Shown here one piece after another: positions 1-64,000 of a DNA stretch of 64,000 bases. Both the position numbers and the translations under genes were made by a program. This DNA is from Actinomycetota bacterium (lineage in GTDB: Bacteria; Actinomycetota; UBA4738; HRBIN12): contig JBBECT010000005.1 of the NCBI GenBank assembly GCA_040881665.1, positions 712,138 to 776,137 of the forward strand. Direction: 5' to 3'. The first letter of the stretch is position 1; every line of letters starts with the position of its first letter. Below the pieces are notes generated by a model that was not told the DNA's origin, made no database searches, and saw nothing but the letters and a program-made list of their open reading frames with translations.

Positions 1-2
1 AG

Positions 3-812
3 GTCGTCGGCGGCGTCACGCCCGGCAAAGGCGGCACCACCCACCTGGGGCTGCCGGTGTTTAACAGCGTTGCCGAAGCCGTCCGGGAGACCGGGGCCTC
101 GGTGTCGGGGGTGTTCGTTCCTCCGCAGGTCGCGGTCGACTCGCTGCTCGAGGCGATCGAGGCCGGGATCGAGATCGCGGTCATCATCGCCGACGGCGTG
201 CCGGTGCAGGACATGGTGCGCACCAAGCGCTATCTCACCGGCCGGAACACGACGATCATCGGCCCGAACTCCCCCGGGATCATCACGCCGGGCGAGTGCA
301 AGGTCGGGATCATGCCCAGCCACATCTATTCCAAGGGGCGCGTCGGGGTCGTGTCGCGCTCGGGGACGCTGAACTACGAGGCCGTCTCGCAGATGACCAA
401 GCTCGGACTCGGACAGTCGAGCTGCGTCGGCATCGGCGGCGACCCGGTCAACGGCACCGACTTCAAGACCGTGTTGCAGGCTTTCGAGAACGACGACGAC
501 ACCGACATCGTCGTGATGATCGGCGAGATCGGTGGTCAGCAGGAGGTCGAGGCGGCTGCGTGGGCAGCGCAGTACATGACCAAACCGCTCGTCTGCTTCA
601 TCGCGGGCGTGTCGGCGCCGCGCGGTCGCCGCATGGGGCATGCGGGCGCCGTGATCTCCGGAGACTCCGACACCGCGCAGGCCAAGCTCGACGCGATCGA
701 GGCCCTCGGCCACCACACGGTGCGCAACCCCGCCGAGATCGGTGAGACGGTCGCGAAGGCGGTCGCCGAGTCGGGGGTCGGGCTCGGCGACGGCTCCCGC
801 ACGGGTGCCTGA
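3..812 (+). CDS. sucD: Succinyl-CoA ligase (ADP-forming) alpha subunit, 5' partial
   Basis: Alpha subunit of succinyl-CoA synthetase, the TCA-cycle enzyme that couples succinyl-CoA cleavage to ATP or GTP formation in the cytoplasm. The reading frame is open from base 3, so the start lies outside the window. Visible family blocks are [18 protein letters not shown] at the left edge (CoA-binding fold), [30 protein letters not shown] and [14 protein letters not shown]. The [17 protein letters not shown] block contains the His that is phosphorylated in this family. About 270 residues are present, so only the first few tens of residues are missing. The beta subunit sucC would be expected just upstream. 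The end of the gene is intact. Confidence 0.96.
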
Positions 813-891
813 GATGCTCGAGGTCCCGCTCTCCGATCCCGGCTGAACGGAGGTCGACACCGACCCGGACGGTCCGCCATCATGGCGAGTG

Positions 892-2181
892 ATGCGAACC
901 CCCCAACGGCTCCTCCTGGTCTGCCTGACCTTCGGCGTCCTCGCTGCGGGCCTGTCGGGTGGCACAGCCGGCGCCGCGAGCACGGTGGTGCTGGTCGGCC
1001 CTGTCACGATCTCCCCGGGGGTCGAGTTCACTCGCTACGACGTCGTGCAGAGCGACGGGACGAAGGCCAAGGTCCACGTACTCGAGATCGACCCGTCGAC
1101 CTCCGCCACGATCGACGTCGGCTACTCGAAACCCAAGCTCCCGGGCAAGGACTACCTGAGCTCCTGGGGTCCAGCACAAGGGGCGGTTGCCGCGATCAAC
1201 GGGGACTACAGCACGAATGACCGCCCGGACCACCTCTACGTCCAAGACGGCGCCCTGTGGCAGACCGGACCTCGTAAAGGCTCGGCCTTCGGGATGCGAC
1301 AGGACGAGTCGGCCGCCTACGCGATCGACCCGAAGATCCGCGTCTCGATGGAGACCGAAACCCACACCTCGGTGATCAAGCGGTGGAACAGCGGTGCCCC
1401 GGCGAAGTCGGAGATCGCCGGATATTCTCCGGAGGGCGGGTCGATCGAGGATCCGCCGGGCAGGGCGTGTTCCGCGCGACTGGCCCCCGTCGCCGGTTCG
1501 TTCCGCTGGGCGAGGGCCCGCAAGGGAACACTCACGAACTACACGGTTCAGGCCCGTCGGTGCAGGGCGGATCCGCTCCCGGAGAAGAACAAGGTCGTGA
1601 TCACCTCGCGCCGAGGACCGGCGAGCCTGCAGGCCGTGATCAAGGCGCTCGACAAGGGTGAGACGGTCACGATCCGAACCGCGTACGGCATGCCCGGAAC
1701 GGTCGACGCGATCGGCGGCCAGCCCGTCCTGCTGCGCGAGGGGACGATCCCGACGTTCACGTCGTGCACGAACAACAGCACCCTGTACTGCAAGCACAAC
1801 CGGACCGCCGTCGGGTTCAACCAAGCATGCGCGGAGCGGACGCCTGGCTGCCGCGTGTACTACGTCGTCGTGGACTCACGCCTGAACGGCTGGTCGAGCG
1901 GTATGAACCCGTCGCAGCTCGCGCAGTTCTTCAGGGATGACCTCGGCGCTTGGGGCGCGGTGAATCTCGACGGCGGCGGTTCTTCGGAGATGTGGGTCCA
2001 GGCCAACGCCTCGTACCCCGCCGAGACCTGTCAGTTCAAGTCCACGGCGACCGGCTGCTTCGTGAACAGACCGGTCTGGACGAACCAGACGCCCCAGGAG
2101 CGCCCGGTCGAGAACGGCTTGTTGGTGAAGGCCGGGGACGATCTGTATCCGACCATCGAAGCCGTTCCCCTCCCCCCGTAG
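892..2181 (+). CDS. Secreted phosphodiester glycosidase-like protein (NAGPA domain), paralogue 1
   Basis: Exported protein of the NAGPA (formerly DUF2233) family, related to the phosphodiesterase that uncovers mannose-6-phosphate. Bacterial substrates are unknown. The N-terminus MRTPQRLLLVCLTFGVLAAG is a Sec signal peptide. Family blocks are AAINGDYSTNDRPDHLYVQDG, the CRVYYVVVDSRLNGWSSG segment and the conserved NLDGGGSSEMWVQ near the C-terminus. Several Cys residues suggest disulfides outside the cell. A GTG at 889 abuts the ATG at 892; ATG is chosen because it gives the same MRTP start as the paralogue at 3.1-4.5 kb. The family call is firm; a glycan or phosphodiester target is inference. 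Confidence 0.82.
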   Translation: MRTPQRLLLVCLTFGVLAAGLSGGTAGAASTVVLVGPVTISPGVEFTRYDVVQSDGTKAKVHVLEIDPSTSATIDVGYSKPKLPGKDYLSSWGPAQGAVAAINGDYSTNDRPDHLYVQDGALWQTGPRKGSAFGMRQDESAAYAIDPKIRVSMETETHTSVIKRWNSGAPAKSEIAGYSPEGGSIEDPPGRACSARLAPVAGSFRWARARKGTLTNYTVQARRCRADPLPEKNKVVITSRRGPASLQAVIKALDKGETVTIRTAYGMPGTVDAIGGQPVLLREGTIPTFTSCTNNSTLYCKHNRTAVGFNQACAERTPGCRVYYVVVDSRLNGWSSGMNPSQLAQFFRDDLGAWGAVNLDGGGSSEMWVQANASYPAETCQFKSTATGCFVNRPVWTNQTPQERPVENGLLVKAGDDLYPTIEAVPLPP

Positions 2182-2189
2182 CACCGGCG

Positions 2190-2195
2190 TAGACT
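2190..2195 (+). promoter_or_regulatory. Candidate -10 box for leaderless PPK2 mRNA
   Basis: TAGACT lies seven bases before the GTG start at 2203, the spacing expected if transcription begins at the start codon. There is no Shine-Dalgarno sequence. It matches the actinobacterial TANNNT -10 pattern; no clear -35 is seen. Confidence 0.45.
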
Positions 2196-2202
2196 CGCCC
2201 GC

Positions 2203-3033
2203 GTGAAGACCCAGGATCTGCCGGCCCGGTTCCGGGTCGATGGGGGCCGAAACAACATCCTGCCGGGCGTCGACCCGGGCTCGACCGAGGGCACGAACGA
2301 GAAGCATGCACGCACCGTCTTGCCGGATCTCGTGGGCGAGCTCGGCGGGCTGCAGGAACGCCTGTGGGCCGAGCACGAGCGGTCGCTGCTGGTCGTGCTC
2401 CAGGGGATGGACACCAGCGGCAAGGACGGCACCGTCAAGCATGTCCTCGGCGCGATGAGCCCCGGCGGGATCGCGGTCGCGAACTTCAAGAGGCCCACCC
2501 AGGACGAGCTCGCGCACGACTTCCTGTGGCGGATCCGCGCCGAGCTGCCGGGTCCGGGGCAGGTCACGGTCTTCAACCGGTCGCACTACGAGGACATCGT
2601 CACGGTGCGCGTGTGGGGCCTCGCACCGGAGAGCAAGTGGCGCCCACGGTTCGAGCAGATCAACGCGTTCGAGGCCGAGCTCGTCGCGGCAGGAACGGCG
2701 GTCGTGAAACTGTTCCTGCACATCTCCTACGACGAGCAGCGTAAGCGCCTGCTCGCGAGGCTGGACCGGCCGGACAAGCGATGGAAGTTCGACCACGCGG
2801 ACCTCGAGGCGCGGCAGCGATGGACCGCGTTCCAGAACGCCTACGAGGAGGCGCTGTCGAGCTGTTCGAGCCCCGAGGCGCCCTGGTACGTGATCCCCGC
2901 CGACCACAAGTGGTACCGGAACTGGCTCGTCGCGACGGTGCTGCGGGAGGAGCTGTCGCGGATGGACCCGAGGTACCCGCAGCCCGACCTCGACCTCGAC
3001 GCCCTCCGCCGGCGGCTTGCGCCCCCGAACTAG
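2203..3033 (+). CDS. ppk2: Polyphosphate kinase 2 family protein (PPK2)
   Basis: Cytoplasmic polyphosphate:nucleotide phosphotransferase of the PPK2 family, which phosphorylates nucleotides from polyphosphate or the reverse. The 276-residue length fits a one-domain PPK2. The Walker A motif GMDTSGKDG is at residues 68-76, followed by the family block FKRPTQDELAHDFLWRI and VFNRSHYEDIVTVRVWG, which holds the Walker B/lid region. The C-terminus WYVIPADHKWYRNWLVA is also typical. The start is GTG at 2203, with a TAGACT box seven bases upstream. The gene sits between two paralogous exported NAGPA-like genes, an odd context that does not suggest a specific partner. The nucleotide preference (ADP, GDP or AMP) cannot be read from the sequence. 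Confidence 0.92.
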   Translation: MKTQDLPARFRVDGGRNNILPGVDPGSTEGTNEKHARTVLPDLVGELGGLQERLWAEHERSLLVVLQGMDTSGKDGTVKHVLGAMSPGGIAVANFKRPTQDELAHDFLWRIRAELPGPGQVTVFNRSHYEDIVTVRVWGLAPESKWRPRFEQINAFEAELVAAGTAVVKLFLHISYDEQRKRLLARLDRPDKRWKFDHADLEARQRWTAFQNAYEEALSSCSSPEAPWYVIPADHKWYRNWLVATVLREELSRMDPRYPQPDLDLDALRRRLAPPN

Positions 3034-3144
3034 CTTCCGGCGGCGAGGGCGGGCACTGGGCGGCTGACCTGCGGATTCGGGAGAGCGAGCGGGTGTTCAC
3101 CGAAGGTCCATCGGTCGGTACCGAAGGACCAGTAGACACATCGG

Positions 3145-4479
3145 GTGATCTTCCGCCACTATGTGCGCTCGATGCGTACCCCCCGTTCATACTTCGCGCT
3201 CATGCTCGTCGCCCTGGTGGCGCTGGTCGTCCTCCCCGCAGCGCCCGCCCCGGCCGATCCCGCTACGAACGAGCTCGGCCCCGTGGCGGTCGCGCCGGGC
3301 GTCACGTTCACCCGCATGAAGTGGGTGAACAACGGCAACACCAGCCGCCCGCTCGTTCTGACGATCGCGCCCTTCGGGAACGATGCGACGATCGACGTCG
3401 CCTCCGCGAGCACCAAGATCCTGATGAGCGCGAAGGTTTCGAAGATGGGGACCGACCACAACGCCTGGGGTGCGATCAACGGCGACTTCGGCATCAAGCG
3501 CCCCGATCACGTCTTCATCGAGGACGGCAAGATGTGGGGCAGCGGCCTGCAGAACGGCGGCACGATCTTCGGATTCCGTAAGGACGAGGCGAGCGGCTAC
3601 ATCGGCGTCCCGAAGACGCGGCTGTCGTACAAGAGCGGGACCACGATCGTCGACGTGAAGCGATGGAACAGCGGCAAGCCCGGCGCCGGGGAGATCGTCG
3701 CCTACTCCCCCGAGGGCGGTCTCCAGGAGCGGCCCCCGACGAACGCGTGCTCGGTCCTGCTGACGGCTCCGGGCAACCACGGGTGGACATCGGGGAAGAA
3801 GCTGATCACGCGAACCTACACCGTGAACAAGCGCAAGTGCAGCGAGACGCAGGCGATGGCGGCCCCGTCGGGACAGCAGATCGTCCTGTCGGCCAAGCGC
3901 CGCGGCGCCGGCAAGAAGGCCCTCGCCGCGCTGCCGATCGGCGGCACGATCGCCCTGCGCTGGGGAACCGCCGCCGTCGGCGCGGCCGACGTGATCGGCG
4001 GCCGCCAGCACATCGTGGCCAACGGAGTGCCGACCGACGAGGTGTTCTGCGACCCCAACGTCGGGGACGACCTGTGCGACGCCAACCCGCGGGCGGGCGT
4101 CGGCATGAACGCGGACTGCAAGCCGGGAGGGGACCCCGCCGCCTGCCGCATCTACTACGTCGTCGTCGACGGGCGACAGGGCACCGATTGGTCCCAGGGA
4201 CTGACGCTCGCGAACTTCGCGAAGTTCATGGACGAGGAGCTCGGGGTCGCCGAGGCCGTCAACCTCGACGGCGGTGGCTCGGCGACGATGTGGGTGCGCA
4301 AGGCGAACCTGCCCGCCGGCGCCTGCCAGAACGTGGACGGGGACATCACGACGATCGGCTGCGTCGTGAACCGGCCCAGCACGAACGGCTCGTACATCGT
4401 CGAGCGCGGCAGCGAGAACGCGTTCCTCGTGAAGCCCCCGCCCGACGCCTTCCCCGCCGCCGAACCCTCCGGGCTCTGA
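3145..4479 (+). CDS. Secreted phosphodiester glycosidase-like protein (NAGPA domain), paralogue 2
   Basis: Second NAGPA-family exported protein, clearly paralogous to the one at 0.9-2.2 kb. Shared blocks are AWGAINGDFGIKRPDHVFIEDGK, VKRWNSGKPGAGEIVAYSPEG, CRIYYVVVDGRQGTDWSQG and NLDGGGSATMWV. A signal peptide runs from MRTPRSYFALMLVALVAL to the APADP cleavage region. The start is uncertain: GTG 3145 has a TAGACA box six bases upstream and could be leaderless, whereas the in-frame ATG at 3172 gives the same MRTP start as the paralogue. The next gene starts four bases after its stop, so the two are probably co-transcribed. The substrate is unknown. Confidence 0.8.
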   Translation: MIFRHYVRSMRTPRSYFALMLVALVALVVLPAAPAPADPATNELGPVAVAPGVTFTRMKWVNNGNTSRPLVLTIAPFGNDATIDVASASTKILMSAKVSKMGTDHNAWGAINGDFGIKRPDHVFIEDGKMWGSGLQNGGTIFGFRKDEASGYIGVPKTRLSYKSGTTIVDVKRWNSGKPGAGEIVAYSPEGGLQERPPTNACSVLLTAPGNHGWTSGKKLITRTYTVNKRKCSETQAMAAPSGQQIVLSAKRRGAGKKALAALPIGGTIALRWGTAAVGAADVIGGRQHIVANGVPTDEVFCDPNVGDDLCDANPRAGVGMNADCKPGGDPAACRIYYVVVDGRQGTDWSQGLTLANFAKFMDEELGVAEAVNLDGGGSATMWVRKANLPAGACQNVDGDITTIGCVVNRPSTNGSYIVERGSENAFLVKPPPDAFPAAEPSGL

Positions 4480-4483
4480 CCCG

Positions 4484-5641
4484 ATGGGTCGCCGCCGCAT
4501 CCCCGTCGCGCTCCTGCTGACGGCGGCCGTCGTCGGCACGGTGCTCGTCGCGGCCGCCGTCCCGTCCTCGGCCGGGACGCCCTACGGGGCCAAGCGCGTC
4601 GTCAGGAACCTCTCGGGTGTCAGCTCCTTCACGTTCGCGCCCGACGGCGACATCTTCTTCACCGAGCGCCTCACGGGGAAGATCCGGCGCTGGGACTCCG
4701 CCACGAAGACCAAGTCGCTGTTCGCCACCGTCCCGAAGCTGTCGAGCAGCCAGTTCAACGAGCTCGGTCTCCTCGGGATCGCCCTGCACCCCGACTACCC
4801 CGCGACCCCGTCGGTCTACGTCTACGCGACGGTCGTGCGCGATAACGCGATCCGGATGCAGGTGCTGCGCTACACCGACGCGGGCGGCAGCGGGACCGCA
4901 CGACGCATCGTCAAGGAGTTCGACACGACGGCCGGCGGCGGGCACGTGGGCGGCCGGATCCTCTTCGGCTCCGACGAGCTGCTGTACGTCGTGATCGGCG
5001 AGCGGTTCGACCCCACGCTCGCCCAGAACCTCGCCCTCGAGCGCGGGAAGGTGCTCCGATACGACACCGAGACCGACCCCGAGGGCGATCTCACTCCGGC
5101 GGGTCTCGACGTGTTCACGAGCGACGCGGATCCGGAGAACGACGCGATCGTGTCGTTCGGCCACCGGAACTCCTTCGGGCTCGGATTCGACCCCGAGAAC
5201 GGGAACCTGTGGCAGACCGAGAACGGCCCCGAGTGCAACGACGAGCTGAACCTGATCGTCGACGTCGAGAACCCGAACTACGGGTGGGGGCCGAACGGGA
5301 AGTGCTCGACGCCTCCGGCCCGCCCGCTGAACACGAACAACAGCGGACCGACGCCGCGGATCCTTCCCGAGAAGTATTGGCGGACCACGATCGCCCCGAC
5401 CGGGATCGCGTTCTGCGACGGATGCGCGCTCGACGCGGGCGCCGAGGGCGCCGCGTTCGTGGGTGACTTCAACACCGGCACCCTGCGACGGGTCGCGCTC
5501 GACGCCGGACGGGACGACATCGCCTCGATCACGACCGCCTACCGGCACACCCGGCAGATCCTCTCGATCGAACGCGGCATCGACGGCCGGCTGTACTTCT
5601 CCGACGGCAGGACGATCTTCCGCGTGCGCCTCGGGGTCTAA
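4484..5641 (+). CDS. Secreted PQQ-type sugar (glucose/sorbosone) dehydrogenase-like beta-propeller
   Basis: Exported six-bladed beta-propeller of the glucose/sorbosone dehydrogenase (GSDH) family. Known members oxidise sugars using PQQ; many actinobacterial relatives have no proven activity. The signal peptide is MGRRRIPVALLLTAAVVGTV and following residues. Family blocks are FTFAPDGDIFFTERLTGKI, LGLLGIALHPDYP, GGGHVGGRILFG with the conserved His, GHRNSFGLGFDPENGNLWQTENG and the C-terminal ERGIDGRLYFSDG. The length of 385 residues is normal. It starts four bases after the NAGPA paralogue, implying translational coupling. Whether PQQ is actually bound is not shown by the sequence. Confidence 0.82.
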   Translation: MGRRRIPVALLLTAAVVGTVLVAAAVPSSAGTPYGAKRVVRNLSGVSSFTFAPDGDIFFTERLTGKIRRWDSATKTKSLFATVPKLSSSQFNELGLLGIALHPDYPATPSVYVYATVVRDNAIRMQVLRYTDAGGSGTARRIVKEFDTTAGGGHVGGRILFGSDELLYVVIGERFDPTLAQNLALERGKVLRYDTETDPEGDLTPAGLDVFTSDADPENDAIVSFGHRNSFGLGFDPENGNLWQTENGPECNDELNLIVDVENPNYGWGPNGKCSTPPARPLNTNNSGPTPRILPEKYWRTTIAPTGIAFCDGCALDAGAEGAAFVGDFNTGTLRRVALDAGRDDIASITTAYRHTRQILSIERGIDGRLYFSDGRTIFRVRLGV

Positions 5642-5661
5642 GCCCGGCACCGTTTCCCCCT

Positions 5662-5679
5662 CCGTGACGCACGTCACGG
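5662..5679. promoter_or_regulatory. CRP/FNR-type palindrome (GTGACG-CA-CGTCAC core)
   Basis: A near-perfect inverted repeat CCGTGACGCACGTCACGG lies 21 bp after the stop of the preceding gene and about 170 bp before the M23 peptidase gene. The core matches the GTGA-N6-TCAC form of actinobacterial CRP/GlxR sites. The same 14-base core recurs at 19150-19163. The rest of the 210-bp gap shows only the ribosome-binding site of the next gene. Confidence 0.45.
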
Positions 5680-5852
5680 AACCGATCTGAGCGCCGTGCG
5701 AGGATCTCCTCCTCCTCGTTCCTCCCCTCGCTCGTCCCCCCGCGATCGGTCACGGTTCAGCTCGGCGTGCCGACCTGCCGATACCTCCCCGAACGGTTCG
5801 CGAGGCGGTCGCGGACGATCCGATTCATCCCCCGATAGGAGGCGGACGGGGT

Positions 5853-6671
5853 ATGCGTGGTTGTGTACGGGTAGTGGCGCTGGGGCTCATCTGCATCTTG
5901 GCGGTTCCGGGCATCGACACGGCCCTCGCCGATCAGGCGGACGTCGCCGAGACGCGACTGCGGCGGATCGAGCAGCGGATCGATCGGCACCGCACGCAGC
6001 GACGGATCGAGCGCAGGCAGTTCAGGGTGTCGACCCGGCGCGCCGCGCATGCCACGCGGCGGGTCCGCACGCGCGTCGTGCACGCCCGCAGGGTCGCGAT
6101 GCGCGCACCCGTGCAGGCGCCGGTGCTCGAGCCGCGGATCCGAGCGGCCGTTCGGCGTCGAGACGAGCTCGAAGCGCAACGGCGAGGATCGCGGGCCCGC
6201 CTGGCGCGCCATCGCGCGGCGGTCCGGCGGCTCCGCTCCACGGCACGCACGACCTCCGCCCTTCTCTCACGCCTCCGGCCGATCGGGATCTGCCCCGTGC
6301 AGGCCGCGACGGCGATCTCCGACGACTTCGGAGCCGCACGCTGGGACGACGGGCACACGCATCAGCATCAGGGCAACGACGTCGCGGCCGCCTTCGGTGC
6401 GCCGGTGGTAGCACCCTTCGACGGGGTGGCGGCGGCGAGCCGGAGCGATCTGGGTGGCTTGACGGTGCGCGTGACGGGGGCCCGGGGATACGTCGCGAAC
6501 GCGCACCTGTCGCGCTACGGCACCCTGGGCTCCGTGCGCGCGGGGACGGTCGTGGGCTACGTGGGAACGACCGGGAACGCGCAGGGGCCGCACGTTCACT
6601 TCGAATGGCATCCGGGCGGCGGCGGCGCGATCGACCCCCACGACGCGCTCACACAGGTCTGTCCGGGATAG
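5853..6671 (+). CDS. Secreted M23-family peptidase with Arg-rich coiled-coil N-terminus
   Basis: Probable peptidoglycan endopeptidase or LytM-type regulator outside the membrane. After a signal peptide (MRGCVRVVALGLICILAVPG) comes an unusually Arg-rich helical region of about 130 residues, predicted as coiled coil, then an M23 domain from about residue 150. The zinc ligands are visible: HQHQGNDVAAAFG (H-x3-D type motif) and GPHVHFEWHPGG (HxH). A strong ribosome-binding site, TAGGAGG, lies ten bases before the ATG. The coiled coil is a common regulatory or partner-binding module in this family (EnvC-like). It is followed by an L,D-transpeptidase gene, so the pair suits cell-wall remodelling. 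Confidence 0.85.
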   Translation: MRGCVRVVALGLICILAVPGIDTALADQADVAETRLRRIEQRIDRHRTQRRIERRQFRVSTRRAAHATRRVRTRVVHARRVAMRAPVQAPVLEPRIRAAVRRRDELEAQRRGSRARLARHRAAVRRLRSTARTTSALLSRLRPIGICPVQAATAISDDFGAARWDDGHTHQHQGNDVAAAFGAPVVAPFDGVAAASRSDLGGLTVRVTGARGYVANAHLSRYGTLGSVRAGTVVGYVGTTGNAQGPHVHFEWHPGGGGAIDPHDALTQVCPG

Positions 6672-6867
6672 GGGGGTTCCCAGCTCGGGGTGCGATGAGG
6701 CAGGATGCTGCCCAGTGCCCCTTGCGCCCGTCCCCCGTCGGGCGAAGCGAACCGGATCTCTCCCGCACCCTCGCGCCGCCTCTTCCCCGGCCACGCGTCG
6801 GTCTGGGTCAGCACGCCGGCCCTCCGCCTCGCTTCAGCCACAGCCGACGCCCGCCGATGTGGGTGAG

Positions 6868-7692
6868 ATGCGGGGCTGGGTCCTCAGGAGCTGGACGTTC
6901 GTGGCGGTCCTCGCCGTCGGGGCGGCGATCGGCGCACCCCTGGCCGGCGTCGCCGCCGGTCCCGAGCCCCGCGCGGAGAACCGAGCGCCGGCCGAGCGGC
7001 TCGAGGTGGCCGAGGCCGGTTCCCCGGCGCGGACGGTCTCCCCGGTGGTCCCTATTGAGGGCTCGAACAACGGTCGCGAGCGCCGGCCGAAGCCCGAGCC
7101 ACACCTGTTCGTTCGCGTCCCACGCGACCTCGCCCTGACGTCCCGGCCGGGCGGAGGACGTATCGTCGGCACCGTTCCCGACGGGTCGCGCTTCTACGAC
7201 GTTCCCACGATGGCCTGGGTACAACAGGTGAGTGAGGACGGGCGCTTCGGCCGTCTCGCCGTTCCCTACGGGAACGGCGACGGATGGATGCGGCTCGACG
7301 GTCTGCGTCGCGGCACGACCTGGGTGGAGGCCCACGTCGACCTGTCCGATCGGCGCCTCACGCTCGAGAAACGAGACAAGGTCGTGTTCCGCACACGGAG
7401 CGCGATCGGTGCGTCGGTGTCACCCACGCCGCCGGGGCGCTACTTCGTCACCGACCGGATCCCGTTCGACCCCGGAAGCTCGCTCGGCCGTTTCGCGTTC
7501 GGGATCTCGGGCATCCAGCCCAACCTGCCCCCGGGATGGAGCGGTGGCGACCAGCTCGCGATCCACGGCACGAACGTTCCGAGCTCGATCGGGCAGGCGG
7601 CGAGCGCGGGGTGCATGCGGGTCTCGGCGTCCGCGCTCGAGCGGCTGAAGCCGTTCCTGCGCCTGGGCACACCGGTGATCGTCTCCCGGTAG
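6868..7692 (+). CDS. Secreted L,D-transpeptidase (YkuD domain)
   Basis: Peptidoglycan cross-linking enzyme forming 3-3 links, or attaching proteins, outside the membrane. The start at ATG 6868 is chosen because it places a signal/anchor segment (RSWTFVAVLAVGAAIGAPLAG) directly at the N-terminus; the frame is open further upstream but that part is low-complexity. An SH3-like region (residues about 85-150) precedes the YkuD domain. The catalytic motif is IHGTNVPSSIGQAASAGCMR with Cys249 and the upstream His, plus SPTPPGRYFVTDR. The length of 274 residues is normal for a single-domain enzyme. It lies 200 bp downstream of the M23 peptidase on the same strand. Confidence 0.88.
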   Translation: MRGWVLRSWTFVAVLAVGAAIGAPLAGVAAGPEPRAENRAPAERLEVAEAGSPARTVSPVVPIEGSNNGRERRPKPEPHLFVRVPRDLALTSRPGGGRIVGTVPDGSRFYDVPTMAWVQQVSEDGRFGRLAVPYGNGDGWMRLDGLRRGTTWVEAHVDLSDRRLTLEKRDKVVFRTRSAIGASVSPTPPGRYFVTDRIPFDPGSSLGRFAFGISGIQPNLPPGWSGGDQLAIHGTNVPSSIGQAASAGCMRVSASALERLKPFLRLGTPVIVSR

Positions 7693-7703
7693 CATCGACC
7701 GCG

Positions 7704-8835
7704 ATGCGCGCACGAGAGCTCGGGATCGAGATCGGGGACGGCACACCAGGCCCGCTCAACGCGATCACCGACGTACCCGGGGGTCGGCATCGGTCACACG
7801 ACCTTGATCGAAGGTGAGGGCTCCCTGCACGTCGGATCCGGCCCGATCCGGACCGGCGTGACCGTCATCGTCCCCCATGCGGAGGTGGGAACGCGTCCGG
7901 TGTTCGCGGGCGCGCACCGGCTCAACGGCAACGGCGAGATGACCGGCCTCGAGTGGGTACGGGAATCGGGGATGCTGACGACGCCGATCGCGCTCACGAA
8001 CACCCACAGCGTCGGCGTCGTCCGCGACGCGCTGGTCGCGGCCGACGTGAACAGGCGAGGCGCGAGCGAGATCTTCTGGAGCCTGCCGGTCGTCGGTGAG
8101 ACGTGGGACGGCATGCTCAACGACATCAACGGGATGCACGTGCGCGCCGGCCACGTGCACGACGCTCTGGAACAGGCGACGGGTGGGGTGCCGTCCGAGG
8201 GCGGGGTCGGCGGCGGCACCGGGATGATCTGCCACGACTTCAAGGGCGGCATCGGCACTGCGTCCCGCGTCGTCTCGGGGGCCGCGGGTGGGTTCTCCGT
8301 CGGTGTGCTGGTGCAGGCGAACCACGGCAGGCGCGAACGCCTGACGATCAACGGGGTTGGGGTCGGCGAGGAGATCGGACGCGACGAGGTGCCGTTCCCG
8401 GAGGACTCGCTCCCATCGGACGCATCGGCGGCCGGCTCGGGGATGCCCGGCATGTCGGGCGCCGGATCGATCATCGTGGTCGTCGGAACCGATGCACCCC
8501 TGCTGCCGCACCAGTGCGAGCGGTTGGCGCAGCGAGCGGGGTTCGGGATCGCCCGGACCGGCGGGGTCGGCGAGATGACGAGCGGGGACCTGTTCCTGTG
8601 CTTCGCGACCGGGAACGCCGGCCGTCTGTCGAACTACAAGGTCGGCGCGGAGCCGGTGCGCCTCCCGCTGGAGATGCTCTCGGACCTGGTGATCACCGAG
8701 TACTACGACGCCGTGATCGAGGCGACCGAGGAGGCGATCGTGAACGCGCTCGTCGCCGGGGCGACGATGACCGGGCGCGACGGGGTCACGGTCCACGGTC
8801 TGCCGAACGACCGGCTCGCCGGGCTGCTGAACTAG
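7704..8835 (+). pseudogene. P1-family peptidase (DmpA/NylC-like), frameshifted near the N-terminus
   Basis: Family P1 (DmpA-type, Ntn-hydrolase) aminopeptidase or amidase, which self-cleaves before a Ser/Thr nucleophile. The coding sequence is split. Frame 1 from ATG 7704 reads MRARELGIEIGDGTPGPLN and on to DVPG, then goes out of frame at the G run 7779-7783. Removing one G restores DVPGVGIGHTTLIEGEG and joins the frame that runs to 8835, giving about 376 residues, a normal length. The self-cleavage site GAGSIIVVVGTDAPLLP is intact at about 8464-8469, as are GGVGGGTGMICHDFKGG and NTHSVGVVRDA. Everything downstream is undamaged, so this is either a recent mutation or a one-base sequencing or assembly error. 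The start overlaps no neighbour. Confidence 0.85.
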
Positions 8836-9734
8836 CGGAGGAGCTCCCGCAACGCCGGCTCGAGGTGCGGATGACGGAACACGAAGCCGTCGTCCAGCAG
8901 CCGGCGCGGCACGATCCGCTCGCTCGACAACAGCACCTCACGGGCCCGCTGGCGGCCGGCCACGAGCTCCAGGGCAGGCGACGGGATCCACCAGAACGAG
9001 GGTCGGCGGAGCACACGGCCGAGCACCGTCGCGTACTCACGGTTCGTGACCGGGTTCGGCGCGGTGACGTTGATCGGTCCGGCGAGCGCGTTCCGCTCGA
9101 GAACGTGGACGATCGCGGCAACCTCGTCGTGGATCGAGATCCAGCTCGTCCACTGGCGGCCGGATCCGAACCGTCCTCCGCCCAAGGCCTTGAACTGCAG
9201 CACCTGGTACGGCAGGAGACCACCCTCGGTGCTGAGCACCACGCTGGAGCGCAGCAGCGCGAGGCGGATGCCGGCCTCGGCCACGGGCTCGGCCGCCGCC
9301 TCCCACGCGGCGCACACCTCGGCCCGGAACCCGGTGCCCGGCGGGGTGGACTCGGTGATGACCTCGTCCCCGCGATCACCGTACGCACCCGATGCCGACG
9401 CGCTCAGCAGGCTCGACGGCGGCCGTTGCAGCCCCGCGAGCGTGCGGGCGATCAGCGCGGTTCCGCGGACGCGACTCTCCTTGATCGCTCGCTTGCCCTT
9501 CGCGGACCACCGCGTATCGCCGATACTGACACCGGCGAGATGGATCACGGCCGCGATGCCCTCGAGCCCTGCGGCGTCGATCGTCCCGGCGTCCGGATCC
9601 CACGCGAGCGTGTCGCCCCCCCGCGCCTCGGTCTCGGGCCGCACCAGCCGCACCACCCGATGTCCGTCTCGCTCGAGCGCGGGCGCGAGCGCGGTTCCGA
9701 GCAGACCGCTGGACCCGGTCAGAGCGACGTCCAC
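8832..9734 (-). CDS. NAD(P)-dependent epimerase, TIGR01777/YfcH family
   Basis: SDR-type nucleotide-binding protein of the TIGR01777 group. The substrate is unknown; relatives are YfcH of E. coli and SulA-like proteins of plants. The dinucleotide motif GSSGLLG is at residues 7-13. AVIHLAGVSIGDTRW, SASGAYGD and FGSGRQWTSWISIHDEVAAI are characteristic family blocks. The length of 300 residues is typical. It lies four bases downstream of the YndJ-like membrane protein gene (start 9734, upstream stop 9739), so the two form an operon read leftward. Its 3' end overlaps by four bases the end of the convergent P1 peptidase gene. Confidence 0.88.
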   Translation of the reverse strand: MDVALTGSSGLLGTALAPALERDGHRVVRLVRPETEARGGDTLAWDPDAGTIDAAGLEGIAAVIHLAGVSIGDTRWSAKGKRAIKESRVRGTALIARTLAGLQRPPSSLLSASASGAYGDRGDEVITESTPPGTGFRAEVCAAWEAAAEPVAEAGIRLALLRSSVVLSTEGGLLPYQVLQFKALGGGRFGSGRQWTSWISIHDEVAAIVHVLERNALAGPINVTAPNPVTNREYATVLGRVLRRPSFWWIPSPALELVAGRQRAREVLLSSERIVPRRLLDDGFVFRHPHLEPALRELLR

Positions 9735-9738
9735 CGCG

Positions 9739-10752
9739 CTACGAGCCCGGACGATCGGGAGGAGCGAAAGCGAACACCGCGTCGCGGACCATCGACCAGC
9801 CGAGGAGACCGAAGGTGACGAAGCCCAACCCGTTCGCGACCCCGTGCATCTGGACCATCCGATCGATCGAGAGGGTCGATGTCCCGGTCCACTGCCCGAA
9901 GGCGTAGTGGACGGCCAGCGCCATCCCCACCACGACCGAGAGCGACGAGACCACGAGCAACACGCTGCCTCCCGCCGGGAGCCGCAGCTCTCGGAGGCCG
10001 CCGGCCGTGATCGCCGCGACCGCGAGGAACGACAGCGCGAGCACGATGGCCCCGACGGTGGACAGGAACGGAGCGTCGAACGTGAAGCCCGCGGCCGTGA
10101 TCGGCATCCCCACGACCGCTCCGACCGCGGCGGCGCTCGCGACGGCGGACGAGCGGGTCCCCGGTCGCAACGCCCGCACCAAGAGCCACGCGAGGACGAT
10201 GCCTCCGAATCCCGCGACGTGGAAGTGGGTCGCGGTCAGGGCCACGATATCGTCCGACAGATCGAACGGCTGCAGACCGAACCGCCAGAGGACGAACCAG
10301 TCCGCACCGACGAACAGGTAGATCAGCGCCACCGACGGAGCGAGCACGGAGGCCCGGAGGGAGCGCTTCGAACCGATCCAGAAGAGGCCGGCGAGCGCGG
10401 CGAACCCCGTCGGTGCGAGCCAGCCGAGGGCGAGGATCCCCGACAGCACCCCCGGCGCGAAGAGCATCGCCACCACGAGGGCGACCAGGCCGAAGGGCCA
10501 CGAGAGGTAGGCGATCGCGATCCAGGCCTCGGCCCCGCCCGGAGCTCCCGAGCGCAGATCCCCGAGCATGCCGAACGCGAGCGGGACGATGACGCACGGT
10601 CCGAGCAGGAACACGACTTCCAGCAGACCGAGACGCTCCTCGAGCGGGCCGAGGGAGAGCAGGGCGAGCACGGACCACACGAGCGCCCCCGCGAGCACCG
10701 GCACCGACGGCGGGCTTGCGACGACCGGACCGGGAGATGCCGCGTCACTCAC
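9739..10752 (-). CDS. YndJ-like polytopic membrane protein
   Basis: Integral membrane protein of 337 residues with about nine hydrophobic segments spread over its whole length. The central motif TATHFHVAGFGGIVLAW resembles the conserved THFHYAGF of Bacillus YndJ. Function is unknown in all members I can recall. It is the first gene of a two-gene leftward operon with the TIGR01777 epimerase; YndJ-like proteins are known to occur near such epimerases. The His pair of the HFH motif inside a membrane helix could be a metal or haem site, but this is inference. The start at 10752 gives a cytosolic N-terminus of about 20 residues. Confidence 0.65.
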   Translation of the reverse strand: MSDAASPGPVVASPPSVPVLAGALVWSVLALLSLGPLEERLGLLEVVFLLGPCVIVPLAFGMLGDLRSGAPGGAEAWIAIAYLSWPFGLVALVVAMLFAPGVLSGILALGWLAPTGFAALAGLFWIGSKRSLRASVLAPSVALIYLFVGADWFVLWRFGLQPFDLSDDIVALTATHFHVAGFGGIVLAWLLVRALRPGTRSSAVASAAAVGAVVGMPITAAGFTFDAPFLSTVGAIVLALSFLAVAAITAGGLRELRLPAGGSVLLVVSSLSVVVGMALAVHYAFGQWTGTSTLSIDRMVQMHGVANGLGFVTFGLLGWSMVRDAVFAFAPPDRPGS

Positions 10753-10838
10753 GCGGGAACCCTACCCTGAGGGGCACGGGGTGTGAGCACGGAAGAGGGG
10801 TTGGGAACCACACGCCCCGCGGCCAGGTCGGTACGGGC

Positions 10839-11669
10839 ATGCGACGAACCCGGCGCTCGATCGGAAACGCGCTCGCGGTGGTCCTGCTGCTCGGAGCGTG
10901 CACGACGGCGGAGGCCGCCCGCGACACCTCACCCCCCGCGGCGCCCTCCCCGGCGGCGCCCTCCCCGGCGGCGCCCTCCCCGGCGGAGCCGTCCCGTGCG
11001 GAGCCTCCCCTTGCGGAGCCTTCCCCTGCGAAGCCCGAGTCCCCCGTCGCACACACCTCGACGGGCGACACCGACGCTCGGCCCGCGGCGCGTCCGCGAT
11101 TCGCGATCGCTCCGATCCGCGGGGCGATCCGCAGGGAGATCGTGGGAACGAACTGGCACGCGGGATGCCCGGTCGGGCCGCGCGAGCTTCGTCTGCTCCG
11201 CGTCACCTACCGCGGGTTCGACGGGAGCACGAAGCGCGGACCCCTCGTGATGCATCGTGGCGTCGCGGACGAGGTCCTCGGCGTGTTCCGACGGCTCTAC
11301 CGGCATCGGTTCCCGATCAAGCACATCGCGCTCCCGCCCCGGTACCGGCCGAACCGGTACGCCTACGACCGCATCCGGAGCGTGACCGCCGGGTTCAACT
11401 GCCGCCCGGTGACCGACGGGGACTCGTGGTCCCAGCATGCGTTCGGTCTCGCGGTCGACATCAATCCTGTGGAGAACCCCTACGTGCGCGGCGACGGCTC
11501 GGTTCTTCGCAAGGCCGCGCTCGCGTACCGCAACCGGATGCGCGCTCGACGAGGGATGATCCGCGAGGGCGACATCGTGGTCCGCTCGTTCGACCGCATC
11601 GGCTGGTCCTGGGGAGGGCGCTGGTCGACGATCAAGGACTACATGCACTTCTCGGCCGGCGGCAGCTGA
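10839..11669 (+). CDS. M15-family D-Ala-D-Ala carboxypeptidase-like lipoprotein
   Basis: Cell-wall peptidase of the M15 (VanY/peptidase M15C) group. The start at ATG 10839 yields a lipoprotein signal (RSIGNALAVVLLLGAC, lipobox Cys21); the longer open frame upstream has no such signal. After the Cys comes a Pro/Ala linker made of seven tandem five-residue units (AAPSP, AEPSR and similar), which would let the domain reach away from the membrane. Zinc-site motifs are SQHAFGLAVDINPVENPYV and, near the C-terminus, IKDYMHFS. Its activity on peptidoglycan peptides is inferred from the family. The next gene starts about 120 bp downstream. Confidence 0.85.
   Translation: MRRTRRSIGNALAVVLLLGACTTAEAARDTSPPAAPSPAAPSPAAPSPAEPSRAEPPLAEPSPAKPESPVAHTSTGDTDARPAARPRFAIAPIRGAIRREIVGTNWHAGCPVGPRELRLLRVTYRGFDGSTKRGPLVMHRGVADEVLGVFRRLYRHRFPIKHIALPPRYRPNRYAYDRIRSVTAGFNCRPVTDGDSWSQHAFGLAVDINPVENPYVRGDGSVLRKAALAYRNRMRARRGMIREGDIVVRSFDRIGWSWGGRWSTIKDYMHFSAGGS
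10938..11042 (+). repeat. Seven tandem 15-bp units encoding the Pro/Ala linker
   Basis: Three identical copies of GCGGCGCCCTCCCCG are followed by four diverged copies. All are in frame and encode the extracellular linker of the M15 lipoprotein. The first three are perfect repeats, so the linker length may vary between strains. Confidence 0.85.
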
Positions 11670-11792
11670 GATCGCGGCCCTACCCGCCGTGCGGTAGATC
11701 TGAGCACCTCCTCCTGCGATCCGTGCACGGCCACCTGCCTGGATGCACCGACTCGCGGTGGCCCTGCGGCGCGGATCGTCCCGGACTACTCA

Positions 11793-12278
11793 ATGCGAGT
11801 TAGGGAACGGGCCGATACACACAGCATGGAGCGGCGACGTGAGGACGGGTTCACCCTGGTCGAGCTCATGATCGTCGTGCTCATCATCGGCATCCTGATC
11901 GCCGTCGCGCTCCCGACGTTCATCGGCGCCCGCGTCCGGGCGCAGAACCGGCGCGCGCAGGCGAACATGCGCAACGCGTTCGCAACCGAGAAGGTCTACT
12001 ACGCCGAGACGCAGCTCTACACCGAGGACCCCGCCGATCTCATCGCGATCGAGCCGGGGATCGCGTACGCGACGGGCGACATCCCCGTGACGGAGGGCCC
12101 CGTCTACCTCCACGTCCACGGAGCTCCGCTGCACGACCTGTTCCTGTCGTCGATGAGCCAGTCGGGGACGTGCTACTACCTGCGCGACGTCCCCAACGGC
12201 GGCACGACCTACGCCGACAGCTCGGCGTGCGACGTCGCGGACACGCAGTCCTACAGCCAGGTCTGGTCCGCGGCCTGA
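11793..12278 (+). CDS. Type IV pilin-like protein (class III signal peptide)
   Basis: Prepilin-like protein with the canonical cleavage/methylation site G|FTLVELMIVVLIIGILIAVA followed by the hydrophobic N-terminal helix. The charged leader is either 8 residues (start ATG 11826, MERRREDG) or 19 residues (start ATG 11793); both are plausible and neither has a good ribosome-binding site. The globular part contains a Cys pair near the C-terminus (GTCYYLRDV and SSACDVAD), as in major pilins. No prepilin peptidase or pilus ATPase gene is in the window, so assembly genes must be elsewhere. About 85 bp downstream is the DUF1800 gene on the same strand. Confidence 0.85.
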   Translation: MRVRERADTHSMERRREDGFTLVELMIVVLIIGILIAVALPTFIGARVRAQNRRAQANMRNAFATEKVYYAETQLYTEDPADLIAIEPGIAYATGDIPVTEGPVYLHVHGAPLHDLFLSSMSQSGTCYYLRDVPNGGTTYADSSACDVADTQSYSQVWSAA

Positions 12279-12363
12279 AGCAACCCCCGCAGCCCGGGGT
12301 GACCACGTTCGCCTCACCCGGTCTTCTCAAGTTCGCTCCCCCGAGCGACCGATACCAGGAGCC

Positions 12364-13938
12364 ATGGGGGACCGGACGGCGCTCGCGGAACGTACCGACG
12401 ATCGAGGGGGATCGCCGCGACTGTCGCGGCGGGCGTTCCTGCGAACCGCCACGGTAGGAGGAGCGGCCGGCGCCGTCGTCGCGAGCGGGATCCTGTCCGC
12501 ACCGCCGGCGGGCGCCGCGGACACGAGCTACGTTCCCGCCGACCCGGACCTGCACCTGCTGCGGAGAGCGACCTACGGCGCCACGCCGGGGATGCTCGAG
12601 GGGATCGGCAGACAGGGGCGGAACGTGTGGCTCGACAGGCAGCTGAACCCGGCCTCGATCGACGACCGGGCCTGCGACGAGCTGATCGCGCGCTTCTTCC
12701 CTCGGTTGAAGTGGACGATCCCGCAGGTCAACCGCGATCTGGTCGACTTCTCGTGGGACCTGATGTTCGAGCTCGGCGCCGCCACGATCGCGCGGGCGGC
12801 GTGGAGCAAGCGCCAGCTGTTCGAGGTGATGGTCGACTTTTGGTCGAACCTGCTCAACGTCACGAACCCGAGCGACAATGTGTGGGACAACCGCCACGAC
12901 TACGACCGCCTCGTGATCCGGAAGCATGCGCTCGGGCGCTACGAGGACATGCTGATCGCCTCGGCGAAGCATCCCGCGATGCTCCGCTACCTGAACAACG
13001 CGGAGTCGCACAAATGGTCGCCGAACGAGAACTACGGCCGTGAGCTGCTCGAGCTGCACACCGTCGGCGTCGAGGCGGGCTACACCGAGCAGCACATGCG
13101 CCACTCGGCGCTCATCATGACCGGCTTCACGGTCAACTGGGACGACGGCACGTTCGTCTACAAGCCGAGCTGGCACCACACGGGACCGGTCACGGTGATG
13201 GACTTCACCCGCGCCAACGGCGCGGCGGACGGGCAGGACATGGCGATCGCCTACCTGCGTTACCTCGCGAACCACCCCGTGACCGCCCGCCGGATCGCCA
13301 CGAAGCTGTGCGAGCGGTTCGTCTCCGACACCGCCCAGCCCGCGCTCGTCGATCGTCTCGCGCAGCTCTACCTGGACAACGGCACGGCGATCGCCCCGGT
13401 GCTGCGGGCGCTCTTCCGGTCGCCGGAGTTCGCCGACGCGATCGGCGAGAAAGTCCGCCGGCCGACCGAAGACGTGATGGCGACGATCCGCATCCTCGGG
13501 ATCAAGCCCGGCGACTCCAAGGCCGGGTTGCGGGACCTGTACTGGATGATCGAGAGCCTCGGACACGCGCCTCTCGCCTGGTCCCAGCCCGACGGCTATC
13601 CGGACTTCGCCGACGCGTGGCGCTCCGCCGGCGGGCTCGTGGGTCGTTGGAACGCCACGATGGCGCTGGCCGCCCACTGGTGGCCGGACAAGATCGTCCG
13701 TCCGCCGCTGCGCGATCTGCTGCCGAGGAAGCTGCCGGCGACCCACGGCAAGCTCGTCGACGTGCTGTCCCGGCGACTGGTGTTCCGCACGCTCGCGCCG
13801 GCGCACCGGTCGGCGGTGCTCGAGTTCCTCGACGTGAACGATGCCACCCCGCTCGCCAAGGACAGCGCCGCCGTGAAGTGGCGGTTCGCCTCGCTCGTCG
13901 CATTGATACTCGGTTCCCCCTACCACCAGATCCGATAG
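12364..13938 (+). CDS. Tat-exported DUF1800 family protein
   Basis: DUF1800 proteins are exported proteins of unknown function that almost always travel with a DUF1501 gene, as here. The twin-arginine signal SRRAFLRTATVGGAAGAVVA is at residues 21-40, so it is probably folded in the cytoplasm before export. Family blocks are HLLRRATYGATPGMLEG, MVDFWSNLLNV, NYGRELLELHTVGVEAGYTEQ and the C-terminal ALILGSPYHQIR. The length of 524 residues is typical. A ribosome-binding site, CAGGAGCC, sits just before the ATG. It is followed 23 bp later by the DUF1501 gene. Confidence 0.9.
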   Translation: MGDRTALAERTDDRGGSPRLSRRAFLRTATVGGAAGAVVASGILSAPPAGAADTSYVPADPDLHLLRRATYGATPGMLEGIGRQGRNVWLDRQLNPASIDDRACDELIARFFPRLKWTIPQVNRDLVDFSWDLMFELGAATIARAAWSKRQLFEVMVDFWSNLLNVTNPSDNVWDNRHDYDRLVIRKHALGRYEDMLIASAKHPAMLRYLNNAESHKWSPNENYGRELLELHTVGVEAGYTEQHMRHSALIMTGFTVNWDDGTFVYKPSWHHTGPVTVMDFTRANGAADGQDMAIAYLRYLANHPVTARRIATKLCERFVSDTAQPALVDRLAQLYLDNGTAIAPVLRALFRSPEFADAIGEKVRRPTEDVMATIRILGIKPGDSKAGLRDLYWMIESLGHAPLAWSQPDGYPDFADAWRSAGGLVGRWNATMALAAHWWPDKIVRPPLRDLLPRKLPATHGKLVDVLSRRLVFRTLAPAHRSAVLEFLDVNDATPLAKDSAAVKWRFASLVALILGSPYHQIR

Positions 13939-13961
13939 CCCGGACGACAAGGAGCACGACG

Positions 13962-15269
13962 ATGGCTGCGACCACGACGACCGAAGGGCCCGCTCCGGCG
14001 GGCACCGCGCAGGACTGCGGATGCCCCGAGGACACCGGGATCACGCGCCGCACGTTCCTGAAGGCGGCCGGGGCCGCGGGCGCGCTGACGATCGCCTCAG
14101 AGGCCTACGCGACGCGGTACGCGTTCGCCGACGCCGTCTACACGGGCGACGTGTTCGTCGTGCTCTCCCTGCGCGGTGGGTTCGACGGATTGCAGGCGAT
14201 CGTTCCGGCCGCCGACCCCGACTACCTCGACCGGCGGCCGAACGTCGGGATCCCCGCGAACGCCCTGCTGCAGCTGGACGCGACCTTCGGGATGCATCCG
14301 GCCCTGGCGCCGCTGAAGCCCCTGTACGACGCCGGAACACTCGGCTTCGTCCACGCGGTCGGCCAGGCGGAGCCGAACCGTTCCCACTTCGAAGCGATGG
14401 AGGAGATGGAACGCGCGGCTCCCGGCGCCTCGACCCGCACCGGGTGGATCGACCGCGTGCTCGGCGGCCGCGGCGAGGGAACCCCGTTCCAGGGCGTGCA
14501 GATGGGCTCCACGATGCCGGCGCACGCGTTCACCGGGCCCAGCCCCGAGCTGGCGATGTGGTCGGTGAACGGCTTCGGCCTCGACGCGGCGTGGGACGAG
14601 AACGAGCGTGACCGTTGGGATCACGCACTGCGCCGGATGTATCAGGACGCGCGCGCGGCACTCGCGGCGCCGGCGCACGTCGCGCTCGAGGCGATGTCGA
14701 CCACGGCCGATCTGCAGGAGCAGACCTACGTTCCTGCCAACGGCGCCGTCTATCCGAACACCGATCTCGGCAGGGCTCTGAAAGATGTGGCGCGACTGAT
14801 CAAGGCGCAGGTCGGCCTTCAGGTCGCGTGTGTCGACTACGGCGACTGGGACATGCACGCCGGGATGGGGGACGTGGACGGCGGGTGGATGGTCGACCAC
14901 CTCGACGAGCTGTCGACCGCCCTCGCCGCGTTCGCGCAGGACCTCGGAACACAGATGGACGGCGTCACGCTCGTGTCGTTGACCGAGTTCGGGCGGCGGA
15001 TCGAGGAGAACGGCTCGGGCGGGACCGACCATGGCTTCGGTCAGCTCGTGTTCCTGCTCGGCGGCGGGGTCCGCGGCGGGCAGGTCCACGGACAGTGGCC
15101 CGGGCTCGCCGACGACGACCTGATCGACGGCGACCTGAACGGCACGACCGACTACCGCCGGATCCTCGCGGAGATCCTCGAGGACCGCTGCGGCGCCGGG
15201 TCGCTGTCGGACGTATTCCCCGACCTCGGGTCCGAACGGCTGAACGTGGTCCAGGCGCGGGTCACTTAG
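13962..15269 (+). CDS. Tat-exported DUF1501 family protein
   Basis: Exported DUF1501 protein, related to the alkaline phosphatase/sulfatase superfamily, function unproven. ATG 13962 with the ribosome-binding site AAGGAGC is chosen; the frame is open much further upstream, but that part is antiframe to DUF1800. The Tat signal TRRTFLKAAGAAGALTIAS starts near residue 28, preceded by a Cys pair (DCGCPED). Family blocks are LRGGFDGLQAIVPAAD, NRSHFEAMEEME, YGDWDMHAGM, LVSLTEFGRRIEENGSGGTDHGFG and the GGVRGG motif. About 435 residues. Together with DUF1800 it forms the standard two-gene unit, probably assembled at the cell surface. Confidence 0.9.
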   Translation: MAATTTTEGPAPAGTAQDCGCPEDTGITRRTFLKAAGAAGALTIASEAYATRYAFADAVYTGDVFVVLSLRGGFDGLQAIVPAADPDYLDRRPNVGIPANALLQLDATFGMHPALAPLKPLYDAGTLGFVHAVGQAEPNRSHFEAMEEMERAAPGASTRTGWIDRVLGGRGEGTPFQGVQMGSTMPAHAFTGPSPELAMWSVNGFGLDAAWDENERDRWDHALRRMYQDARAALAAPAHVALEAMSTTADLQEQTYVPANGAVYPNTDLGRALKDVARLIKAQVGLQVACVDYGDWDMHAGMGDVDGGWMVDHLDELSTALAAFAQDLGTQMDGVTLVSLTEFGRRIEENGSGGTDHGFGQLVFLLGGGVRGGQVHGQWPGLADDDLIDGDLNGTTDYRRILAEILEDRCGAGSLSDVFPDLGSERLNVVQARVT

Positions 15270-15273
15270 CCTT

Positions 15274-15290
15274 CCGGCCCACGAGGCCGG
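15274..15290. terminator. Candidate bidirectional terminator hairpin
   Basis: CCGGCC-CACGA-GGCCGG forms a six-pair GC stem in the 21-bp gap between the convergent DUF1501 gene and the leftward exported protein gene. There is no U tract, so termination strength is uncertain. Confidence 0.45.
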
Positions 15291-16001
15291 TCAGTTCACG
15301 AGTAGCCAGCCGACCCTCGTGTTGTTCGAGGGCGCCTGGTTCAGCACGATCCGGAAACAGCCGGCGCACGGCTTGTTCAGGGCGACGCCGCGGACCCAGA
15401 CACCTTGACGAGGCTGCTGGATCGTGGCGAGGACGAACGTCGGCGCGGAGATGTCCTGGGTCGTCACCGCGACGGTCGTCTGACCGGCCTGCACGGTCGC
15501 GATCCCCGAGGTGTCGAAGGTCGCACGGCCGTTGACCTCGAGGGCGGTTCCGAACGCCGAGGTCGCCGCGACACCCACGCCGCTGGATCCGCAGCAGGAG
15601 GTGAACCCCTGGACGCCGTTGCCGCTCGCGCTGACGCCGCGGATCCCGTCGCCGGTGATGCTCTCACCGCGGACGCCGTTCACGCCGCTGCCGAACACAC
15701 CCGTGCTGGTCGTGCTCGCGCCCTGGATGCCGAACCCGCTGTCGGAGGTCGAGAAGATGCCGGGGCCGTTGCCTTCGGCATCGACGTCGAGCGCGGTCTC
15801 TCCGGCATCCAGGTTGCTGATGCCGGTCACCGAGTTCGTCGCGTTGAAGTGGCCGAGCAGCACATCCCCGTCGTGGGTCGCTCCTGCCGGCGTGCGAGCG
15901 CCGATCGCGATCGTGAGCCAGGCCACGAGCGCGGTCGCCACGACCGCGATCGCGAAGCGAGCCATTGTGGTTCGCTGCGTCGTCGTCATGATCGTCCTCA
16001 T
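15291..16001 (-). CDS. Exported glycine/valine repeat protein (beta-solenoid-like)
   Basis: I do not recognise a named function. The start is taken at the ATG near 16001, with ATG 15965 as an alternative, because the signal/anchor [20 protein letters not shown] then lies close to the N-terminus. The middle (about 60-150) is a run of short repeats of the type GxGIxGxS / GVxGxSxTG, as in [20 protein letters not shown], suggesting a beta-solenoid. A CC pair follows (FTSCCGSSG) and then a beta-rich tail with Cys-x2-Cys (KPCAGCFRI) ending VGWLLVN. Similar proteins are common surface proteins of environmental actinobacteria. It faces the DUF1501 gene convergently. Confidence 0.6.
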
Positions 16002-16100
16002 CGTCGAACCTCCCCCCGTCGAGCGGGCATCTGTCCCCTCGACCGTGCCAACCCGGCACCCGGCTCGCAAGTGGGCCGTTCGCGCCACGTCGAGGGCGTG

Positions 16101-16106
16101 TAGGCT
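16101..16106 (+). promoter_or_regulatory. Candidate -10 box for leaderless typA
   Basis: TAGGCT stands eight bases before the GTG start codon of typA, with no Shine-Dalgarno between. It is consistent with a leaderless transcript. Confidence 0.45.
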
Positions 16107-16114
16107 CGCCGTTC

Positions 16115-17941
16115 GTGCCCACCCGAGACCACCTCCGCAACGTCGCGATCGTCGCGCACGTCGACCATGGGAAGACCACCCTGGTCGACGCGATGCTGTG
16201 GCAGTCGGGGGCGTTCCGCGAGAACCAGGACGTCGCCAAGCGGGTGATGGACTCCATGGACCTCGAACGCGAGAAGGGCATCACGATCCTCGCGAAGAAC
16301 ACGGCGGTCGATCACGGCGGCGTGAAGATCAACATCGTCGATACCCCGGGCCATGCCGACTTCGGGGGCGAGGTCGAGCGCGCCCTGCGGATGGTGGACG
16401 GCGTGCTGCTGCTCGTCGACGCCAGCGAGGGACCGCTGCCGCAGACGCGGTTCGTACTCCGCAAAGCCCTGGAGGCGCGGCTGCCGGTCGTACTCGTCGT
16501 GAACAAGGTCGACCGTCAGGACGCCCGGCCCGACGAGGTCGTCCACGAGGTCGAGGAGCTGTTCCTGGACCTGGACGCCGACGAGGACCAGATCGACTTC
16601 CCGATCCTGTTCGCGAACGCCCGCGAGGGCCACTGCGGAACGACCCCCGGCGCACTCGAACCGAACCTCGAACCGCTGTTCACGACGCTGCTCGCGCGGA
16701 TCCCCGCGCCCTCGTACGAGGAAGGTCATCCGCTGCAGGCGCTGGTCACCAACCTCGACGCCTCCCCGTACGTCGGGCGCCTGGCGCTGTGCCGGGTGTT
16801 GAACGGAACGATCCGTCGCGGGGAGGCGGTCGCCTGGTGCCGGGTCGACGGCAGCATCGATCAGGCGAAGATCACGGAGTTGTACGTGACCGAGGCCCTC
16901 GACCGCGTCGACGCCGAGGAGGCCGGACCGGGCGAGATCATCGCCGTCGCCGGGATCCCCGAGATCACGATCGGCGAGACGCTGGCCGATCCGGTGGACC
17001 CGCGTCCGCTCCCGATCGTGCGGGTCGACGAGCCCTCCCTGTCGATGACGGTCGGCATCAACACCTCGCCCCTGGCCGGCTCCGACGGCGACAAGCTCAC
17101 CGCGCGCCAGCTGAAGGGACGGCTCGATCAGGAGGTCGTCGGGAACGTCTCGATCCGCGTCCTCGACACCGAGCGACCCGAACTGTGGGAGGTGCAGGGA
17201 CGGGGCGAGCTACAGCTCGCGGTGTTGGTCGAGATGATGCGCCGTGAAGGCTTCGAGCTCACCGTCGGCAAGCCCCAGGTGGTCACACGGGAGATCGACG
17301 GCACGGTGCAGGAACCGGTCGAGCGCGTGGCGATCGACGCTCCCGAGGAGTACCTGGGTGTCGTCTCGCAACTGCTGGCGTTGCGCAAGGGCCGGATGGA
17401 GAACATGGTCAACCATGGGACGGGCTGGATCCGGATGGAATACCTCGTCCCCGCCCGCGGGATGATCGGGTTCCGTACGGAGTTCCTGACCGAGACGCGC
17501 GGGACCGGACAGCTGCATCACGTGTTCGAGGGCTACGAGCCATGGCACGGCGACCTGCGCACCCGCCCTACCGGCTCGCTGATCGCCGATCGGACCGGTC
17601 CGACGACCAACTTCGCCCTGCTGAACCTCCAGGAGCGCGGCTCGATGTTCGTCGGCCCCGGCGAGGACGTCTACGAAGGCATGATCGTCGGCGAGAACTC
17701 CCGCGCGGACGACATGGACGTGAACCCGACGAAGGAGAAGAAGCTGACCAACATGCGCCAGGCGAACTCCGAGGAGCTCGTCCGCCTGATCCCGAAGCGC
17801 GAGCTCTCGCTCGAACAGGCGCTGGAGTTCCTCCGCGAGGACGAGAGCGTCGAGGTCACGCCGGTGAACGTCCGGCTGCGCAAGGTTCTGCTCGGGCAGA
17901 ACGAGCGCGCGAAGGCGTCACGCCGCGGGCGGACGAGCTGA
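16115..17941 (+). CDS. typA: Ribosome-associated translational GTPase TypA/BipA
   Basis: Translation-factor GTPase that binds the ribosome at the EF-G site and is important under stress and in low-temperature ribosome assembly. The G1 motif AHVDHGKTT begins at residue 14. [13 protein letters not shown] (switch I), [16 protein letters not shown] (G3) and [11 protein letters not shown] (G4) follow. The C-terminal half has EF-G domain III/V-like regions and the BipA-specific C-terminal domain, with [16 protein letters not shown] and [20 protein letters not shown]. The length of 608 residues is normal. The start is GTG 16115 because it lies directly before [18 protein letters not shown]. Confidence 0.97.
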
Positions 17942-17959
17942 TCCAGCTTCTGCGGTCGA

Positions 17960-19114
17960 TCACGGCGCCGGACCCGCCCGATAGGTCGCACCGCCCGGAC
18001 GAAGCCAGGTCAGTTCGCCGTCGGGAGCACGGCGGATCGACCACCCCTGCTCGTGGACCAAGCGGTGGTGGAAGAAGCAGATCAGCAGCAGGTTGGACAG
18101 CTCGGTCGCCCCTCCCCTGCTCCAGAACACGATGTGGTGTGCCTGGGTGAACGCCCGGGCACCGCAGCCGGGGAATCGGCAGCCCTTATCGCGCCACTGC
18201 AGCTGACGGAGCATCCAGGTCGTGGGTTCACGGCTCATCGCGCGCACGGCGAGCACCTCACCCGCGCGATCCTCGATCACGGTCTGGATGCGGGCGTCAC
18301 AGGCGAGCCGACGGACGGTCTCGGGGTGCAGGACCGGTCCCCCTTCGACTTCGCCGCCAGCAGCGCGCTCGCCGGCCGCATCGCGGATCGGATCCCGGGA
18401 ACCGACGAGATCGTCGGCGCGGACGTGCACCACCATGTTGGCGCGGACGGGATCAGGCTCGGATGCCGGGGAGGACGAACACAGCGCCACGAGCGCGTCG
18501 GCGCAACGTTCGGGCGCGGTGGGGTCGTGGTCTTCCCCCGGCAAGGCGGGGACGCGCCCTGCCATCGTCTCGATCGCCTCGACCACGACAGCGCCCTGAT
18601 CGGCAGGGAGATGGGCCGACAGCGCGAAGGTTCCTTCTTGCTGCTCGTACCACCAGATCAGCGACCGCGCGGTGTGGTTCTCCCGCACGGTCTGCTCGAC
18701 GGCTCGCTCGCGGTCGGCCCGGCAGCGGACAGCCCATGCCGCGACGCGGGTCGCCCAGCGGATCAGCTTGACTTCGGTACGGGGCGTCGCGAACCGGCAC
18801 AGCTCGACGACCTTGTCCATGCCGAGCCGTCCTGTCGCCAGAGCGGCGGCGGTTCGCGGTAGGTCTTCGAGTGCGTGCGCCGCGCGGATCCATCGCTGGG
18901 CCTTCCAAGTCGAGATCCCGTACCGCATCGCGAGCCAATGGGCGGTGTCTCGTGCGCCGTGACGTTCCCAGCTGTCTGTGGCATCGACCAGAGCGATCAG
19001 CTCGAGCAGCTCGCGTTCGGCCGCGCCGACGCGTGCATGTACCACATCGATGCGCGCGATCAGGTCGTCGTCGGGGTTGTCGGGCACGGAGCGGAGCTGC
19101 GCAGGAGCGAACAT
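17960..19114 (-). CDS. DUF222 / HNH endonuclease domain protein (13E12-repeat type)
   Basis: Member of the actinobacterial DUF222-HNH family, often present in many copies and associated with mobile DNA; a true nuclease role is unproven. Residues about 30-270 form the DUF222 helical region, with ATDSWERHGARDTAHWLAMR near the start. The C-terminus carries the HNH motif: CRFPGCGARAFTQAHHIVFW with zinc-type Cys pair and His pair, then GGATELSNLLLICFFHHRLVHE. The 384-residue length is ordinary. It converges on typA and borders a decayed region with recombinase and beta-helix fragments, consistent with an accessory origin. Confidence 0.88.
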   Translation of the reverse strand: MFAPAQLRSVPDNPDDDLIARIDVVHARVGAAERELLELIALVDATDSWERHGARDTAHWLAMRYGISTWKAQRWIRAAHALEDLPRTAAALATGRLGMDKVVELCRFATPRTEVKLIRWATRVAAWAVRCRADRERAVEQTVRENHTARSLIWWYEQQEGTFALSAHLPADQGAVVVEAIETMAGRVPALPGEDHDPTAPERCADALVALCSSSPASEPDPVRANMVVHVRADDLVGSRDPIRDAAGERAAGGEVEGGPVLHPETVRRLACDARIQTVIEDRAGEVLAVRAMSREPTTWMLRQLQWRDKGCRFPGCGARAFTQAHHIVFWSRGGATELSNLLLICFFHHRLVHEQGWSIRRAPDGELTWLRPGGATYRAGPAP

Positions 19115-19148
19115 GTGTTCGACACTAGCGTGCGCTTTCTCCCCTGTC

Positions 19149-19164
19149 TGTGACGCACGTCACA
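19149..19164. promoter_or_regulatory. CRP/GlxR-type site TGTGA-N6-TCACA
   Basis: A perfect TGTGACGCACGTCACA palindrome lies 35 bp upstream of the leftward HNH endonuclease start. It shares a 14-base core with the palindrome at 5664-5677. A CRP-family regulator is the likely binder; no such gene is in the window. Confidence 0.5.
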
Positions 19165-19256
19165 CGAGAGGGAGATCGCCGTTCCCGTTCGGCATCGAAC
19201 ACCCAACACTCGTGGCCGGGGCGTTAGCGACGTTGTCGTGCCGGATGCTCCTTGTC

Positions 19257-19445
19257 CTACGGGCAGAAGTTGTTGGCCACGTCGTCGGGGGTGTTCCCGG
19301 TGATCGTCGAGTCGTTCAGGGTGACCGTCCTCAAGTTGAAGCAACACAGACGGATCCACTGACCCATTGCGCGCAAGGGTACCGAGATGTACGTTGCGCC
19401 CCTCGGCGCGTCGTGCGTTCTGTAACGCAGGTTGTCGATGCCGAC
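19257..19445 (-). pseudogene. C-terminal fragment of a parallel beta-helix repeat protein
   Basis: The minus-strand reading ends with VTLNDSTITGNTPDDVANNF and then CP-stop, which is the typical last rung and C-terminus of surface beta-helix (choice-of-anchor or polymorphic) proteins. It is preceded by GIDNLRYRTHDAPRGATYIS. No signal peptide or further rungs are found upstream, where the frame runs antisense to the small secreted protein. I read it as a decayed remnant. The left boundary is the stop; the right boundary is approximate. Confidence 0.5.
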
Positions 19446-19467
19446 GCTGGTGATTGGAGGGACGACC

Positions 19468-19719
19468 ATGAAGAAGCGGTTGGGTCCTGCTTTGGTCGCG
19501 GGTGCGTTCATGACGCTGCTGTTGCCCGGGGTTGCGTCGGCGGCACCGCCAGAAGGAGCGAAGGGACCCCCAATGGGAAGATGCCCGACTAACTGGATCA
19601 CGGCCGACCCCCAAGAGGGCCATCCTGCGGAGGCGTATGACTTCAACGGCGACGGCTTCGTGTGCGGGCTTCCGCTGCCCGGCGGCGGATTCGCCCTTAT
19701 GGACAACGTCATTCGGTAG
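19468..19719 (+). CDS. Small secreted protein with a DxNGDGxVCG motif
   Basis: An 83-residue exported protein. ATG 19468 follows a good ribosome-binding site (TTGGAGGGAC). The signal peptide MKKRLGPALVAGAFMTLLLP ends in VASA|A. The mature part of about 58 residues has GRCPTNWITADP and AYDFNGDGFVCGLPLPGG, a Cys pair around a calcium-loop-like DFNGDG. Similar small proteins are frequent in soil actinobacteria (they resemble the excalibur-type DxNxDGxxC motif), but no function is established. It stands alone in a decayed region and is probably expressed independently. Confidence 0.6.
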   Translation: MKKRLGPALVAGAFMTLLLPGVASAAPPEGAKGPPMGRCPTNWITADPQEGHPAEAYDFNGDGFVCGLPLPGGGFALMDNVIR

Positions 19720-19822
19720 CCCTGACCCGCCCGCCGGGCAGTCGTCGTTGGCCGCGGCGTCGTCTGATCGCGCTTCGCGTGCAGTCGCTTCGCACGCATC
19801 CGGGATGTCACCCATGCCCGTG

Positions 19823-19842
19823 GACGAGGTCTCTACCTCGTC
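19823..19842. terminator. Eight-pair hairpin, possible weak terminator
   Basis: Perfect inverted repeat GACGAGGT/ACCTCGTC with a CTCT loop, directly beyond the end of the recombinase remnant. No poly-U follows on either strand, so the role is uncertain. Confidence 0.3.
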
Positions 19843-20098
19843 ACCCTCCTCTCTTGTTCGCCGTCTCCAGGATCAGGGGGGACTGCCCGGGGGTAGGGTC
19901 GGCACCCACGGTCCCAAGCGTGGCCGCACTGACGGCAGACTGTGCGCCTGCTCTGTGGCCGAGCTGCGCGGAGACCGCGTGGATCGGAACGCCTGCGCGG
20001 AGCAGCTCCGTTGCCACTCCGTGTCGCAAGTCGTGCATCCGGCTCCACGCTTCCTCGTTGGAGAGCGCACGGTGGGCGCGTTCGGGCGCATGTCCAGC
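19841..20098 (-). pseudogene. Tyrosine recombinase (phage-type integrase) C-terminal remnant
   Basis: The minus-strand frame reads RALSNEEAWSRMHDLRHGVA then TELLRAGVPIHAVSAQLGHR, an unmistakable match to the catalytic HxxR box and the LGH box of phage-type integrases. The expected final Tyr segment is missing: after LGHRA the sequence loses similarity. The N-terminal and core domains are also absent, with a stop in frame soon upstream. It lies 86 bp beyond the 3' end of tRNA-Leu on the same strand, a classic attachment-site position. I read it as the scar of an integrated element that has been lost. Confidence 0.75.
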
Positions 20099-20183
20099 TG
20101 TATCGGGTCAACTGGCGTACTGGAAACGTCGTGTGATCAGGCGCGTTCAGTTGCAGGCAGTTCGTGGCAGGGCCAGCCAGTCG

Positions 20184-20267
20184 TGCCCGGGGCGGGGCTC
20201 GAACCCGCACGCCCTTTCGGGCCGGCGCTTTTAAGGCGCCTCCGTCTACCGATTCCGGCACCCGGGC
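20184..20267 (-). tRNA. tRNA-Leu (anticodon TAA)
   Basis: An 84-nt class II tRNA. The acceptor stem GCCCGGG pairs with CCCGGGC and the discriminator is A. The anticodon stem-loop GGCGC-CTTAAAA-GCGCC gives anticodon TAA. A long variable arm (GGCCCGAAAGGGC) and T arm GCGGG-TTCGAGC-CCCGC are present. CCA is not encoded. The 3' end faces the integrase remnant. Confidence 0.95.
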
Positions 20268-20295
20268 CCGCCCATCGTAGGCGGTCGTGTGACCC

Positions 20296-21243
20296 CTAGA
20301 GCGCGCCGGCCTCGTGGAGCTCGGTGAACCAGCTGACGGTCGTGCGAAGGCCGTCCTCGAAGGACCCCTCGGGGCGGAACCCGAGCACCTCGCGCGCGAG
20401 GCTGGCATCGGCCTGGCTCGCACGGACGTCGCCCGCGCGGGGTGGGTCGTGGATCGGGGCGGGATGCTCGCCGGGCACGAGGGCGTGGATCGCGCCGATC
20501 AGCTCGTTGATCGAGTGTTGCTCGCCGTAGGCCACGTTGAACGCTCCGCCCCATGCGGCCTCGGGCGCCTCGGCGGCAGCGAGGTTCGCGCCGACGACGT
20601 CGCCGACGAACGTGAAGTCGCGGACCTGCTCCCCGTCGCCGAAGATCGTGACCGCCTCGTCGTCCAGCGTCTTGGCGATGAACCGGGGAACGACGGCGGC
20701 GTACTCGGCGCGGGGGTTCTGCCGGGGACCGAACACGTTGAAATAGCGGAGGGCGACGGTCGGCAACCCGTAGCTGGCATGGAACGCCTCGAGGTAGCGT
20801 TCCCCCACCAGCTTGGACACCCCGTAGGGCGAGATCGGCCGGGTGGGAAGCTCCTCGTGAACGGGGAGCACCTTCGCGTTCCCGTAGACGCTCGACGAGG
20901 ACGCATACACGACCCGCTGCACGTCCGCGTCGCGCGCGGCGAGCAGGACGTTCAGCGTGCCGGTCGCGTTCGCGTCGTGGCTCGCGACGGGCTCGGCGAC
21001 CGACCGGGCGACACTGGGGATCGCCGCCTCGTGGAACACGACCGCGCACCCGGCGACGGCGCGGCCGACGGCGGCCGGATCGACGAGCGTTCCCTCGTGG
21101 ATCTCGACGTCGAGTCCGTCGAGGTTCTCCGCGCGGCCGGTCGAGAAGTCGTCGAAGATCCGGACCTCGTCGCCGCGCTCTGACAGCGCCCGCGCCAGGT
21201 TCGATCCGATGAAGCCGGCACCGCCGGTGATCAAGGCCCGCAT
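20296..21243 (-). CDS. NAD-dependent sugar-nucleotide epimerase (UDP-glucose 4-epimerase-like)
   Basis: Extended SDR enzyme making or converting UDP-sugars for cell-surface glycans. The start at ATG 21243 is chosen because MRALITGGAGFIGSNLARAL begins with the Rossmann motif; the frame is open 147 bases further but without homology. The catalytic Ser-Tyr-Lys set is visible as YASSSSVYGN and SPYGVSKLVGERY. FNVFGPRQNPRAEYAAVVP is the substrate-loop block. The 315-residue length is normal. A TAGCGT box seven bases upstream suggests a leaderless mRNA. It is divergent from a UDP-sugar dehydrogenase 136 bp away. The exact sugar cannot be told. Confidence 0.88.
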   Translation of the reverse strand: MRALITGGAGFIGSNLARALSERGDEVRIFDDFSTGRAENLDGLDVEIHEGTLVDPAAVGRAVAGCAVVFHEAAIPSVARSVAEPVASHDANATGTLNVLLAARDADVQRVVYASSSSVYGNAKVLPVHEELPTRPISPYGVSKLVGERYLEAFHASYGLPTVALRYFNVFGPRQNPRAEYAAVVPRFIAKTLDDEAVTIFGDGEQVRDFTFVGDVVGANLAAAEAPEAAWGGAFNVAYGEQHSINELIGAIHALVPGEHPAPIHDPPRAGDVRASQADASLAREVLGFRPEGSFEDGLRTTVSWFTELHEAGAL

Positions 21244-21250
21244 CGTGCGC

Positions 21251-21256
21251 ACGCTA
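21251..21256 (-). promoter_or_regulatory. Candidate -10 box for the leaderless epimerase gene
   Basis: TAGCGT on the minus strand sits seven bases before ATG 21243, with no ribosome-binding site between. Confidence 0.4.
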
Positions 21257-21379
21257 GCCGCGCGGATCGCCGGGAGCAAGGACGCTCGGCCGCGAGAGGT
21301 CGTTGAACACCCCCAGTGCCCTGCATAGCATCGAGCGAGCCGTTCAGGCACCCGCCCTCCACCGCCGATACCGGAGACG

Positions 21380-22711
21380 ATGGTGACCAACCTGCCCCAG
21401 GACCTCGAGACCGACCCGCTCGACGCGCTCGCCGCCCGGATCCGCGAGAAGGAGGCGGTCGTCGCCGTCGTCGGCCTCGGGTACGTGGGCCTCCCCCTGC
21501 TCGTCGCCGTCCACGGGGAGGGCTTCCCGGTCGTCGGCTACGACGCCGATGCGGACAAGGTCCGAACGCTCGAGACGGGCCGTTCGACGATCGTCGATGT
21601 CGCCGACTCGGAGATCGCGGCCCTCGACCAAGCACGGTTCGCCGCCGATCCGTCGGCCTTGGGCGAGGCCGACGTGGTGTTGATCTGCGTTCCCACGCCC
21701 TTGAAGGACTCGACCCCCGACCTGTCGATGGTGGAGCTCGCGGCGGAACAGGTCGGGCTCGCGCTGAGGCCGGGCCGACTCGTCGTGCTCGAATCCACGA
21801 CCTACCCGGGGACGACCGAGGAGATCGTTCGGCCGATCGTCGAGCGTCTGTCCGGACTCACGCTGGGGAAGGACTTCGCGCTCGCCTACTCCCCCGAGCG
21901 GATCGATCCGGGACAGCGGACGCACCGGCTCGACAACACGCCCAAGGTCGTGGCCGGGGTGACCGAACGCTGCCGCGAGATGGCGACGAGCTTCTACAGC
22001 CAGTTCGTGCAGCAGATCGTGACGACCTCGACGCCGCGTGAGGCCGAGATGGCCAAGTTGATCGAGAACACGTTCCGTCAGGTCAACATCGCGCTGGTGA
22101 ACGAGCTCGCGATCATCGGACGCGAGCTGGGGGTCGACATCTGGGAGAGCCTCGAGGCGGCTGCGACCAAACCGTTCGGCTATATGGCCTTCTGGCCGGG
22201 ACCGGGCGTGGGTGGGCACTGCATCTCGATCGATCCCAGCTACCTGTCGTGGCGCGCGGGTCAGCAACTCGGGTACCGGGCCGCGTTCATCGAGCACGCG
22301 AACGAGGTCAACAACCGGATGCCGGCCTACGTCGTCGATCGGGTCGCCGAGGCGCTCAACGATGCCGGCAAGCCGCTGAAGGGCTCGCGCATCCTGGCGG
22401 TCGGGGTCGCCTACAAGCCCGGGGTGGACGACCGGCGGGAGTCCCCCTCCCTCGCGGTGATCGAGCGCCTGTTGCGCAAGGGTGCGGATGTCGCGTTCCA
22501 CGACCCCTTCGTTCCGCAGATCAGCAGCAACGGAGACGAGCTGCGGTCGGTCGACCTCGACGACGATGTGGTCGCGGAACAGGACTGCGTGTTGATCCTG
22601 ACCCAGCACCCGGGGATCGACTGGCGAGCGCTCACCAACGTCGCTCGGCTGGTGTTCGACACGCGCGGCGTCACCGCCGGGTTCGACGCTCCCAACGTCG
22701 TCCGCCTCTGA
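21380..22711 (+). CDS. Nucleotide sugar dehydrogenase (UDP-HexNAc 6-dehydrogenase, WbpA/WecC type)
   Basis: Oxidises a UDP-N-acetylhexosamine to the uronic acid in two NAD-dependent steps for polysaccharide synthesis. The Rossmann motif VVGLGYVGLPL is near residue 35. Family blocks are LICVPTPLKDSTPDLS, LESTTYPGTTEE, YSPERIDPG and the catalytic Cys in GPGVGGHCISIDP, followed by GVAYKPGVDDRRESPSL in the C-terminal domain. YSPERIDPG points to the WbpA/TviB/WecC branch rather than UDP-glucose dehydrogenase. The length of 443 residues is normal. It ends exactly where the convergent cyclophilin gene ends (22711/22712), so no terminator can lie between. Confidence 0.92.
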   Translation: MVTNLPQDLETDPLDALAARIREKEAVVAVVGLGYVGLPLLVAVHGEGFPVVGYDADADKVRTLETGRSTIVDVADSEIAALDQARFAADPSALGEADVVLICVPTPLKDSTPDLSMVELAAEQVGLALRPGRLVVLESTTYPGTTEEIVRPIVERLSGLTLGKDFALAYSPERIDPGQRTHRLDNTPKVVAGVTERCREMATSFYSQFVQQIVTTSTPREAEMAKLIENTFRQVNIALVNELAIIGRELGVDIWESLEAAATKPFGYMAFWPGPGVGGHCISIDPSYLSWRAGQQLGYRAAFIEHANEVNNRMPAYVVDRVAEALNDAGKPLKGSRILAVGVAYKPGVDDRRESPSLAVIERLLRKGADVAFHDPFVPQISSNGDELRSVDLDDDVVAEQDCVLILTQHPGIDWRALTNVARLVFDTRGVTAGFDAPNVVRL

Positions 22712-23461
22712 TCAGGACTCGGTGATCGTGATCGAATCGATGGTGACGGGATCGACCGGCGTCTCGCCCTTCAAGGGAACGTCCGCGATCTCGTCGACGA
22801 CCTTCTGACCCTCCGTGACGCGCCCGAAGATCGTGTACAGATCCGGCGTGAGCGCATCACTCTTCGCCAGGGTGATGAAGAACTGGCTGCCGTTGGTGTC
22901 TACGCCTGAGTTAGCCATCGCGAGGATCCCGCCGCCGTCGTAGGTCTCGCCCTCGGGCTGCTCGTTCTCGAACTGGTAGCCGGGCCCGCCGCTCCCGTCG
23001 CCGGCCGGGTCGCCCCCCTGGATCACGAAGTCGGGCACGATCCGATGGAAGGTCAGCCCGTCGTAGAAGCCTTCGCACGAGAGGAACACGAAGCTGTTCA
23101 CGGTCACGGGCGCGCCGGACGCGAGGAGATCGAGCTCGATCGTGCCCATCGACGTCTCCATCGTGGCGGAGTAGCTCTTCGTCGGATCGATCGTCATCGG
23201 GGGCGGAGCGGGGTAGGCCTCCTTCTCGCCGCCCGGCTTCTCCGGCGTCCGATCCGGGCAGCCTGCCGACGCGGCGCTCGGGCTGGGGTCGTCGTCGCCT
23301 ACGACCGTGAACGCGAGCACCACGATCACGATCGCGAACAGGCCGATGCCGAGGCCGGTGAGGATCGTCGCCTGGCGCTTGCGGCGCTCGATGTTCCTCT
23401 GCTGCCGGCGCTGCGCTGCCTGCTTGGCAAGCTGGCGGTCCCGTGTGCGCTTGTTGCCCAT
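22712..23461 (-). CDS. Membrane-anchored cyclophilin-type peptidyl-prolyl isomerase
   Basis: Accelerates proline isomerisation of exported proteins. The N-terminus is highly basic (MGNKRTRDRQLAKQAAQRRQ and following), then a single hydrophobic helix ILTGLGIGLFAIVIVVLAFT, so the protein is anchored with the catalytic domain outside. The cyclophilin domain has FHRIVPDFVIQGGDPAGDGS, GPGYQFENE and GGILAMANSGVDTNGSQFFI. The 249-residue length is usual for actinobacterial forms. A TAGGAT box nine bases before the ATG suggests a leaderless transcript. It is followed leftward by the convergent sugar dehydrogenase. Confidence 0.93.
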   Translation of the reverse strand: MGNKRTRDRQLAKQAAQRRQQRNIERRKRQATILTGLGIGLFAIVIVVLAFTVVGDDDPSPSAASAGCPDRTPEKPGGEKEAYPAPPPMTIDPTKSYSATMETSMGTIELDLLASGAPVTVNSFVFLSCEGFYDGLTFHRIVPDFVIQGGDPAGDGSGGPGYQFENEQPEGETYDGGGILAMANSGVDTNGSQFFITLAKSDALTPDLYTIFGRVTEGQKVVDEIADVPLKGETPVDPVTIDSITITES

Positions 23462-23470
23462 CGGCTGCGT

Positions 23471-23476
23471 ATCCTA
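23471..23476 (-). promoter_or_regulatory. Candidate -10 box for the cyclophilin gene
   Basis: TAGGAT on the minus strand, nine bases before ATG 23461, also lies just beyond the stop of the DUF501-Ppx gene. It allows independent transcription of the cyclophilin gene. Confidence 0.4.
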
Positions 23477-24922
23477 CGCGGTCGCCGGACCGCGGGGCGG
23501 AACCGGCTCGACACCGGGAAGCTGCTCCAGGACCAGGCCGTCGAGGATGTCGGTCTCCGAGACGAGGGCGTCGGCGAACCCGAACCGACGCATCACCGAT
23601 CCGAGGATCACCGCGCCGGCCACGATCACGTCCCCTCGCCCCGGCGCCATGAACGGCAGCGCGTCGCGTTCGTCGCCGGTCATGCGGGCGAGACGCTCCA
23701 GGAGGTGTTCGACGCTCTCCCGATCGAGCCGGGTGCGGTGCAAGATCTCCGGGTCGTAGCGGGGAAGGTCGAGTTCCATCGCCTTCAGCGTCGTCGCGGT
23801 CCCGCCGACGACGATCAGCGTCGACGCGGACTCCACGGGCACCGACCCGGCCGCGGTCTCCAGGTGTTCGGCCACGTCGGTTTCGATCGCGCGGATCTCG
23901 TCGACCGTCGGCGGGTCGGAGCGCACGTGGCGCTCGGTCAGCCGGACGCTCCCCGTCTGCGTCGAGATCGCCGCGCGGGGTGCGGCGTCGCCGACGACGA
24001 GCTCGGTGCTGCCGCCCCCGACGTCGAGGACGGCGTATGGAGGCTCCGCGTCGGGAACCTCCTCGCGCAGGCCGTGTACTGCGCCGAGGAACGACAAGCC
24101 GGCCTCTTGTTCCCCCGTGATGATCTCCAACTCCGAGCCGGCGTGCTCGCGGACCGCGGCGGCGAACTCGTCCCGGTTCTCGGCGTCGCGCACCGCGCTC
24201 GTGGCGGCGACGCGGATCCGCCGGGCACCCAGGGCCCGTGCGCGCCGACAGTACGTCGCAAGCACGTCCACCGTGCGCCGCAAGGCATCCGGGTCGAGCC
24301 GGCCGGTGGCGTCGACGCCCGCTCCCAGCCTGGTGATCGTCATGTCGCGGGCGAGCTCGCCGACGAGGCCGGGGGCGGTGGCGCCCGGACGTGGCTCGGC
24401 CACGAAGAGCCGGATCGAGTTCGTTCCCTGATCGATCGCCGCGACGCGCGCCTCGGGTGCGTCCGGATGGATCGGTTCGACGCGCTCGGCGGTCCACGTC
24501 CCGACCGGATCGACCCCGCCAGCCAGGTGGTAGGCGTAGTGGGCGTGCAGGCACTTCACGCCGGTGCGCGTTCCCGCGACCCCGCCCCAGTCCTGCGCCC
24601 CGTCGAGCTCGGCGCCACGCTCGTCGGCGTACGCGCGGTGGGCCGCTTCGAGGGCCCTGTCGAACGCCTCGTCGTCGTGGACGCGGTCGTTCAGCTCGGC
24701 GATCGCACCGCCCGACTCCAGACGCGCAACCGCCTTCACGGCGTCGGGACACGTCAGCCAGTACCGCGTGGGGAACGGGTCGCCGTTCGCGTCGATCCCG
24801 CGATTGCGGATCACGAGCGGATGCCCGCCGGTGCAGCGCGCGACGACCGAGAACGGCGTCGTCGGATCGCGGCCGAGCTGGTCTCGGACGGCGACGAGAT
24901 CGCTCGCGCGAAGCTCGTTCAC
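23474..24922 (-). CDS. DUF501-exopolyphosphatase (Ppx/GppA) fusion protein
   Basis: Two domains that are normally separate neighbouring actinobacterial genes are joined in one 482-residue chain. Residues 1-155 are DUF501: FSVVARCTGGHPLVIRN, PFPTRYWLTCPDAVKAV, then DWGGVAGTRTGVKCLHAHYA. Residues about 158-482 are the ASKHA-fold exopolyphosphatase/guanosine pentaphosphatase: AAIDQGTNSIRLFVAE (phosphate-1 loop), EQEAGLSFLGAVHGL, AVLDVGGGSTELVVGD (phosphate-2 loop) and MAPGRGDVIVAGAVILG. The phosphatase part lacks the C-terminal HD-like extension of E. coli Ppx, as in other actinobacteria. The start is at 24922 (GTG). It is read leftward after the S1 protein. Fusion by assembly error is unlikely because the join is in frame and the linker is natural-looking. 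Confidence 0.88.
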   Translation of the reverse strand: MNELRASDLVAVRDQLGRDPTTPFSVVARCTGGHPLVIRNRGIDANGDPFPTRYWLTCPDAVKAVARLESGGAIAELNDRVHDDEAFDRALEAAHRAYADERGAELDGAQDWGGVAGTRTGVKCLHAHYAYHLAGGVDPVGTWTAERVEPIHPDAPEARVAAIDQGTNSIRLFVAEPRPGATAPGLVGELARDMTITRLGAGVDATGRLDPDALRRTVDVLATYCRRARALGARRIRVAATSAVRDAENRDEFAAAVREHAGSELEIITGEQEAGLSFLGAVHGLREEVPDAEPPYAVLDVGGGSTELVVGDAAPRAAISTQTGSVRLTERHVRSDPPTVDEIRAIETDVAEHLETAAGSVPVESASTLIVVGGTATTLKAMELDLPRYDPEILHRTRLDRESVEHLLERLARMTGDERDALPFMAPGRGDVIVAGAVILGSVMRRFGFADALVSETDILDGLVLEQLPGVEPVPPRGPATA

Positions 24923-24959
24923 GGGATCGGTGGGGACGCGGGGAACGCGGAGAGCCGGG

Positions 24960-25454
<495 letters not shown>

Positions 25455-25494
25455 GCGGCCTTTCGGGGGGCGGACATCCGGTCGCGGCCGACCC

Positions 25495-28728
<3,234 letters not shown>

Positions 28729-28743
<15 letters not shown>

Positions 28744-28795
28744 CGATCTGGGCCGGGTGTTGTACGGGCAGGAGCGTCAACTGCCTGACGATCTG
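28729..28795. repeat. 22-bp direct repeat spanning the ends of two convergent genes
   Basis: Identical 22-base copies at 28729-28750 and 28774-28795, 45 bp apart start to start. The left copy contains the stop codon of the glycosyltransferase and the right copy contains the stop codon of mazG on the opposite strand. Each copy contains GTCA-N6-TGAC, a small inverted repeat. Confidence 0.9.
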
Positions 28796-29601
28796 TCCGC
28801 GTCTCGTGACGGACGGAAGTACGCGAGCAGTTCGTCGTCGTCCAGCGCGGCGAGGTCGACTCCCTCGGCGTCGGCGCGGTCGCGCATCCGTTCGTAGCGG
28901 TCGGCGAAGCGGGCGGTGGAGCGGCGGAGCGCTCCTTCGGGGTCGATGTCGAGCCGGCGGGCGACCGACACGGCGGCGAACAGCACGTCCCCGAGCTCGG
29001 CCTCCGCTGCGTCGCGATCCCCACCGTCGGCGGCCGACTCGAGCTCGTCGAGCTCCTCGCGAAGCTTGGCGATCGCGGCGTCGGTGGATCGCCAGTCGAA
29101 GCCGGATCCTGCCGCGCGGCGCTGGACCTTGCCCGCCCGGGCGAGCGCGGGCAAGGTGGGCGGGATGTCGTCGTCGACGCGCTGGCGTGCCATCTCGGTG
29201 TCGCCCACGGCCGCGGCGCGTTCCTCGGCCTTGATCTGTTCCCAGTTCGTGAGGACCTCGCCGGCGCCGGACACCTCGGCGTCGCCGAACACGTGGGGAT
29301 GGCGCCGGATCAGCTTCGTCACGATTGCGTCGGCCACGTCGTCGACGTCCCACGCACCGTCGTCGGATGCGATCTGCGCGTGGAACACGACCTGCAGCAG
29401 CAGGTCTCCGAGCTCGTCGCGCAGCGCGCCGGTGTCGCCGGTGTCGATCGCCTCGAGGGTTTCGTGCGCCTCCTCGAGCAAGTGCTTGCCGAGAGACCGG
29501 TGGGTCTGTTCGTGATCCCAGGGGCAACCGTCCGGCCCACGCAGCCGTTGCATCACGCGGACGAGCTCGAGCAGCCGGGCGCCGGTCGGCTCGGAGCCCA
29601 C
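28777..29601 (-). CDS. mazG: Nucleoside triphosphate pyrophosphohydrolase MazG
   Basis: House-cleaning all-alpha NTP pyrophosphatase, releasing pyrophosphate from (often aberrant) NTPs. The N-terminal domain has the MazG motif in LRGPDGCPWDHEQTHRSL and LLEEAHETLEAIDTGDTGAL followed by RDELGDLLLQVVFHAQIA (E-x2-E and E-x2-D metal ligands). The second domain repeats it more weakly as ELDELESAADGG and AEAELGDVLFAAVSVARRLD, and ends FADRYERM. The length of 274 residues is normal. The neighbourhood mfd-surA-like-mazG-eno is typical of actinobacteria. It starts three bases downstream of the lipoprotein gene end, so they are co-transcribed. Confidence 0.95.
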   Translation of the reverse strand: MGSEPTGARLLELVRVMQRLRGPDGCPWDHEQTHRSLGKHLLEEAHETLEAIDTGDTGALRDELGDLLLQVVFHAQIASDDGAWDVDDVADAIVTKLIRRHPHVFGDAEVSGAGEVLTNWEQIKAEERAAAVGDTEMARQRVDDDIPPTLPALARAGKVQRRAAGSGFDWRSTDAAIAKLREELDELESAADGGDRDAAEAELGDVLFAAVSVARRLDIDPEGALRRSTARFADRYERMRDRADAEGVDLAALDDDELLAYFRPSRDADRSSGS

Positions 29602-29604
29602 CGG

Positions 29605-30642
29605 CTACCCCTGTGGCGGGGCGCCGACGTCGACCGGGCCGGTCGAGGCCGGGGAGGGCGTCGGCGAGGAGGTCGAGGTCGTGCGGATCGGTTCCACCAG
29701 CTGGGTCTGCGGGTTCATCCGCCCGTAGCGTGGGTTGACGTCGATGTCGGCGTCGAGGAGCCGCGCGTCGAACCACTCGGCGAACACGGTCGGTGCGAGC
29801 TCCTGGAGCAGTTGGTCGCGGACCTGGCCGAACGGAACCCGGTCCGCCGAGACGAGCAGGACCACGTGCCATCCGAACTCGGTCTGAACCGGTTCGGAGA
29901 TCTCACCGGGCTCGAGCGCGGCCGCGGCGTTCGCGAAGGCCGGGTCGAACGAGGCGGCCTGCTGCTCGCCGAGATCGCCCCCGCTCTGGCCGACGTTGGG
30001 CTCGATCGAGAACTCCCGTGCGAGATCCTCGAAGCTGTTCGGCGTGGCCTGCCGGGCGATGTCGAGGGCCTCCTGCTGGGTCTCCACGAGGATGTGCTTC
30101 GCGTGCAGCTGGGTGAACTCCAGGGAGCGCTCTTCGTACGAGCGGCGGATCGTTGCGTCGGTGATCTCCTCGTCGCTGATGACGCGCTGCACCTCCTGGA
30201 ACAGCAGCAGGCGGCCGACGAACGCCTGGAGGTCCTCCGGGGTCAGCCCCTCCGCCGCGAGCTGGTCGGCGACGGCATCGGCGCCGATCTGGCCCTCGAT
30301 CTCGGCGATCGCCGCCGTGATCGCCTGCGCACCGACCTCGAGCTGTTGCTCGCGGGCGTACGAGGCGATCAGCTCCTCCTGGATCAGGTTCGACAAGGTG
30401 AAGCGGGCGCACGCGGCCGCCTGGCTCTCTCCTTCGATCGGCTGGCCGCACGGCGTCTGATTGAGCGCCGAGAGGAATCGGAACTCCCGGATCGCCGCAT
30501 CGAGCCGGTTCTCGGTGATCGCCGCGTCGTCGATCTTCGCCGCGGGTGGTTCGAGCCGGCCCTCGTTGCATGCGGTGAGCAGCATGACGAGCGCGCCGAG
30601 GCCGGCGACGAGCATTCGGGAGCGTCCGGAGAGCGGGGTCAC
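29605..30642 (-). CDS. SurA/PrsA-like parvulin peptidyl-prolyl isomerase lipoprotein
   Basis: Extracytoplasmic folding chaperone. The start is GTG 30642, overlapping the mfd stop as GTGA; this leaves a lipoprotein signal RSRMLVAGLGALVMLLTAC with lipid-modified Cys25. The SurA N-like helical region covers about residues 35-170 (ITENRLDAAIREF through EVQRVISDEEITDATIRRSY). The parvulin domain follows: LHAKHILVETQQEAL, FEDLAREFSIEPNVGQSGGD, LEPGEISEPVQTEFGWHVVL. The C-terminal tail is Pro/Ser/Thr-rich. Length 345 residues. Operon order is mfd, this gene, mazG. Confidence 0.9.
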   Translation of the reverse strand: MTPLSGRSRMLVAGLGALVMLLTACNEGRLEPPAAKIDDAAITENRLDAAIREFRFLSALNQTPCGQPIEGESQAAACARFTLSNLIQEELIASYAREQQLEVGAQAITAAIAEIEGQIGADAVADQLAAEGLTPEDLQAFVGRLLLFQEVQRVISDEEITDATIRRSYEERSLEFTQLHAKHILVETQQEALDIARQATPNSFEDLAREFSIEPNVGQSGGDLGEQQAASFDPAFANAAAALEPGEISEPVQTEFGWHVVLLVSADRVPFGQVRDQLLQELAPTVFAEWFDARLLDADIDVNPRYGRMNPQTQLVEPIRTTSTSSPTPSPASTGPVDVGAPPQG

Positions 30643-33600
30643 GCGCCCATCGTAGCAACGGCCTCGGTCTCGCCCGCCGCCTCGCGGAGCTTGGCCTCGA
30701 CCCACGACGGCAGGTCCGCGCCGGCGACGCGTTCCGGGGCGAGGTTCAACGTTCGGGTCACTTCGTGGAACGTCGCCTCGGGAACCCGCTCGGGCAGGTC
30801 GAGCCGCATCGTGTCGCGGATCGCGAACGGCTTGACCCGGACCTGGTCCCGATACGTGGTGATCTCGTCCACCTCGAAGCGCGCGGCGGCAAGGCGCAGC
30901 GACGCGACCGAGAACAGCGTGGCGACCTCCTGGGGCAGCGCGCCGAACCGGTCCTCGGCCTCGGCGCGCACCTCGTGGAGCCGGTCGTGGTCGGGCGCGG
31001 TCGCGATCCGCCGGTACAGCTCCAGACGCAGGGACTCCTGTTCGAGCCAGCCGATCGGAACGTACGCGCGGACCGGCAGCTCGACCTTCAGGTCGCGTTC
31101 CTCGGGGAGCTCCTCCCCACGCATCTCGGCGACCGACTCCTGCAACAGACGGGCGTAGGTATCGAAGCCGACCGCGGCGATCTGCCCGTGCTGTTCGGCG
31201 CCGAGGAGGTTCCCGGCGCCGCGGATCTCGAGGTCGCGCAGGGCGATCTTGAAGCCCGAGCCGAGCGCCGTGTGCTGGGAGATCGTCGCGAGCCGCTCGT
31301 GCGCCTCCTCGGTCAGCTTGGAGACCGGGGGGAAGAAGAAGTAGGAGAACGCGCGTTCCTTCGCGCGGCCGACGCGGCCGCGGAGCTGATACATCTGCGC
31401 CAAGCCGAGGCGGTCGGCGCGATCGACGATCAGGGTGTTCGCGTTCGGGACGTCCAGACCGCTCTCGATGATCGTGGTGGACACGAGCACGTCGGCCTCG
31501 CGATCCCAGAACGCGACCATCCGCTGTTCCAGGTCCTCCTCGTCCATCTGGCCGTGCGCGACGACGACGCGCGCTTCGGGGACCTGTTCCTGGATGAAGC
31601 CCGCGATCCGCTCGATCGTCGCGATCCGGTTGTGGACCCAGAACACCTGGCCCTCGCGCAGCAGCTCGCGGCGGATCGCGCCGACGGCCAGCGGCTCGTC
31701 GTAGGGCCCGACGAACGTCAGCACCGGCTGACGGTCTTCCGGCGGCGTGTCGACCACGCTCATGTCGCGGATCCCGGTGAGCGCCATCTCGAGGGTTCGC
31801 GGGATCGGGGTCGCGGTCATCGTCAACACGTCCACGTGCGCGCGGAGCTTCTTCAGGCGCTCCTTGTGGGCAACGCCGAAGCGTTGTTCCTCGTCGACCA
31901 CGAGCAGGCCGAGGTCGGAGAACCTCACGTCGGAGCCGATCAGCCGGTGGGTACCGATCACGACGTCGATCTCGCCGGACGCGAGCCCGGCGATCACCTC
32001 GTCCTGTTCGGTCTTCGACAGGAACCGCGACAGCATCGCGACCTTCACCGGGAACGGCGCGTACCGCTCGGAGAACGTCACGTAGTGCTGCTCGGCGAGC
32101 AGGGTGGTGGGAACGAGGACCGCGACCTGCTTGCCGTCCATTACCGCCTTGAACGCGGCGCGTACGGCGATCTCGGTCTTGCCGAACCCGACGTCGCCGC
32201 AGATCAGGCGGTCCATCGGCTTGGAGGACTCCATGTCGCGCTTGACATCGTCGATCGCCGTGAGCTGGTCGCGCGTCTCGTCGAAGCCGAACGCCTCCTC
32301 GAGCTCCTGTTGCCAGTGGCTGTCGGGGGCGAAGGCGTGACCCTTCACCGACATCCGAACGGTGTAGAGACGGACGAGCTCACCGGCCATGTCCTTGACG
32401 GCGCGCTTCACGCGCCCCTTCGCGCGCGCCCAGTCCGACGAGCCGAGCCGGTGCAGGCGCGGCGCCTCTCCTCCGATGTATTTCGCGACCATCCCGACCT
32501 GGTCGGTGGGAACGAACAGCCGGTCGTTCTGCGCGTACTCCAGGATCAGGTAGTCGCGCTCCGCGTCGCCGATCTCCCGGTGGGTGATGCCGACGTAGGT
32601 GCCGATCCCGTGCACGCGGTGCACGACGTGGTCCCCGGGCTCGAGGTCGAGCGCGACGTCCTCGGCGCGGCGGGTGGTGAGGCGGGGAGCGCTCCGGGTG
32701 TGCGTGCGCGAGCCGAACAGATCCTCCTCGGTCGCGACCGCGAGCTTGCCCGGCCCGAAGCGGAACCCCTGGGTGAGGTCGCACTCGACGGCGACCGCGT
32801 TGCCGTCGGCGGAGGCGACGTCGATCGCCTGGGCTCCCTTCGGGCCGGGCGCCTCGATCAGATCGAGACCGCGGTCGTGCAACACCTCGCGCGAGCGTTC
32901 GAGCGACCCGTGGCCCTGGGCGGTGACGACGACACGGAACCCGACGTTCGCGAGATCGTGCAGGGTCGTGGCGAGCTCGGCCGGATTGCCCTGTGCGGCG
33001 CTCCCCCATCCCTCGAACCCGAGCGACTCGGCTTCGGCGAACTCGGTCAGGTCCAGCCGGGGTCGCTCCCCGAGTGCGTCGTCGAGATCGGCGAGCGGCG
33101 GGGCAGCGGGCCAGCCGGACGCCTCGGCGATCGCGTCGGCCTCGAGCACCGCCTGGGCCGCTCTATCGATCGTGCGGCGCGACTTCGTCAGCACGACCCA
33201 GGAGCCGTCCGGCAGCAGGTCCGCGGGACGTGGCAGATCCCGGACGAGCAACGGGGCGAGTGCTTCCATCCCCTCGAACTGCAGGCCGTCGGCGAACCGC
33301 GTGAGCTGGTCGCGCCACCGATCGAGGTGGGTGGGCGCGAGCTGTTCCGCGCGACGTTTGAGCTCCTCGGTCTGCAGCAGCTCCCGGACCGGTCCGGCCT
33401 CGACGAGGTCGACGAGGTCCGTGGAACGCTGAGTCGCGGGAACGAACTCGCGGATCGATTCGATCTCGTCGCCGAGGTACTCGAAGCGGGCCGGCCGGCG
33501 GGCGGCGCCGGCGAACAGGTCGACGATGCCGCCACGGATCGCGAACTCTCCGCGGTGCTCGACGACGTCGGCGCGGATGTAGCCGAGCGCGACGAGCCGG

Positions 33601-34049
33601 TCGGCGAGCTCGTCGGGCGCGAGCTCCTGACCCTTGGCGATCGACAACGGCGGCGTGTCGATAAGGGTCGGCGAGATCCCCTGCAGGACCGCATGCGCCG
33701 CAGCGACGAGGACGAACGGTCCTTTCGCATCGCGCAGCGCGTGCACCGCACGGGCGCGGCGGGCAACGGTTTCGGCGGTCGGCGAGATCCCCTCACTCGG
33801 GAGCGCTTCCCACGCCGGGAGCATCTCGACCCGATCCGCGCCGAGGAACGCACGCACCCCGTGCTCGAGCTCGTCGGCCTCGCGCGGACCCGGCGCCACG
33901 GCGAGCACGGGAGCTTCGAGCGCGACGGCCAGGGCGGCGATCGCGGCGTCCTGCCCGGCGTCGGCGCGGCGCAGCAGCGGCCGGGCGCGATCGAGCAGGA
34001 GCCGTTCGTACGGCTCCGAGCGTGCGATCCGTTCCAGCAGTGGGTTCAC
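30639..34049 (-). CDS. mfd: Transcription-repair coupling factor Mfd
   Basis: DNA translocase that removes RNA polymerase stalled at lesions and recruits UvrA. The 1136-residue length is standard. In order: UvrB-homology module (about 1-340, with PPLSIAKGQELAPDELADRL and GEFAIRGGIVDLFAGAARRP), RNA-polymerase interaction domain (about 470-540, beginning LDLEPGDHVVHRVHGIGTYV), then the SF2 translocase with Walker A LICGDVGFGKTEIAVRA, DEEQRFGV (motif II), TMTATPIPRTLEMA and the TRG motif region GQVFWVHNRI. A UvrA-binding C-terminal domain ends the protein. The start is GTG 34049. First gene of a leftward operon; a possible -10 (TAGGAT) lies about 90 bases upstream. Confidence 0.97.
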   Translation of the reverse strand: MNPLLERIARSEPYERLLLDRARPLLRRADAGQDAAIAALAVALEAPVLAVAPGPREADELEHGVRAFLGADRVEMLPAWEALPSEGISPTAETVARRARAVHALRDAKGPFVLVAAAHAVLQGISPTLIDTPPLSIAKGQELAPDELADRLVALGYIRADVVEHRGEFAIRGGIVDLFAGAARRPARFEYLGDEIESIREFVPATQRSTDLVDLVEAGPVRELLQTEELKRRAEQLAPTHLDRWRDQLTRFADGLQFEGMEALAPLLVRDLPRPADLLPDGSWVVLTKSRRTIDRAAQAVLEADAIAEASGWPAAPPLADLDDALGERPRLDLTEFAEAESLGFEGWGSAAQGNPAELATTLHDLANVGFRVVVTAQGHGSLERSREVLHDRGLDLIEAPGPKGAQAIDVASADGNAVAVECDLTQGFRFGPGKLAVATEEDLFGSRTHTRSAPRLTTRRAEDVALDLEPGDHVVHRVHGIGTYVGITHREIGDAERDYLILEYAQNDRLFVPTDQVGMVAKYIGGEAPRLHRLGSSDWARAKGRVKRAVKDMAGELVRLYTVRMSVKGHAFAPDSHWQQELEEAFGFDETRDQLTAIDDVKRDMESSKPMDRLICGDVGFGKTEIAVRAAFKAVMDGKQVAVLVPTTLLAEQHYVTFSERYAPFPVKVAMLSRFLSKTEQDEVIAGLASGEIDVVIGTHRLIGSDVRFSDLGLLVVDEEQRFGVAHKERLKKLRAHVDVLTMTATPIPRTLEMALTGIRDMSVVDTPPEDRQPVLTFVGPYDEPLAVGAIRRELLREGQVFWVHNRIATIERIAGFIQEQVPEARVVVAHGQMDEEDLEQRMVAFWDREADVLVSTTIIESGLDVPNANTLIVDRADRLGLAQMYQLRGRVGRAKERAFSYFFFPPVSKLTEEAHERLATISQHTALGSGFKIALRDLEIRGAGNLLGAEQHGQIAAVGFDTYARLLQESVAEMRGEELPEERDLKVELPVRAYVPIGWLEQESLRLELYRRIATAPDHDRLHEVRAEAEDRFGALPQEVATLFSVASLRLAAARFEVDEITTYRDQVRVKPFAIRDTMRLDLPERVPEATFHEVTRTLNLAPERVAGADLPSWVEAKLREAAGETEAVATMGA

Positions 34050-34168
34050 CGTGCCTGTGCGCTCCCGTTCCGAACGACCCCGAACGCCACGAAGAGGCCT
34101 CGCCGCAGCTGCGACGGGCCTATCCGAAGAACATCCTACGAGAGACGCCTGCTGTTTCCCTACCGGTG

Positions 34169-35362
34169 CTACGCGACCCAGTGTCGGGCCGGCTGCGAGA
34201 GGAACTCCTGCACGGGGATGCCTTGGCCGCCGACCAGCAAGGTGGTCGCCCCCTCGAACCGCTCCGTGAACGCGCGCAGGCCCGGTAGGGCGTCCTTGCG
34301 TCGACCGCTCGTCACCTCGAGCCCGACCACCCGCGACCCCGAGTGGAGCACGAGGTCGACCTCACGATTGCGATCTCGCCAGTACGACACCTTGATCTCG
34401 TCCCCCCCTCCTGAGTTCACCAGGTGGGCTCCCACCGCGGTTTCGGTCAGGCGCCCCCACATCTCCGGGTCCGTCCGCGCGTCACGGAGCGAAACGCCGG
34501 ACGGAGCCGAGACCAGCGCGGCGTTCAGTGCGACCAGTTTGGGACTCGAACCGCGTCGCCGAACGATGCTCCCGCTGAACTTCTGCAGTCCCGCGATCAG
34601 TCCTGCGCCCTCCAGGAGCCGCAGGTAGTGGGCGAGCGTCGTCGTGTTCCCCGCATCCTGCAACTGGCCCACGAGCTTCTGGTACGAAACGATCTGTCCC
34701 GAGTAAGCGCAGGCGAGCTGGAACAGTTGTCGCAGGAGCGCCGGCTTGTCGATCCGCGTCAGGAGCAGGATGTCGCGGGACAGCGTGGTCTCGACGAGGG
34801 ACTCCATGATGTAGGCGAACCATCGTCGTCGGTCGTCGACGAGATCCGCCGCCCCGGGATACCCGCCGAAGAACATGTACCGATCGAGGTCCCACGAGAA
34901 CGCCGCGCGCATCTCTGAGAACGACCAGTGCGGCACTCGGATCAGCTCGAAGCGACCCGCCAGACTCTCGCCGAGACCCCGCTGGACGACGAGGGGTGCG
35001 GACCCGAGCAGCACGGTCCGAAGCGACAGCTCCGACGCGGAGTCTTCGTCCCACAACAGCTTCACGAGGCTCGCCCAGTCGGGGATCTTCTGCACCTCGT
35101 CCAGGACCAGCACGGCGCCGTCTTCGCCCGCGTCACGGGCCATCGTCCTTCCGATCGTCCACTGCGCTCGCAGCCACGCCAGGTCTCGCCCGGACGGATC
35201 GTCAGCGGAGGCAACGTGCACCGGTCCACGAACCTGCTGGGTGGCCTGCCGCGCGATCGTCGTCTTCCCCACCTGGCGAGGTCCCGCCAGCACCTGGATG
35301 AAGCGCCTCGGTTCGGCCAGGCGTTCCACCAGGAGGTCCACCATGCGGCGCCGATAGATCAC
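34169..35362 (-). CDS. AAA-family ATPase with DUF4143 (AAA_14/DUF4143)
   Basis: P-loop ATPase of the AAA_14 type with a C-terminal DUF4143 nuclease-like domain. Such genes are common, mobile and poorly understood. Walker A GPRQVGKTT is at residues 27-35, Walker B VLVLDEVQKIP near residue 90, then VLLGSAPLVVQRGLG (sensor-like) and FGGYPGA, a family signature. The DUF4143 part includes TLAHYLRLLEGAGLIAGLQK (winged-helix-like) and a PD-(D/E)XK-like end: KVSYWRDRNREVDLVL then VGLEVTSGRRKD. Length 397 residues. Its start is preceded by two tandem palindromes at 35371-35412. It is divergent from a TetR regulator. It may be an accessory gene with self- or partner-directed regulation. Confidence 0.87.
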   Translation of the reverse strand: MIYRRRMVDLLVERLAEPRRFIQVLAGPRQVGKTTIARQATQQVRGPVHVASADDPSGRDLAWLRAQWTIGRTMARDAGEDGAVLVLDEVQKIPDWASLVKLLWDEDSASELSLRTVLLGSAPLVVQRGLGESLAGRFELIRVPHWSFSEMRAAFSWDLDRYMFFGGYPGAADLVDDRRRWFAYIMESLVETTLSRDILLLTRIDKPALLRQLFQLACAYSGQIVSYQKLVGQLQDAGNTTTLAHYLRLLEGAGLIAGLQKFSGSIVRRRGSSPKLVALNAALVSAPSGVSLRDARTDPEMWGRLTETAVGAHLVNSGGGDEIKVSYWRDRNREVDLVLHSGSRVVGLEVTSGRRKDALPGLRAFTERFEGATTLLVGGQGIPVQEFLSQPARHWVA

Positions 35363-35370
35363 CCCGACAG

Positions 35371-35392
35371 TTTACTCAACACGTTGAGTAAA
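35371..35392. promoter_or_regulatory. Operator-like palindrome 1 (TTTACTCAA-N4-TTGAGTAAA)
   Basis: A perfect 9-bp inverted repeat with a 4-base centre, starting nine bases upstream of the DUF4143 ATPase start. Its core TACTCA is shared with the palindrome at 35395-35412. The two centres are 22 bp apart, about two helical turns. Confidence 0.75.
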
Positions 35393-35394
35393 TC

Positions 35395-35412
35395 TACTCA
35401 GTATGCTGAGTA
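35395..35412. promoter_or_regulatory. Operator-like palindrome 2 (TACTCAG-N4-CTGAGTA)
   Basis: A perfect 7-bp inverted repeat immediately upstream of palindrome 1 relative to the ATPase gene, with the same TACTCA half-site. The arrangement suggests cooperative binding of a dimeric regulator. Confidence 0.75.
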
Positions 35413-35440
35413 ATCTGTTCCACGCACAGTTTTCTGTGAC

Positions 35441-35460
35441 TATACCGTCTGGACGGTATA
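35441..35460. promoter_or_regulatory. TetR-family operator (TATACCGTC-TG-GACGGTATA)
   Basis: A perfect 9-bp inverted repeat ending eight bases before the GTG start of the TetR gene. The size and symmetry are typical of a TetR/QacR-family operator, and the position implies autorepression of the regulator-efflux operon. Confidence 0.8.
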
Positions 35461-35468
35461 GTTAGTGG

Positions 35469-36041
35469 GTGGCATCTACCACTGAAGTGACGCCTTCGGA
35501 ACGACGATCCTCGGCGTCCCGGGCTCGGATCCTGGAGGCGGCCTATGAGGTCGTGCGCGTGCGAGGAACCACCGCGATGACACTCGACGCGGTGGCCGAT
35601 GCCGCCGAGGTCAGCAAGGGTGGGTTGCTCTACCACTTCCCGTCGAAGGACGCGCTGCTTCGGGCGATGGTCGATCGGCTCGTCGGCGACTACACGCACG
35701 CCGTCCGCACCCACGCGGCGGCGGACGAGAACCCGCTCGGACGTTCCGCACGGTCGTACGTACGTGCGGGAACCGACACCCTCCGCGACGCGGACGTGTG
35801 GCTCGCCCTCGTCGCTGCACTCGGCGAAGGGCCGAACCTGCTCGAACCCTGGCGGGAGGTCTGCGCCGGGTGGATGGACACCGACCATTCCGAGGGGGTC
35901 GACATCGTCTCGTCGACGATCGCCCGGCTCGCCACCGACGGCTTGTGGCTCGCCGACGTCCTCGGAGTCGAGCCTGTGGACACCAAGGTCCGTGCGAAGA
36001 TGCTGCAACGGCTCGAGGCGATGACCGAGGAACCGGCGTGA
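35469..36041 (+). CDS. TetR/AcrR-family transcriptional regulator
   Basis: Likely repressor of itself and the overlapping SMR efflux gene. The N-terminal helix-turn-helix is ASRARILEAAYEVVRVRG followed by LDAVADAAEVSKGGLLYHFP and SKDALLRAMVDRLV, a canonical TetR DNA-binding domain at residues about 17-68. The C-terminal ligand domain is of the short type, with DVWLALVAALGEGPNLLEPW. The length of 190 residues is normal. The start is GTG 35469, with a perfect 20-bp palindrome just before it. Its stop overlaps the next start (GTGA), so repressor and pump are translated together. The inducer is unknown, perhaps a lipophilic cation. Confidence 0.93.
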   Translation: MASTTEVTPSERRSSASRARILEAAYEVVRVRGTTAMTLDAVADAAEVSKGGLLYHFPSKDALLRAMVDRLVGDYTHAVRTHAAADENPLGRSARSYVRAGTDTLRDADVWLALVAALGEGPNLLEPWREVCAGWMDTDHSEGVDIVSSTIARLATDGLWLADVLGVEPVDTKVRAKMLQRLEAMTEEPA

Positions 36042-36367
36042 ACCCCTGGGTCCTCTTGGGGTTCGCGATCGCGACCGAGGTCACGGCGACGTTGAGCCTT
36101 CGCGCCTCCGACGGCTTCAAGAGGCTCGGATTCTCGATCGTCGTGATCGTGGGCTATGGGCTGTCGTTCTGGTTGCTCGGCCTGATCCTGCGTGAGCTTC
36201 CCTCGGGGGTCGTCTACGCGATCTGGAGCGGGTTCGGGATCGCGATCATCGCGGTCGCCGGGCGGTTCCTGTTCGACGACCGGCTGCCGATCGCGGCGAT
36301 CGGCGGGATCGCGCTGATCCTGGTCGGCATCCTGACGATCAACCTCTCCGGTGCAGGCGGTCGCTGA
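36038..36367 (+). CDS. Small multidrug resistance (SMR/EmrE-like) efflux protein
   Basis: Four-helix, 109-residue proton-coupled exporter of the SMR family in the cytoplasmic membrane. The N-terminus NPWVLLGFAIATEVTATLSL contains the essential membrane-embedded Glu (position 13-14 in EmrE numbering). GYGLSFWLLGLILRELPSGV and VYAIWSGFGI match the conserved TM2-TM3 blocks, and IALILVGILTINLSG is the fourth helix. The start is GTG 36038, overlapping the TetR stop by four bases. Typical substrates are quaternary ammonium compounds, though some members export guanidinium; which applies here cannot be told. It is probably derepressed when the upstream TetR protein binds a ligand. Confidence 0.93.
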   Translation: MNPWVLLGFAIATEVTATLSLRASDGFKRLGFSIVVIVGYGLSFWLLGLILRELPSGVVYAIWSGFGIAIIAVAGRFLFDDRLPIAAIGGIALILVGILTINLSGAGGR

Positions 36368-36415
36368 GTTCGTCCTTCGCCACGGCCCGCAGCTGGGCCG
36401 AGTCCTGGGAGCCCG

Positions 36416-36445
36416 TTGCACTTTCGCACCACTCGATGCTAGATT
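36416..36445 (+). promoter_or_regulatory. Sigma-70-type promoter of the FG-GAP protein gene
   Basis: TTGCAC (36416-36421) and TAGATT (36440-36445) are separated by 18 bp. A ribosome-binding site, AAGGGAG, lies just before the ATG at 36470, giving a leader of about 18 bases. The same TTGCAC -35 occurs before the G5/RlpA gene. Confidence 0.55.
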
Positions 36446-36469
36446 CCCGCGACCTCGAAGGGAGCCCAG

Positions 36470-38023
36470 ATGCGAGTGCGCGGAACCGTCACCCTCACTT
36501 CCCTCCTGTTGGTCGCGCTCGCCGGGCTCGCTCCAGTTGCCGACGCAGGCGGAGGCTCGGCTACCCCCGAAGACGGCGACTTCGACGGTGACGGGTACGC
36601 GGACTTGGTGATCGCCGCGAACTATGACGATGTCGCGGGTGTCAAGAACGCAGGGAGCGTGACCGTCCTTCCGGGCGGGCCCGCCGGACCCGGCGTCGCA
36701 GGAGCGAAGAACTGGAACCTTGACTCCCCCGGCGTTCCGAGCAAGCTCGGGACGGACGACCTGTTCGGGCTTGGGATCACTGTCGGTGACTTCAACGACG
36801 ACGGATTCGGAGACCTCGCCGTCGGCACGCCCAACGACGCCGTGAAGAGCCGGCGCACGGGAACGGTGCTCGTCCTCTACGGCTCCTCGAGCGGACTCTC
36901 CACCGACGGCGCCGGGTTGCTCCATCTCGGCTCTCCCGGAGTTCCGGGTGATCGGAAGTTCGCTGGACTCGGTTTCTCGGTCGCGGCCGGCGACTTCAAC
37001 GGGGACGGTGTGTCGGACCTCGCGGCGGGCGCGCCCGGGTTGCGCGTGTCCAATGAGGCGGCCGCGGGAGCGGGATATGTGCTCTACGGCATCTCCGGGC
37101 AGGGCCTCACGGGTGCGGGAGCGCACGTGTTCTCGCAAGCCACGAACGGTCTCCCTGAGACCCCCGAACCCGGCGACAACTTCGGACTGAGCGTCGCGGC
37201 CGGCGACATGACGGGTGACGGCATCGACGACGTCGCTTTCGGAGCCCCCCTGGACGACAACGCACGTCAAGATCGCGGGTCGGTTCAGGTGCTTCGCGGG
37301 TCGGACACGGGCGTTCAGGTCGAAGGGAACCATTTCCTCTCACCGAGTGCCGACCGAGGAAGACAGCGCTACGGACACGACCTCTTCGCCGGGGACGTTG
37401 ACGACGACGGCGACGAGGATCTCGCGATCGGCGTGCCCGGCGCTGAGGTCGAGCAGAAGGAGTTCGCCGGGATGATCGACGTACGGATCGCCGGGCCCGA
37501 GGGCAGCATCTTCGATGATCAGTACGAGCTCAGGCAGTCGTCGAATCCGGTCGGCTTCGGAGCGCGCGCGTACGAACAGTTCGGCTTCAGTGTCGGCGGT
37601 GGGGACTTCGACGGGGACGGAACCACCGAGATCGTGGGAGCAAGCTTCGAGAGCTTCTCGGGTCACGAGCAGGCGGGGGCGGTGTTCGTGATCTCGGGCC
37701 TGGGTGACCCAGACGTGTTCCTCGATCCAAGCGTGGTTGTGTGGAATCAAGACAGTTCGGGCATCCCAGAGAAGGCTGAGGACGGAGATTTCTTCGGGTG
37801 GGATCTCACCGGCGGCCCGTTCTCCGGCGGGGTGGGAGATGACCTCGTCGTCGGAGCGGGAGGCGAGACGGTCACCGGGGCGATCCGGGCCGGGTCGGTG
37901 GTCTCGATCCTGGGATCGGGATCTGGACTCACAGGCGTCGGAGCGAAGGCCTGGACCCGGGACTCGCCGGGAGTGCCCGGGACCGCCGAACAAGGTGACC
38001 GATTCGGATCGAAGCTGGGCTGA
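36470..38023 (+). CDS. Secreted FG-GAP (integrin alpha-like) repeat protein
   Basis: Exported beta-propeller built of FG-GAP repeats. The signal peptide is MRVRGTVTLTSLLLVALAGL with cleavage near VADA. Seven or so repeats of about 65 residues each carry the calcium loop DxDGDGxxD and the FG..GAP signature: DFDGDGYADLVIA, DFNDDGFGDLAVGTPND, DFNGDGVSDLAAGAPG, DMTGDGIDDVAFGAPLD, DVDDDGDEDLAIGVPG, DFDGDGTTEIVGASF. It ends after a last partial blade without sorting signal. It probably binds calcium and acts at the cell surface or as a secreted adhesin-like protein. The next gene begins three bases after its stop, yet encodes a different function. The accessory context suggests horizontal gain. Confidence 0.88.
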   Translation: MRVRGTVTLTSLLLVALAGLAPVADAGGGSATPEDGDFDGDGYADLVIAANYDDVAGVKNAGSVTVLPGGPAGPGVAGAKNWNLDSPGVPSKLGTDDLFGLGITVGDFNDDGFGDLAVGTPNDAVKSRRTGTVLVLYGSSSGLSTDGAGLLHLGSPGVPGDRKFAGLGFSVAAGDFNGDGVSDLAAGAPGLRVSNEAAAGAGYVLYGISGQGLTGAGAHVFSQATNGLPETPEPGDNFGLSVAAGDMTGDGIDDVAFGAPLDDNARQDRGSVQVLRGSDTGVQVEGNHFLSPSADRGRQRYGHDLFAGDVDDDGDEDLAIGVPGAEVEQKEFAGMIDVRIAGPEGSIFDDQYELRQSSNPVGFGARAYEQFGFSVGGGDFDGDGTTEIVGASFESFSGHEQAGAVFVISGLGDPDVFLDPSVVVWNQDSSGIPEKAEDGDFFGWDLTGGPFSGGVGDDLVVGAGGETVTGAIRAGSVVSILGSGSGLTGVGAKAWTRDSPGVPGTAEQGDRFGSKLG

Positions 38024-38026
38024 CCG

Positions 38027-39229
38027 GTGGGCGATCGATCCCAGATCGGAGCGCTGCCGGACCTCCCGGTCGATCGGCGCACGGTCCTGCGGACGGCGGG
38101 AACCGTCGCGCTCGCGCTGCCGCTGACGCGCGCGGCGACCGCACTCGGGCTGGACGACGAGCTGGCGCGGCGGCCGCGGCTGGGCGCTCGCATCCGCGAG
38201 CTGATGGACGTCGCGCGGGTTCCCGGACTGGCCTTCGCGGTCACGCGGGGGAACGAGGTCGCGTGGACCTCGGCGCTCGGATTCGCGAACGTCCACAAGC
38301 AGCGGCGCGCAACGCCGGACACGCCGTTCATGCTCGCGTCGGTGTCCAAGACCGTGACCGGCGTCGCGGCGATGCAGGCGGTGCAGGACGGACTCGTCGA
38401 CCTCGACACGGACGTCGACGACGTGCTGCCGTGGTCGTTGCGCAACCCGGAGCATCCGAACGATCCGATCACGCTCCGGCAGCTGCTCACCCACACCTCG
38501 AGCATGCGCGACGACTGGTCGGTGTACTCGCGCTTCTACACGCGGGGCGACTCCCCCGTTCCGCTCGGCGGGTTCCTGCGGCGCTGCCTGACGTCCGACG
38601 GCGACCTGTCCGGGAGATGGTTCCAGCCCGTTCGGCCGGGACGGCGCTACCGCTATTGCAACCAGGGCGTGGCGCTCGCCGGCTTCATCGTCGAGGCAGC
38701 CTCGGGGACGCCGTTCGACACGTGGTGTGAGGACCGGATCTTCGATCCGCTCGGTATGCGCGCGACGTCGTGGCACCTTGCCGGGCTCAGGCGCGAGAAG
38801 GTCGCGATGCCCTCACGTTGGGACGGTCCGGACGACTGGACCGCCTACGGCCAGTACGGCTACCCCGACTACCCGGACGGCCAGCTCCGGTCGAGCGCGC
38901 GGTCGCTCGCGCGGTTCCTCGCGGCCTTCGTCGGCTTCGGTCGGTCGGCGCACGGCGTGCGGATCCTCGATCGCGACCTGGCAAGGCACATGCGGCGTGA
39001 GCAGGTTCCCTCCCTGGAATACGGGCAGGGCCTGATCTGGTACCGGATCGCGATGCGCGGGCGCACGGTGCTCGGCCACACGGGCGGTGACTCGGGCGTC
39101 TCGACGCGGATGTTCTTGCGCCCGGCGGATCGGCGAGGCTCACTCGTGCTTGCCAACGGTGACCCGCGCGGTCTGGCCGGCTACCGGGCGCTGCGCACGA
39201 TCCAGGGGCTGCTGCTCGACGAGGGCTGA
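38027..39229 (+). CDS. Tat-exported serine hydrolase, beta-lactamase class C/DD-peptidase family
   Basis: Penicillin-binding-like serine hydrolase (beta-lactamase superfamily, family S12). The signal segment VDRRTVLRTAGTVALALPLT fits a twin-arginine signal (residues about 12-31). The catalytic SxxK is in MLASVSKTVTGVAAM. The second motif YxN appears as YRYCNQGVALAGFI, and the third (K/H)xG as LGHTGGDSGVSTRMFL. The 400-residue length is usual. Substrates could be esters, amides or peptidoglycan peptides; the family does not decide. The start is GTG 38027, three bases after the FG-GAP gene stop, so translation may be coupled. Confidence 0.88.
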   Translation: MGDRSQIGALPDLPVDRRTVLRTAGTVALALPLTRAATALGLDDELARRPRLGARIRELMDVARVPGLAFAVTRGNEVAWTSALGFANVHKQRRATPDTPFMLASVSKTVTGVAAMQAVQDGLVDLDTDVDDVLPWSLRNPEHPNDPITLRQLLTHTSSMRDDWSVYSRFYTRGDSPVPLGGFLRRCLTSDGDLSGRWFQPVRPGRRYRYCNQGVALAGFIVEAASGTPFDTWCEDRIFDPLGMRATSWHLAGLRREKVAMPSRWDGPDDWTAYGQYGYPDYPDGQLRSSARSLARFLAAFVGFGRSAHGVRILDRDLARHMRREQVPSLEYGQGLIWYRIAMRGRTVLGHTGGDSGVSTRMFLRPADRRGSLVLANGDPRGLAGYRALRTIQGLLLDEG

Positions 39230-39244
39230 GGCGCGGCTCGGCCT

Positions 39245-39838
39245 TCAGTCGGGAAGGGCGCCGCGGTTGAACCGGTCCTGGGCGGCCGCCAGCCCGTCGC
39301 GCACGAGCGAGAGGACCGCGTCCGCCGCGTCGTCGACCAGCGCGGGAACGTGTTCGGCCTCGTCCTTCGAGAACGGGCGCAGGACGAAGTCCCCCGGATC
39401 CTGGCGGCCGGGCGGGCGCCCGATCCCGACACGCACACGATGGAACTCCGGCGTTCGCAGCGCCCCTTCGAGGGAACGCAACCCGTTGTGACCGGCGGTG
39501 GAGCCGCCGACCTTGACCTTCAGCGCGCCGAACGCGAGGTCGAGCTCGTCGTGCACGGCGATCACGTTCGCCGGCTCGATATCGCGCTTGCGCGCGAGCG
39601 ACGCGTAGGAGGGTCCCGACTCGTTCATGTAGGCGTCGGCGGTGGCGACGATCACGCGATGCGGGCCCTCGGTGAAGTCCGCCGCGTGGACGTTCACGAA
39701 GCGAACCTTCTTCAGTCGCTCACCGGCGCGCGAGGCGAGCTCGGCGACCGTCATCGCGCCGAGGTTGTGCCGCGTCCGGGCGTACCGATCGCCCGGATTG
39801 CCGAGGCCGCAGACGAGCCAGGTGAGGTCGGAGTTCAT
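39245..39838 (-). CDS. pth: Peptidyl-tRNA hydrolase
   Basis: Releases tRNA from peptidyl-tRNA dropped by the ribosome. Diagnostic blocks are WLVCGLGNPGDRYARTRHNL with the catalytic His, ADAYMNESG, AVHDELDLAFGALKVKVGGS with the catalytic Asp, and GHNGLRSLEGALRTPEFHRV. The length of 197 residues is normal. It follows rplY leftward after 72 bp, the usual actinobacterial order (rplY-pth). Confidence 0.95.
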   Translation of the reverse strand: MNSDLTWLVCGLGNPGDRYARTRHNLGAMTVAELASRAGERLKKVRFVNVHAADFTEGPHRVIVATADAYMNESGPSYASLARKRDIEPANVIAVHDELDLAFGALKVKVGGSTAGHNGLRSLEGALRTPEFHRVRVGIGRPPGRQDPGDFVLRPFSKDEAEHVPALVDDAADAVLSLVRDGLAAAQDRFNRGALPD

Positions 39839-39910
39839 GGCGCGACGATAGCGGGTGGCTGCCGTGGAGCCGGGACGCGAGACGTGCGTGCTCGACGCTG
39901 TTGCGCCGGG

Positions 39911-40618
39911 TCAGCTCTCGTCGCCGGACGACTCGGCGCTCTCGCCCTCGGCGGGGACGGCTTCGCCCTCGGGTACGGCCTCGCCCTCGGCCTCGGCTTC
40001 TGCAGCGACCTCTCCCTCGGGGAGCTCCTCGCCGGGAACCTCGAGCTCGGCCTCGGTCTTGAGAACGGCCGGGGTGACGACGGCCAGGATCGTCTCGTCG
40101 GGGTCGGTGAGGATCGTGACGCCCTTGGGAGGCGTGATGTCGGAAACCTTGAGCGAGTCGCCGAGCGCGAGGTGGGAGATGTCGGCGACGATCTCGTTCG
40201 GCACGTCGGCCGGCAGGCACTCCAGGTGGAGTTCGAAGATGTGGTGGTCGACGACGCCGCCCTCCTTCACGCCGGGGGCCTCGCCCTCCTCGCGGAACGG
40301 GACGTCGACGGTGATCGTCTCGTCGGCACGGACGGCGAGGAAGTCCACGTGGACGACCTGCCCCTTGATGTGATCCTGCTGGATCTCACGGGGCAGGGCG
40401 AGGTGCTTGTCACCCGCGACCTCGAGGTCGACCAGGACGTTCGTCCCGGCTCCGGTGTGGAGGGCGTGGTAGAGGGCCTTCGCGTCGACCGACAGCGGCA
40501 CCGGATCGACCCCGTGCCCGTAGAGCACGCCCGGCACACGGCCCGCCGAGCGCAGCTTGCGCGCGACGCCCTTGCCGGTTCCGTCGCGCCTGTCGGCGGT
40601 GAGCTTCAGTTCGGCCAT
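39911..40618 (-). CDS. rplY: 50S ribosomal protein L25 (general stress protein Ctc family)
   Basis: Binds 5S rRNA. The N-terminal L25 domain, DGTGKGVARKLRSAGRVPGV and onward, includes LYGHGVDPVPLSVD. The C-terminal TL5/Ctc domain has GEAPGVKEGGVVDHHIFELH and CLPADVPNEIVADISHLALG. The last 35 residues are an acidic Glu/Ala tail typical of actinobacterial L25. Length 235 residues. A -10-like TACCAT is about 35 bases upstream. The gene is read toward pth and away from the divergent molybdopterin oxidoreductase gene. Confidence 0.95.
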   Translation of the reverse strand: MAELKLTADRRDGTGKGVARKLRSAGRVPGVLYGHGVDPVPLSVDAKALYHALHTGAGTNVLVDLEVAGDKHLALPREIQQDHIKGQVVHVDFLAVRADETITVDVPFREEGEAPGVKEGGVVDHHIFELHLECLPADVPNEIVADISHLALGDSLKVSDITPPKGVTILTDPDETILAVVTPAVLKTEAELEVPGEELPEGEVAAEAEAEGEAVPEGEAVPAEGESAESSGDES

Positions 40619-40746
40619 CGTTCAGCAACCTCGTGTCCGTGGGTTCGGCGCGGCATGGTACCGGAAACCCCAGGTGACGGACCTGCGCAGGCACGGAGCC
40701 CACCGGCACTCGGCGGCGCTCGAACCGCGGGGGTCCCGACCCGAGA

Positions 40747-42381
40747 GTGATCCCGCCACGGCGGCAGTGCGAATCAGACCACGTGCACCGAGAGACGACT
40801 CCTCCGCCGAACGTGGCCGGCGCGGCTGCGCGAGCGCGGCGCCCGCTACGTGGAGCGACGATCGGGTTTCTGACCGTCGCGGTCGCGCTCGGCGTGGCCG
40901 AGCTGATCGCCGCGTTCGTCGGTGAGTCGGCGTCGCCGGTGATCGCCGTCGGAGGCGTGGCGGTCGACGCGACCCCCGAGTGGCTGAAGTCCTTCGCGAT
41001 CCGCACCTTCGGCGAACAGGACAAGCTCGTGCTCACCGCGGGCATCGTTCTCGTGCTCGCCGTCGCGGCGGTCGCGCTCGGGATCGGCGCGGTCCGTCGC
41101 CGAGCGATCGGCTACACGGGTGTCGCGGTGTTCGCCGCGATCGGGATCGCCTCGGCGCTCTCGCGTCCGGCGGCCTCTCCGTGGGACGTCCTCCCGGTGG
41201 TGCTCGGCGCGGCGGCGGGCGCATACGCCCTCTCGAGACTGCTCGAGGCCAACGACGCGTCGGCGGCGGCTGCGGGACCCGAGATGCCGACCGCGCAGCG
41301 GGAGATCGCGAACCCGGACCGGCGGCGGTTCCTGCTGACGAGCCTCGCGGTCGGCGGCGTCGCGGTCCTCGCCGGTGGAGCGGGTCGCGCGTTGGTCGGT
41401 CGCCGGTTCGACGTCGAGGCATCCCGGGCATCGGTGCGGCTGCCGGCCCCGTCGAGTCCGGCGGGGCCGCTGCCGGCAGGGTCGGACATCGGCGTCGGAG
41501 ACATGCAGCCGTTCGTCACACCCAACACCGACTTCTACCGCGTCGACACCGCGCTGATCGTGCCGAAGCTCCCGGCCGACGAATGGACCTTGAAGGTGCA
41601 CGGCATGGTCGACCGCCCGCTCGAGCTGACCTACGAGCAGCTGCTCGCTCGTCCGATGATCGAGCGCGACGTCACGCTCACGTGCGTGTCGAACGAGATC
41701 GGCGGTCCCTACGTCGGCAACGCCCGATGGATCGGCGCTCCCCTCGCGGACCTGCTGGAGGAGGCGGGGATCCGGCCGGATTCGACGCAGCTCGTGTCGA
41801 CCTCGATCGACGGGATGACGATCGGGACGCCGGTCGACGCGGTGCTCGACGGTCGCGACGCGATGCTGGCGATCGGGATGAACGGCGAGCCGCTCCCGCC
41901 CGAGCACGGGTTCCCGGTGCGGATGGTCGTTCCCGGCCTGTACGGCTACGTGTCGGCGACGAAGTGGCTCATCGACCTCGAGGCGAGCACGTTCGAGGCG
42001 TTCGACCCGTATTGGGTGCGCCGCGGCTGGGCCGAGGAGGCGCCGATCGAAACGATGTCGCGGATCGACACTCCGCGCCCGCTCGCCTCGGTGCCCGCCG
42101 GATCGCTCGCGATCGGCGGCGTCGCGTGGGCGCAGCACGTCGGGATCGACCGAGTCGAGGTCCGCGTCGATCAGGGCGACTGGCAGCAGGCGCGGCTCGC
42201 CGAGGTTCCCTCGATCGACACGTGGCGGCAGTGGTCCTACGCGTGGGACGCAACCCCGGGCAACCACACGCTCGAGGCTCGCGCGATCGACGGCGACGGA
42301 CAGACACAGACCTCGGAGCGATCCGAACCGTTCCCCGACGGGGCGACGGGATGGCACTCGGTCGTCGTGACGGTCACCTGA
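40747..42381 (+). CDS. Membrane-anchored molybdopterin-dependent oxidoreductase (sulfite oxidase/YedY family)
   Basis: Fusion of an N-terminal membrane domain with an exported molybdenum enzyme. Residues about 30-185 contain four hydrophobic helices. A second segment RRRFLLTSLAVGGVAVLAGG, Tat-like, crosses near residue 200. The OxMoCo domain has FYRVDTALIVPKLPADEWTL, VTLTCVSNEIGGPYVGNARW with the Mo-ligating Cys313, and LPPEHGFPVRMVVPGLYGYV. The C-terminal Mo-co dimerisation domain carries RVEVRVDQGDWQQARLAEV. The start is uncertain: GTG 40747 or GTG 40783. No haem subunit gene is adjacent, so the electron partner is unknown. The natural substrate is unknown. Confidence 0.88.
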   Translation: MIPPRRQCESDHVHRETTPPPNVAGAAARARRPLRGATIGFLTVAVALGVAELIAAFVGESASPVIAVGGVAVDATPEWLKSFAIRTFGEQDKLVLTAGIVLVLAVAAVALGIGAVRRRAIGYTGVAVFAAIGIASALSRPAASPWDVLPVVLGAAAGAYALSRLLEANDASAAAAGPEMPTAQREIANPDRRRFLLTSLAVGGVAVLAGGAGRALVGRRFDVEASRASVRLPAPSSPAGPLPAGSDIGVGDMQPFVTPNTDFYRVDTALIVPKLPADEWTLKVHGMVDRPLELTYEQLLARPMIERDVTLTCVSNEIGGPYVGNARWIGAPLADLLEEAGIRPDSTQLVSTSIDGMTIGTPVDAVLDGRDAMLAIGMNGEPLPPEHGFPVRMVVPGLYGYVSATKWLIDLEASTFEAFDPYWVRRGWAEEAPIETMSRIDTPRPLASVPAGSLAIGGVAWAQHVGIDRVEVRVDQGDWQQARLAEVPSIDTWRQWSYAWDATPGNHTLEARAIDGDGQTQTSERSEPFPDGATGWHSVVVTVT

Positions 42382-42455
42382 CCGATCACGCGGCGAGCAG
42401 GAACACCGGATCGGGAGGAGCCGGATCCGGAGAAAGCACGGGGTAGGGAAAGGTG

Positions 42456-43097
42456 ATGCAGATGCGGAACACACGGAACAGGTTCGGCGTCGTCGGATTG
42501 CTGCTGGTGGGCACGCTCGTGATCGGCGCCTGCGGCAGCGGGGACGACGACACCGACACCGGAGCGGCCAACGAGCCGTCGATGGAAGAGTCGATGGGGT
42601 CGACGATGGATCCGATGATGGCCGAGCCGTTCGGCGACGGCTGCGCCGCGGTCCCCGAGGACGGCCAGGGCAGCTTCGACGGCATGGCGGACGACCCGGT
42701 CGCGACGGCCGCGTCGAACAACCCCGCGCTGTCGACGCTCGTGACCGCCGTCGACGAGGCGGGCCTGGTGGACACGCTGAACAGCGCCGAGGAGATCACG
42801 GTGTTCGCTCCCGCGAACGACGCCTTCGAGGCGCTCGACCCGAAGACGCTGAAGGCCGCGATGAAAGACCCGAAGGGGCTGCTCACCACCGTGCTGACCT
42901 ACCACGTGATCGAGGGGCGCATCGCCCCCGAGGACCTGGCGGGAACCCACACCACCCTGCAGGGCGACGACCTCGAGGTGACCGGAAGCGGCGAGGACTT
43001 CACCGTGAACGGCACCGCGAACATGATCTGCGGCAACGTGCAGACCGGCAACGCCACCGTCTACATCATCGACGGGATCCTGATGCCCGAGATGTGA
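42456..43097 (+). CDS. Fasciclin (FAS1) domain lipoprotein
   Basis: Cell-surface lipoprotein with one FAS1 domain. The N-terminus has RNTRNRFGVVGLLLVGTLVI followed by the lipobox GAC; the lipid Cys is in GACGSGDDD. The FAS1 domain spans residues about 80-212: ALSTLVTAVDEAGLVDTLNS, ITVFAPANDAFEAL, LTYHVIEGRIAPEDLAGTHT and the closing NATVYIIDGILMPEM. A Cys pair may form a disulfide. Fasciclin proteins are linked to adhesion and biofilm; this one resembles mycobacterial MPT83/MPT70. Adjacent start codons occur (GTG 42453, ATG 42456, ATG 42462); a GGGAAAGG ribosome-binding site favours the ATGs. Confidence 0.92.
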   Translation: MQMRNTRNRFGVVGLLLVGTLVIGACGSGDDDTDTGAANEPSMEESMGSTMDPMMAEPFGDGCAAVPEDGQGSFDGMADDPVATAASNNPALSTLVTAVDEAGLVDTLNSAEEITVFAPANDAFEALDPKTLKAAMKDPKGLLTTVLTYHVIEGRIAPEDLAGTHTTLQGDDLEVTGSGEDFTVNGTANMICGNVQTGNATVYIIDGILMPEM

Positions 43098-43124
43098 TCG
43101 ACGGATCGACCTGCACCGACGATA

Positions 43125-43156
43125 GGAACCCCTCGGGCTTCGGCTCGAGGGGTTCC
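43125..43156. terminator. Bidirectional rho-independent terminator
   Basis: An 11-pair stem (GGAACCCCTCG with CGAGGGGTTCC) and a 10-base loop lies between the fasciclin gene and the convergent prs gene. It is followed by TTCCTTCGTT on the plus strand. Confidence 0.85.
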
Positions 43157-43163
43157 TTCGTTG

Positions 43164-44147
43164 TCACACCTGGTTGTCGCCGTGGAAGAGCTCGGAGACG
43201 CTCGAGTCCTCGAACACGGCGCGGATCGCTTCGCTGATCACGGGGGCGATCGAGAGCACCTTCAGCTTGCCGAAGGTCTTCTCGTCGGTGATCGGCACCG
43301 TGTTCGTGACGACGACCTCCTGGATCGGGCTCTCCTCGAGGTTCTGGACGGCCTTGCCCGACAGGATCGCGTGGGTCGCGGCCGCGTAGATCGGGCCGGC
43401 GCCCTGCTGGGCGAGCGCGACCGCGCCCTTCGCGACGGTTCCCCCGGTGTCGATCATGTCGTCGACGAGCACGCAGGGGCGACCCTCGACCTCACCGACG
43501 ACCGCCATCTCCTCGATCTTGTGGGCCTCGGTGCGGCTGCGGCGCTTGTAGAGGAACGCGAGGTCGGCAGACAGGTACTTGCGCAGCTTCTCCGCGGTCT
43601 TGATGCGGCCCGCGTCGGGCGCGACGACGACGAGGTCGTCCTCGTGCTTGAGCATCAGCTCGTTCTTCAGGTAATCGGTGAGGACCGGCAGGGCCGTGAG
43701 GTGGTCGAACGGGAAGTCGAAGTAACCCTGGATCTGACCGGAGTGCAGGTCGACCGAGACGACGCGGTCACACCCCGCCTTCGTCAGCAGGTCGGCGATC
43801 AGCTTCGCGCTGATCGGCTCGCGGGCCATCCCCTTGTGATCCTGGCGCGAGTAGCCGTAGTACGGGACCACGGCCGTGATCCGCTTGGCGCTCGCCCGCT
43901 TCAGCGCGTCGATCATGATCAGCTGCTCCATGATCGACTCGTTCACCGGATCGTCGTGGGTCTGGACGACGAACACGTCGGAGCCGCGCACGCTCTCGTT
44001 CGCGCGGAAGTAGATCTCCCCCGAGGCGAACCGGGACAGCTTCGCGTCGCACAGCTCCACCCCGAGGTGGCCGGCGATCTCCTCGGCCAGGGACGGGTGC
44101 GTCGTCCCGGAGAAGATCATCAGCTTCTTCTTGGTCACGATCTCCAC
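43164..44147 (-). CDS. prs: Ribose-phosphate pyrophosphokinase
   Basis: Makes PRPP from ribose 5-phosphate and ATP for nucleotide, His and Trp synthesis. The start at GTG 44147 is chosen because a strong ribosome-binding site, GGGGGAGAG, lies seven bases upstream and 20 bases after the glmU stop; GTG 44138 is an alternative. Family motifs are LMIFSGTTHPSLAEEIAGHL, SRFASGEIYFRANESVRGSD, VVPYYGYSRQDHK, VSVDLHSGQIQGYFDFP and the PRPP loop PCVLVDDMIDTGGTV. Length 327 residues. glmU-prs is a widely conserved pair, linking wall precursor and nucleotide synthesis. Confidence 0.97.
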   Translation of the reverse strand: MEIVTKKKLMIFSGTTHPSLAEEIAGHLGVELCDAKLSRFASGEIYFRANESVRGSDVFVVQTHDDPVNESIMEQLIMIDALKRASAKRITAVVPYYGYSRQDHKGMAREPISAKLIADLLTKAGCDRVVSVDLHSGQIQGYFDFPFDHLTALPVLTDYLKNELMLKHEDDLVVVAPDAGRIKTAEKLRKYLSADLAFLYKRRSRTEAHKIEEMAVVGEVEGRPCVLVDDMIDTGGTVAKGAVALAQQGAGPIYAAATHAILSGKAVQNLEESPIQEVVVTNTVPITDEKTFGKLKVLSIAPVISEAIRAVFEDSSVSELFHGDNQV

Positions 44148-44166
44148 GGTTCGGCTCTCCCCCTGG

Positions 44167-45666
44167 TCAGTTGCCTCGCTCGCCCTTGGACTGCTTCTTC
44201 CGGGTGGTGCCCCTCTTCTTCGATGCGGCCTTCGCCGTCGATGCGGCCTTCGCGGCGCGCACACCACGATCGTGCTCGGCGTCCTTGCGGGAGCGGTAGC
44301 CGGGGACGTTCCGCTGGTCGGAACGCTCCACCCCGAGCGCGCCCGCGGGAACGTCCCTCGTGATCGCCGATCCCGCGCCCGTCGCGGCGCCCTTGCCGAT
44401 CTTCACGGGCGCCACCAGCATCGTATCGGAGCCGACGCGCGCATCGTCGCCCACGACCGTCGGATGCTTCTCGTACCCGTCGTAGTTCACGGTGATCGTT
44501 CCCGCGCCGACGTTGGCGTTCTTCCCGATCCGGGCGTCGCCGACGTAGCTGAGGTGCGGGACCTTCGCGTCCGGACCGATCCTCGAGGCTTTGACCTCGA
44601 CGAACGTGCCCACCTTCGCACCTGCGTCGAGGACCGTTCCCGGACGGATGCTCGCGTAGGGCCCCACGGTGGCGCCCGGACCGATCCGGCTCTCGCGGAC
44701 GACCGAGAAGGTGACCTCGGCACCGTCGTCGATCCGGCCGGCGACGATCCGGGCCGAGGGACCGATCTCGCAGCCCTCACCTATCCGCGTCGTTCCTTCG
44801 AGGAACGTCAAGGGGCGCACAACCGTGTCCTCGCCGATCTTCACCTCGACGTCGATGTAGGTCTGAGCCGGGTCGACGATCGTGACGCCCTCGTCCATCA
44901 GCCGCGCGTTGATCCGCTCGCGCATGATCGCCGAGACGCGCGCGACGCCGGCGCGGTCGTTGAGCCCGCTCCACCCGCCCATGTCGCACTCGACCACCGA
45001 CACCTTCTTCTGCTCGTGGTTCAGGATCGGGAGCGTGTCGGGCAGGTAGTACTCCTTCTGCCGGTTGTGGGTGCCGACGAGCGGCAGAGCGAGGAACAGG
45101 TCCTCACGACGGAACACGTAGAACAGGGTCGAGATCTCGTCGATCCCGCGGATGTCCTCGCCGGCGTCGGACTCCTCGACGATCTCCACGAGCTGGTGGC
45201 CGACCCGGATCACGCGGCCGTAGCCCGTGGGGCGATCCGCACGCGTCGTGATGATCGCCGCGGCCGAGCGGGTCCGGCGGTGGGTGGCGAGCAGTTCCTT
45301 GACGTGATCGCCCTCGATCAGCGGGTCGTCGCCGGCGAGCACCATCACGTCGGAGCAGTCGTCGACCTGGTCCTTGGTCACCATCACGGCGTGGCCGGTT
45401 CCGAGGGGCTCGCCCTGTTCGACGAAGACGGGCTCGGGCGTGATGTTCCACGAGCGGACGGCCTCGGCAACCTGGTCGGCGCCGTGGTGGACGACGATCA
45501 CGATCCGCTTGGGCCGCGCCTTGCGGGCCGCCTGGAGGACGTGCCACAGGGCGGGTCGCCCGCAGACCGGGTGCAGCACCTTCGGGAGCTTGGACTTCAG
45601 CCGCTTGCCCTTGCCCGCGGCCAGCACGACCACGGCGAGCGAGCGGGCTGGCTTGTTCGTCGGCAC
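44167..45666 (-). CDS. glmU: Bifunctional GlmU: GlcN-1-P acetyltransferase / GlcNAc-1-P uridyltransferase
   Basis: Makes UDP-GlcNAc, the precursor for peptidoglycan and other glycans. The N-terminal uridyltransferase begins VVVLAAGKGKRLKSKLPKVL (nucleotide-binding loop) with the metal-binding VLAGDDPL block. The C-terminal left-handed beta-helix carries hexapeptide repeats, for example VTFSVVRESRIGPGATVGPY and NANVGAGTITVNYDGYEKHP, and the acetyl-CoA site. The last 40 residues are a Lys/Ala/Arg-rich tail (KAASTAKAASKKRGTTRKKQ), an extension seen in mycobacterial GlmU. The length of 499 residues agrees. The start is at GTG 45666. It is followed 19 bp later by prs. Confidence 0.96.
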   Translation of the reverse strand: MPTNKPARSLAVVVLAAGKGKRLKSKLPKVLHPVCGRPALWHVLQAARKARPKRIVIVVHHGADQVAEAVRSWNITPEPVFVEQGEPLGTGHAVMVTKDQVDDCSDVMVLAGDDPLIEGDHVKELLATHRRTRSAAAIITTRADRPTGYGRVIRVGHQLVEIVEESDAGEDIRGIDEISTLFYVFRREDLFLALPLVGTHNRQKEYYLPDTLPILNHEQKKVSVVECDMGGWSGLNDRAGVARVSAIMRERINARLMDEGVTIVDPAQTYIDVEVKIGEDTVVRPLTFLEGTTRIGEGCEIGPSARIVAGRIDDGAEVTFSVVRESRIGPGATVGPYASIRPGTVLDAGAKVGTFVEVKASRIGPDAKVPHLSYVGDARIGKNANVGAGTITVNYDGYEKHPTVVGDDARVGSDTMLVAPVKIGKGAATGAGSAITRDVPAGALGVERSDQRNVPGYRSRKDAEHDRGVRAAKAASTAKAASKKRGTTRKKQSKGERGN

Positions 45667-45808
45667 GCGTCAGGTCCCCGGTTCGGTCCGGCACGGGGAT
45701 CGTGGGGGCCCCGGCCGGGCACCCCTTTGTACCGACAGGAGGCTCCCGCGGCAAGCACGGACGACTCACCGGGCATCCGGCCAGCGGAAACTATCGACGT
45801 TTTGCCCC

Positions 45809-45836
45809 TTCACAACGGGACGAGCGCCAGTATAGA
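45809..45836 (+). promoter_or_regulatory. Leaderless promoter of the phospholipase C-like gene
   Basis: TTCACA and TATAGA are separated by 16 bp. The -10 ends eight bases before ATG 45845, so the transcript should begin at or just before the start codon. No ribosome-binding site is present. Confidence 0.6.
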
Positions 45837-45844
45837 TTTCGGCG

Positions 45845-47278
45845 ATGCGCAACCGCCGTCCCCCCGGCTTCATCGTGCTCACGGTGCTGATCTCGGCGAT
45901 CGTGGCCGCTTCCCTCGGATCCGGAGGGGGCTCGTCCGCGACCGCGGGGGCTCCCGAGGATCCGCCTCCCGGGATCGAGAAACTCGACCACCTGATCTTC
46001 ATCGTCCAGGAGAACCGGAGCTTCGATCACTACTTCGGGACGTTCCCGGGCGCGGACGGCTTCCCGGTGAACCAACAGGGCCGCATCAAGACGTGCGTCC
46101 CGGACCCGGTGCTCGACCGATGTTCTCGCCCGTATCACTCGAACAAGCAGTTCTACCAGGGCGGCCCGCACTCACATCCGGCGTCCCTCGCGTCCGTGAA
46201 CGACGGGGCGATGGACGGGTTCATCGAGGTTGCTTCCCATGGCCGTCGTCTGTGCGCCGGCGAGGAGAAGCGCTTCGAGGCCGAATGCGACGACTTCGTC
46301 GGGCCGAAGCGGCAACCGGATCTGATCTCCTACCTCACCGACCGCGAGGTCCCGAACTACTGGACCTATGCGCGCGAGTTCGTTCTGCAGGACCGGCTGT
46401 TCGCTCCGACCGACTCGTGGACCCTGCCGGCGCACCTGTTCCTCGTGTCGGGATGGTCGGCCCTCTGCAGCGATCCCGAGGACCCGATGTCGTGCGAGTC
46501 GAACCTCGACCTGAAGGCTCCGTCGGAGCAGTGGAGCTACGGCGAGGAGCCGGTCTACGCTTGGACGGACATCACGTACCTGCTGCACGAGCAGGGCGTC
46601 GACTGGTCGTACTACGTGGGCAACGGCACCTGCTTCGTCGTCGGGTGCGAGGAGAAACTGGCGGCGCGGATCGATACGGGCAAGACCCCAGCCGGAAAGA
46701 ATCCGCTGCCCGGGTTCGTCACCGTGAACGAGAACGAGCAGCTCGAGAACATCCGCGGCCACGACGAGTACCTTGACGCGGCCCGCACGGGCACATTGCC
46801 GCCCGTGTCGTGGATCATCCCGGGGAACAGGACCAGCGAACACCCCCAGGCCGTCACCGGCGTTCGCGCCGGCCAGGCGCACGTCACGCGGATGATCAAC
46901 GCCGCGATGTCGGGGCCCGATTGGGAGTCGACCGCGATCTTCGTGACGTGGGACGACTGGGGCGGCTTCTACGATCACGTCGAACCGCCACGGGTGGACG
47001 AGAACGGCTACGGGCTGCGCGTGCCCGCCTTCCTCGTAAGTCCCTACGCGAAGCAGGGATACATCGACAGCGAGACGCACACGTTCGACTCGTACCTGAA
47101 GTTGATCGAAGACCGGTTCCTCGGTGGTGAGCGGCTCGACCCGGCCACGCTGAGCCGTCCCGACTCCCGTCCGACCGTTCGCGAGGAGGTCGACATCCTC
47201 GGCGACCTCACCGCGGGGTTCGACTTCACACAGCCGCCGCGACCACCGATCATCCTCGATCCCCGGCCGCCGAACTGA
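45845..47278 (+). CDS. Secreted phosphoesterase (phospholipase C/acid phosphatase AcpA family)
   Basis: Exported metallo-phosphoesterase of the non-specific phospholipase C / AcpA superfamily. The signal segment RPPGFIVLTVLISAIVAASL leads into the catalytic start DHLIFIVQENRSFDHYFGTF with the Glu-Asn-Arg-Ser-Phe signature. Further blocks are LFAPTDSWTLPAHLFLVSGW, SWIIPGNRTSEHPQ, IFVTWDDWGGFYDHVEPPRV (metal-binding Asp and His) and LRVPAFLVSPYAKQGYID. Length 477 residues. Its leaderless-type promoter lies directly upstream. The next gene, an RTX-repeat protein, begins two bases after the stop, so both are made from one message. The lipid or phosphoester substrate is unknown. Confidence 0.9.
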   Translation: MRNRRPPGFIVLTVLISAIVAASLGSGGGSSATAGAPEDPPPGIEKLDHLIFIVQENRSFDHYFGTFPGADGFPVNQQGRIKTCVPDPVLDRCSRPYHSNKQFYQGGPHSHPASLASVNDGAMDGFIEVASHGRRLCAGEEKRFEAECDDFVGPKRQPDLISYLTDREVPNYWTYAREFVLQDRLFAPTDSWTLPAHLFLVSGWSALCSDPEDPMSCESNLDLKAPSEQWSYGEEPVYAWTDITYLLHEQGVDWSYYVGNGTCFVVGCEEKLAARIDTGKTPAGKNPLPGFVTVNENEQLENIRGHDEYLDAARTGTLPPVSWIIPGNRTSEHPQAVTGVRAGQAHVTRMINAAMSGPDWESTAIFVTWDDWGGFYDHVEPPRVDENGYGLRVPAFLVSPYAKQGYIDSETHTFDSYLKLIEDRFLGGERLDPATLSRPDSRPTVREEVDILGDLTAGFDFTQPPRPPIILDPRPPN

Positions 47279-47279
47279 G

Positions 47280-48737
47280 ATGCAACGACGCGGGCGCACG
47301 AGTGGTCGGAGTGTCGTGCGCGCCCGTTGGAGCGCGGCCGGCGTCGTCACCGTCCTGGCGATCCTTGCCACGATGACGACGGGTTCGCCCTCGTTCGCCG
47401 GGCTCGATCCCTCATGCTTCGATGCCGTTCCCACGATCGTGGGAACCGAGGGCGACGACGGCCTGTTCGGAACGGACGGTCCCGACGTGATCGTCGGGCT
47501 CGGCGGCAACGACCTGCTGATCGGGTACGACGGCGACGATCTCTTGTGCGGCGGCGACGGTTCGGACGCGATCGTCGGTCTGGGCGATGCCGATCAGATG
47601 GACGGTGGACCGGGGGTCGACGCCCTGTTCGGGGTCATGCACCCCGACGTCCAGCTCGGCGGAACGGGCGATGACATCATGACGAGCGGCGGCGGCGACC
47701 TGGGTGAGGACATGCTGTTCGGCGGACCCGGAAACGACGCGGCCTTCAACACCGGCGGAGGCAACGACATCCTCCTCGGCGGAGGCGGGGCGGACGTGCT
47801 CCAGTCCCGGCGAGAGGACGACACGCTGGGCGGGGACGCGGGACAGGATGTCCTGATCGGCGACGAGGAGAACGACACGCTGGACGGCGGGACGGGCGCC
47901 GATCGTCTCTACGGGGGCGACGGGGTCGACACGCTCACCGGCGGCACGGAGGACGACATCCTGGACGGCGGCCAGGATGCGGGGAGCTCCGATGGCGGCG
48001 AGGGAACCGACATCTGCTACGCCACGGAGGCGACCGCGAACTGCGAGCCGGTGCCGGCGCCCTCCGATCCGGAGCCCCGGCGCTGTCGCGGGATGCGCCC
48101 CACGATCGTGGGCACCGAGGGGGACGACGTGATCACCGGGACCGCCCAGGCCGACGTGATCCTCGCGCTCGGTGGCAACGACCGGGTGATCGGCGAAGCG
48201 GGCGCCGACACGATCTGCGGTGGAGAGGGGGCTGACTCGATCGACGGCGGCGCCGACGAGGACCGGCTGTTCGGTGAGCGTGGCTCGGACGCCCTCTTCG
48301 GCAAGAACGGGAACGACACCATGGTCGGCGCGGCCGGGAACGATCTCCTGATGGCCGGCGGCCAAGCGGCGGACGACGACACGCTGTCGGGTGGGGCGGG
48401 AACCGACGCGATGTTCGGCCACCACGGGGCGGACGTGCTCACCGGCGGGGGGAGCAGGGACGCCCTCCACGGTGGGTCCGGTGACGACTCGATCCTCGGG
48501 GGCGGCGGGAACGACCAGGTCTACGGCGACGACGGGAACGACTCGATCGACGGCGGCTCCGGCGACGACGCACTCGCCGGGGGCTTCAACGAGGACACGA
48601 TCGTCGGGGGCGAGGGTGACGACCTCCTCGACGGCACGATGAACGTGGACGCGCTCGACGGCGGCGCGGGCACGGACGTGTGTCTCGCGTGGGAGGTCCA
48701 GGCGATCGACTGCGAGTCCTCGGTGCCGGGTCCATGA
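47280..48737 (+). CDS. Secreted RTX-type calcium-binding repeat protein (two-module)
   Basis: Exported protein made of hemolysin-type nonapeptide repeats (GGxGxDxUx). The signal peptide is within the first 42 residues (GVVTVLAILATMTTGSPSFA). Two similar modules follow. The first starts with Cys-then-PTIVGTEGDD and ends TDICYATEATANCE. The second starts CRGMRPTIVGTEGDD and ends TDVCLAWEVQAIDCE. Each has some 20 repeats such as GGDGSDAIVG and GGSGDDSILGGGGND. Calcium outside the cell would fold it into a parallel beta-roll. No type I secretion genes are adjacent; the signal peptide implies Sec export. Overlap with the phospholipase operon suggests a shared surface or secreted role. Confidence 0.88.
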   Translation: MQRRGRTSGRSVVRARWSAAGVVTVLAILATMTTGSPSFAGLDPSCFDAVPTIVGTEGDDGLFGTDGPDVIVGLGGNDLLIGYDGDDLLCGGDGSDAIVGLGDADQMDGGPGVDALFGVMHPDVQLGGTGDDIMTSGGGDLGEDMLFGGPGNDAAFNTGGGNDILLGGGGADVLQSRREDDTLGGDAGQDVLIGDEENDTLDGGTGADRLYGGDGVDTLTGGTEDDILDGGQDAGSSDGGEGTDICYATEATANCEPVPAPSDPEPRRCRGMRPTIVGTEGDDVITGTAQADVILALGGNDRVIGEAGADTICGGEGADSIDGGADEDRLFGERGSDALFGKNGNDTMVGAAGNDLLMAGGQAADDDTLSGGAGTDAMFGHHGADVLTGGGSRDALHGGSGDDSILGGGGNDQVYGDDGNDSIDGGSGDDALAGGFNEDTIVGGEGDDLLDGTMNVDALDGGAGTDVCLAWEVQAIDCESSVPGP

Positions 48738-48770
48738 GCCGCTGATCGGAGGACACCGCGCGGAACTCGG

Positions 48771-48841
48771 CTCCGGGGGGAGGAGTCGAACCTCCATCCA
48801 AGGCTCCAAAGGCCTCTGTCTTGCCGTTAGACGACCCCGGA
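48771..48841 (-). tRNA. tRNA-Gln (anticodon TTG)
   Basis: A 71-nt tRNA. The acceptor stem TCCGGGG pairs with CCCCGGA, discriminator G. The D arm contains TCTAACGGCAAGA. The anticodon stem-loop GAGGC-CTTTGGA-GCCTT gives anticodon TTG. The T arm is GGAGG-TTCGACT-CCTCC. CCA is not encoded. It lies 14 bases downstream of the ispE stop, on the same strand. Confidence 0.95.
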
Positions 48842-48855
48842 TCGTTCGCCGGCCA

Positions 48856-49761
48856 TCATCCCATGGAGCCCGCGCCGGACCACGGGGCCGACAGCGCGAT
48901 CGCGCCCGGGAACGCACCGGCGAGCTCCGTCGCATGCAGCTCCGTGCGCGCGAGGGCGACGACCGTGGGACCGCTCCCGCTCATCACCGCGCCCAGCGCG
49001 CCCGCGTCGAGCAAGGCTTCCTTCGTCCGACCGATCACCGGGTGGCGGGCGACCACCACCGGCTCGAGATCGTTGTGCAGCAACCGGCCGAGCTCGCCGA
49101 CGTTGCCCTCGCGGATCGCATCCAGAGCGGGCGCCGGGTCGGGTCCGGTGACACCTCCTTGATCGTCCCACCATCGGTACGCGTCGGGAGAGCGTGTCGG
49201 GAAGTCGAACGGAACCACGCACCACCACGTGGGAACGACGTCGACCGGTTCGAGCCGCTCGCCCCGTCCCCGGATCACGACCGCGTCGCCCAGCACCATC
49301 GCCGGAACGTCCGAACCGATCCGCCCCGCGATCTCCAGCAACGCTTCGGTATCGAGGCCACATCCCCACAGCGACTGCAGTGCAAGGAGCACCGCCGCCG
49401 CATCGGCGCTGCCGCCGCCGAGGCCGGCGGCGACCGGGATCCGCTTGTCGATCGTGATCGTCGCGCCCGTCGGTCCGCCGGAACACGACTCACCGAGGGC
49501 GAGCGCGGCGACGAGCGCCAGGTTCATGCCGCCCGAATCGACCGCGCTCGTGAACGCATCGTCGCCGCGGACGTCCACACGGAGCGCGTCCGCGGAGGCG
49601 ACCGTCACCGTGTCGGCGAGCGAGAGCGGCAGCACGAGCGACTCGAGGTCGTGGTAGCCGTCGTCGCGCGCCCCGCGGACGCGGAGGAACACGTTCAGCT
49701 TCGCGGGGGCGGCGCGGACGATCGATCCGTCGTCGAGGCGACGCTGACGAGGGTCGCTCAC
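48856..49761 (-). CDS. ispE: 4-diphosphocytidyl-2-C-methyl-D-erythritol kinase
   Basis: GHMP-family kinase of the MEP isoprenoid pathway (phosphorylates CDP-methylerythritol). The start is GTG 49761, overlapping the ksgA stop as GTGA; upstream open frame is spurious. Motifs are RAAPAKLNVFLRVRGARDDG (substrate region), the ATP loop IPVAAGLGGGSADAAAVLLA and GAVMSGSGPTVVALAR near the end. The length of 301 residues is normal. ksgA-ispE order is classic for actinobacteria. tRNA-Gln lies just downstream. Confidence 0.95.
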   Translation of the reverse strand: MSDPRQRRLDDGSIVRAAPAKLNVFLRVRGARDDGYHDLESLVLPLSLADTVTVASADALRVDVRGDDAFTSAVDSGGMNLALVAALALGESCSGGPTGATITIDKRIPVAAGLGGGSADAAAVLLALQSLWGCGLDTEALLEIAGRIGSDVPAMVLGDAVVIRGRGERLEPVDVVPTWWCVVPFDFPTRSPDAYRWWDDQGGVTGPDPAPALDAIREGNVGELGRLLHNDLEPVVVARHPVIGRTKEALLDAGALGAVMSGSGPTVVALARTELHATELAGAFPGAIALSAPWSGAGSMG

Positions 49762-50717
49762 GTGCGCTCCTCGAGGGCGCGGACGATGCGGGCGAACGCC
49801 GCAAGATCGAGCTGCTCGGGCCGGATCGCCGGCTGCACGCCCGCTGCTGCGAGGACCTCGTCCGCGCGCGCGGCGTCGAACCCGGCGATCCGTCGGACCG
49901 CGTTCCGCATCGTCTTCCTCCTCTCGGCGAAGGCCCCGTCGATCGCGGCGAGCAGGCGGCCGGGATCGACGCCGGCCGCCTCCGCGGGAGGCGCGGGGCG
50001 CGGGGTCAGGCGGACGAGGACCGAGTCCACCTTCGGCGGCGGCCAGAACACCGTCGGCGGGACCCGCCGTATGACCGACGCCTCGGCACGGTACGCGACC
50101 TTCAGGCTGACCGCGCCGAAGGCGTCCTCCCCTGGGGCGGCTGCGAGGCGTTCCCCGACCTCGCGCTGGACCATGACGAGATAGTCCCGGAGCTGGGGAA
50201 CCCCCGCGAGCAGATCGAGGAGCAGCGGGGTCGCGAGGTTGTAGGGAAGGTTCGCGCACAGGCTCGAGCGATCCTCGCCGAGGAGCTCGTTCCAGTCGAG
50301 GGAGGTCGCGTCCGCGTGGAGGATCTTGACGTTGTCAAGTTCGCCGGTGACCTCTTCGAGGGCGGGCAGCAGCGCGCGGTCGAACTCGATCGCGGTCACC
50401 CGGGCCCCGGTGGCGGCCAGGGCGAGGGTGAGGGAACCGAGGCCGGCTCCGACCTCCACGACCCGCTCCCCCGGGCCTACGACCGCCAGGGACGCGATCC
50501 GGCGCGCGAGGTTGGGGTCGATCAGGAAGTTCTGCCCGAGGGACTTCGTGGGACGGATGCCGTGGCGCTCCGCGAGGTCGCGCAGGGCCGCGCGGCCGAG
50601 CGAGCCCGGCCCGCTACCAGCTGATGCGGACGTCGAGGACCCCGAAGCCCAGGTCGGAGATGACCGAGAAGGCCTCGGGCGAGAGGTCGATGATCCGTCC
50701 CGGCGCGTAGGGGCCAC
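49758..50717 (-). CDS. rsmA: 16S rRNA dimethyladenosine transferase (A1518/A1519)
   Basis: KsgA-type methyltransferase that dimethylates two adenines near the 3' end of 16S rRNA; its loss causes kasugamycin resistance. Motifs are [37 protein letters not shown] (SAM loop), [14 protein letters not shown] and [13 protein letters not shown] (motif IV NLPY). No ATG, GTG or TTG lies between the upstream gene's stop and [10 protein letters not shown]. The only in-frame start found is GTG 50717, which overlaps the G5/RlpA gene by 104 bp; the first ~40 residues would be Ser/Arg-rich and unlike other KsgA proteins. The real start may use a rarer codon near 50590-50610. Four-base overlap with ispE. Confidence 0.9.
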
Positions 50718-51750
50718 GGTCGTTGATCCTCACGAGAACGCTCTGTCCGTTGGCCAGGTTCGTGACGGTCACCATCGTGCCGATCGGCAGCGTCTTGTGG
50801 GCGGCCGTCAGGCCCGACCACGGAGGGTCGTACCACGTGGACTCCCCCGTCTGCACCCCGCTCGGGACGTAGACCCCGGGATCGGTGCCCTCGGGGTCGA
50901 CGGCCGACTCGGGACCGACGAGACGGAGCTGGTCCTTCGGCTGCCGCACGATCTCCTCCGAGAGGAGCTCCCGGCCGACCCGCTTTCCGTCAACCAGCTT
51001 GACTTCGAAGACCCGCACCGCGACGCCTGGAACCCCCTCGCGGGCGATCTCTTCCTCGAGCGGATACAGGTGGGAGGAGATCCGGGAGACGGTCTCGAAG
51101 GGCACCTCGACCCTGGCCTCGAGGGTCTCGGTCTCGACCTCGGCGAAGCGCACGGTACCGCCGTCGGTCACGGGAGAGCTGGGAGGTGGAAGGACACGGT
51201 CGTCACGATCGGGCGAGATCCCCATGGCCGAGAGGAGTTGGCCGACCTCGGTCGCGTTCGTCACCACGGCGCGGTGCTTCCCCCGCACCACGACGTTCAC
51301 GCTCGAGATCGACGAGTGCCCGACCGGGCCCCCGGAACCGGCTGGGCCTGTGGCGAGCTTGGCGATGAGTTCCATCGCTTCGGCACCCGACCCTTCCACC
51401 ACCCAGATCCCCCTGTCCGAGGGATCCGTTGCCGCGGTCACGCCTTCGAGCTCGACCACGACGGTCATGCCGTCGGCGAGTTCCGTCGACGCTTCGGGGG
51501 TGACGTCGCTCGCGATGCCCGGATCGATCCCGTGCTGCGCGAGGAGCTCCCCGACCGAACCACTCATCGTCGGGACCGCGCGCGGCTGTCCCTCCACGAC
51601 GAGCGTGATGCCCTGCGATCGGAACAACGAGAAGGAGAGCGTGCCGGCGGCGAGGATCGCCACCGCGAGCATGGTCCGGTTCGTCGCCCGCCGCATCCGC
51701 AACCTGCGGACCCGCTCGGGCCGAACCCGGTACGTCGCTACGTCGCGCAA
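50614..51750 (-). CDS. DUF348-G5-RlpA (double-psi beta-barrel) cell-wall protein
   Basis: Surface cell-wall protein with the domain order of actinobacterial resuscitation/wall-hydrolase relatives. A basic N-terminus precedes one membrane helix ([20 protein letters not shown]). Two DUF348 repeats follow (about 48-105 and 150-205, for example [20 protein letters not shown] and [20 protein letters not shown]). A G5 domain covers about 205-285 ([20 protein letters not shown]). A C-terminal RlpA-like barrel has [40 protein letters not shown] and [11 protein letters not shown]. The usual TASGE segment between STWY and AAHKTLP is absent, so lytic transglycosylase activity is uncertain. Rpf domain itself is replaced by RlpA. 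Followed by ksgA. Confidence 0.88.
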
Positions 51751-52135
51751 ACCTTCCTCCTGCAGTACCTGCTAGGAAGAAGGCTCCGGGGGGAAGCGGC
51801 GTGGCCGGAACCGGAACCTTCGTGGTCTCTGGGGCCCTCAAGGGGCCAACGGGCCGAGACCCTATCAAACCCTCAACTTCGGGTGCAAACTTCCCTGGAA
51901 CGGGGGTTCCAAACCTCTTCGAACCCGCGATCTGAGGTTCCGGGCGCGCTCCGAGGGCACGCCGCCCACATCCGGAGCCGATCCATCGACCCCAACACGA
52001 CCCGTCGGGCACGGGGAAGGTGCGTCCCACGTGGAACCGTCGACCCGCCCTCGCACCCGAGCGTTGATCCTCGACGCGTCGGATCGTTCCACCGGATGCG
52101 CGACGGGACGGCGATCGACGCGGATCCGCGCGCGT
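51751..52135. other. 385-bp intergenic region upstream of the G5/RlpA gene
   Basis: No gene is seen. On the minus strand it holds a candidate promoter (51859-51888) and a long leader of about 100 bases before the G5/RlpA start, with a GGCCC-CTTGA-GGGCC type hairpin at about 51832-51848. The leader does not contain the conserved blocks of the ydaO (c-di-AMP) riboswitch that often precedes such genes. Confidence 0.5.
51859..51888 (-). promoter_or_regulatory. Candidate promoter of the G5/RlpA gene
   Basis: TTGCAC (51883-51888) and TAGGGT (51859-51864) on the minus strand, spacer 18 bp. The predicted transcript has a leader of about 100 bases before the start codon at 51750. Confidence 0.45.
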
Positions 52136-52927
52136 TCAGGGAAGGGAGAACGCACGGAACGCGTTCTCCGCGGTGACCCTCGTCATCTCCTCGACACTGG
52201 TTCCTCGGATCTCCGCGAGCGCTTCGATCGTCAGCGAGACGAACTCAGGAGCGTTGTCGCGCCCGCGCCGTGACTGCGGCGAGAGGTACGGGCAGTCGGT
52301 CTCCACGAGGAGGCGGTCGGACGGGACCTCGGCGGCGGCGGTCCGCATCGACCCGTTCTTCGGATAGGTGAGGTTCCCGGCGAACGAGAGGAAGAACCCA
52401 CGCGCGACGCATTCACGCGCCAGCGTCTCGTCTCCCGTGAAGCAATGGAGCACCACGCGCTCCGCTCGCTCGGTCTGGAGGATGTCGAGGGTCGCCTCCC
52501 ACGCATCTCGGCAGTGAACGACGAGCGGCTTGCCCGACTCACGGCTGAGGGCGACGTGGGTGCGGAACACCGCCTCCTGGTCCTCCCGCGGGGAGTGCCA
52601 CCGGAAAAAGTCGAGACCGCACTCGCCCACCCCGACCACACGGGGGTCGTGGAGCAGCTCCTCGATCGCCGCGCCGGCACGGCGGTCGAACCCGGAGGCG
52701 TCGTGGGGATGGAGCCCGGCGGTGGCGAACACGCCCGGGAGCGCGTCGGCCAGCTCGAGGGAACGCCGGGAGGTCGCCGGATCGATGCCGACGCACACGA
52801 TCGTGCCCACTCCGGCCTCGAGTGCCGCCTGAACCACTTCCCCGGGTTCAGACTCGAGGAGGAACAGGTGGGCATGGGTGTCCACCGCTCCCCGGTTCAT
52901 CGCGGGTTCAGGGTTCGACTCTCGCAT
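52136..52927 (-). CDS. tatD: TatD-family metal-dependent deoxyribonuclease
   Basis: TIM-barrel metallohydrolase with 3'-5' DNase activity in known members. Metal-binding motifs are VDTHAHLFLL (HxH), VGVGECGLDFF (Glu), PLVVHCRDAWEA (His), VVLHCFTGDETLA (His) and LVETDCPYLSPQSRRGRDNA (Asp). The length of 263 residues is normal. The start is ATG 52927, or ATG 52900, which would begin MNRGAVDTHAH and fit the family better. Downstream of metG in the conserved metG-tatD-Rpf/G5-ksgA-ispE order, but here a 509-bp gap separates it from metG. Confidence 0.93.
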   Translation of the reverse strand: MRESNPEPAMNRGAVDTHAHLFLLESEPGEVVQAALEAGVGTIVCVGIDPATSRRSLELADALPGVFATAGLHPHDASGFDRRAGAAIEELLHDPRVVGVGECGLDFFRWHSPREDQEAVFRTHVALSRESGKPLVVHCRDAWEATLDILQTERAERVVLHCFTGDETLARECVARGFFLSFAGNLTYPKNGSMRTAAAEVPSDRLLVETDCPYLSPQSRRGRDNAPEFVSLTIEALAEIRGTSVEEMTRVTAENAFRAFSLP

Positions 52928-53436
52928 CGAGCACCGAATCTACCCCCTCTCCACCTCCGCTCGATGCAGCGAACGTCGAGCCTTCCGCGTTCCGGAGCGC
53001 TCGACGTGAAGGTGTCCACCGTCACTTCACGGGGCGAGCTTCACGTGAAACGCGACCCCTGAGGACCCTGAGGCCGCAGTACAGGAACCGCCACGTTGTC
53101 CCAGGACATGCGGGCTGAGGGTTCGCCCACGTCGTGCAACGCCGAGAACGTCTGGGAGGCGTTCCTCGATCAACCCTGAACCACCGTGGTCGAGGTTTCG
53201 TCGTGGGTGTGCGAAGTCTCGACCCGACCACCCGGACCCCTTGGGGAGAACTGTGTAAGAACGAATGAGAACACCGCATCGAGTGCCGGTCGAGAGTTGC
53301 TCCGCGGAGATCGCGGCCACACCGGCCCACGAACGGGGTCTGCGCGGAGAAGTCTCGATCCGAACCCTCGACCACGGTTCACGGAACGTGCGAACCCTCG
53401 ACATCGGGTCGCGACGGGAGGACGGAGAGGACGGAT
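52928..53436. other. 509-bp gene-free region with internal short repeats
   Basis: No coding frame here looks real. Repeats seen: CGAACCCTCGAC at 53361-53372 and 53391-53402 (30-bp spacing); an inverted pair, 17 of 18 matching, at 53183-53200 and 53361-53378; a direct pair around GAAGTCTCGAYCCGA at 53213-53227 and 53349-53363; and a TTCACGTGAA palindrome at 53040-53049. A hairpin with CCTCGA/TCGAGG ends spans 53165-53196. Candidates are a small RNA gene or a cluster of regulator sites for tatD. None matches RNase P RNA, tmRNA or SRP RNA signatures. Confidence 0.5.
53040..53049. promoter_or_regulatory. TTCACGTGAA palindrome
   Basis: Perfect 10-bp inverted repeat 113 bp upstream of the tatD start. 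It is surrounded by further TCAC/GTGA half-sites (CGACGTGAAGG, CACTTCACGG). The binding protein is unknown. Confidence 0.35.
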
Positions 53437-54987
53437 CTAGTCGTCGTCGGGGAGACGAGGGAAGAGGGACTCCCCCTTCGTCGTCGCCGTCCCCGGAACG
53501 AGCCCGCCCCACTCGGTTCCCGCCGGCAGGCGCTGGTCGCCGATCGGCTCGGGGATCCCGAGCTGCTCCCACAGGCGGGCGGCCGTCGCGGGCATCACGG
53601 GGGCGATCATCACGGCGAGGACCCGCAGGGTCTCGGCGGCGGCGTAGAGGACTCCCGCGAGCTCGTTGCGAGCCTCGGGCACCTTCGCCACCTTCCAGGG
53701 CTCGGTCTCGACGAGGTAGCCGTTCGCCCGGTCGACGACGCTCCAGACCGCTCCGAGCGCCTGGTTCAGCTCGAGCCGGTCCATGTGCCCGTCGTAACGG
53801 CGGGCGGCGTCCGCGATCACCGCGGGCAGATCCGCGGCCGCGCTGCCGTCGCCCGGCTCGGGGACGGCCCCGTCGAAGTAGGAGCCGAGCATCGCGAGCA
53901 CCCGACTCGCGAGGTTGCCGAGCCCGTTCGCGAGGTCGGCCGTGTACCGATCGGTCATCGCCTCCCACGAGAAGGACCCGTCCTGCCCGAACGAGACCTC
54001 GCGCAGGAAGAAGTAGCGGTAGGCGTCCGCCCCGAAGTGATCGATCAGCTGGAAGGGATGGATGCCGGTGGCGTTCGTCTTCGACATCTTCTGCCCGCCC
54101 ACCAAGAGGAACCCGTGGGCGAAGACCGTCCGCGGGAGCTCGAGCCCCGCGGCCATCAGCATCGCCGGCCAGTAGACCGCGTGGAACCGCAGGATGTCCT
54201 TGCCGATGAAGTGGACGTCGGCGGGCCACCATCGCGAGAACCGCCTCTCGTCGGTGCCGTACCCGACCCCGGTCAGGTAGGTGGTCAGCGCGTCGAACCA
54301 CACGTAGCAGACGTGCGCGGGATCCCAGGGCAGGGGGATCCCCCAGGCGAACGAGGTCCGCGAGATCGAGAAGTCCCGCAGGCCCCCGCGGATCAGCGCG
54401 AGGACCTCGTTGCGCCTCGACTCCGGCTGCAGTGCCTCCGGATGCTCGGCGTGGTACTCGAGGAGGCGGTCCGCATAGGCCGACAGCCGGAAGAAATAGT
54501 TCTGCTCCGAGAGGCTCTCCACGGGGCGGTGGTGGATCGGGCACAGGCCGTCGACCAGCTCGTCCTCGGTGTAGTAGGCCTCGCACGCGACGCAGTACAG
54601 GCCCTCGTAGGTGTCGAGGTAGATGTCGTCGCGACCGTTGCCGTGCACCGCCTCGAGCAGCGCGACCACGGCCTTCTCGTGCCGGGGCTCGGTCGTGCGG
54701 ACGTAGTCGTCGTTCGAGATCTCCAGGCGTTCCCAGACCTCGCGCCACCGTGGCTCCATCCGGTCGACGAACTCCTGTGGGTCGAGTCCTTGTTCCTGCG
54801 CGGCCTGAGGCACCTTCTTGCCGTGCTCGTCGGTGCCGGTCAGGAAGAAGACATCCTCGCCCCGCATCCGGTGGTAGCGCGCGACGAAGTCGGTGGCGAC
54901 CGAGGTGTACGCGTGCCCGATGTGCGGTACGTCGTTCGGGTAGTAGATCGGGGTCGTGACGTAGAACGTCTCCGGGGAAGCCATCAT
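53437..54987 (-). CDS. metG: Methionyl-tRNA synthetase
   Basis: Class I aminoacyl-tRNA synthetase charging tRNA-Met. The HIGH motif is in YYPNDVPHIGHAYTSVATDF and the KMSKT signature in GGQKMSKTNATGI. A zinc-knuckle remnant has GLYCVACEAYYTEDEL and the later GLCPIHH. The anticodon-binding helical domain follows (NGLGNLASRVLAMLGSYFDG). The 516-residue length fits the short form without the C-terminal tRNA-binding domain. The start is ATG 54987 or the adjacent ATG 54984 (MASPETFYVTTP). It lies 83 bp downstream of the metzincin gene on the same strand. Confidence 0.97.
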   Translation of the reverse strand: MMASPETFYVTTPIYYPNDVPHIGHAYTSVATDFVARYHRMRGEDVFFLTGTDEHGKKVPQAAQEQGLDPQEFVDRMEPRWREVWERLEISNDDYVRTTEPRHEKAVVALLEAVHGNGRDDIYLDTYEGLYCVACEAYYTEDELVDGLCPIHHRPVESLSEQNYFFRLSAYADRLLEYHAEHPEALQPESRRNEVLALIRGGLRDFSISRTSFAWGIPLPWDPAHVCYVWFDALTTYLTGVGYGTDERRFSRWWPADVHFIGKDILRFHAVYWPAMLMAAGLELPRTVFAHGFLLVGGQKMSKTNATGIHPFQLIDHFGADAYRYFFLREVSFGQDGSFSWEAMTDRYTADLANGLGNLASRVLAMLGSYFDGAVPEPGDGSAAADLPAVIADAARRYDGHMDRLELNQALGAVWSVVDRANGYLVETEPWKVAKVPEARNELAGVLYAAAETLRVLAVMIAPVMPATAARLWEQLGIPEPIGDQRLPAGTEWGGLVPGTATTKGESLFPRLPDDD

Positions 54988-55070
54988 CCGGTCATCCTAC
55001 CGAGGCACCCTCATCGGATCGGGGAACCTCGCGCCGCGGCTGGGCCCGCGGGCCACGCCCCTCCGCTCCG

Positions 55071-55973
55071 TCAGCGGACCGGGACCGGATCCGACAGCGG
55101 TGCCTCTCCCGCGAACGGGACCGGTGGCGGTGGGGTCCCCTCGTGACAGGCGATCCGGCCGAGCCGCGCCAGACCCCGGCGATCGCCCTCTCCGTAGTCG
55201 GTCGGCCAGGGTGGGAAGTGGGCGGGCGCCATCACCTCGCGCCGGGACTCGACGTGGTCCAGACCGACGAGGTGGCCCAGCTCGTGCTGGAACGCGGGAC
55301 CCCAGCTCCCGTCGCTGTCGAAGCCCGCCGGCAGCGACTGGTCCGCGTTCATCACGACGAACCCGCCCACGTACCGGTCCCGCCAGGCGCCGGTTCCGGG
55401 AAGGACGTTCGCGCCCCCGTACGCGTTCGGCTCGTCGCGGAACGAGGCGGAGTCCTCCCAGCCGATCAGGACCGGCGCCCAGGTCACACCGCCGTCCGCA
55501 GCCCGGATCGCGGCGCCGGAACCCAGGTACTCCTCGACCGTCCAATCGACGCGGCCGGCGTCGACGAAGTCGAGACCGGACGCCTCCTCGAGCCGGGCGA
55601 TCGCCTCGGACAGGTCCTCCCCTGTTCCCTCGGGGGCGAGCGCCTCGTTCACGACGTAGCGGATCGGCGTGCACGGATCCCACGCGAGCGGCACGCCGTC
55701 CTGCCGATCCAGGAACGCGTACTCGCCGTGGTCGCGGATCTCGCGCACCACGAAGAAGCTCACCGTCGCGACGACCAACAGGACGAGCGACGTGAAGAAC
55801 GCGATCACCAGGCGGGAGCGACGCGGCGGCAGATCGGGCCGTCGCGGAACCGAACCGCGTCCGGTGGCCGCACGATGCGCGGAGAACCGTCCCCACGGAG
55901 CCGTCGCGTCCGGAGGTGGTGGCGGCAGACTCGACGAGGCGCCGAAAGAGCGGTCGGGGCGAGGGATCATCAC
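55071..55973 (-). CDS. Membrane-anchored matrixin-like zinc metalloprotease
   Basis: Metzincin protease of the M10A (matrixin) type facing outside the cell. The cytosolic N-terminus is Pro/Arg-rich (SSSLPPPPPDATAPWGRFSA), followed by one membrane helix (LVIAFFTSLVLLVVATVSFF). The catalytic motif HELGHLVGLDH (HExxHxxGxxH) is at about residues 232-242 with the Met-turn in REVMAPAHF. AWDPCTPIRYVVN and FVDAGRVDW are upstream blocks seen in bacterial matrixin-like proteins. The 300-residue length is common. It overlaps rsmI by four bases, so it is translated with it, an odd partnership. The substrate is unknown. Confidence 0.87.
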   Translation of the reverse strand: MMIPRPDRSFGASSSLPPPPPDATAPWGRFSAHRAATGRGSVPRRPDLPPRRSRLVIAFFTSLVLLVVATVSFFVVREIRDHGEYAFLDRQDGVPLAWDPCTPIRYVVNEALAPEGTGEDLSEAIARLEEASGLDFVDAGRVDWTVEEYLGSGAAIRAADGGVTWAPVLIGWEDSASFRDEPNAYGGANVLPGTGAWRDRYVGGFVVMNADQSLPAGFDSDGSWGPAFQHELGHLVGLDHVESRREVMAPAHFPPWPTDYGEGDRRGLARLGRIACHEGTPPPPVPFAGEAPLSDPVPVR

Positions 55974-56803
55974 GTCTTCTGATCGGCCTGCAGCAGCGCC
56001 CGGTAGAGGTCGTTGGCCGAAACCCCGCGTTCGCGCGCCACGTGCTGTGCCGCAGCGCGCTTGCGCTCGCCCCGTTCCACGAGCGCGCGCACCTGCTCGA
56101 GGAGCTCGTCCTGGTCGGGCTCCTCGGTGGCGGCCGCTCCCTCGAACACGACGACGATCTCACCCTTCGGGTCGTCGTACCCGAGCTGGGAGAGCACGTC
56201 GGAGATCCGGCCGCGTAGCACCTGCTCGTGGACCTTCGTGATCTCCCGGGCCAGGGCGGCGCGCCGGTCGCCGAAGGCGACGAGCGCATCACGGAGCAGC
56301 GTCCGCACCCGGTGCGGCGACTCGAAACACACGAGCGTCCGCGGATCGGTCGCGAGCTCGGCGAGCCGACGCCGCCGTTCGCCGGCCTTCCGGGGCGGGA
56401 ACCCCTCGAAGACGAACCGGTCGGTCGGCAATCCGGACACCACGAGCGCCGCGATCACCGCGGAGGGTCCCGGAACGACGCGCACCTCGATCCCGTCGTC
56501 GGCACACGCCCGCACCAATCGGAACCCCGGGTCGGACATCCCCGGCATGCCCGCGTCGGACACGACCGCGACATCGGACCCCTCGCGGAGGAGTGCGAGC
56601 AGCTCGACGGTCCGCTCGCGCTCGTTCCCCTCGAAGAACGACACGAGGCGCGCCCGGATCCCGAAGTGCGACAAGAGCCGTCCGGTACGGCGGGTGTCCT
56701 CGGCGGCGACCACGTCGACGGCCGCGAGGACCTGCAGGGCCCGCTCGCCGATGTCACCGAGGTTGCCGATCGGGGTGCCCACCAGATGCAGGGTTCCGCT
56801 CAC
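55970..56803 (-). CDS. rsmI: 16S rRNA 2'-O-ribose C1402 methyltransferase
   Basis: SAM-dependent methyltransferase acting on C1402 of 16S rRNA in the decoding centre. N-terminal block GTLHLVGTPIGNLGDIGERA, then AAEDTRRTGRLLSHFGI and VVSDAGMPGMSDPGFRLVRA, both characteristic of RsmI/YraL. FVFEGFPPRKAGERRRRLAE, LVCFESPHRV and LAREITKVHEQVLRG continue the family pattern. The length of 277 residues is normal. The start is GTG 56803; the divergent mannosyltransferase starts 36 bp away, so promoters overlap. Downstream gene (metzincin) starts within its last four bases. Confidence 0.95.
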   Translation of the reverse strand: MSGTLHLVGTPIGNLGDIGERALQVLAAVDVVAAEDTRRTGRLLSHFGIRARLVSFFEGNERERTVELLALLREGSDVAVVSDAGMPGMSDPGFRLVRACADDGIEVRVVPGPSAVIAALVVSGLPTDRFVFEGFPPRKAGERRRRLAELATDPRTLVCFESPHRVRTLLRDALVAFGDRRAALAREITKVHEQVLRGRISDVLSQLGYDDPKGEIVVVFEGAAATEEPDQDELLEQVRALVERGERKRAAAQHVARERGVSANDLYRALLQADQKT

Positions 56804-56824
56804 CCTCCGATGGTCCCACGCGCG

Positions 56825-56830
56825 TACGAT
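56825..56830 (+). promoter_or_regulatory. Candidate -10 box for the leaderless PMT gene
   Basis: TACGAT stands eight bases before ATG 56839 with no ribosome-binding site, in the 36-bp gap between divergent genes. Confidence 0.45.
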
Positions 56831-56838
56831 CGTGCGCG

Positions 56839-58449
56839 ATGCAGCGCCTGCGCCACGTCCTCGGCCACCCCGTCGTCGCGATCGCGGTTGTCACGATCCT
56901 GGCGGGGGCTCTCCGGTTCCACGACCTGGGGGACCCTGGCCGGCGGATCTTCGACGAGGTCTACTACTCCAAGGCCGGCTGCCTCGCCGTCGGCTACGAC
57001 CGCGAGACGTGTGCCGTCACCTCCGAGCAGGAGATCGCCTGGGCCGACAAGTACGACGACGTGGGGTCGTGGGTGCATCCGCCGCTGGGCAAGCTCGCGA
57101 TCGGAACCGGACAGCGGGTCTTCGGTCCGGACGCCTTCGGCTGGCGGTCCGCGACGGCGTTCGCGGGAACGCTCACCGTGATGCTGATCGCGTGGCTCGC
57201 GTTCCTGTTGTGGCGTCGGGCCGCATGGGCATGGGTGGCCGGCCTGCTGATGGCGACCGAACACCTCAGCTTCGTGCAGTCGCGGATCGGGATGCTCGAC
57301 GGGCTCCTGACCTTCTGGATCGTGCTCGGGCTGTTCCTGCTCGTGGTCGACCGCCGGTGGATCGACCGGCGGACGGAGGCCGCGGCGAGGGAGGAGGAGT
57401 CCGGACCCCGACCGCCGACCGACGACCGACTCCTCCCGGTCGCCGGCGGCAGCGTCGATCTCTGGGATGCCGACCGGGACTCGACCGGCGCCGACCCCCG
57501 GCGACCTCCACCACCCCCGCCCGGAACGGAACCGGTGCTCGCTCCCGCGTTCGCCGGACCGGTCCCCTCACCGCTGTGGCGCCCCTGGCGGTTCGCGGCG
57601 GGCATCGCCCTCGCATGCGCCGTCGCGACGAAGTGGTCCGGGGCGTTCGCGCTCCTCGCGGCCATCGTGCTCTCGTTGCTGTGGGAGCGGACCCGGCGGT
57701 TCCGCGCGTGGGCCGACCATCCCGTGCGCCGCGCGATCGTGCAGGAGGGATTCACGATCGTCCTCGCGTTCGCGATCGTCCCGATCCTGGTCTACGTCGC
57801 GTCCTACGCCGGCTACTTCATGGAGTTCGGCTTCAGCCCTTCCCGCTGGTTCACGCTGCAACGGGAGATGCTCGGATTCAGCCGTGGCCTCGAACCACTC
57901 GACGACAAGGGCCAGCCGATCCACGGCTACCTGTCGGCCGCGTGGCAATGGATCGCGAACGCCCGCCCGGTCGCCTACTTCTACACCGACGAGTCGGGGG
58001 TCCGTCGCGAGATCATGGCGATCGGCAACCCCGTCGTGTTCTGGACGAGCATCGTGGCGATCCCGGCGATGGCGGTCGCGTGGCGCCGTGCGCGCGACTG
58101 GATCGCCGGGTTCGTCCTCGTCGCGATCGGCGTGCAGTACCTGCCGTGGTTCTTCATCTCGCGCCCGAAGTTCCTCTTCTACATCGCACCGATCGCTCCG
58201 TTCCTCGTCCTCGCCGTGGTGTGGCTCGTCCGCGAGCTCGCCTCGTGGCGGATCGAACCGCAGGAAGCCGACGACGCGAAGCGCGGGATCCGTCCGCTGC
58301 TGCCGGTTGCCGTGCTCCTCGTCGTCGCGGCGATCGCGACCTTCCTCTGGTTCTGGCCGGTGCTGACCGCCGGGGAACTCACCGAACAGGCATGGCGGCT
58401 GCGGATCTGGTTCGACGGAACGACGTGGGCGCACTTCAACTGGATCTGA
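56839..58449 (+). CDS. Dolichyl-phosphate-mannose--protein mannosyltransferase (PMT, GT39)
   Basis: Polytopic membrane glycosyltransferase that transfers mannose from polyprenyl phosphate mannose to Ser/Thr of exported proteins. The start at ATG 56839 gives a short N-terminus and a first helix (VVAIAVVTILAGALRF). The catalytic acidic pair is in RRIFDEVYYSKAG after the first helix. SWVHPPLGKLAIGTGQRVFG and ATEHLSFVQSRIGMLDGLLT are conserved GT39 blocks. About ten further helices follow. An insert of some 60 residues, Pro/Asp-rich, interrupts the middle (residues about 180-240). Length 536 residues. rsmI divergent to PMT is the standard actinobacterial arrangement. It would modify the many secreted proteins encoded here (inference). 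Confidence 0.93.
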   Translation: MQRLRHVLGHPVVAIAVVTILAGALRFHDLGDPGRRIFDEVYYSKAGCLAVGYDRETCAVTSEQEIAWADKYDDVGSWVHPPLGKLAIGTGQRVFGPDAFGWRSATAFAGTLTVMLIAWLAFLLWRRAAWAWVAGLLMATEHLSFVQSRIGMLDGLLTFWIVLGLFLLVVDRRWIDRRTEAAAREEESGPRPPTDDRLLPVAGGSVDLWDADRDSTGADPRRPPPPPPGTEPVLAPAFAGPVPSPLWRPWRFAAGIALACAVATKWSGAFALLAAIVLSLLWERTRRFRAWADHPVRRAIVQEGFTIVLAFAIVPILVYVASYAGYFMEFGFSPSRWFTLQREMLGFSRGLEPLDDKGQPIHGYLSAAWQWIANARPVAYFYTDESGVRREIMAIGNPVVFWTSIVAIPAMAVAWRRARDWIAGFVLVAIGVQYLPWFFISRPKFLFYIAPIAPFLVLAVVWLVRELASWRIEPQEADDAKRGIRPLLPVAVLLVVAAIATFLWFWPVLTAGELTEQAWRLRIWFDGTTWAHFNWI

Positions 58450-58507
58450 CCCGACGAGTGCGCTGACCGCCGGTCATCGCGGGGGACTTCAGCGCAGATC
58501 GCTCGGG

Positions 58508-58513
58508 TACGAT
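58508..58513 (+). promoter_or_regulatory. Candidate -10 box for the CocE-family hydrolase
   Basis: TACGAT lies nine bases before ATG 58523. This spacing favours ATG 58523 over the GTG at 58517 as the start codon of a leaderless message. Confidence 0.4.
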
Positions 58514-58522
58514 GCTGTGCTG

Positions 58523-60553
58523 ATGCCGGCACTCGAACACGTCAAGATTCCCATGTCCGACGGTGTGCGGCTATCCGCCTACCTCGTCCTTCCCGACGCC
58601 CCCGCTCATCCAGGTCCGTGGCCCGCGATCCTCGAGGCCCTTCCCTACCGCAAGGACGACATCACCTCCGGCTACAAGCCCGAGTACGAACGGCTCGCCG
58701 ACGAAGGCGGCTACGCGGTCTGCCGGATCGACGTCCGCGGCACCGGCTCGAGCGAGGGCATCGCGGTCGACGAGTACCCGGTGCGGGAGCAGGACGACCT
58801 GATCGAGGTGATCCGATGGCTCGCCGAGCAGCCCTGGAGCACCGGCGACGTCGGGATGTACGGGACCTCCTACTCCGGGTTCAACGCGATCCAGGTCGCG
58901 ATGCGCCGCCCCCCGCAGTTGAAGGCGATCATCCCGATCTTCGCCACAGACGATCGGTTCGGCGACGACGTCCACTACTACGGCGGCGCGCAGAAGCAGC
59001 TCGACAAGATCGACTACCCGGCCTACATGGTCGCGATGAACGCGCTGCCGCCCGCACCGCCGGTCTACGGCGATGGCTGGCGCGAGGTCTGGGAGCAGCG
59101 CGTGCAGGAGACCGAACCGTGGCTGATCACCTGGCTCGAGCACCAACGGCTCGACGACTACTGGAAGCACGGGTCGCTGCTCGTCGACTACGACTCGATC
59201 GAGGCGGCGACGATGATCGTCGCCGGGTGGGCCGATGGGTACCGGAACAACTCGCTGCGCACGATCCAACAGCTCACGTGTCCCAAGCGGCTGCTGCTGG
59301 GTCCCTGGGCCCACGCCTCGATCGAGGACTCGGACCCCGGTCCGAACATCGATATCGTCGTCGAGCATCTGCGCTGGTGGGATCGCTGGCTGAAGGGCAT
59401 CGACAACGGGATCGACGGCGAGCCGGAGATCGTCGTGTTCGCGAGACGTTCCACGCGGCCGTCACCGACCTTGAAGGAGTACCGCGGCGAGTGGCGCTAC
59501 GAGCCCGGGTGGCCGCTCGAGCGGCTCGTCGAGACTCAGTTCGAGCTCGAGAAGGCGCGCGCGCCCGGGCGCAACGACACGGGGCCCGACGATCTGCAGG
59601 TGCGGGGCGACGTCGGGTGGACCGCGTGGATCTCCTGCGCCGGCGCCCTCCCGTGGGGAACGCCCGACGACCAGCGCGCCGACGAAGCGTTCTCGCTCGT
59701 CTACGACTGGGAGCCGCTGGAGGACGAGCTGGAGATCCTCGGCCACCCGACACTCGAGGTCACCGTCACCTCGTCGGCTCCGATCGCCTACCTCGACGCG
59801 AAGCTGTGCGACGTGTTCCCGGACGGAACCTCCTCACTCGTGACGCGCGGTTTGCTGAACCTCGCGCACCGCGACTCGCGCGAGGAACCCACGCCCATCG
59901 AGCCCGGGCGTCCCTATCGGATCTCGTTCCCCCTCGAGGTCACCTCGTGGATCTTCGAGCGGGGCCACCGGATCCGTCTCGATCTCGCCGGCACGGACTG
60001 GCCGAACGCCTGGCCGCCGCCGGAGCCCCTCTCGCTCACGATCGACCGCGTGGGCTCGATGCTGACGCTGCCGGTCCTCGACGGACCCAGCCCGATCTCG
60101 GAACGTCCGACGATGGCCGAGCCCAGGCGCGAGCAGCACGTCGGCGGCCGTCACGGCGGCTCGTCCGGCGGCACCGACGCCAGCGGTGGCGACGGGGAGG
60201 GCCGGGACGACGCGGTCTGGTGGCGCATCGAGCACGACCAGCTCGCGCGCGAGACGCGTGCGGTGGCCGGGAGCTCCGGCGTCACGCAGGCGACCGACGA
60301 TCGCCCCCGCGTCGACGAGATCTACGAGGGCCACGTCGCCGTTTCGTACGACGATCCGGGCCGTGCCCGGGCCGAAGGGCACATCCGCTTCGAGATCGCG
60401 TGGCCGGAGGTGACCGCGACGAGCGAGCTGACCCACAAGCTCGTGAGCGACCGCGAGGCCTACCACCTCGAGATGGACCTGGTGGTCAGCGAGAACGGCG
60501 AGCAGCGCTGGACCCGCCGGTGGCGGCGCCGGATCCCCCGCGACCACGCCTGA
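58523..60553 (+). CDS. CocE/NonD-family serine hydrolase (X-Pro dipeptidyl-peptidase-like)
   Basis: Alpha/beta hydrolase with the S15/CocE architecture acting on acyl esters or amides. The catalytic Ser116 is in MYGTSYSGFNAIQ (GxSxxG). Upstream are LEALPYRKDDITSGYKPEY and CRIDVRGTGSSEG (oxyanion/core). The likely catalytic Asp and His lie in the C-terminal half of the hydrolase domain (GWADGYRNNS and LLGPWAHASIEDSDPG). The C-terminal jelly-roll (from about 370) has DEAFSLVYDWEPLEDELEIL and FPLEVTSWIFERGHRIRLDL. A Gly/Asp-rich linker and extra beta domain of about 120 residues extend the C-terminus beyond the usual length. Start ATG 58523. The substrate is unknown. Confidence 0.88.
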   Translation: MPALEHVKIPMSDGVRLSAYLVLPDAPAHPGPWPAILEALPYRKDDITSGYKPEYERLADEGGYAVCRIDVRGTGSSEGIAVDEYPVREQDDLIEVIRWLAEQPWSTGDVGMYGTSYSGFNAIQVAMRRPPQLKAIIPIFATDDRFGDDVHYYGGAQKQLDKIDYPAYMVAMNALPPAPPVYGDGWREVWEQRVQETEPWLITWLEHQRLDDYWKHGSLLVDYDSIEAATMIVAGWADGYRNNSLRTIQQLTCPKRLLLGPWAHASIEDSDPGPNIDIVVEHLRWWDRWLKGIDNGIDGEPEIVVFARRSTRPSPTLKEYRGEWRYEPGWPLERLVETQFELEKARAPGRNDTGPDDLQVRGDVGWTAWISCAGALPWGTPDDQRADEAFSLVYDWEPLEDELEILGHPTLEVTVTSSAPIAYLDAKLCDVFPDGTSSLVTRGLLNLAHRDSREEPTPIEPGRPYRISFPLEVTSWIFERGHRIRLDLAGTDWPNAWPPPEPLSLTIDRVGSMLTLPVLDGPSPISERPTMAEPRREQHVGGRHGGSSGGTDASGGDGEGRDDAVWWRIEHDQLARETRAVAGSSGVTQATDDRPRVDEIYEGHVAVSYDDPGRARAEGHIRFEIAWPEVTATSELTHKLVSDREAYHLEMDLVVSENGEQRWTRRWRRRIPRDHA

Positions 60554-60589
60554 AGCGGACCGAAGGAGCGAGGGGAAACGACCCCGGAA

Positions 60590-60624
60590 ACGCTTGTCCC
60601 CGGCGCAGCGGGCCGGGGACGCGT
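60590..60624. terminator. Strong hairpin terminator between convergent genes
   Basis: A nine-pair stem GTCCCCGGC/GCCGGGGAC with loop GCAGCGG is extended by ACGC/GCGT after a two-base bulge. It lies between the CocE hydrolase gene and the convergent YbaK-type gene. On the plus strand it is followed by CTTGGG rather than a U run. Confidence 0.65.
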
Positions 60625-60727
60625 CTTGGGTATCGGACGGGGATGGCGTCACCGCCACTTGTCCTCCGTCCACCCCAAAGGGTAGGACCAGGCGCCGACA
60701 TCGACAAGGACGCCGGTCAGCGAGGTG

Positions 60728-61297
60728 TCAGCCGGTCTCGGTGTCGGATGCCGCCGCGGCCGACGCGGCGGTCAGCGGTGTGATCACGACCGGATCGTCG
60801 CGGAACAACGCGTCGGTCGCCATCGCGATCGACAGCGTGTGCTTCCCGGCCCGGAACACCACCGTGCTCCGCTGCACGACCGCCGGATCGACGTACATCG
60901 GCGCGAGGAAGAACAGCCCCAGGGGAGGAAGGGCGCCCGGCTCGTACTCGGGGAACGAGCGCTCGAGCTCCTTCGTGGCCGCCGGGCGAGCGTCCGGGTC
61001 GCGCAGCGCGGCGCGGGCGAGATCCAGGTCGAGGTCGGTGGTTTCGGGAACCACCATCAGCGCGTGGCCCAGGGAGGTGACCAGCACTTCGGTCTTGACG
61101 ACCTCGTCGGGAGCGAACCCGCGCGGCCGGGTCGGTCGCGGCGCCGGATCGCGTCGCTCGTCCGCGACAACCAGACTCGGGCGCCCTGACGACGCCGTCG
61201 GGTTGTCCCGATCCGGCTGGGCCGGATCGTCGGGGTGCGGGATCACGACGAACGTGACACCGCGACCTTGCAGGTACTCCATCAGTCGCGCCGACAT
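60728..61297 (-). CDS. YbaK/EbsC-type (aminoacyl-tRNA deacylase-like) protein
   Basis: Likely trans-editing or YbaK-fold protein; in characterised members it hydrolyses mischarged tRNAs. The start at ATG 61297, after AGGGGGAGCACC, gives MSARLMEYLQGRGVTFVVIP. The core motifs EVVKTEVLVTSLGHALMVVP, ELERSFPEYEPGALPPLGLF and VFRAGKHTLSIAMATDALFR correspond to the YbaK fold, including the conserved Lys in VVKT and the G-AL-PLG segment. An insertion of about 35 residues (Pro/Asp/Arg-rich) lies between positions 22 and 57, which is unusual. The length of 189 residues is a little over normal. Leftward and convergent with the CocE hydrolase; it stands alone. Confidence 0.82.
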   Translation of the reverse strand: MSARLMEYLQGRGVTFVVIPHPDDPAQPDRDNPTASSGRPSLVVADERRDPAPRPTRPRGFAPDEVVKTEVLVTSLGHALMVVPETTDLDLDLARAALRDPDARPAATKELERSFPEYEPGALPPLGLFFLAPMYVDPAVVQRSTVVFRAGKHTLSIAMATDALFRDDPVVITPLTAASAAAASDTETG

Positions 61298-61560
61298 GGT
61301 GCTCCCCCTCCCCTGAGCCCGTCGCCGGGCCCGTGTGACTCGACCACATCGGATGAGACGGGATGCTACTCGTCCGCGCCACTCCGATGCAGAGCCGAAG
61401 GTCGGGATCTGGCGGCAAAGGTCGCGCCGTGCGCGCCCGATCGGGCGTTGCGGCGCGCCGCACCGTACATCGGGGACCGTCGTGAACCTACGCATCCGGT
61501 CTGCGGCTCGTGGGGAACCCGGCACGCCTCGCGACCGCGCGGTGTTCGCCGGCCGGGCAC

Positions 61561-62322
61561 TCACCCCCCGAAACCCGGCAACCGGTCGCGGAACACGATC
61601 CAGCCGAGCCCCGCACCGACGTCGATCAGCACGTGCGCGATCACCAACGGCCAGGTCCGGCGCCATCGTGCGAACACCCAGCCCAGCAGCAACCCCATCG
61701 CGAGGTTCCCGAGGAATCCGCCCCACCCCTGGTACAGGTGGTACGAGGCGCGCAACCCCGCCGAACCGAATATCGCCCACGGGGTGCGAACACCGAGCTG
61801 CTGGAGCCGCGTGATCAAGTACCCGGCGACGATCGTCTCCTCGAGCAGGCCCGCCTCGACCGCATTCAGCACGAGCACGGGAACCGTCCACCAGTGCCCC
61901 AGCGGCGGGGCCGGAACGACGAACCGGTTCACCCCGAGCTCGACGGCAACCAGGTAGAGCCCGATCCCGGCTGCCCCGATCACGACGGCGAGCGCAACCC
62001 CCAGACCGATGTCGAACCGCGGCCGGTTCCACGCCATCCCGATCGCCCCGACCCCCTCGCCGTCGCGCCGGACGAGGTAGAGGACGAGCCACACCGGAGC
62101 GAGGCCGAACACGAAGCTCGCCAGCTGCCGCGCGAACACGACGTCCTGGCTGACCGAGGCGACGGTCACCCCCGCCACCGGAGCGGTCACGAGGTTGATC
62201 GCCGCGAACACCGCGCTCGCCAGCAGCGACAGAGCGAGCACGACGAGGACCTCTTCGCCCAGCCGTCGCGGCGGGAGCGGGGCGGGAGGAACGGCCTCGT
62301 CGAAGGTCAGCACCGAACGCAC
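61561..62322 (-). CDS. CPBP-family intramembrane metalloprotease
   Basis: Polytopic CAAX-protease/bacteriocin-processing (Abi) family protein of 253 residues. There are about seven hydrophobic helices. The catalytic motif EAGLLEETIVAGYLITRLQQ (EExxxxR-like) and the later RASYHLYQGWGGFLGNLAMG (second His motif) are present, with LVIAHVLIDVGAG as the third block. Substrates could be prenylated-like or bacteriocin-related peptides, or unknown membrane proteins. The start is GTG 62322 with a TAGGCT box six bases upstream. Between it and the YbaK gene lies a 263-bp gap in which I see nothing. It is divergent from an FAD oxidoreductase. Confidence 0.85.
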   Translation of the reverse strand: MRSVLTFDEAVPPAPLPPRRLGEEVLVVLALSLLASAVFAAINLVTAPVAGVTVASVSQDVVFARQLASFVFGLAPVWLVLYLVRRDGEGVGAIGMAWNRPRFDIGLGVALAVVIGAAGIGLYLVAVELGVNRFVVPAPPLGHWWTVPVLVLNAVEAGLLEETIVAGYLITRLQQLGVRTPWAIFGSAGLRASYHLYQGWGGFLGNLAMGLLLGWVFARWRRTWPLVIAHVLIDVGAGLGWIVFRDRLPGFGG

Positions 62323-62328
62323 CCGGCA

Positions 62329-62334
62329 AGCCTA
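62329..62334 (-). promoter_or_regulatory. Candidate -10 box for the CPBP protease gene
   Basis: TAGGCT on the minus strand, six bases before GTG 62322; a leaderless-type arrangement. Confidence 0.4.
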
Positions 62335-62397
62335 AGCCCGCACTACACTCCGCCGGCAGAGCCGCGGGGCCGCGAGGCCCGTGGGAGGGAACGAGCA

Positions 62398-63621
62398 ATG
62401 GCGACGAAGGAGACCGCCGACCTCGTGATCGTCGGGGGCGGCACGATCGGCGGCTGGGCCGCCTGGTTCGCGCGGCGCAACGGCGCGAAGAAGGTCGTGG
62501 TCCTCGAACGCGGCCTGGTCGGCGAGGGCGCCTCGAGTCGGTCGGCGGGCGTGGTCCGCCAGCAGGGCGGCACCCCGAGCACCGTGCGTCTGGGCATCGA
62601 GAGCGTCGCCTTCTACCGGCAGCAGCAGGATCTGTTCGGTATCGACTCCGGGTTCCGCGAGCTCGGCTACCTGATCCTCGCGGTCACCAAGGACGACGTG
62701 GCCGGCGGGCAGCGGCGGATCGAGATGCAACGCGCAGCCGGGCTCGACGTGGACTGGCTCGATGCGAACCGAGTCCGCGAACGCAACCCGACGCTCGCGC
62801 CCACCGGCTATCGCGGCGGGACCTACGTCGCCACCGACGGGTGCATCGATCCCTCCCGGAACGTGCTCGCCTACACGGCCGCGATGCGACAGGCGAAGGT
62901 CGACCTCCGCGAGCGCACCGCGTTCCTCGGGCTGCGGACCCGCGCGGCCGGGAAGGGGCGCCACCGGGTCACCGGCGTGCGGACGAGCGCAGGAACGATC
63001 GCGACCGAGCGCGTGATCCTCACCGGCGGCCCGTCGCTGCGGCGCGAGGTCGGCCCCCTCGTCGGGGCGACGATCCCCGTGGGCGCGGCCCGCCACCAAT
63101 GCGCGGTGAGCGAACCGCACGAGGATCTCGAGGTGGAACGGCTCCCGATGGTCTTCGACATCGGCGCCGGCATCTACTGGCGGCTGCACGAGGGCGGACT
63201 GCTGTGGGGGATGAGCAACCCCGACGAGACGCCCGGCGAGGCGCGCGAGATCGACTGGCTGTACCTGCGGAAGATGCAGCGCCGCCTGGCGAAGCTCGTC
63301 CCCGTCACCGGCGGCCTCGGGATCCGCAAGGCATGGGCGGCGACGATCGACTACACGCCCGATCACATGCCGATCCTCGGCCCGGTGCACCGCACCGACG
63401 GAGCGGTGATCGAAGGAACGACGATCGCGAACGCGTGCGGGCACGGGATGATGTGGGGACCGGCGGTGTCGCGGATCGCCGCCGACCTGGCGATCGCGGG
63501 AACGACGAGGGTGATCGACGACGTCGAGCGCTACGGCATGGACCGTTTCGACGCGACGGGACGATCGTCACTCGCCGCCGACCCCATCTCCCTGCCCTTC
63601 CCGCTCGAGCCCGACGACTGA
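62398..63621 (+). CDS. FAD-dependent oxidoreductase (DAO/glycine oxidase family)
   Basis: Cytoplasmic amine or amino-acid oxidase-like flavoprotein, related to sarcosine oxidase and D-amino-acid oxidase. ATG 62398 has a GGGAGGGA ribosome-binding site. The FAD-binding motif is ADLVIVGGGTIGGWAAWFAR (GxGxxG) at residues 7-26, followed by VVVLERGLVGEGASSRSAGV with the Glu for ribose and the SSRSAG covalent-type site. The C-terminal part has TIDYTPDHMPILGPVHRTDG and ACGHGMMWGPAVSRIAADL, the usual FAD-contact block. Length 407 residues. The substrate (an amino acid or methylated amine) cannot be assigned; it is divergent from the CPBP protease gene. Confidence 0.88.
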   Translation: MATKETADLVIVGGGTIGGWAAWFARRNGAKKVVVLERGLVGEGASSRSAGVVRQQGGTPSTVRLGIESVAFYRQQQDLFGIDSGFRELGYLILAVTKDDVAGGQRRIEMQRAAGLDVDWLDANRVRERNPTLAPTGYRGGTYVATDGCIDPSRNVLAYTAAMRQAKVDLRERTAFLGLRTRAAGKGRHRVTGVRTSAGTIATERVILTGGPSLRREVGPLVGATIPVGAARHQCAVSEPHEDLEVERLPMVFDIGAGIYWRLHEGGLLWGMSNPDETPGEAREIDWLYLRKMQRRLAKLVPVTGGLGIRKAWAATIDYTPDHMPILGPVHRTDGAVIEGTTIANACGHGMMWGPAVSRIAADLAIAGTTRVIDDVERYGMDRFDATGRSSLAADPISLPFPLEPDD

Positions 63622-63626
63622 TCTCG

Positions 63627-63962
63627 TCAGTACCGGATCTGTAACGCGTACCGCAACGCGCGATCGAGCTCGGGGATCCGCTCGGCGCCGAGAGCCCCGA
63701 GGGCGTCGCCGTCGAGGAGCTGCCGCGGCACCGTCAGGATGTTGTCGAGGCTCACCACCGACGGCTTCGGCACACCCTCGGCGCCGCCCACCACGAGCTC
63801 GGAGTCAAGGCCGCGGATCATCGAGGTCAGCGGGGCGACGGTGACCTTGTTGAGGACCCGCAGCGTCGCATCGCGCGTAAGCACGAGCACGGGCCGGCGC
63901 CCCGCCGGGCTCGGAAGGTCGGCCCAGTAGACCTCGCCGCGCCGAACGGGGAGCGTGCTCAC
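63627..63962 (-). CDS. mazF: PemK/MazF-family type II toxin (endoribonuclease)
   Basis: Likely sequence-specific mRNA interferase. The start is GTG 63962, overlapping the antitoxin stop as GTGA; GTG 63965 lies one codon earlier. The conserved N-terminus is RRGEVYWADLPSPAGRRPVL, with the catalytic Arg/Thr set in VLVLTRDATLRVLNKVTVAP and LTSMIRGLDSELVVG. The remainder PKPSVVSLDNILTVPRQLL matches the second beta-barrel half. The 111-residue length is normal. Antitoxin overlaps it upstream. It is convergent with the FAD oxidoreductase gene. Whether both are functional cannot be seen in full because the antitoxin is cut by the window edge. Confidence 0.88.
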   Translation of the reverse strand: MSTLPVRRGEVYWADLPSPAGRRPVLVLTRDATLRVLNKVTVAPLTSMIRGLDSELVVGGAEGVPKPSVVSLDNILTVPRQLLDGDALGALGAERIPELDRALRYALQIRY

Positions 63963-64000
63963 CACGGCGGCAGGCCCTCGAGAGACGCACGCATGAACGC
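63959..64000 (-). CDS. Antitoxin partner of MazF, C-terminal end only (partial)
   Basis: Thirteen codons ending AFMRASLEGLPPW and a TGA that overlaps the mazF start. The end fits the C-terminal tail of a ribbon-helix-helix or AbrB-type antitoxin, but too little is visible to tell. The rest lies beyond the window. Confidence 0.5.
   Translation of the reverse strand, partial: AFMRASLEGLPPW

Follow-up and report, generated by a model that had tools for sequence, protein, structure and literature searches.

Tandem-dyad operators at which a repressor controls its own gene are known, for example those of toxin-antitoxin systems and of phage repressors. The locus that we describe here resembles them in that paired palindromes, two helical turns apart, lie over the promoter of a gene for a putative DNA-binding protein, and it differs from them in that the part of the repressor would fall to a single AAA+ ATPase that carries both a winged helix and a nuclease-like domain, and not to a small protein dedicated to repression. 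An AAA+ module with a winged helix behind it is also the layout of Cdc6/Orc1 and other DNA-binding ATPases of the AAA+-winged-helix type. Unlike Cdc6/Orc1, the protein has an additional C-terminal PD-(D/E)XK-like domain, the TM-scores are low, and the putative binding site is the operator of a gene instead of an origin. Over its full length the protein matches the PADLOC profile of PDC-S01, which has been reported as the fourth most common prokaryotic defence system and is a phage-defence candidate of unknown mechanism (PMC12988326). PDC-S01 is defined by the protein alone, to which an operator is added here, and its antiphage role is that of a candidate. No operator or regulation of PDC-S01 is described in the literature that we searched, and a literature search on palindromic operators of AAA_14 genes returned unrelated papers only.

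The analyzed stretch of DNA, hereafter the window, comprises 64,000 nucleotides of an Actinomycetota genome. The pattern TACTCA-N6-TGAGTA occurs in it twice within positions 35371-35412, and this tandem site is located 10 bp 5' of the GTG start codon of an AAA_14-winged helix-DUF4143 gene (Table 1). The first-pass annotation of this DNA had pointed to tandem palindromes with a common half-site, centred 22 bp apart and upstream of the ATPase gene, which we can confirm. It had also called them perfect palindromes of 22 and 18 bp; the repeats are indeed there, and the word "perfect" is a slight overstatement because the palindrome centres are not themselves palindromic. The gene-proximal palindrome has 10-bp arms around a non-palindromic 2-bp centre, and the second one, TACTCAG-TATG-CTGAGTA, has 7-bp arms and a 4-bp centre. 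There are two exact matches to the pattern in the window, compared to a mean of 0.15 in shuffled windows, which never contained two even when up to two mismatches were allowed. With one mismatch tolerated, the two window sites were the sole matches in the genome of 2.46 Mb, so that the site is unique in this genome and the palindrome is not randomly scattered over it; a reversed control pattern had no match in the whole 2.46-Mb genome. A version of the pattern with an N4 spacer was discarded as it had no match, the true spacer being N6.

Table 1. Coordinates of the features at and around the tandem palindromes in the window.
Feature	Position	Strand	Remarks
AAA_14-winged helix-DUF4143 (PD-(D/E)XK-like) ATPase gene, PDC-S01 candidate	34169-35362	-	397 aa; alternative ATG at 35344
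Gene-proximal palindrome	35371-35392	.	TTTACTCAAC-AC-GTTGAGTAAA; core TACTCA-N6-TGAGTA at 35373-35390
TAGATT	35391-35396	-	In the place of the -10-like TAAAAT that relatives have between the palindromes; from the sequence and the composition of 77 operators
Second palindrome TACTCA-N6-TGAGTA	35395-35412	.	22 bp centre-to-centre from the first
TetR palindrome	35439-35462		ACTATACCGTC-TG-GACGGTATAGT, perfect arms
TetR regulator gene	35469-36041	+
SMR multidrug transporter gene	36038-36367	+	Follows the TetR gene

To define the distribution of the site, we scanned approximately 85,000 GTDB genomes (257 Gb), as well as viral contigs, for two copies of ACTCA-N6-TGAGT with centre spacings of 16 to 46 bp. 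Among the matches listed for GTDB and viral sequences, the spacing was exactly 22 bp in 115 of 146 tandem pairs, and any other spacing occurred in at most 8 pairs each. By simple arithmetic, about 0.2 chance matches with a fixed spacing are expected in 257 Gb. The record titles of the 22-bp loci among the matches listed include Bacteroidales, Chlamydiae, Verrucomicrobia, Acidobacteria, Deltaproteobacteria, Acidimicrobiia, Treponema, a planctomycete, Saccharibacteria and a Thermoplasmata archaeon. At no fewer than 53 loci from many phyla, about half of the 115 pairs, the site stands at the start of a DUF4143 gene that is directed away from it; the palindrome thus precedes orthologues in many phyla with the same exact 22-bp spacing. 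Exactly two palindromes were present in 80 of 84 arrays, longer arrays being rare, and a genome usually has a single site. A near-perfect tandem site also accompanies the homologue WP_227790521.1, which is encoded on a plasmid of Collinsella aerofaciens. Because the same double site with its 22-bp spacing recurs across many phyla, it is almost certainly a dedicated switch. The dedicated operator suggested by the first-pass annotation is accordingly supported by both the uniqueness of the site and its conserved spacing.

A test that is independent of the site was made by searching genomes by protein alone. In a sample of 395 genomes of the Bacteroidota-type phylum to which Mucilaginibacter (L041) belongs, 37 of the 46 genes of the close subfamily had the site (28 tandem and 9 single) and 9 had none, compared to only 1 of 18 genes in the sister clade (delimited by score range, approximately 430 aa), the single case being a shortened 299-aa frame (Fisher p = 3e-8). 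Shuffled upstream regions contained a tandem site in 0 and a single site in 6 of 1360 cases. In the window's own phylum, the site was found with 15 of 20 protein-selected relatives. However, in the phylum of a Burkholderiales genome the strict site was found with only 1 of 10 relatives, which counts against the reading that the ATPase acts on its own operator; most of the other relatives in this phylum have a modified site, for example one in which an inner TGAGTA-N4-AACTCA pair is flanked by TGATTA as the outer half-sites. An independent scan of the 395 genomes for the pattern, with up to two mismatches, returned 29 loci. The gene is present at 21 of these (truncated by the end of the contig in one case), 3 have a fragment of it, and at 5 there is no trace of it.

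We examined the anatomy of the site in 77 gene-linked operators, a set selected to have no more than one mismatch. Within this set the 24 half-site positions are near-invariant, except that position 2 is A or G and its partner varies accordingly, and the N6 segments are variable. With distances of 12, 10 and 12 bp between them, the four TACTCA half-sites share roughly one face of the helix. The operator is often preceded by a TTGA-like hexamer, and TAAAAT or TAAATT begins at position 17. In the relatives this amounts to a promoter with 17-bp spacing, in which the first palindrome fills the spacer between the -35 and -10 elements and the likely transcription start lies beneath the second palindrome. 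In the window promoter the -35-like TTGAnn of the relatives is not evident, an observation that speaks against a self-operator. The N6 segments covary slightly more than shuffles do (direct 3.10 and inverted 3.05 versus 2.7), an excess too weak to be read.

Other DUF4143 clades have different palindromes of their own at the start of the gene: in 18 of 72 cases the palindrome was stronger than in every one of 60 shuffles, with 1.2 such cases expected, and the same palindrome test applied to downstream control regions was positive in 0 of 60 cases. The half-sites of a divergent member (L251) are of a TACGCA type, the Thermus oshimai member has TACTAG-N6-CTAGTA, and the outer half-sites are changed in L425-L427. 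Operator type follows the DUF4143 clade.

The ATPase contains both PF13173 and PF13635 (76.4 and 94.7 bits, respectively, with cut-offs of 27 and 28.1), and the PADLOC model PDLC04791 (PDC-S01) was matched with an E-value of 4e-165. The earlier view that such a gene has no clear role therefore has to be amended, because PADLOC lists what it matches as a defence candidate. The Walker A and B motifs are intact, residues G21, R23, Q24, G26, K27, T29, D82 and E83 being invariant in 50 proteins including the one in the window. In the AlphaFold model, which is a confident one (pLDDT 92), helices 201-246 and strands 250-272 adopt a winged-helix arrangement; secondary structure and Pfam together point to predicted AAA+, winged-helix and PD-(D/E)XK-like parts. 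The recognition-helix segment GNTTTLAHYL is near-invariant in operator-bearing proteins. Although the best Foldseek matches include RuvB and the origin-binding AAA+-winged-helix proteins Cdc6/Orc1, alignment to solved structures over the full length yields low TM-scores of about 0.3, which weighs against the self-operator reading. A sequence search for solved homologues found none, and an NCBIfam search gave no match. Compared to the active PD-(D/E)XK motif EVD...E-x-K, the window protein has the EVD and the E and lacks the lysine. Residue 345 (ATG numbering) is T in the window protein (EVTS versus EVKS in the family), in the same-family genome G010 (L004) and in L238. With T in the place of the likely catalytic lysine, the nuclease activity of the window protein has probably been lost, and regulation could remain. 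The same residue is A in L242 and S in L251, suggestive of repeated loss of this lysine.

On the basis of sequence conservation, the reading of the double palindrome as an operator-promoter dedicated to the DUF4143/PDC-S01 ATPase gene is well supported. A conserved site at the gene's promoter across orthologues, as is characteristic of autorepressors, was indeed found. We consider it likely that this operator is autorepressed by the winged helix of the ATPase itself. Of the regulators that the first-pass annotation had considered, this one is best supported, because no linked regulator recurs and the operator type tracks the DUF4143 clade; among the neighbour families of 89 loci, none was common to more than a few. 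In the proposed mechanism, the ATPase would bind its own operator through the central winged helix, with two adjacent dimers on the four same-face half-sites. Since in relatives the first palindrome lies in the spacer between -35 and -10 and the second spans the probable transcription start, a protein bound there would keep RNA polymerase out, and tight autorepression would result. Release may follow if something, for instance invading DNA, draws the ATPase away. An AAA_14/DUF4143 gene of Thermus thermophilus was reported to be up 6.6-fold in the presence of plasmid DNA (PMC4406477), which fits a foreign-DNA trigger, that gene not being linked here to a TACTCA operator.

Sites without the gene count against the self-operator reading. 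No close relative of the ATPase is encoded in 30 of the 37 genomes with apparently gene-free sites that were examined, and there are phage contigs with intact sites and no gene. Three apparent orphans (L088, L135 and L139) turned out to be gene-linked in a search of the complete genome. At L067, L074, L086, L100, L109, L120 and L130, N- or C-terminal gene pieces remain beside the site, and part of the orphans are therefore deletion remnants; other orphan sites show no trace of the gene. In L074/L278, L067 and L120 only a C-terminal part is left, abutting or near the operator, as if deletions stop there. In L237 and L239 the tandem site flanks the DUF4143 gene on both sides, and recombination between the two copies could leave an orphan site. 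For the phages, half-site conservation was judged on loci chosen by their terminase, as the use of loci chosen by the operator would be circular. In one phage family chosen in this way, one or two sites are present at 36 of 80 loci; each of these loci retains at least one intact palindrome, and the N6 is variable. These sites are located in a region crowded with other palindromes, and no DUF4143 gene was present in the contigs read of this terminase-defined family. The terminase-chosen sites hint at a function in the phage; a different binder may also explain them.

Orphan sites in genomes that lack a close DUF4143 relative, and gene-free phage sites whose palindrome is intact in the 36 loci chosen by terminase only, are also what one would see if an unlinked and widely conserved host or phage regulator bound the operator and the ATPase gene were merely its target. 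This we regard as unlikely, since a single specificity maintained over so many phyla for one gene is hard to credit, a genome usually has one site, the operator type changes with the DUF4143 clade and no neighbour gene is common to the loci. A very unlikely explanation is that the double palindrome is an end or target of a mobile element, with which the ATPase gene travels and of which the orphans are scars or targets. The gene is patchy (present in 2 of 17 genomes of the window's own family), occurs on plasmids, is flanked by the tandem site on both sides in L237 and L239, and has left remnants that abut the site in L074/L278, L067 and L120, all of which would suit such an element. However, a downstream tandem site exists in just 3 of 63 loci, not the terminal repeats that an element would have; a second end, a target duplication or a transposase-like partner was not found, and the site overlaps promoter elements. 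On the same count of 3 of 63 loci, a terminal-repeat transposon was rejected as a general rule.

The palindromes are located between the divergently oriented ATPase and TetR genes, and might for that reason be taken as operators of the TetR regulator. This is highly improbable, as TetR has an unrelated palindrome of its own, is absent from the 17 related genomes searched, including G010, whose ATPase gene retains a TACTCA palindrome, and is not among the shared neighbours; TetR as the binder was rejected on its separate palindrome and its absence from these relatives. The same absence makes this stretch look like accessory DNA. Finally, the idea of chance palindromes, or of a terminator or RNA hairpin, draws on the palindromic shape alone, and its probability is negligible in view of a frequency and a regularity of spacing far above chance, and of A/T-rich half-sites whose conservation is over a promoter at the gene's 5' end.

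If the self-operator reading is correct, the conserved cognate site would give PDC-S01 a testable handle, namely a defined 40-bp ligand and a predicted oligomer geometry, and would offer a predicted autorepression circuit together with a reporter for inducers of the PDC-S01 gene. The orphan phage sites would lead to a direct prediction on the interaction of host and phage. In a wider and rather doubtful extension, PDC-S01/DUF4143 ATPases would be defence proteins, self-sensing and self-silenced on a clade-specific operator of four half-sites, and the gene-free phage copies would be decoys or promoters that respond to the host ATPase. The terminase-defined phage family (L149, L150, L155, L158-L161, L335-L374) has a terminase that shares approximately 35% identity with its counterparts in Flavobacterium and Bacteroides phages. 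Located 5' of its gene are short palindromes in a shuffled array, among them one or two TACTCA sites, GTTGCATTTTATGCAAC, GTTCACGAAACCGTGAAC, GGTAGTATTACTACC and TGTTACCAATTTGGTTACA. In the phage contigs L147, L148, L156 and L163, a tandem TACTCA site is located between a capsid-like and a tail-fibre-like gene, just before the ribosome-binding site of the latter.
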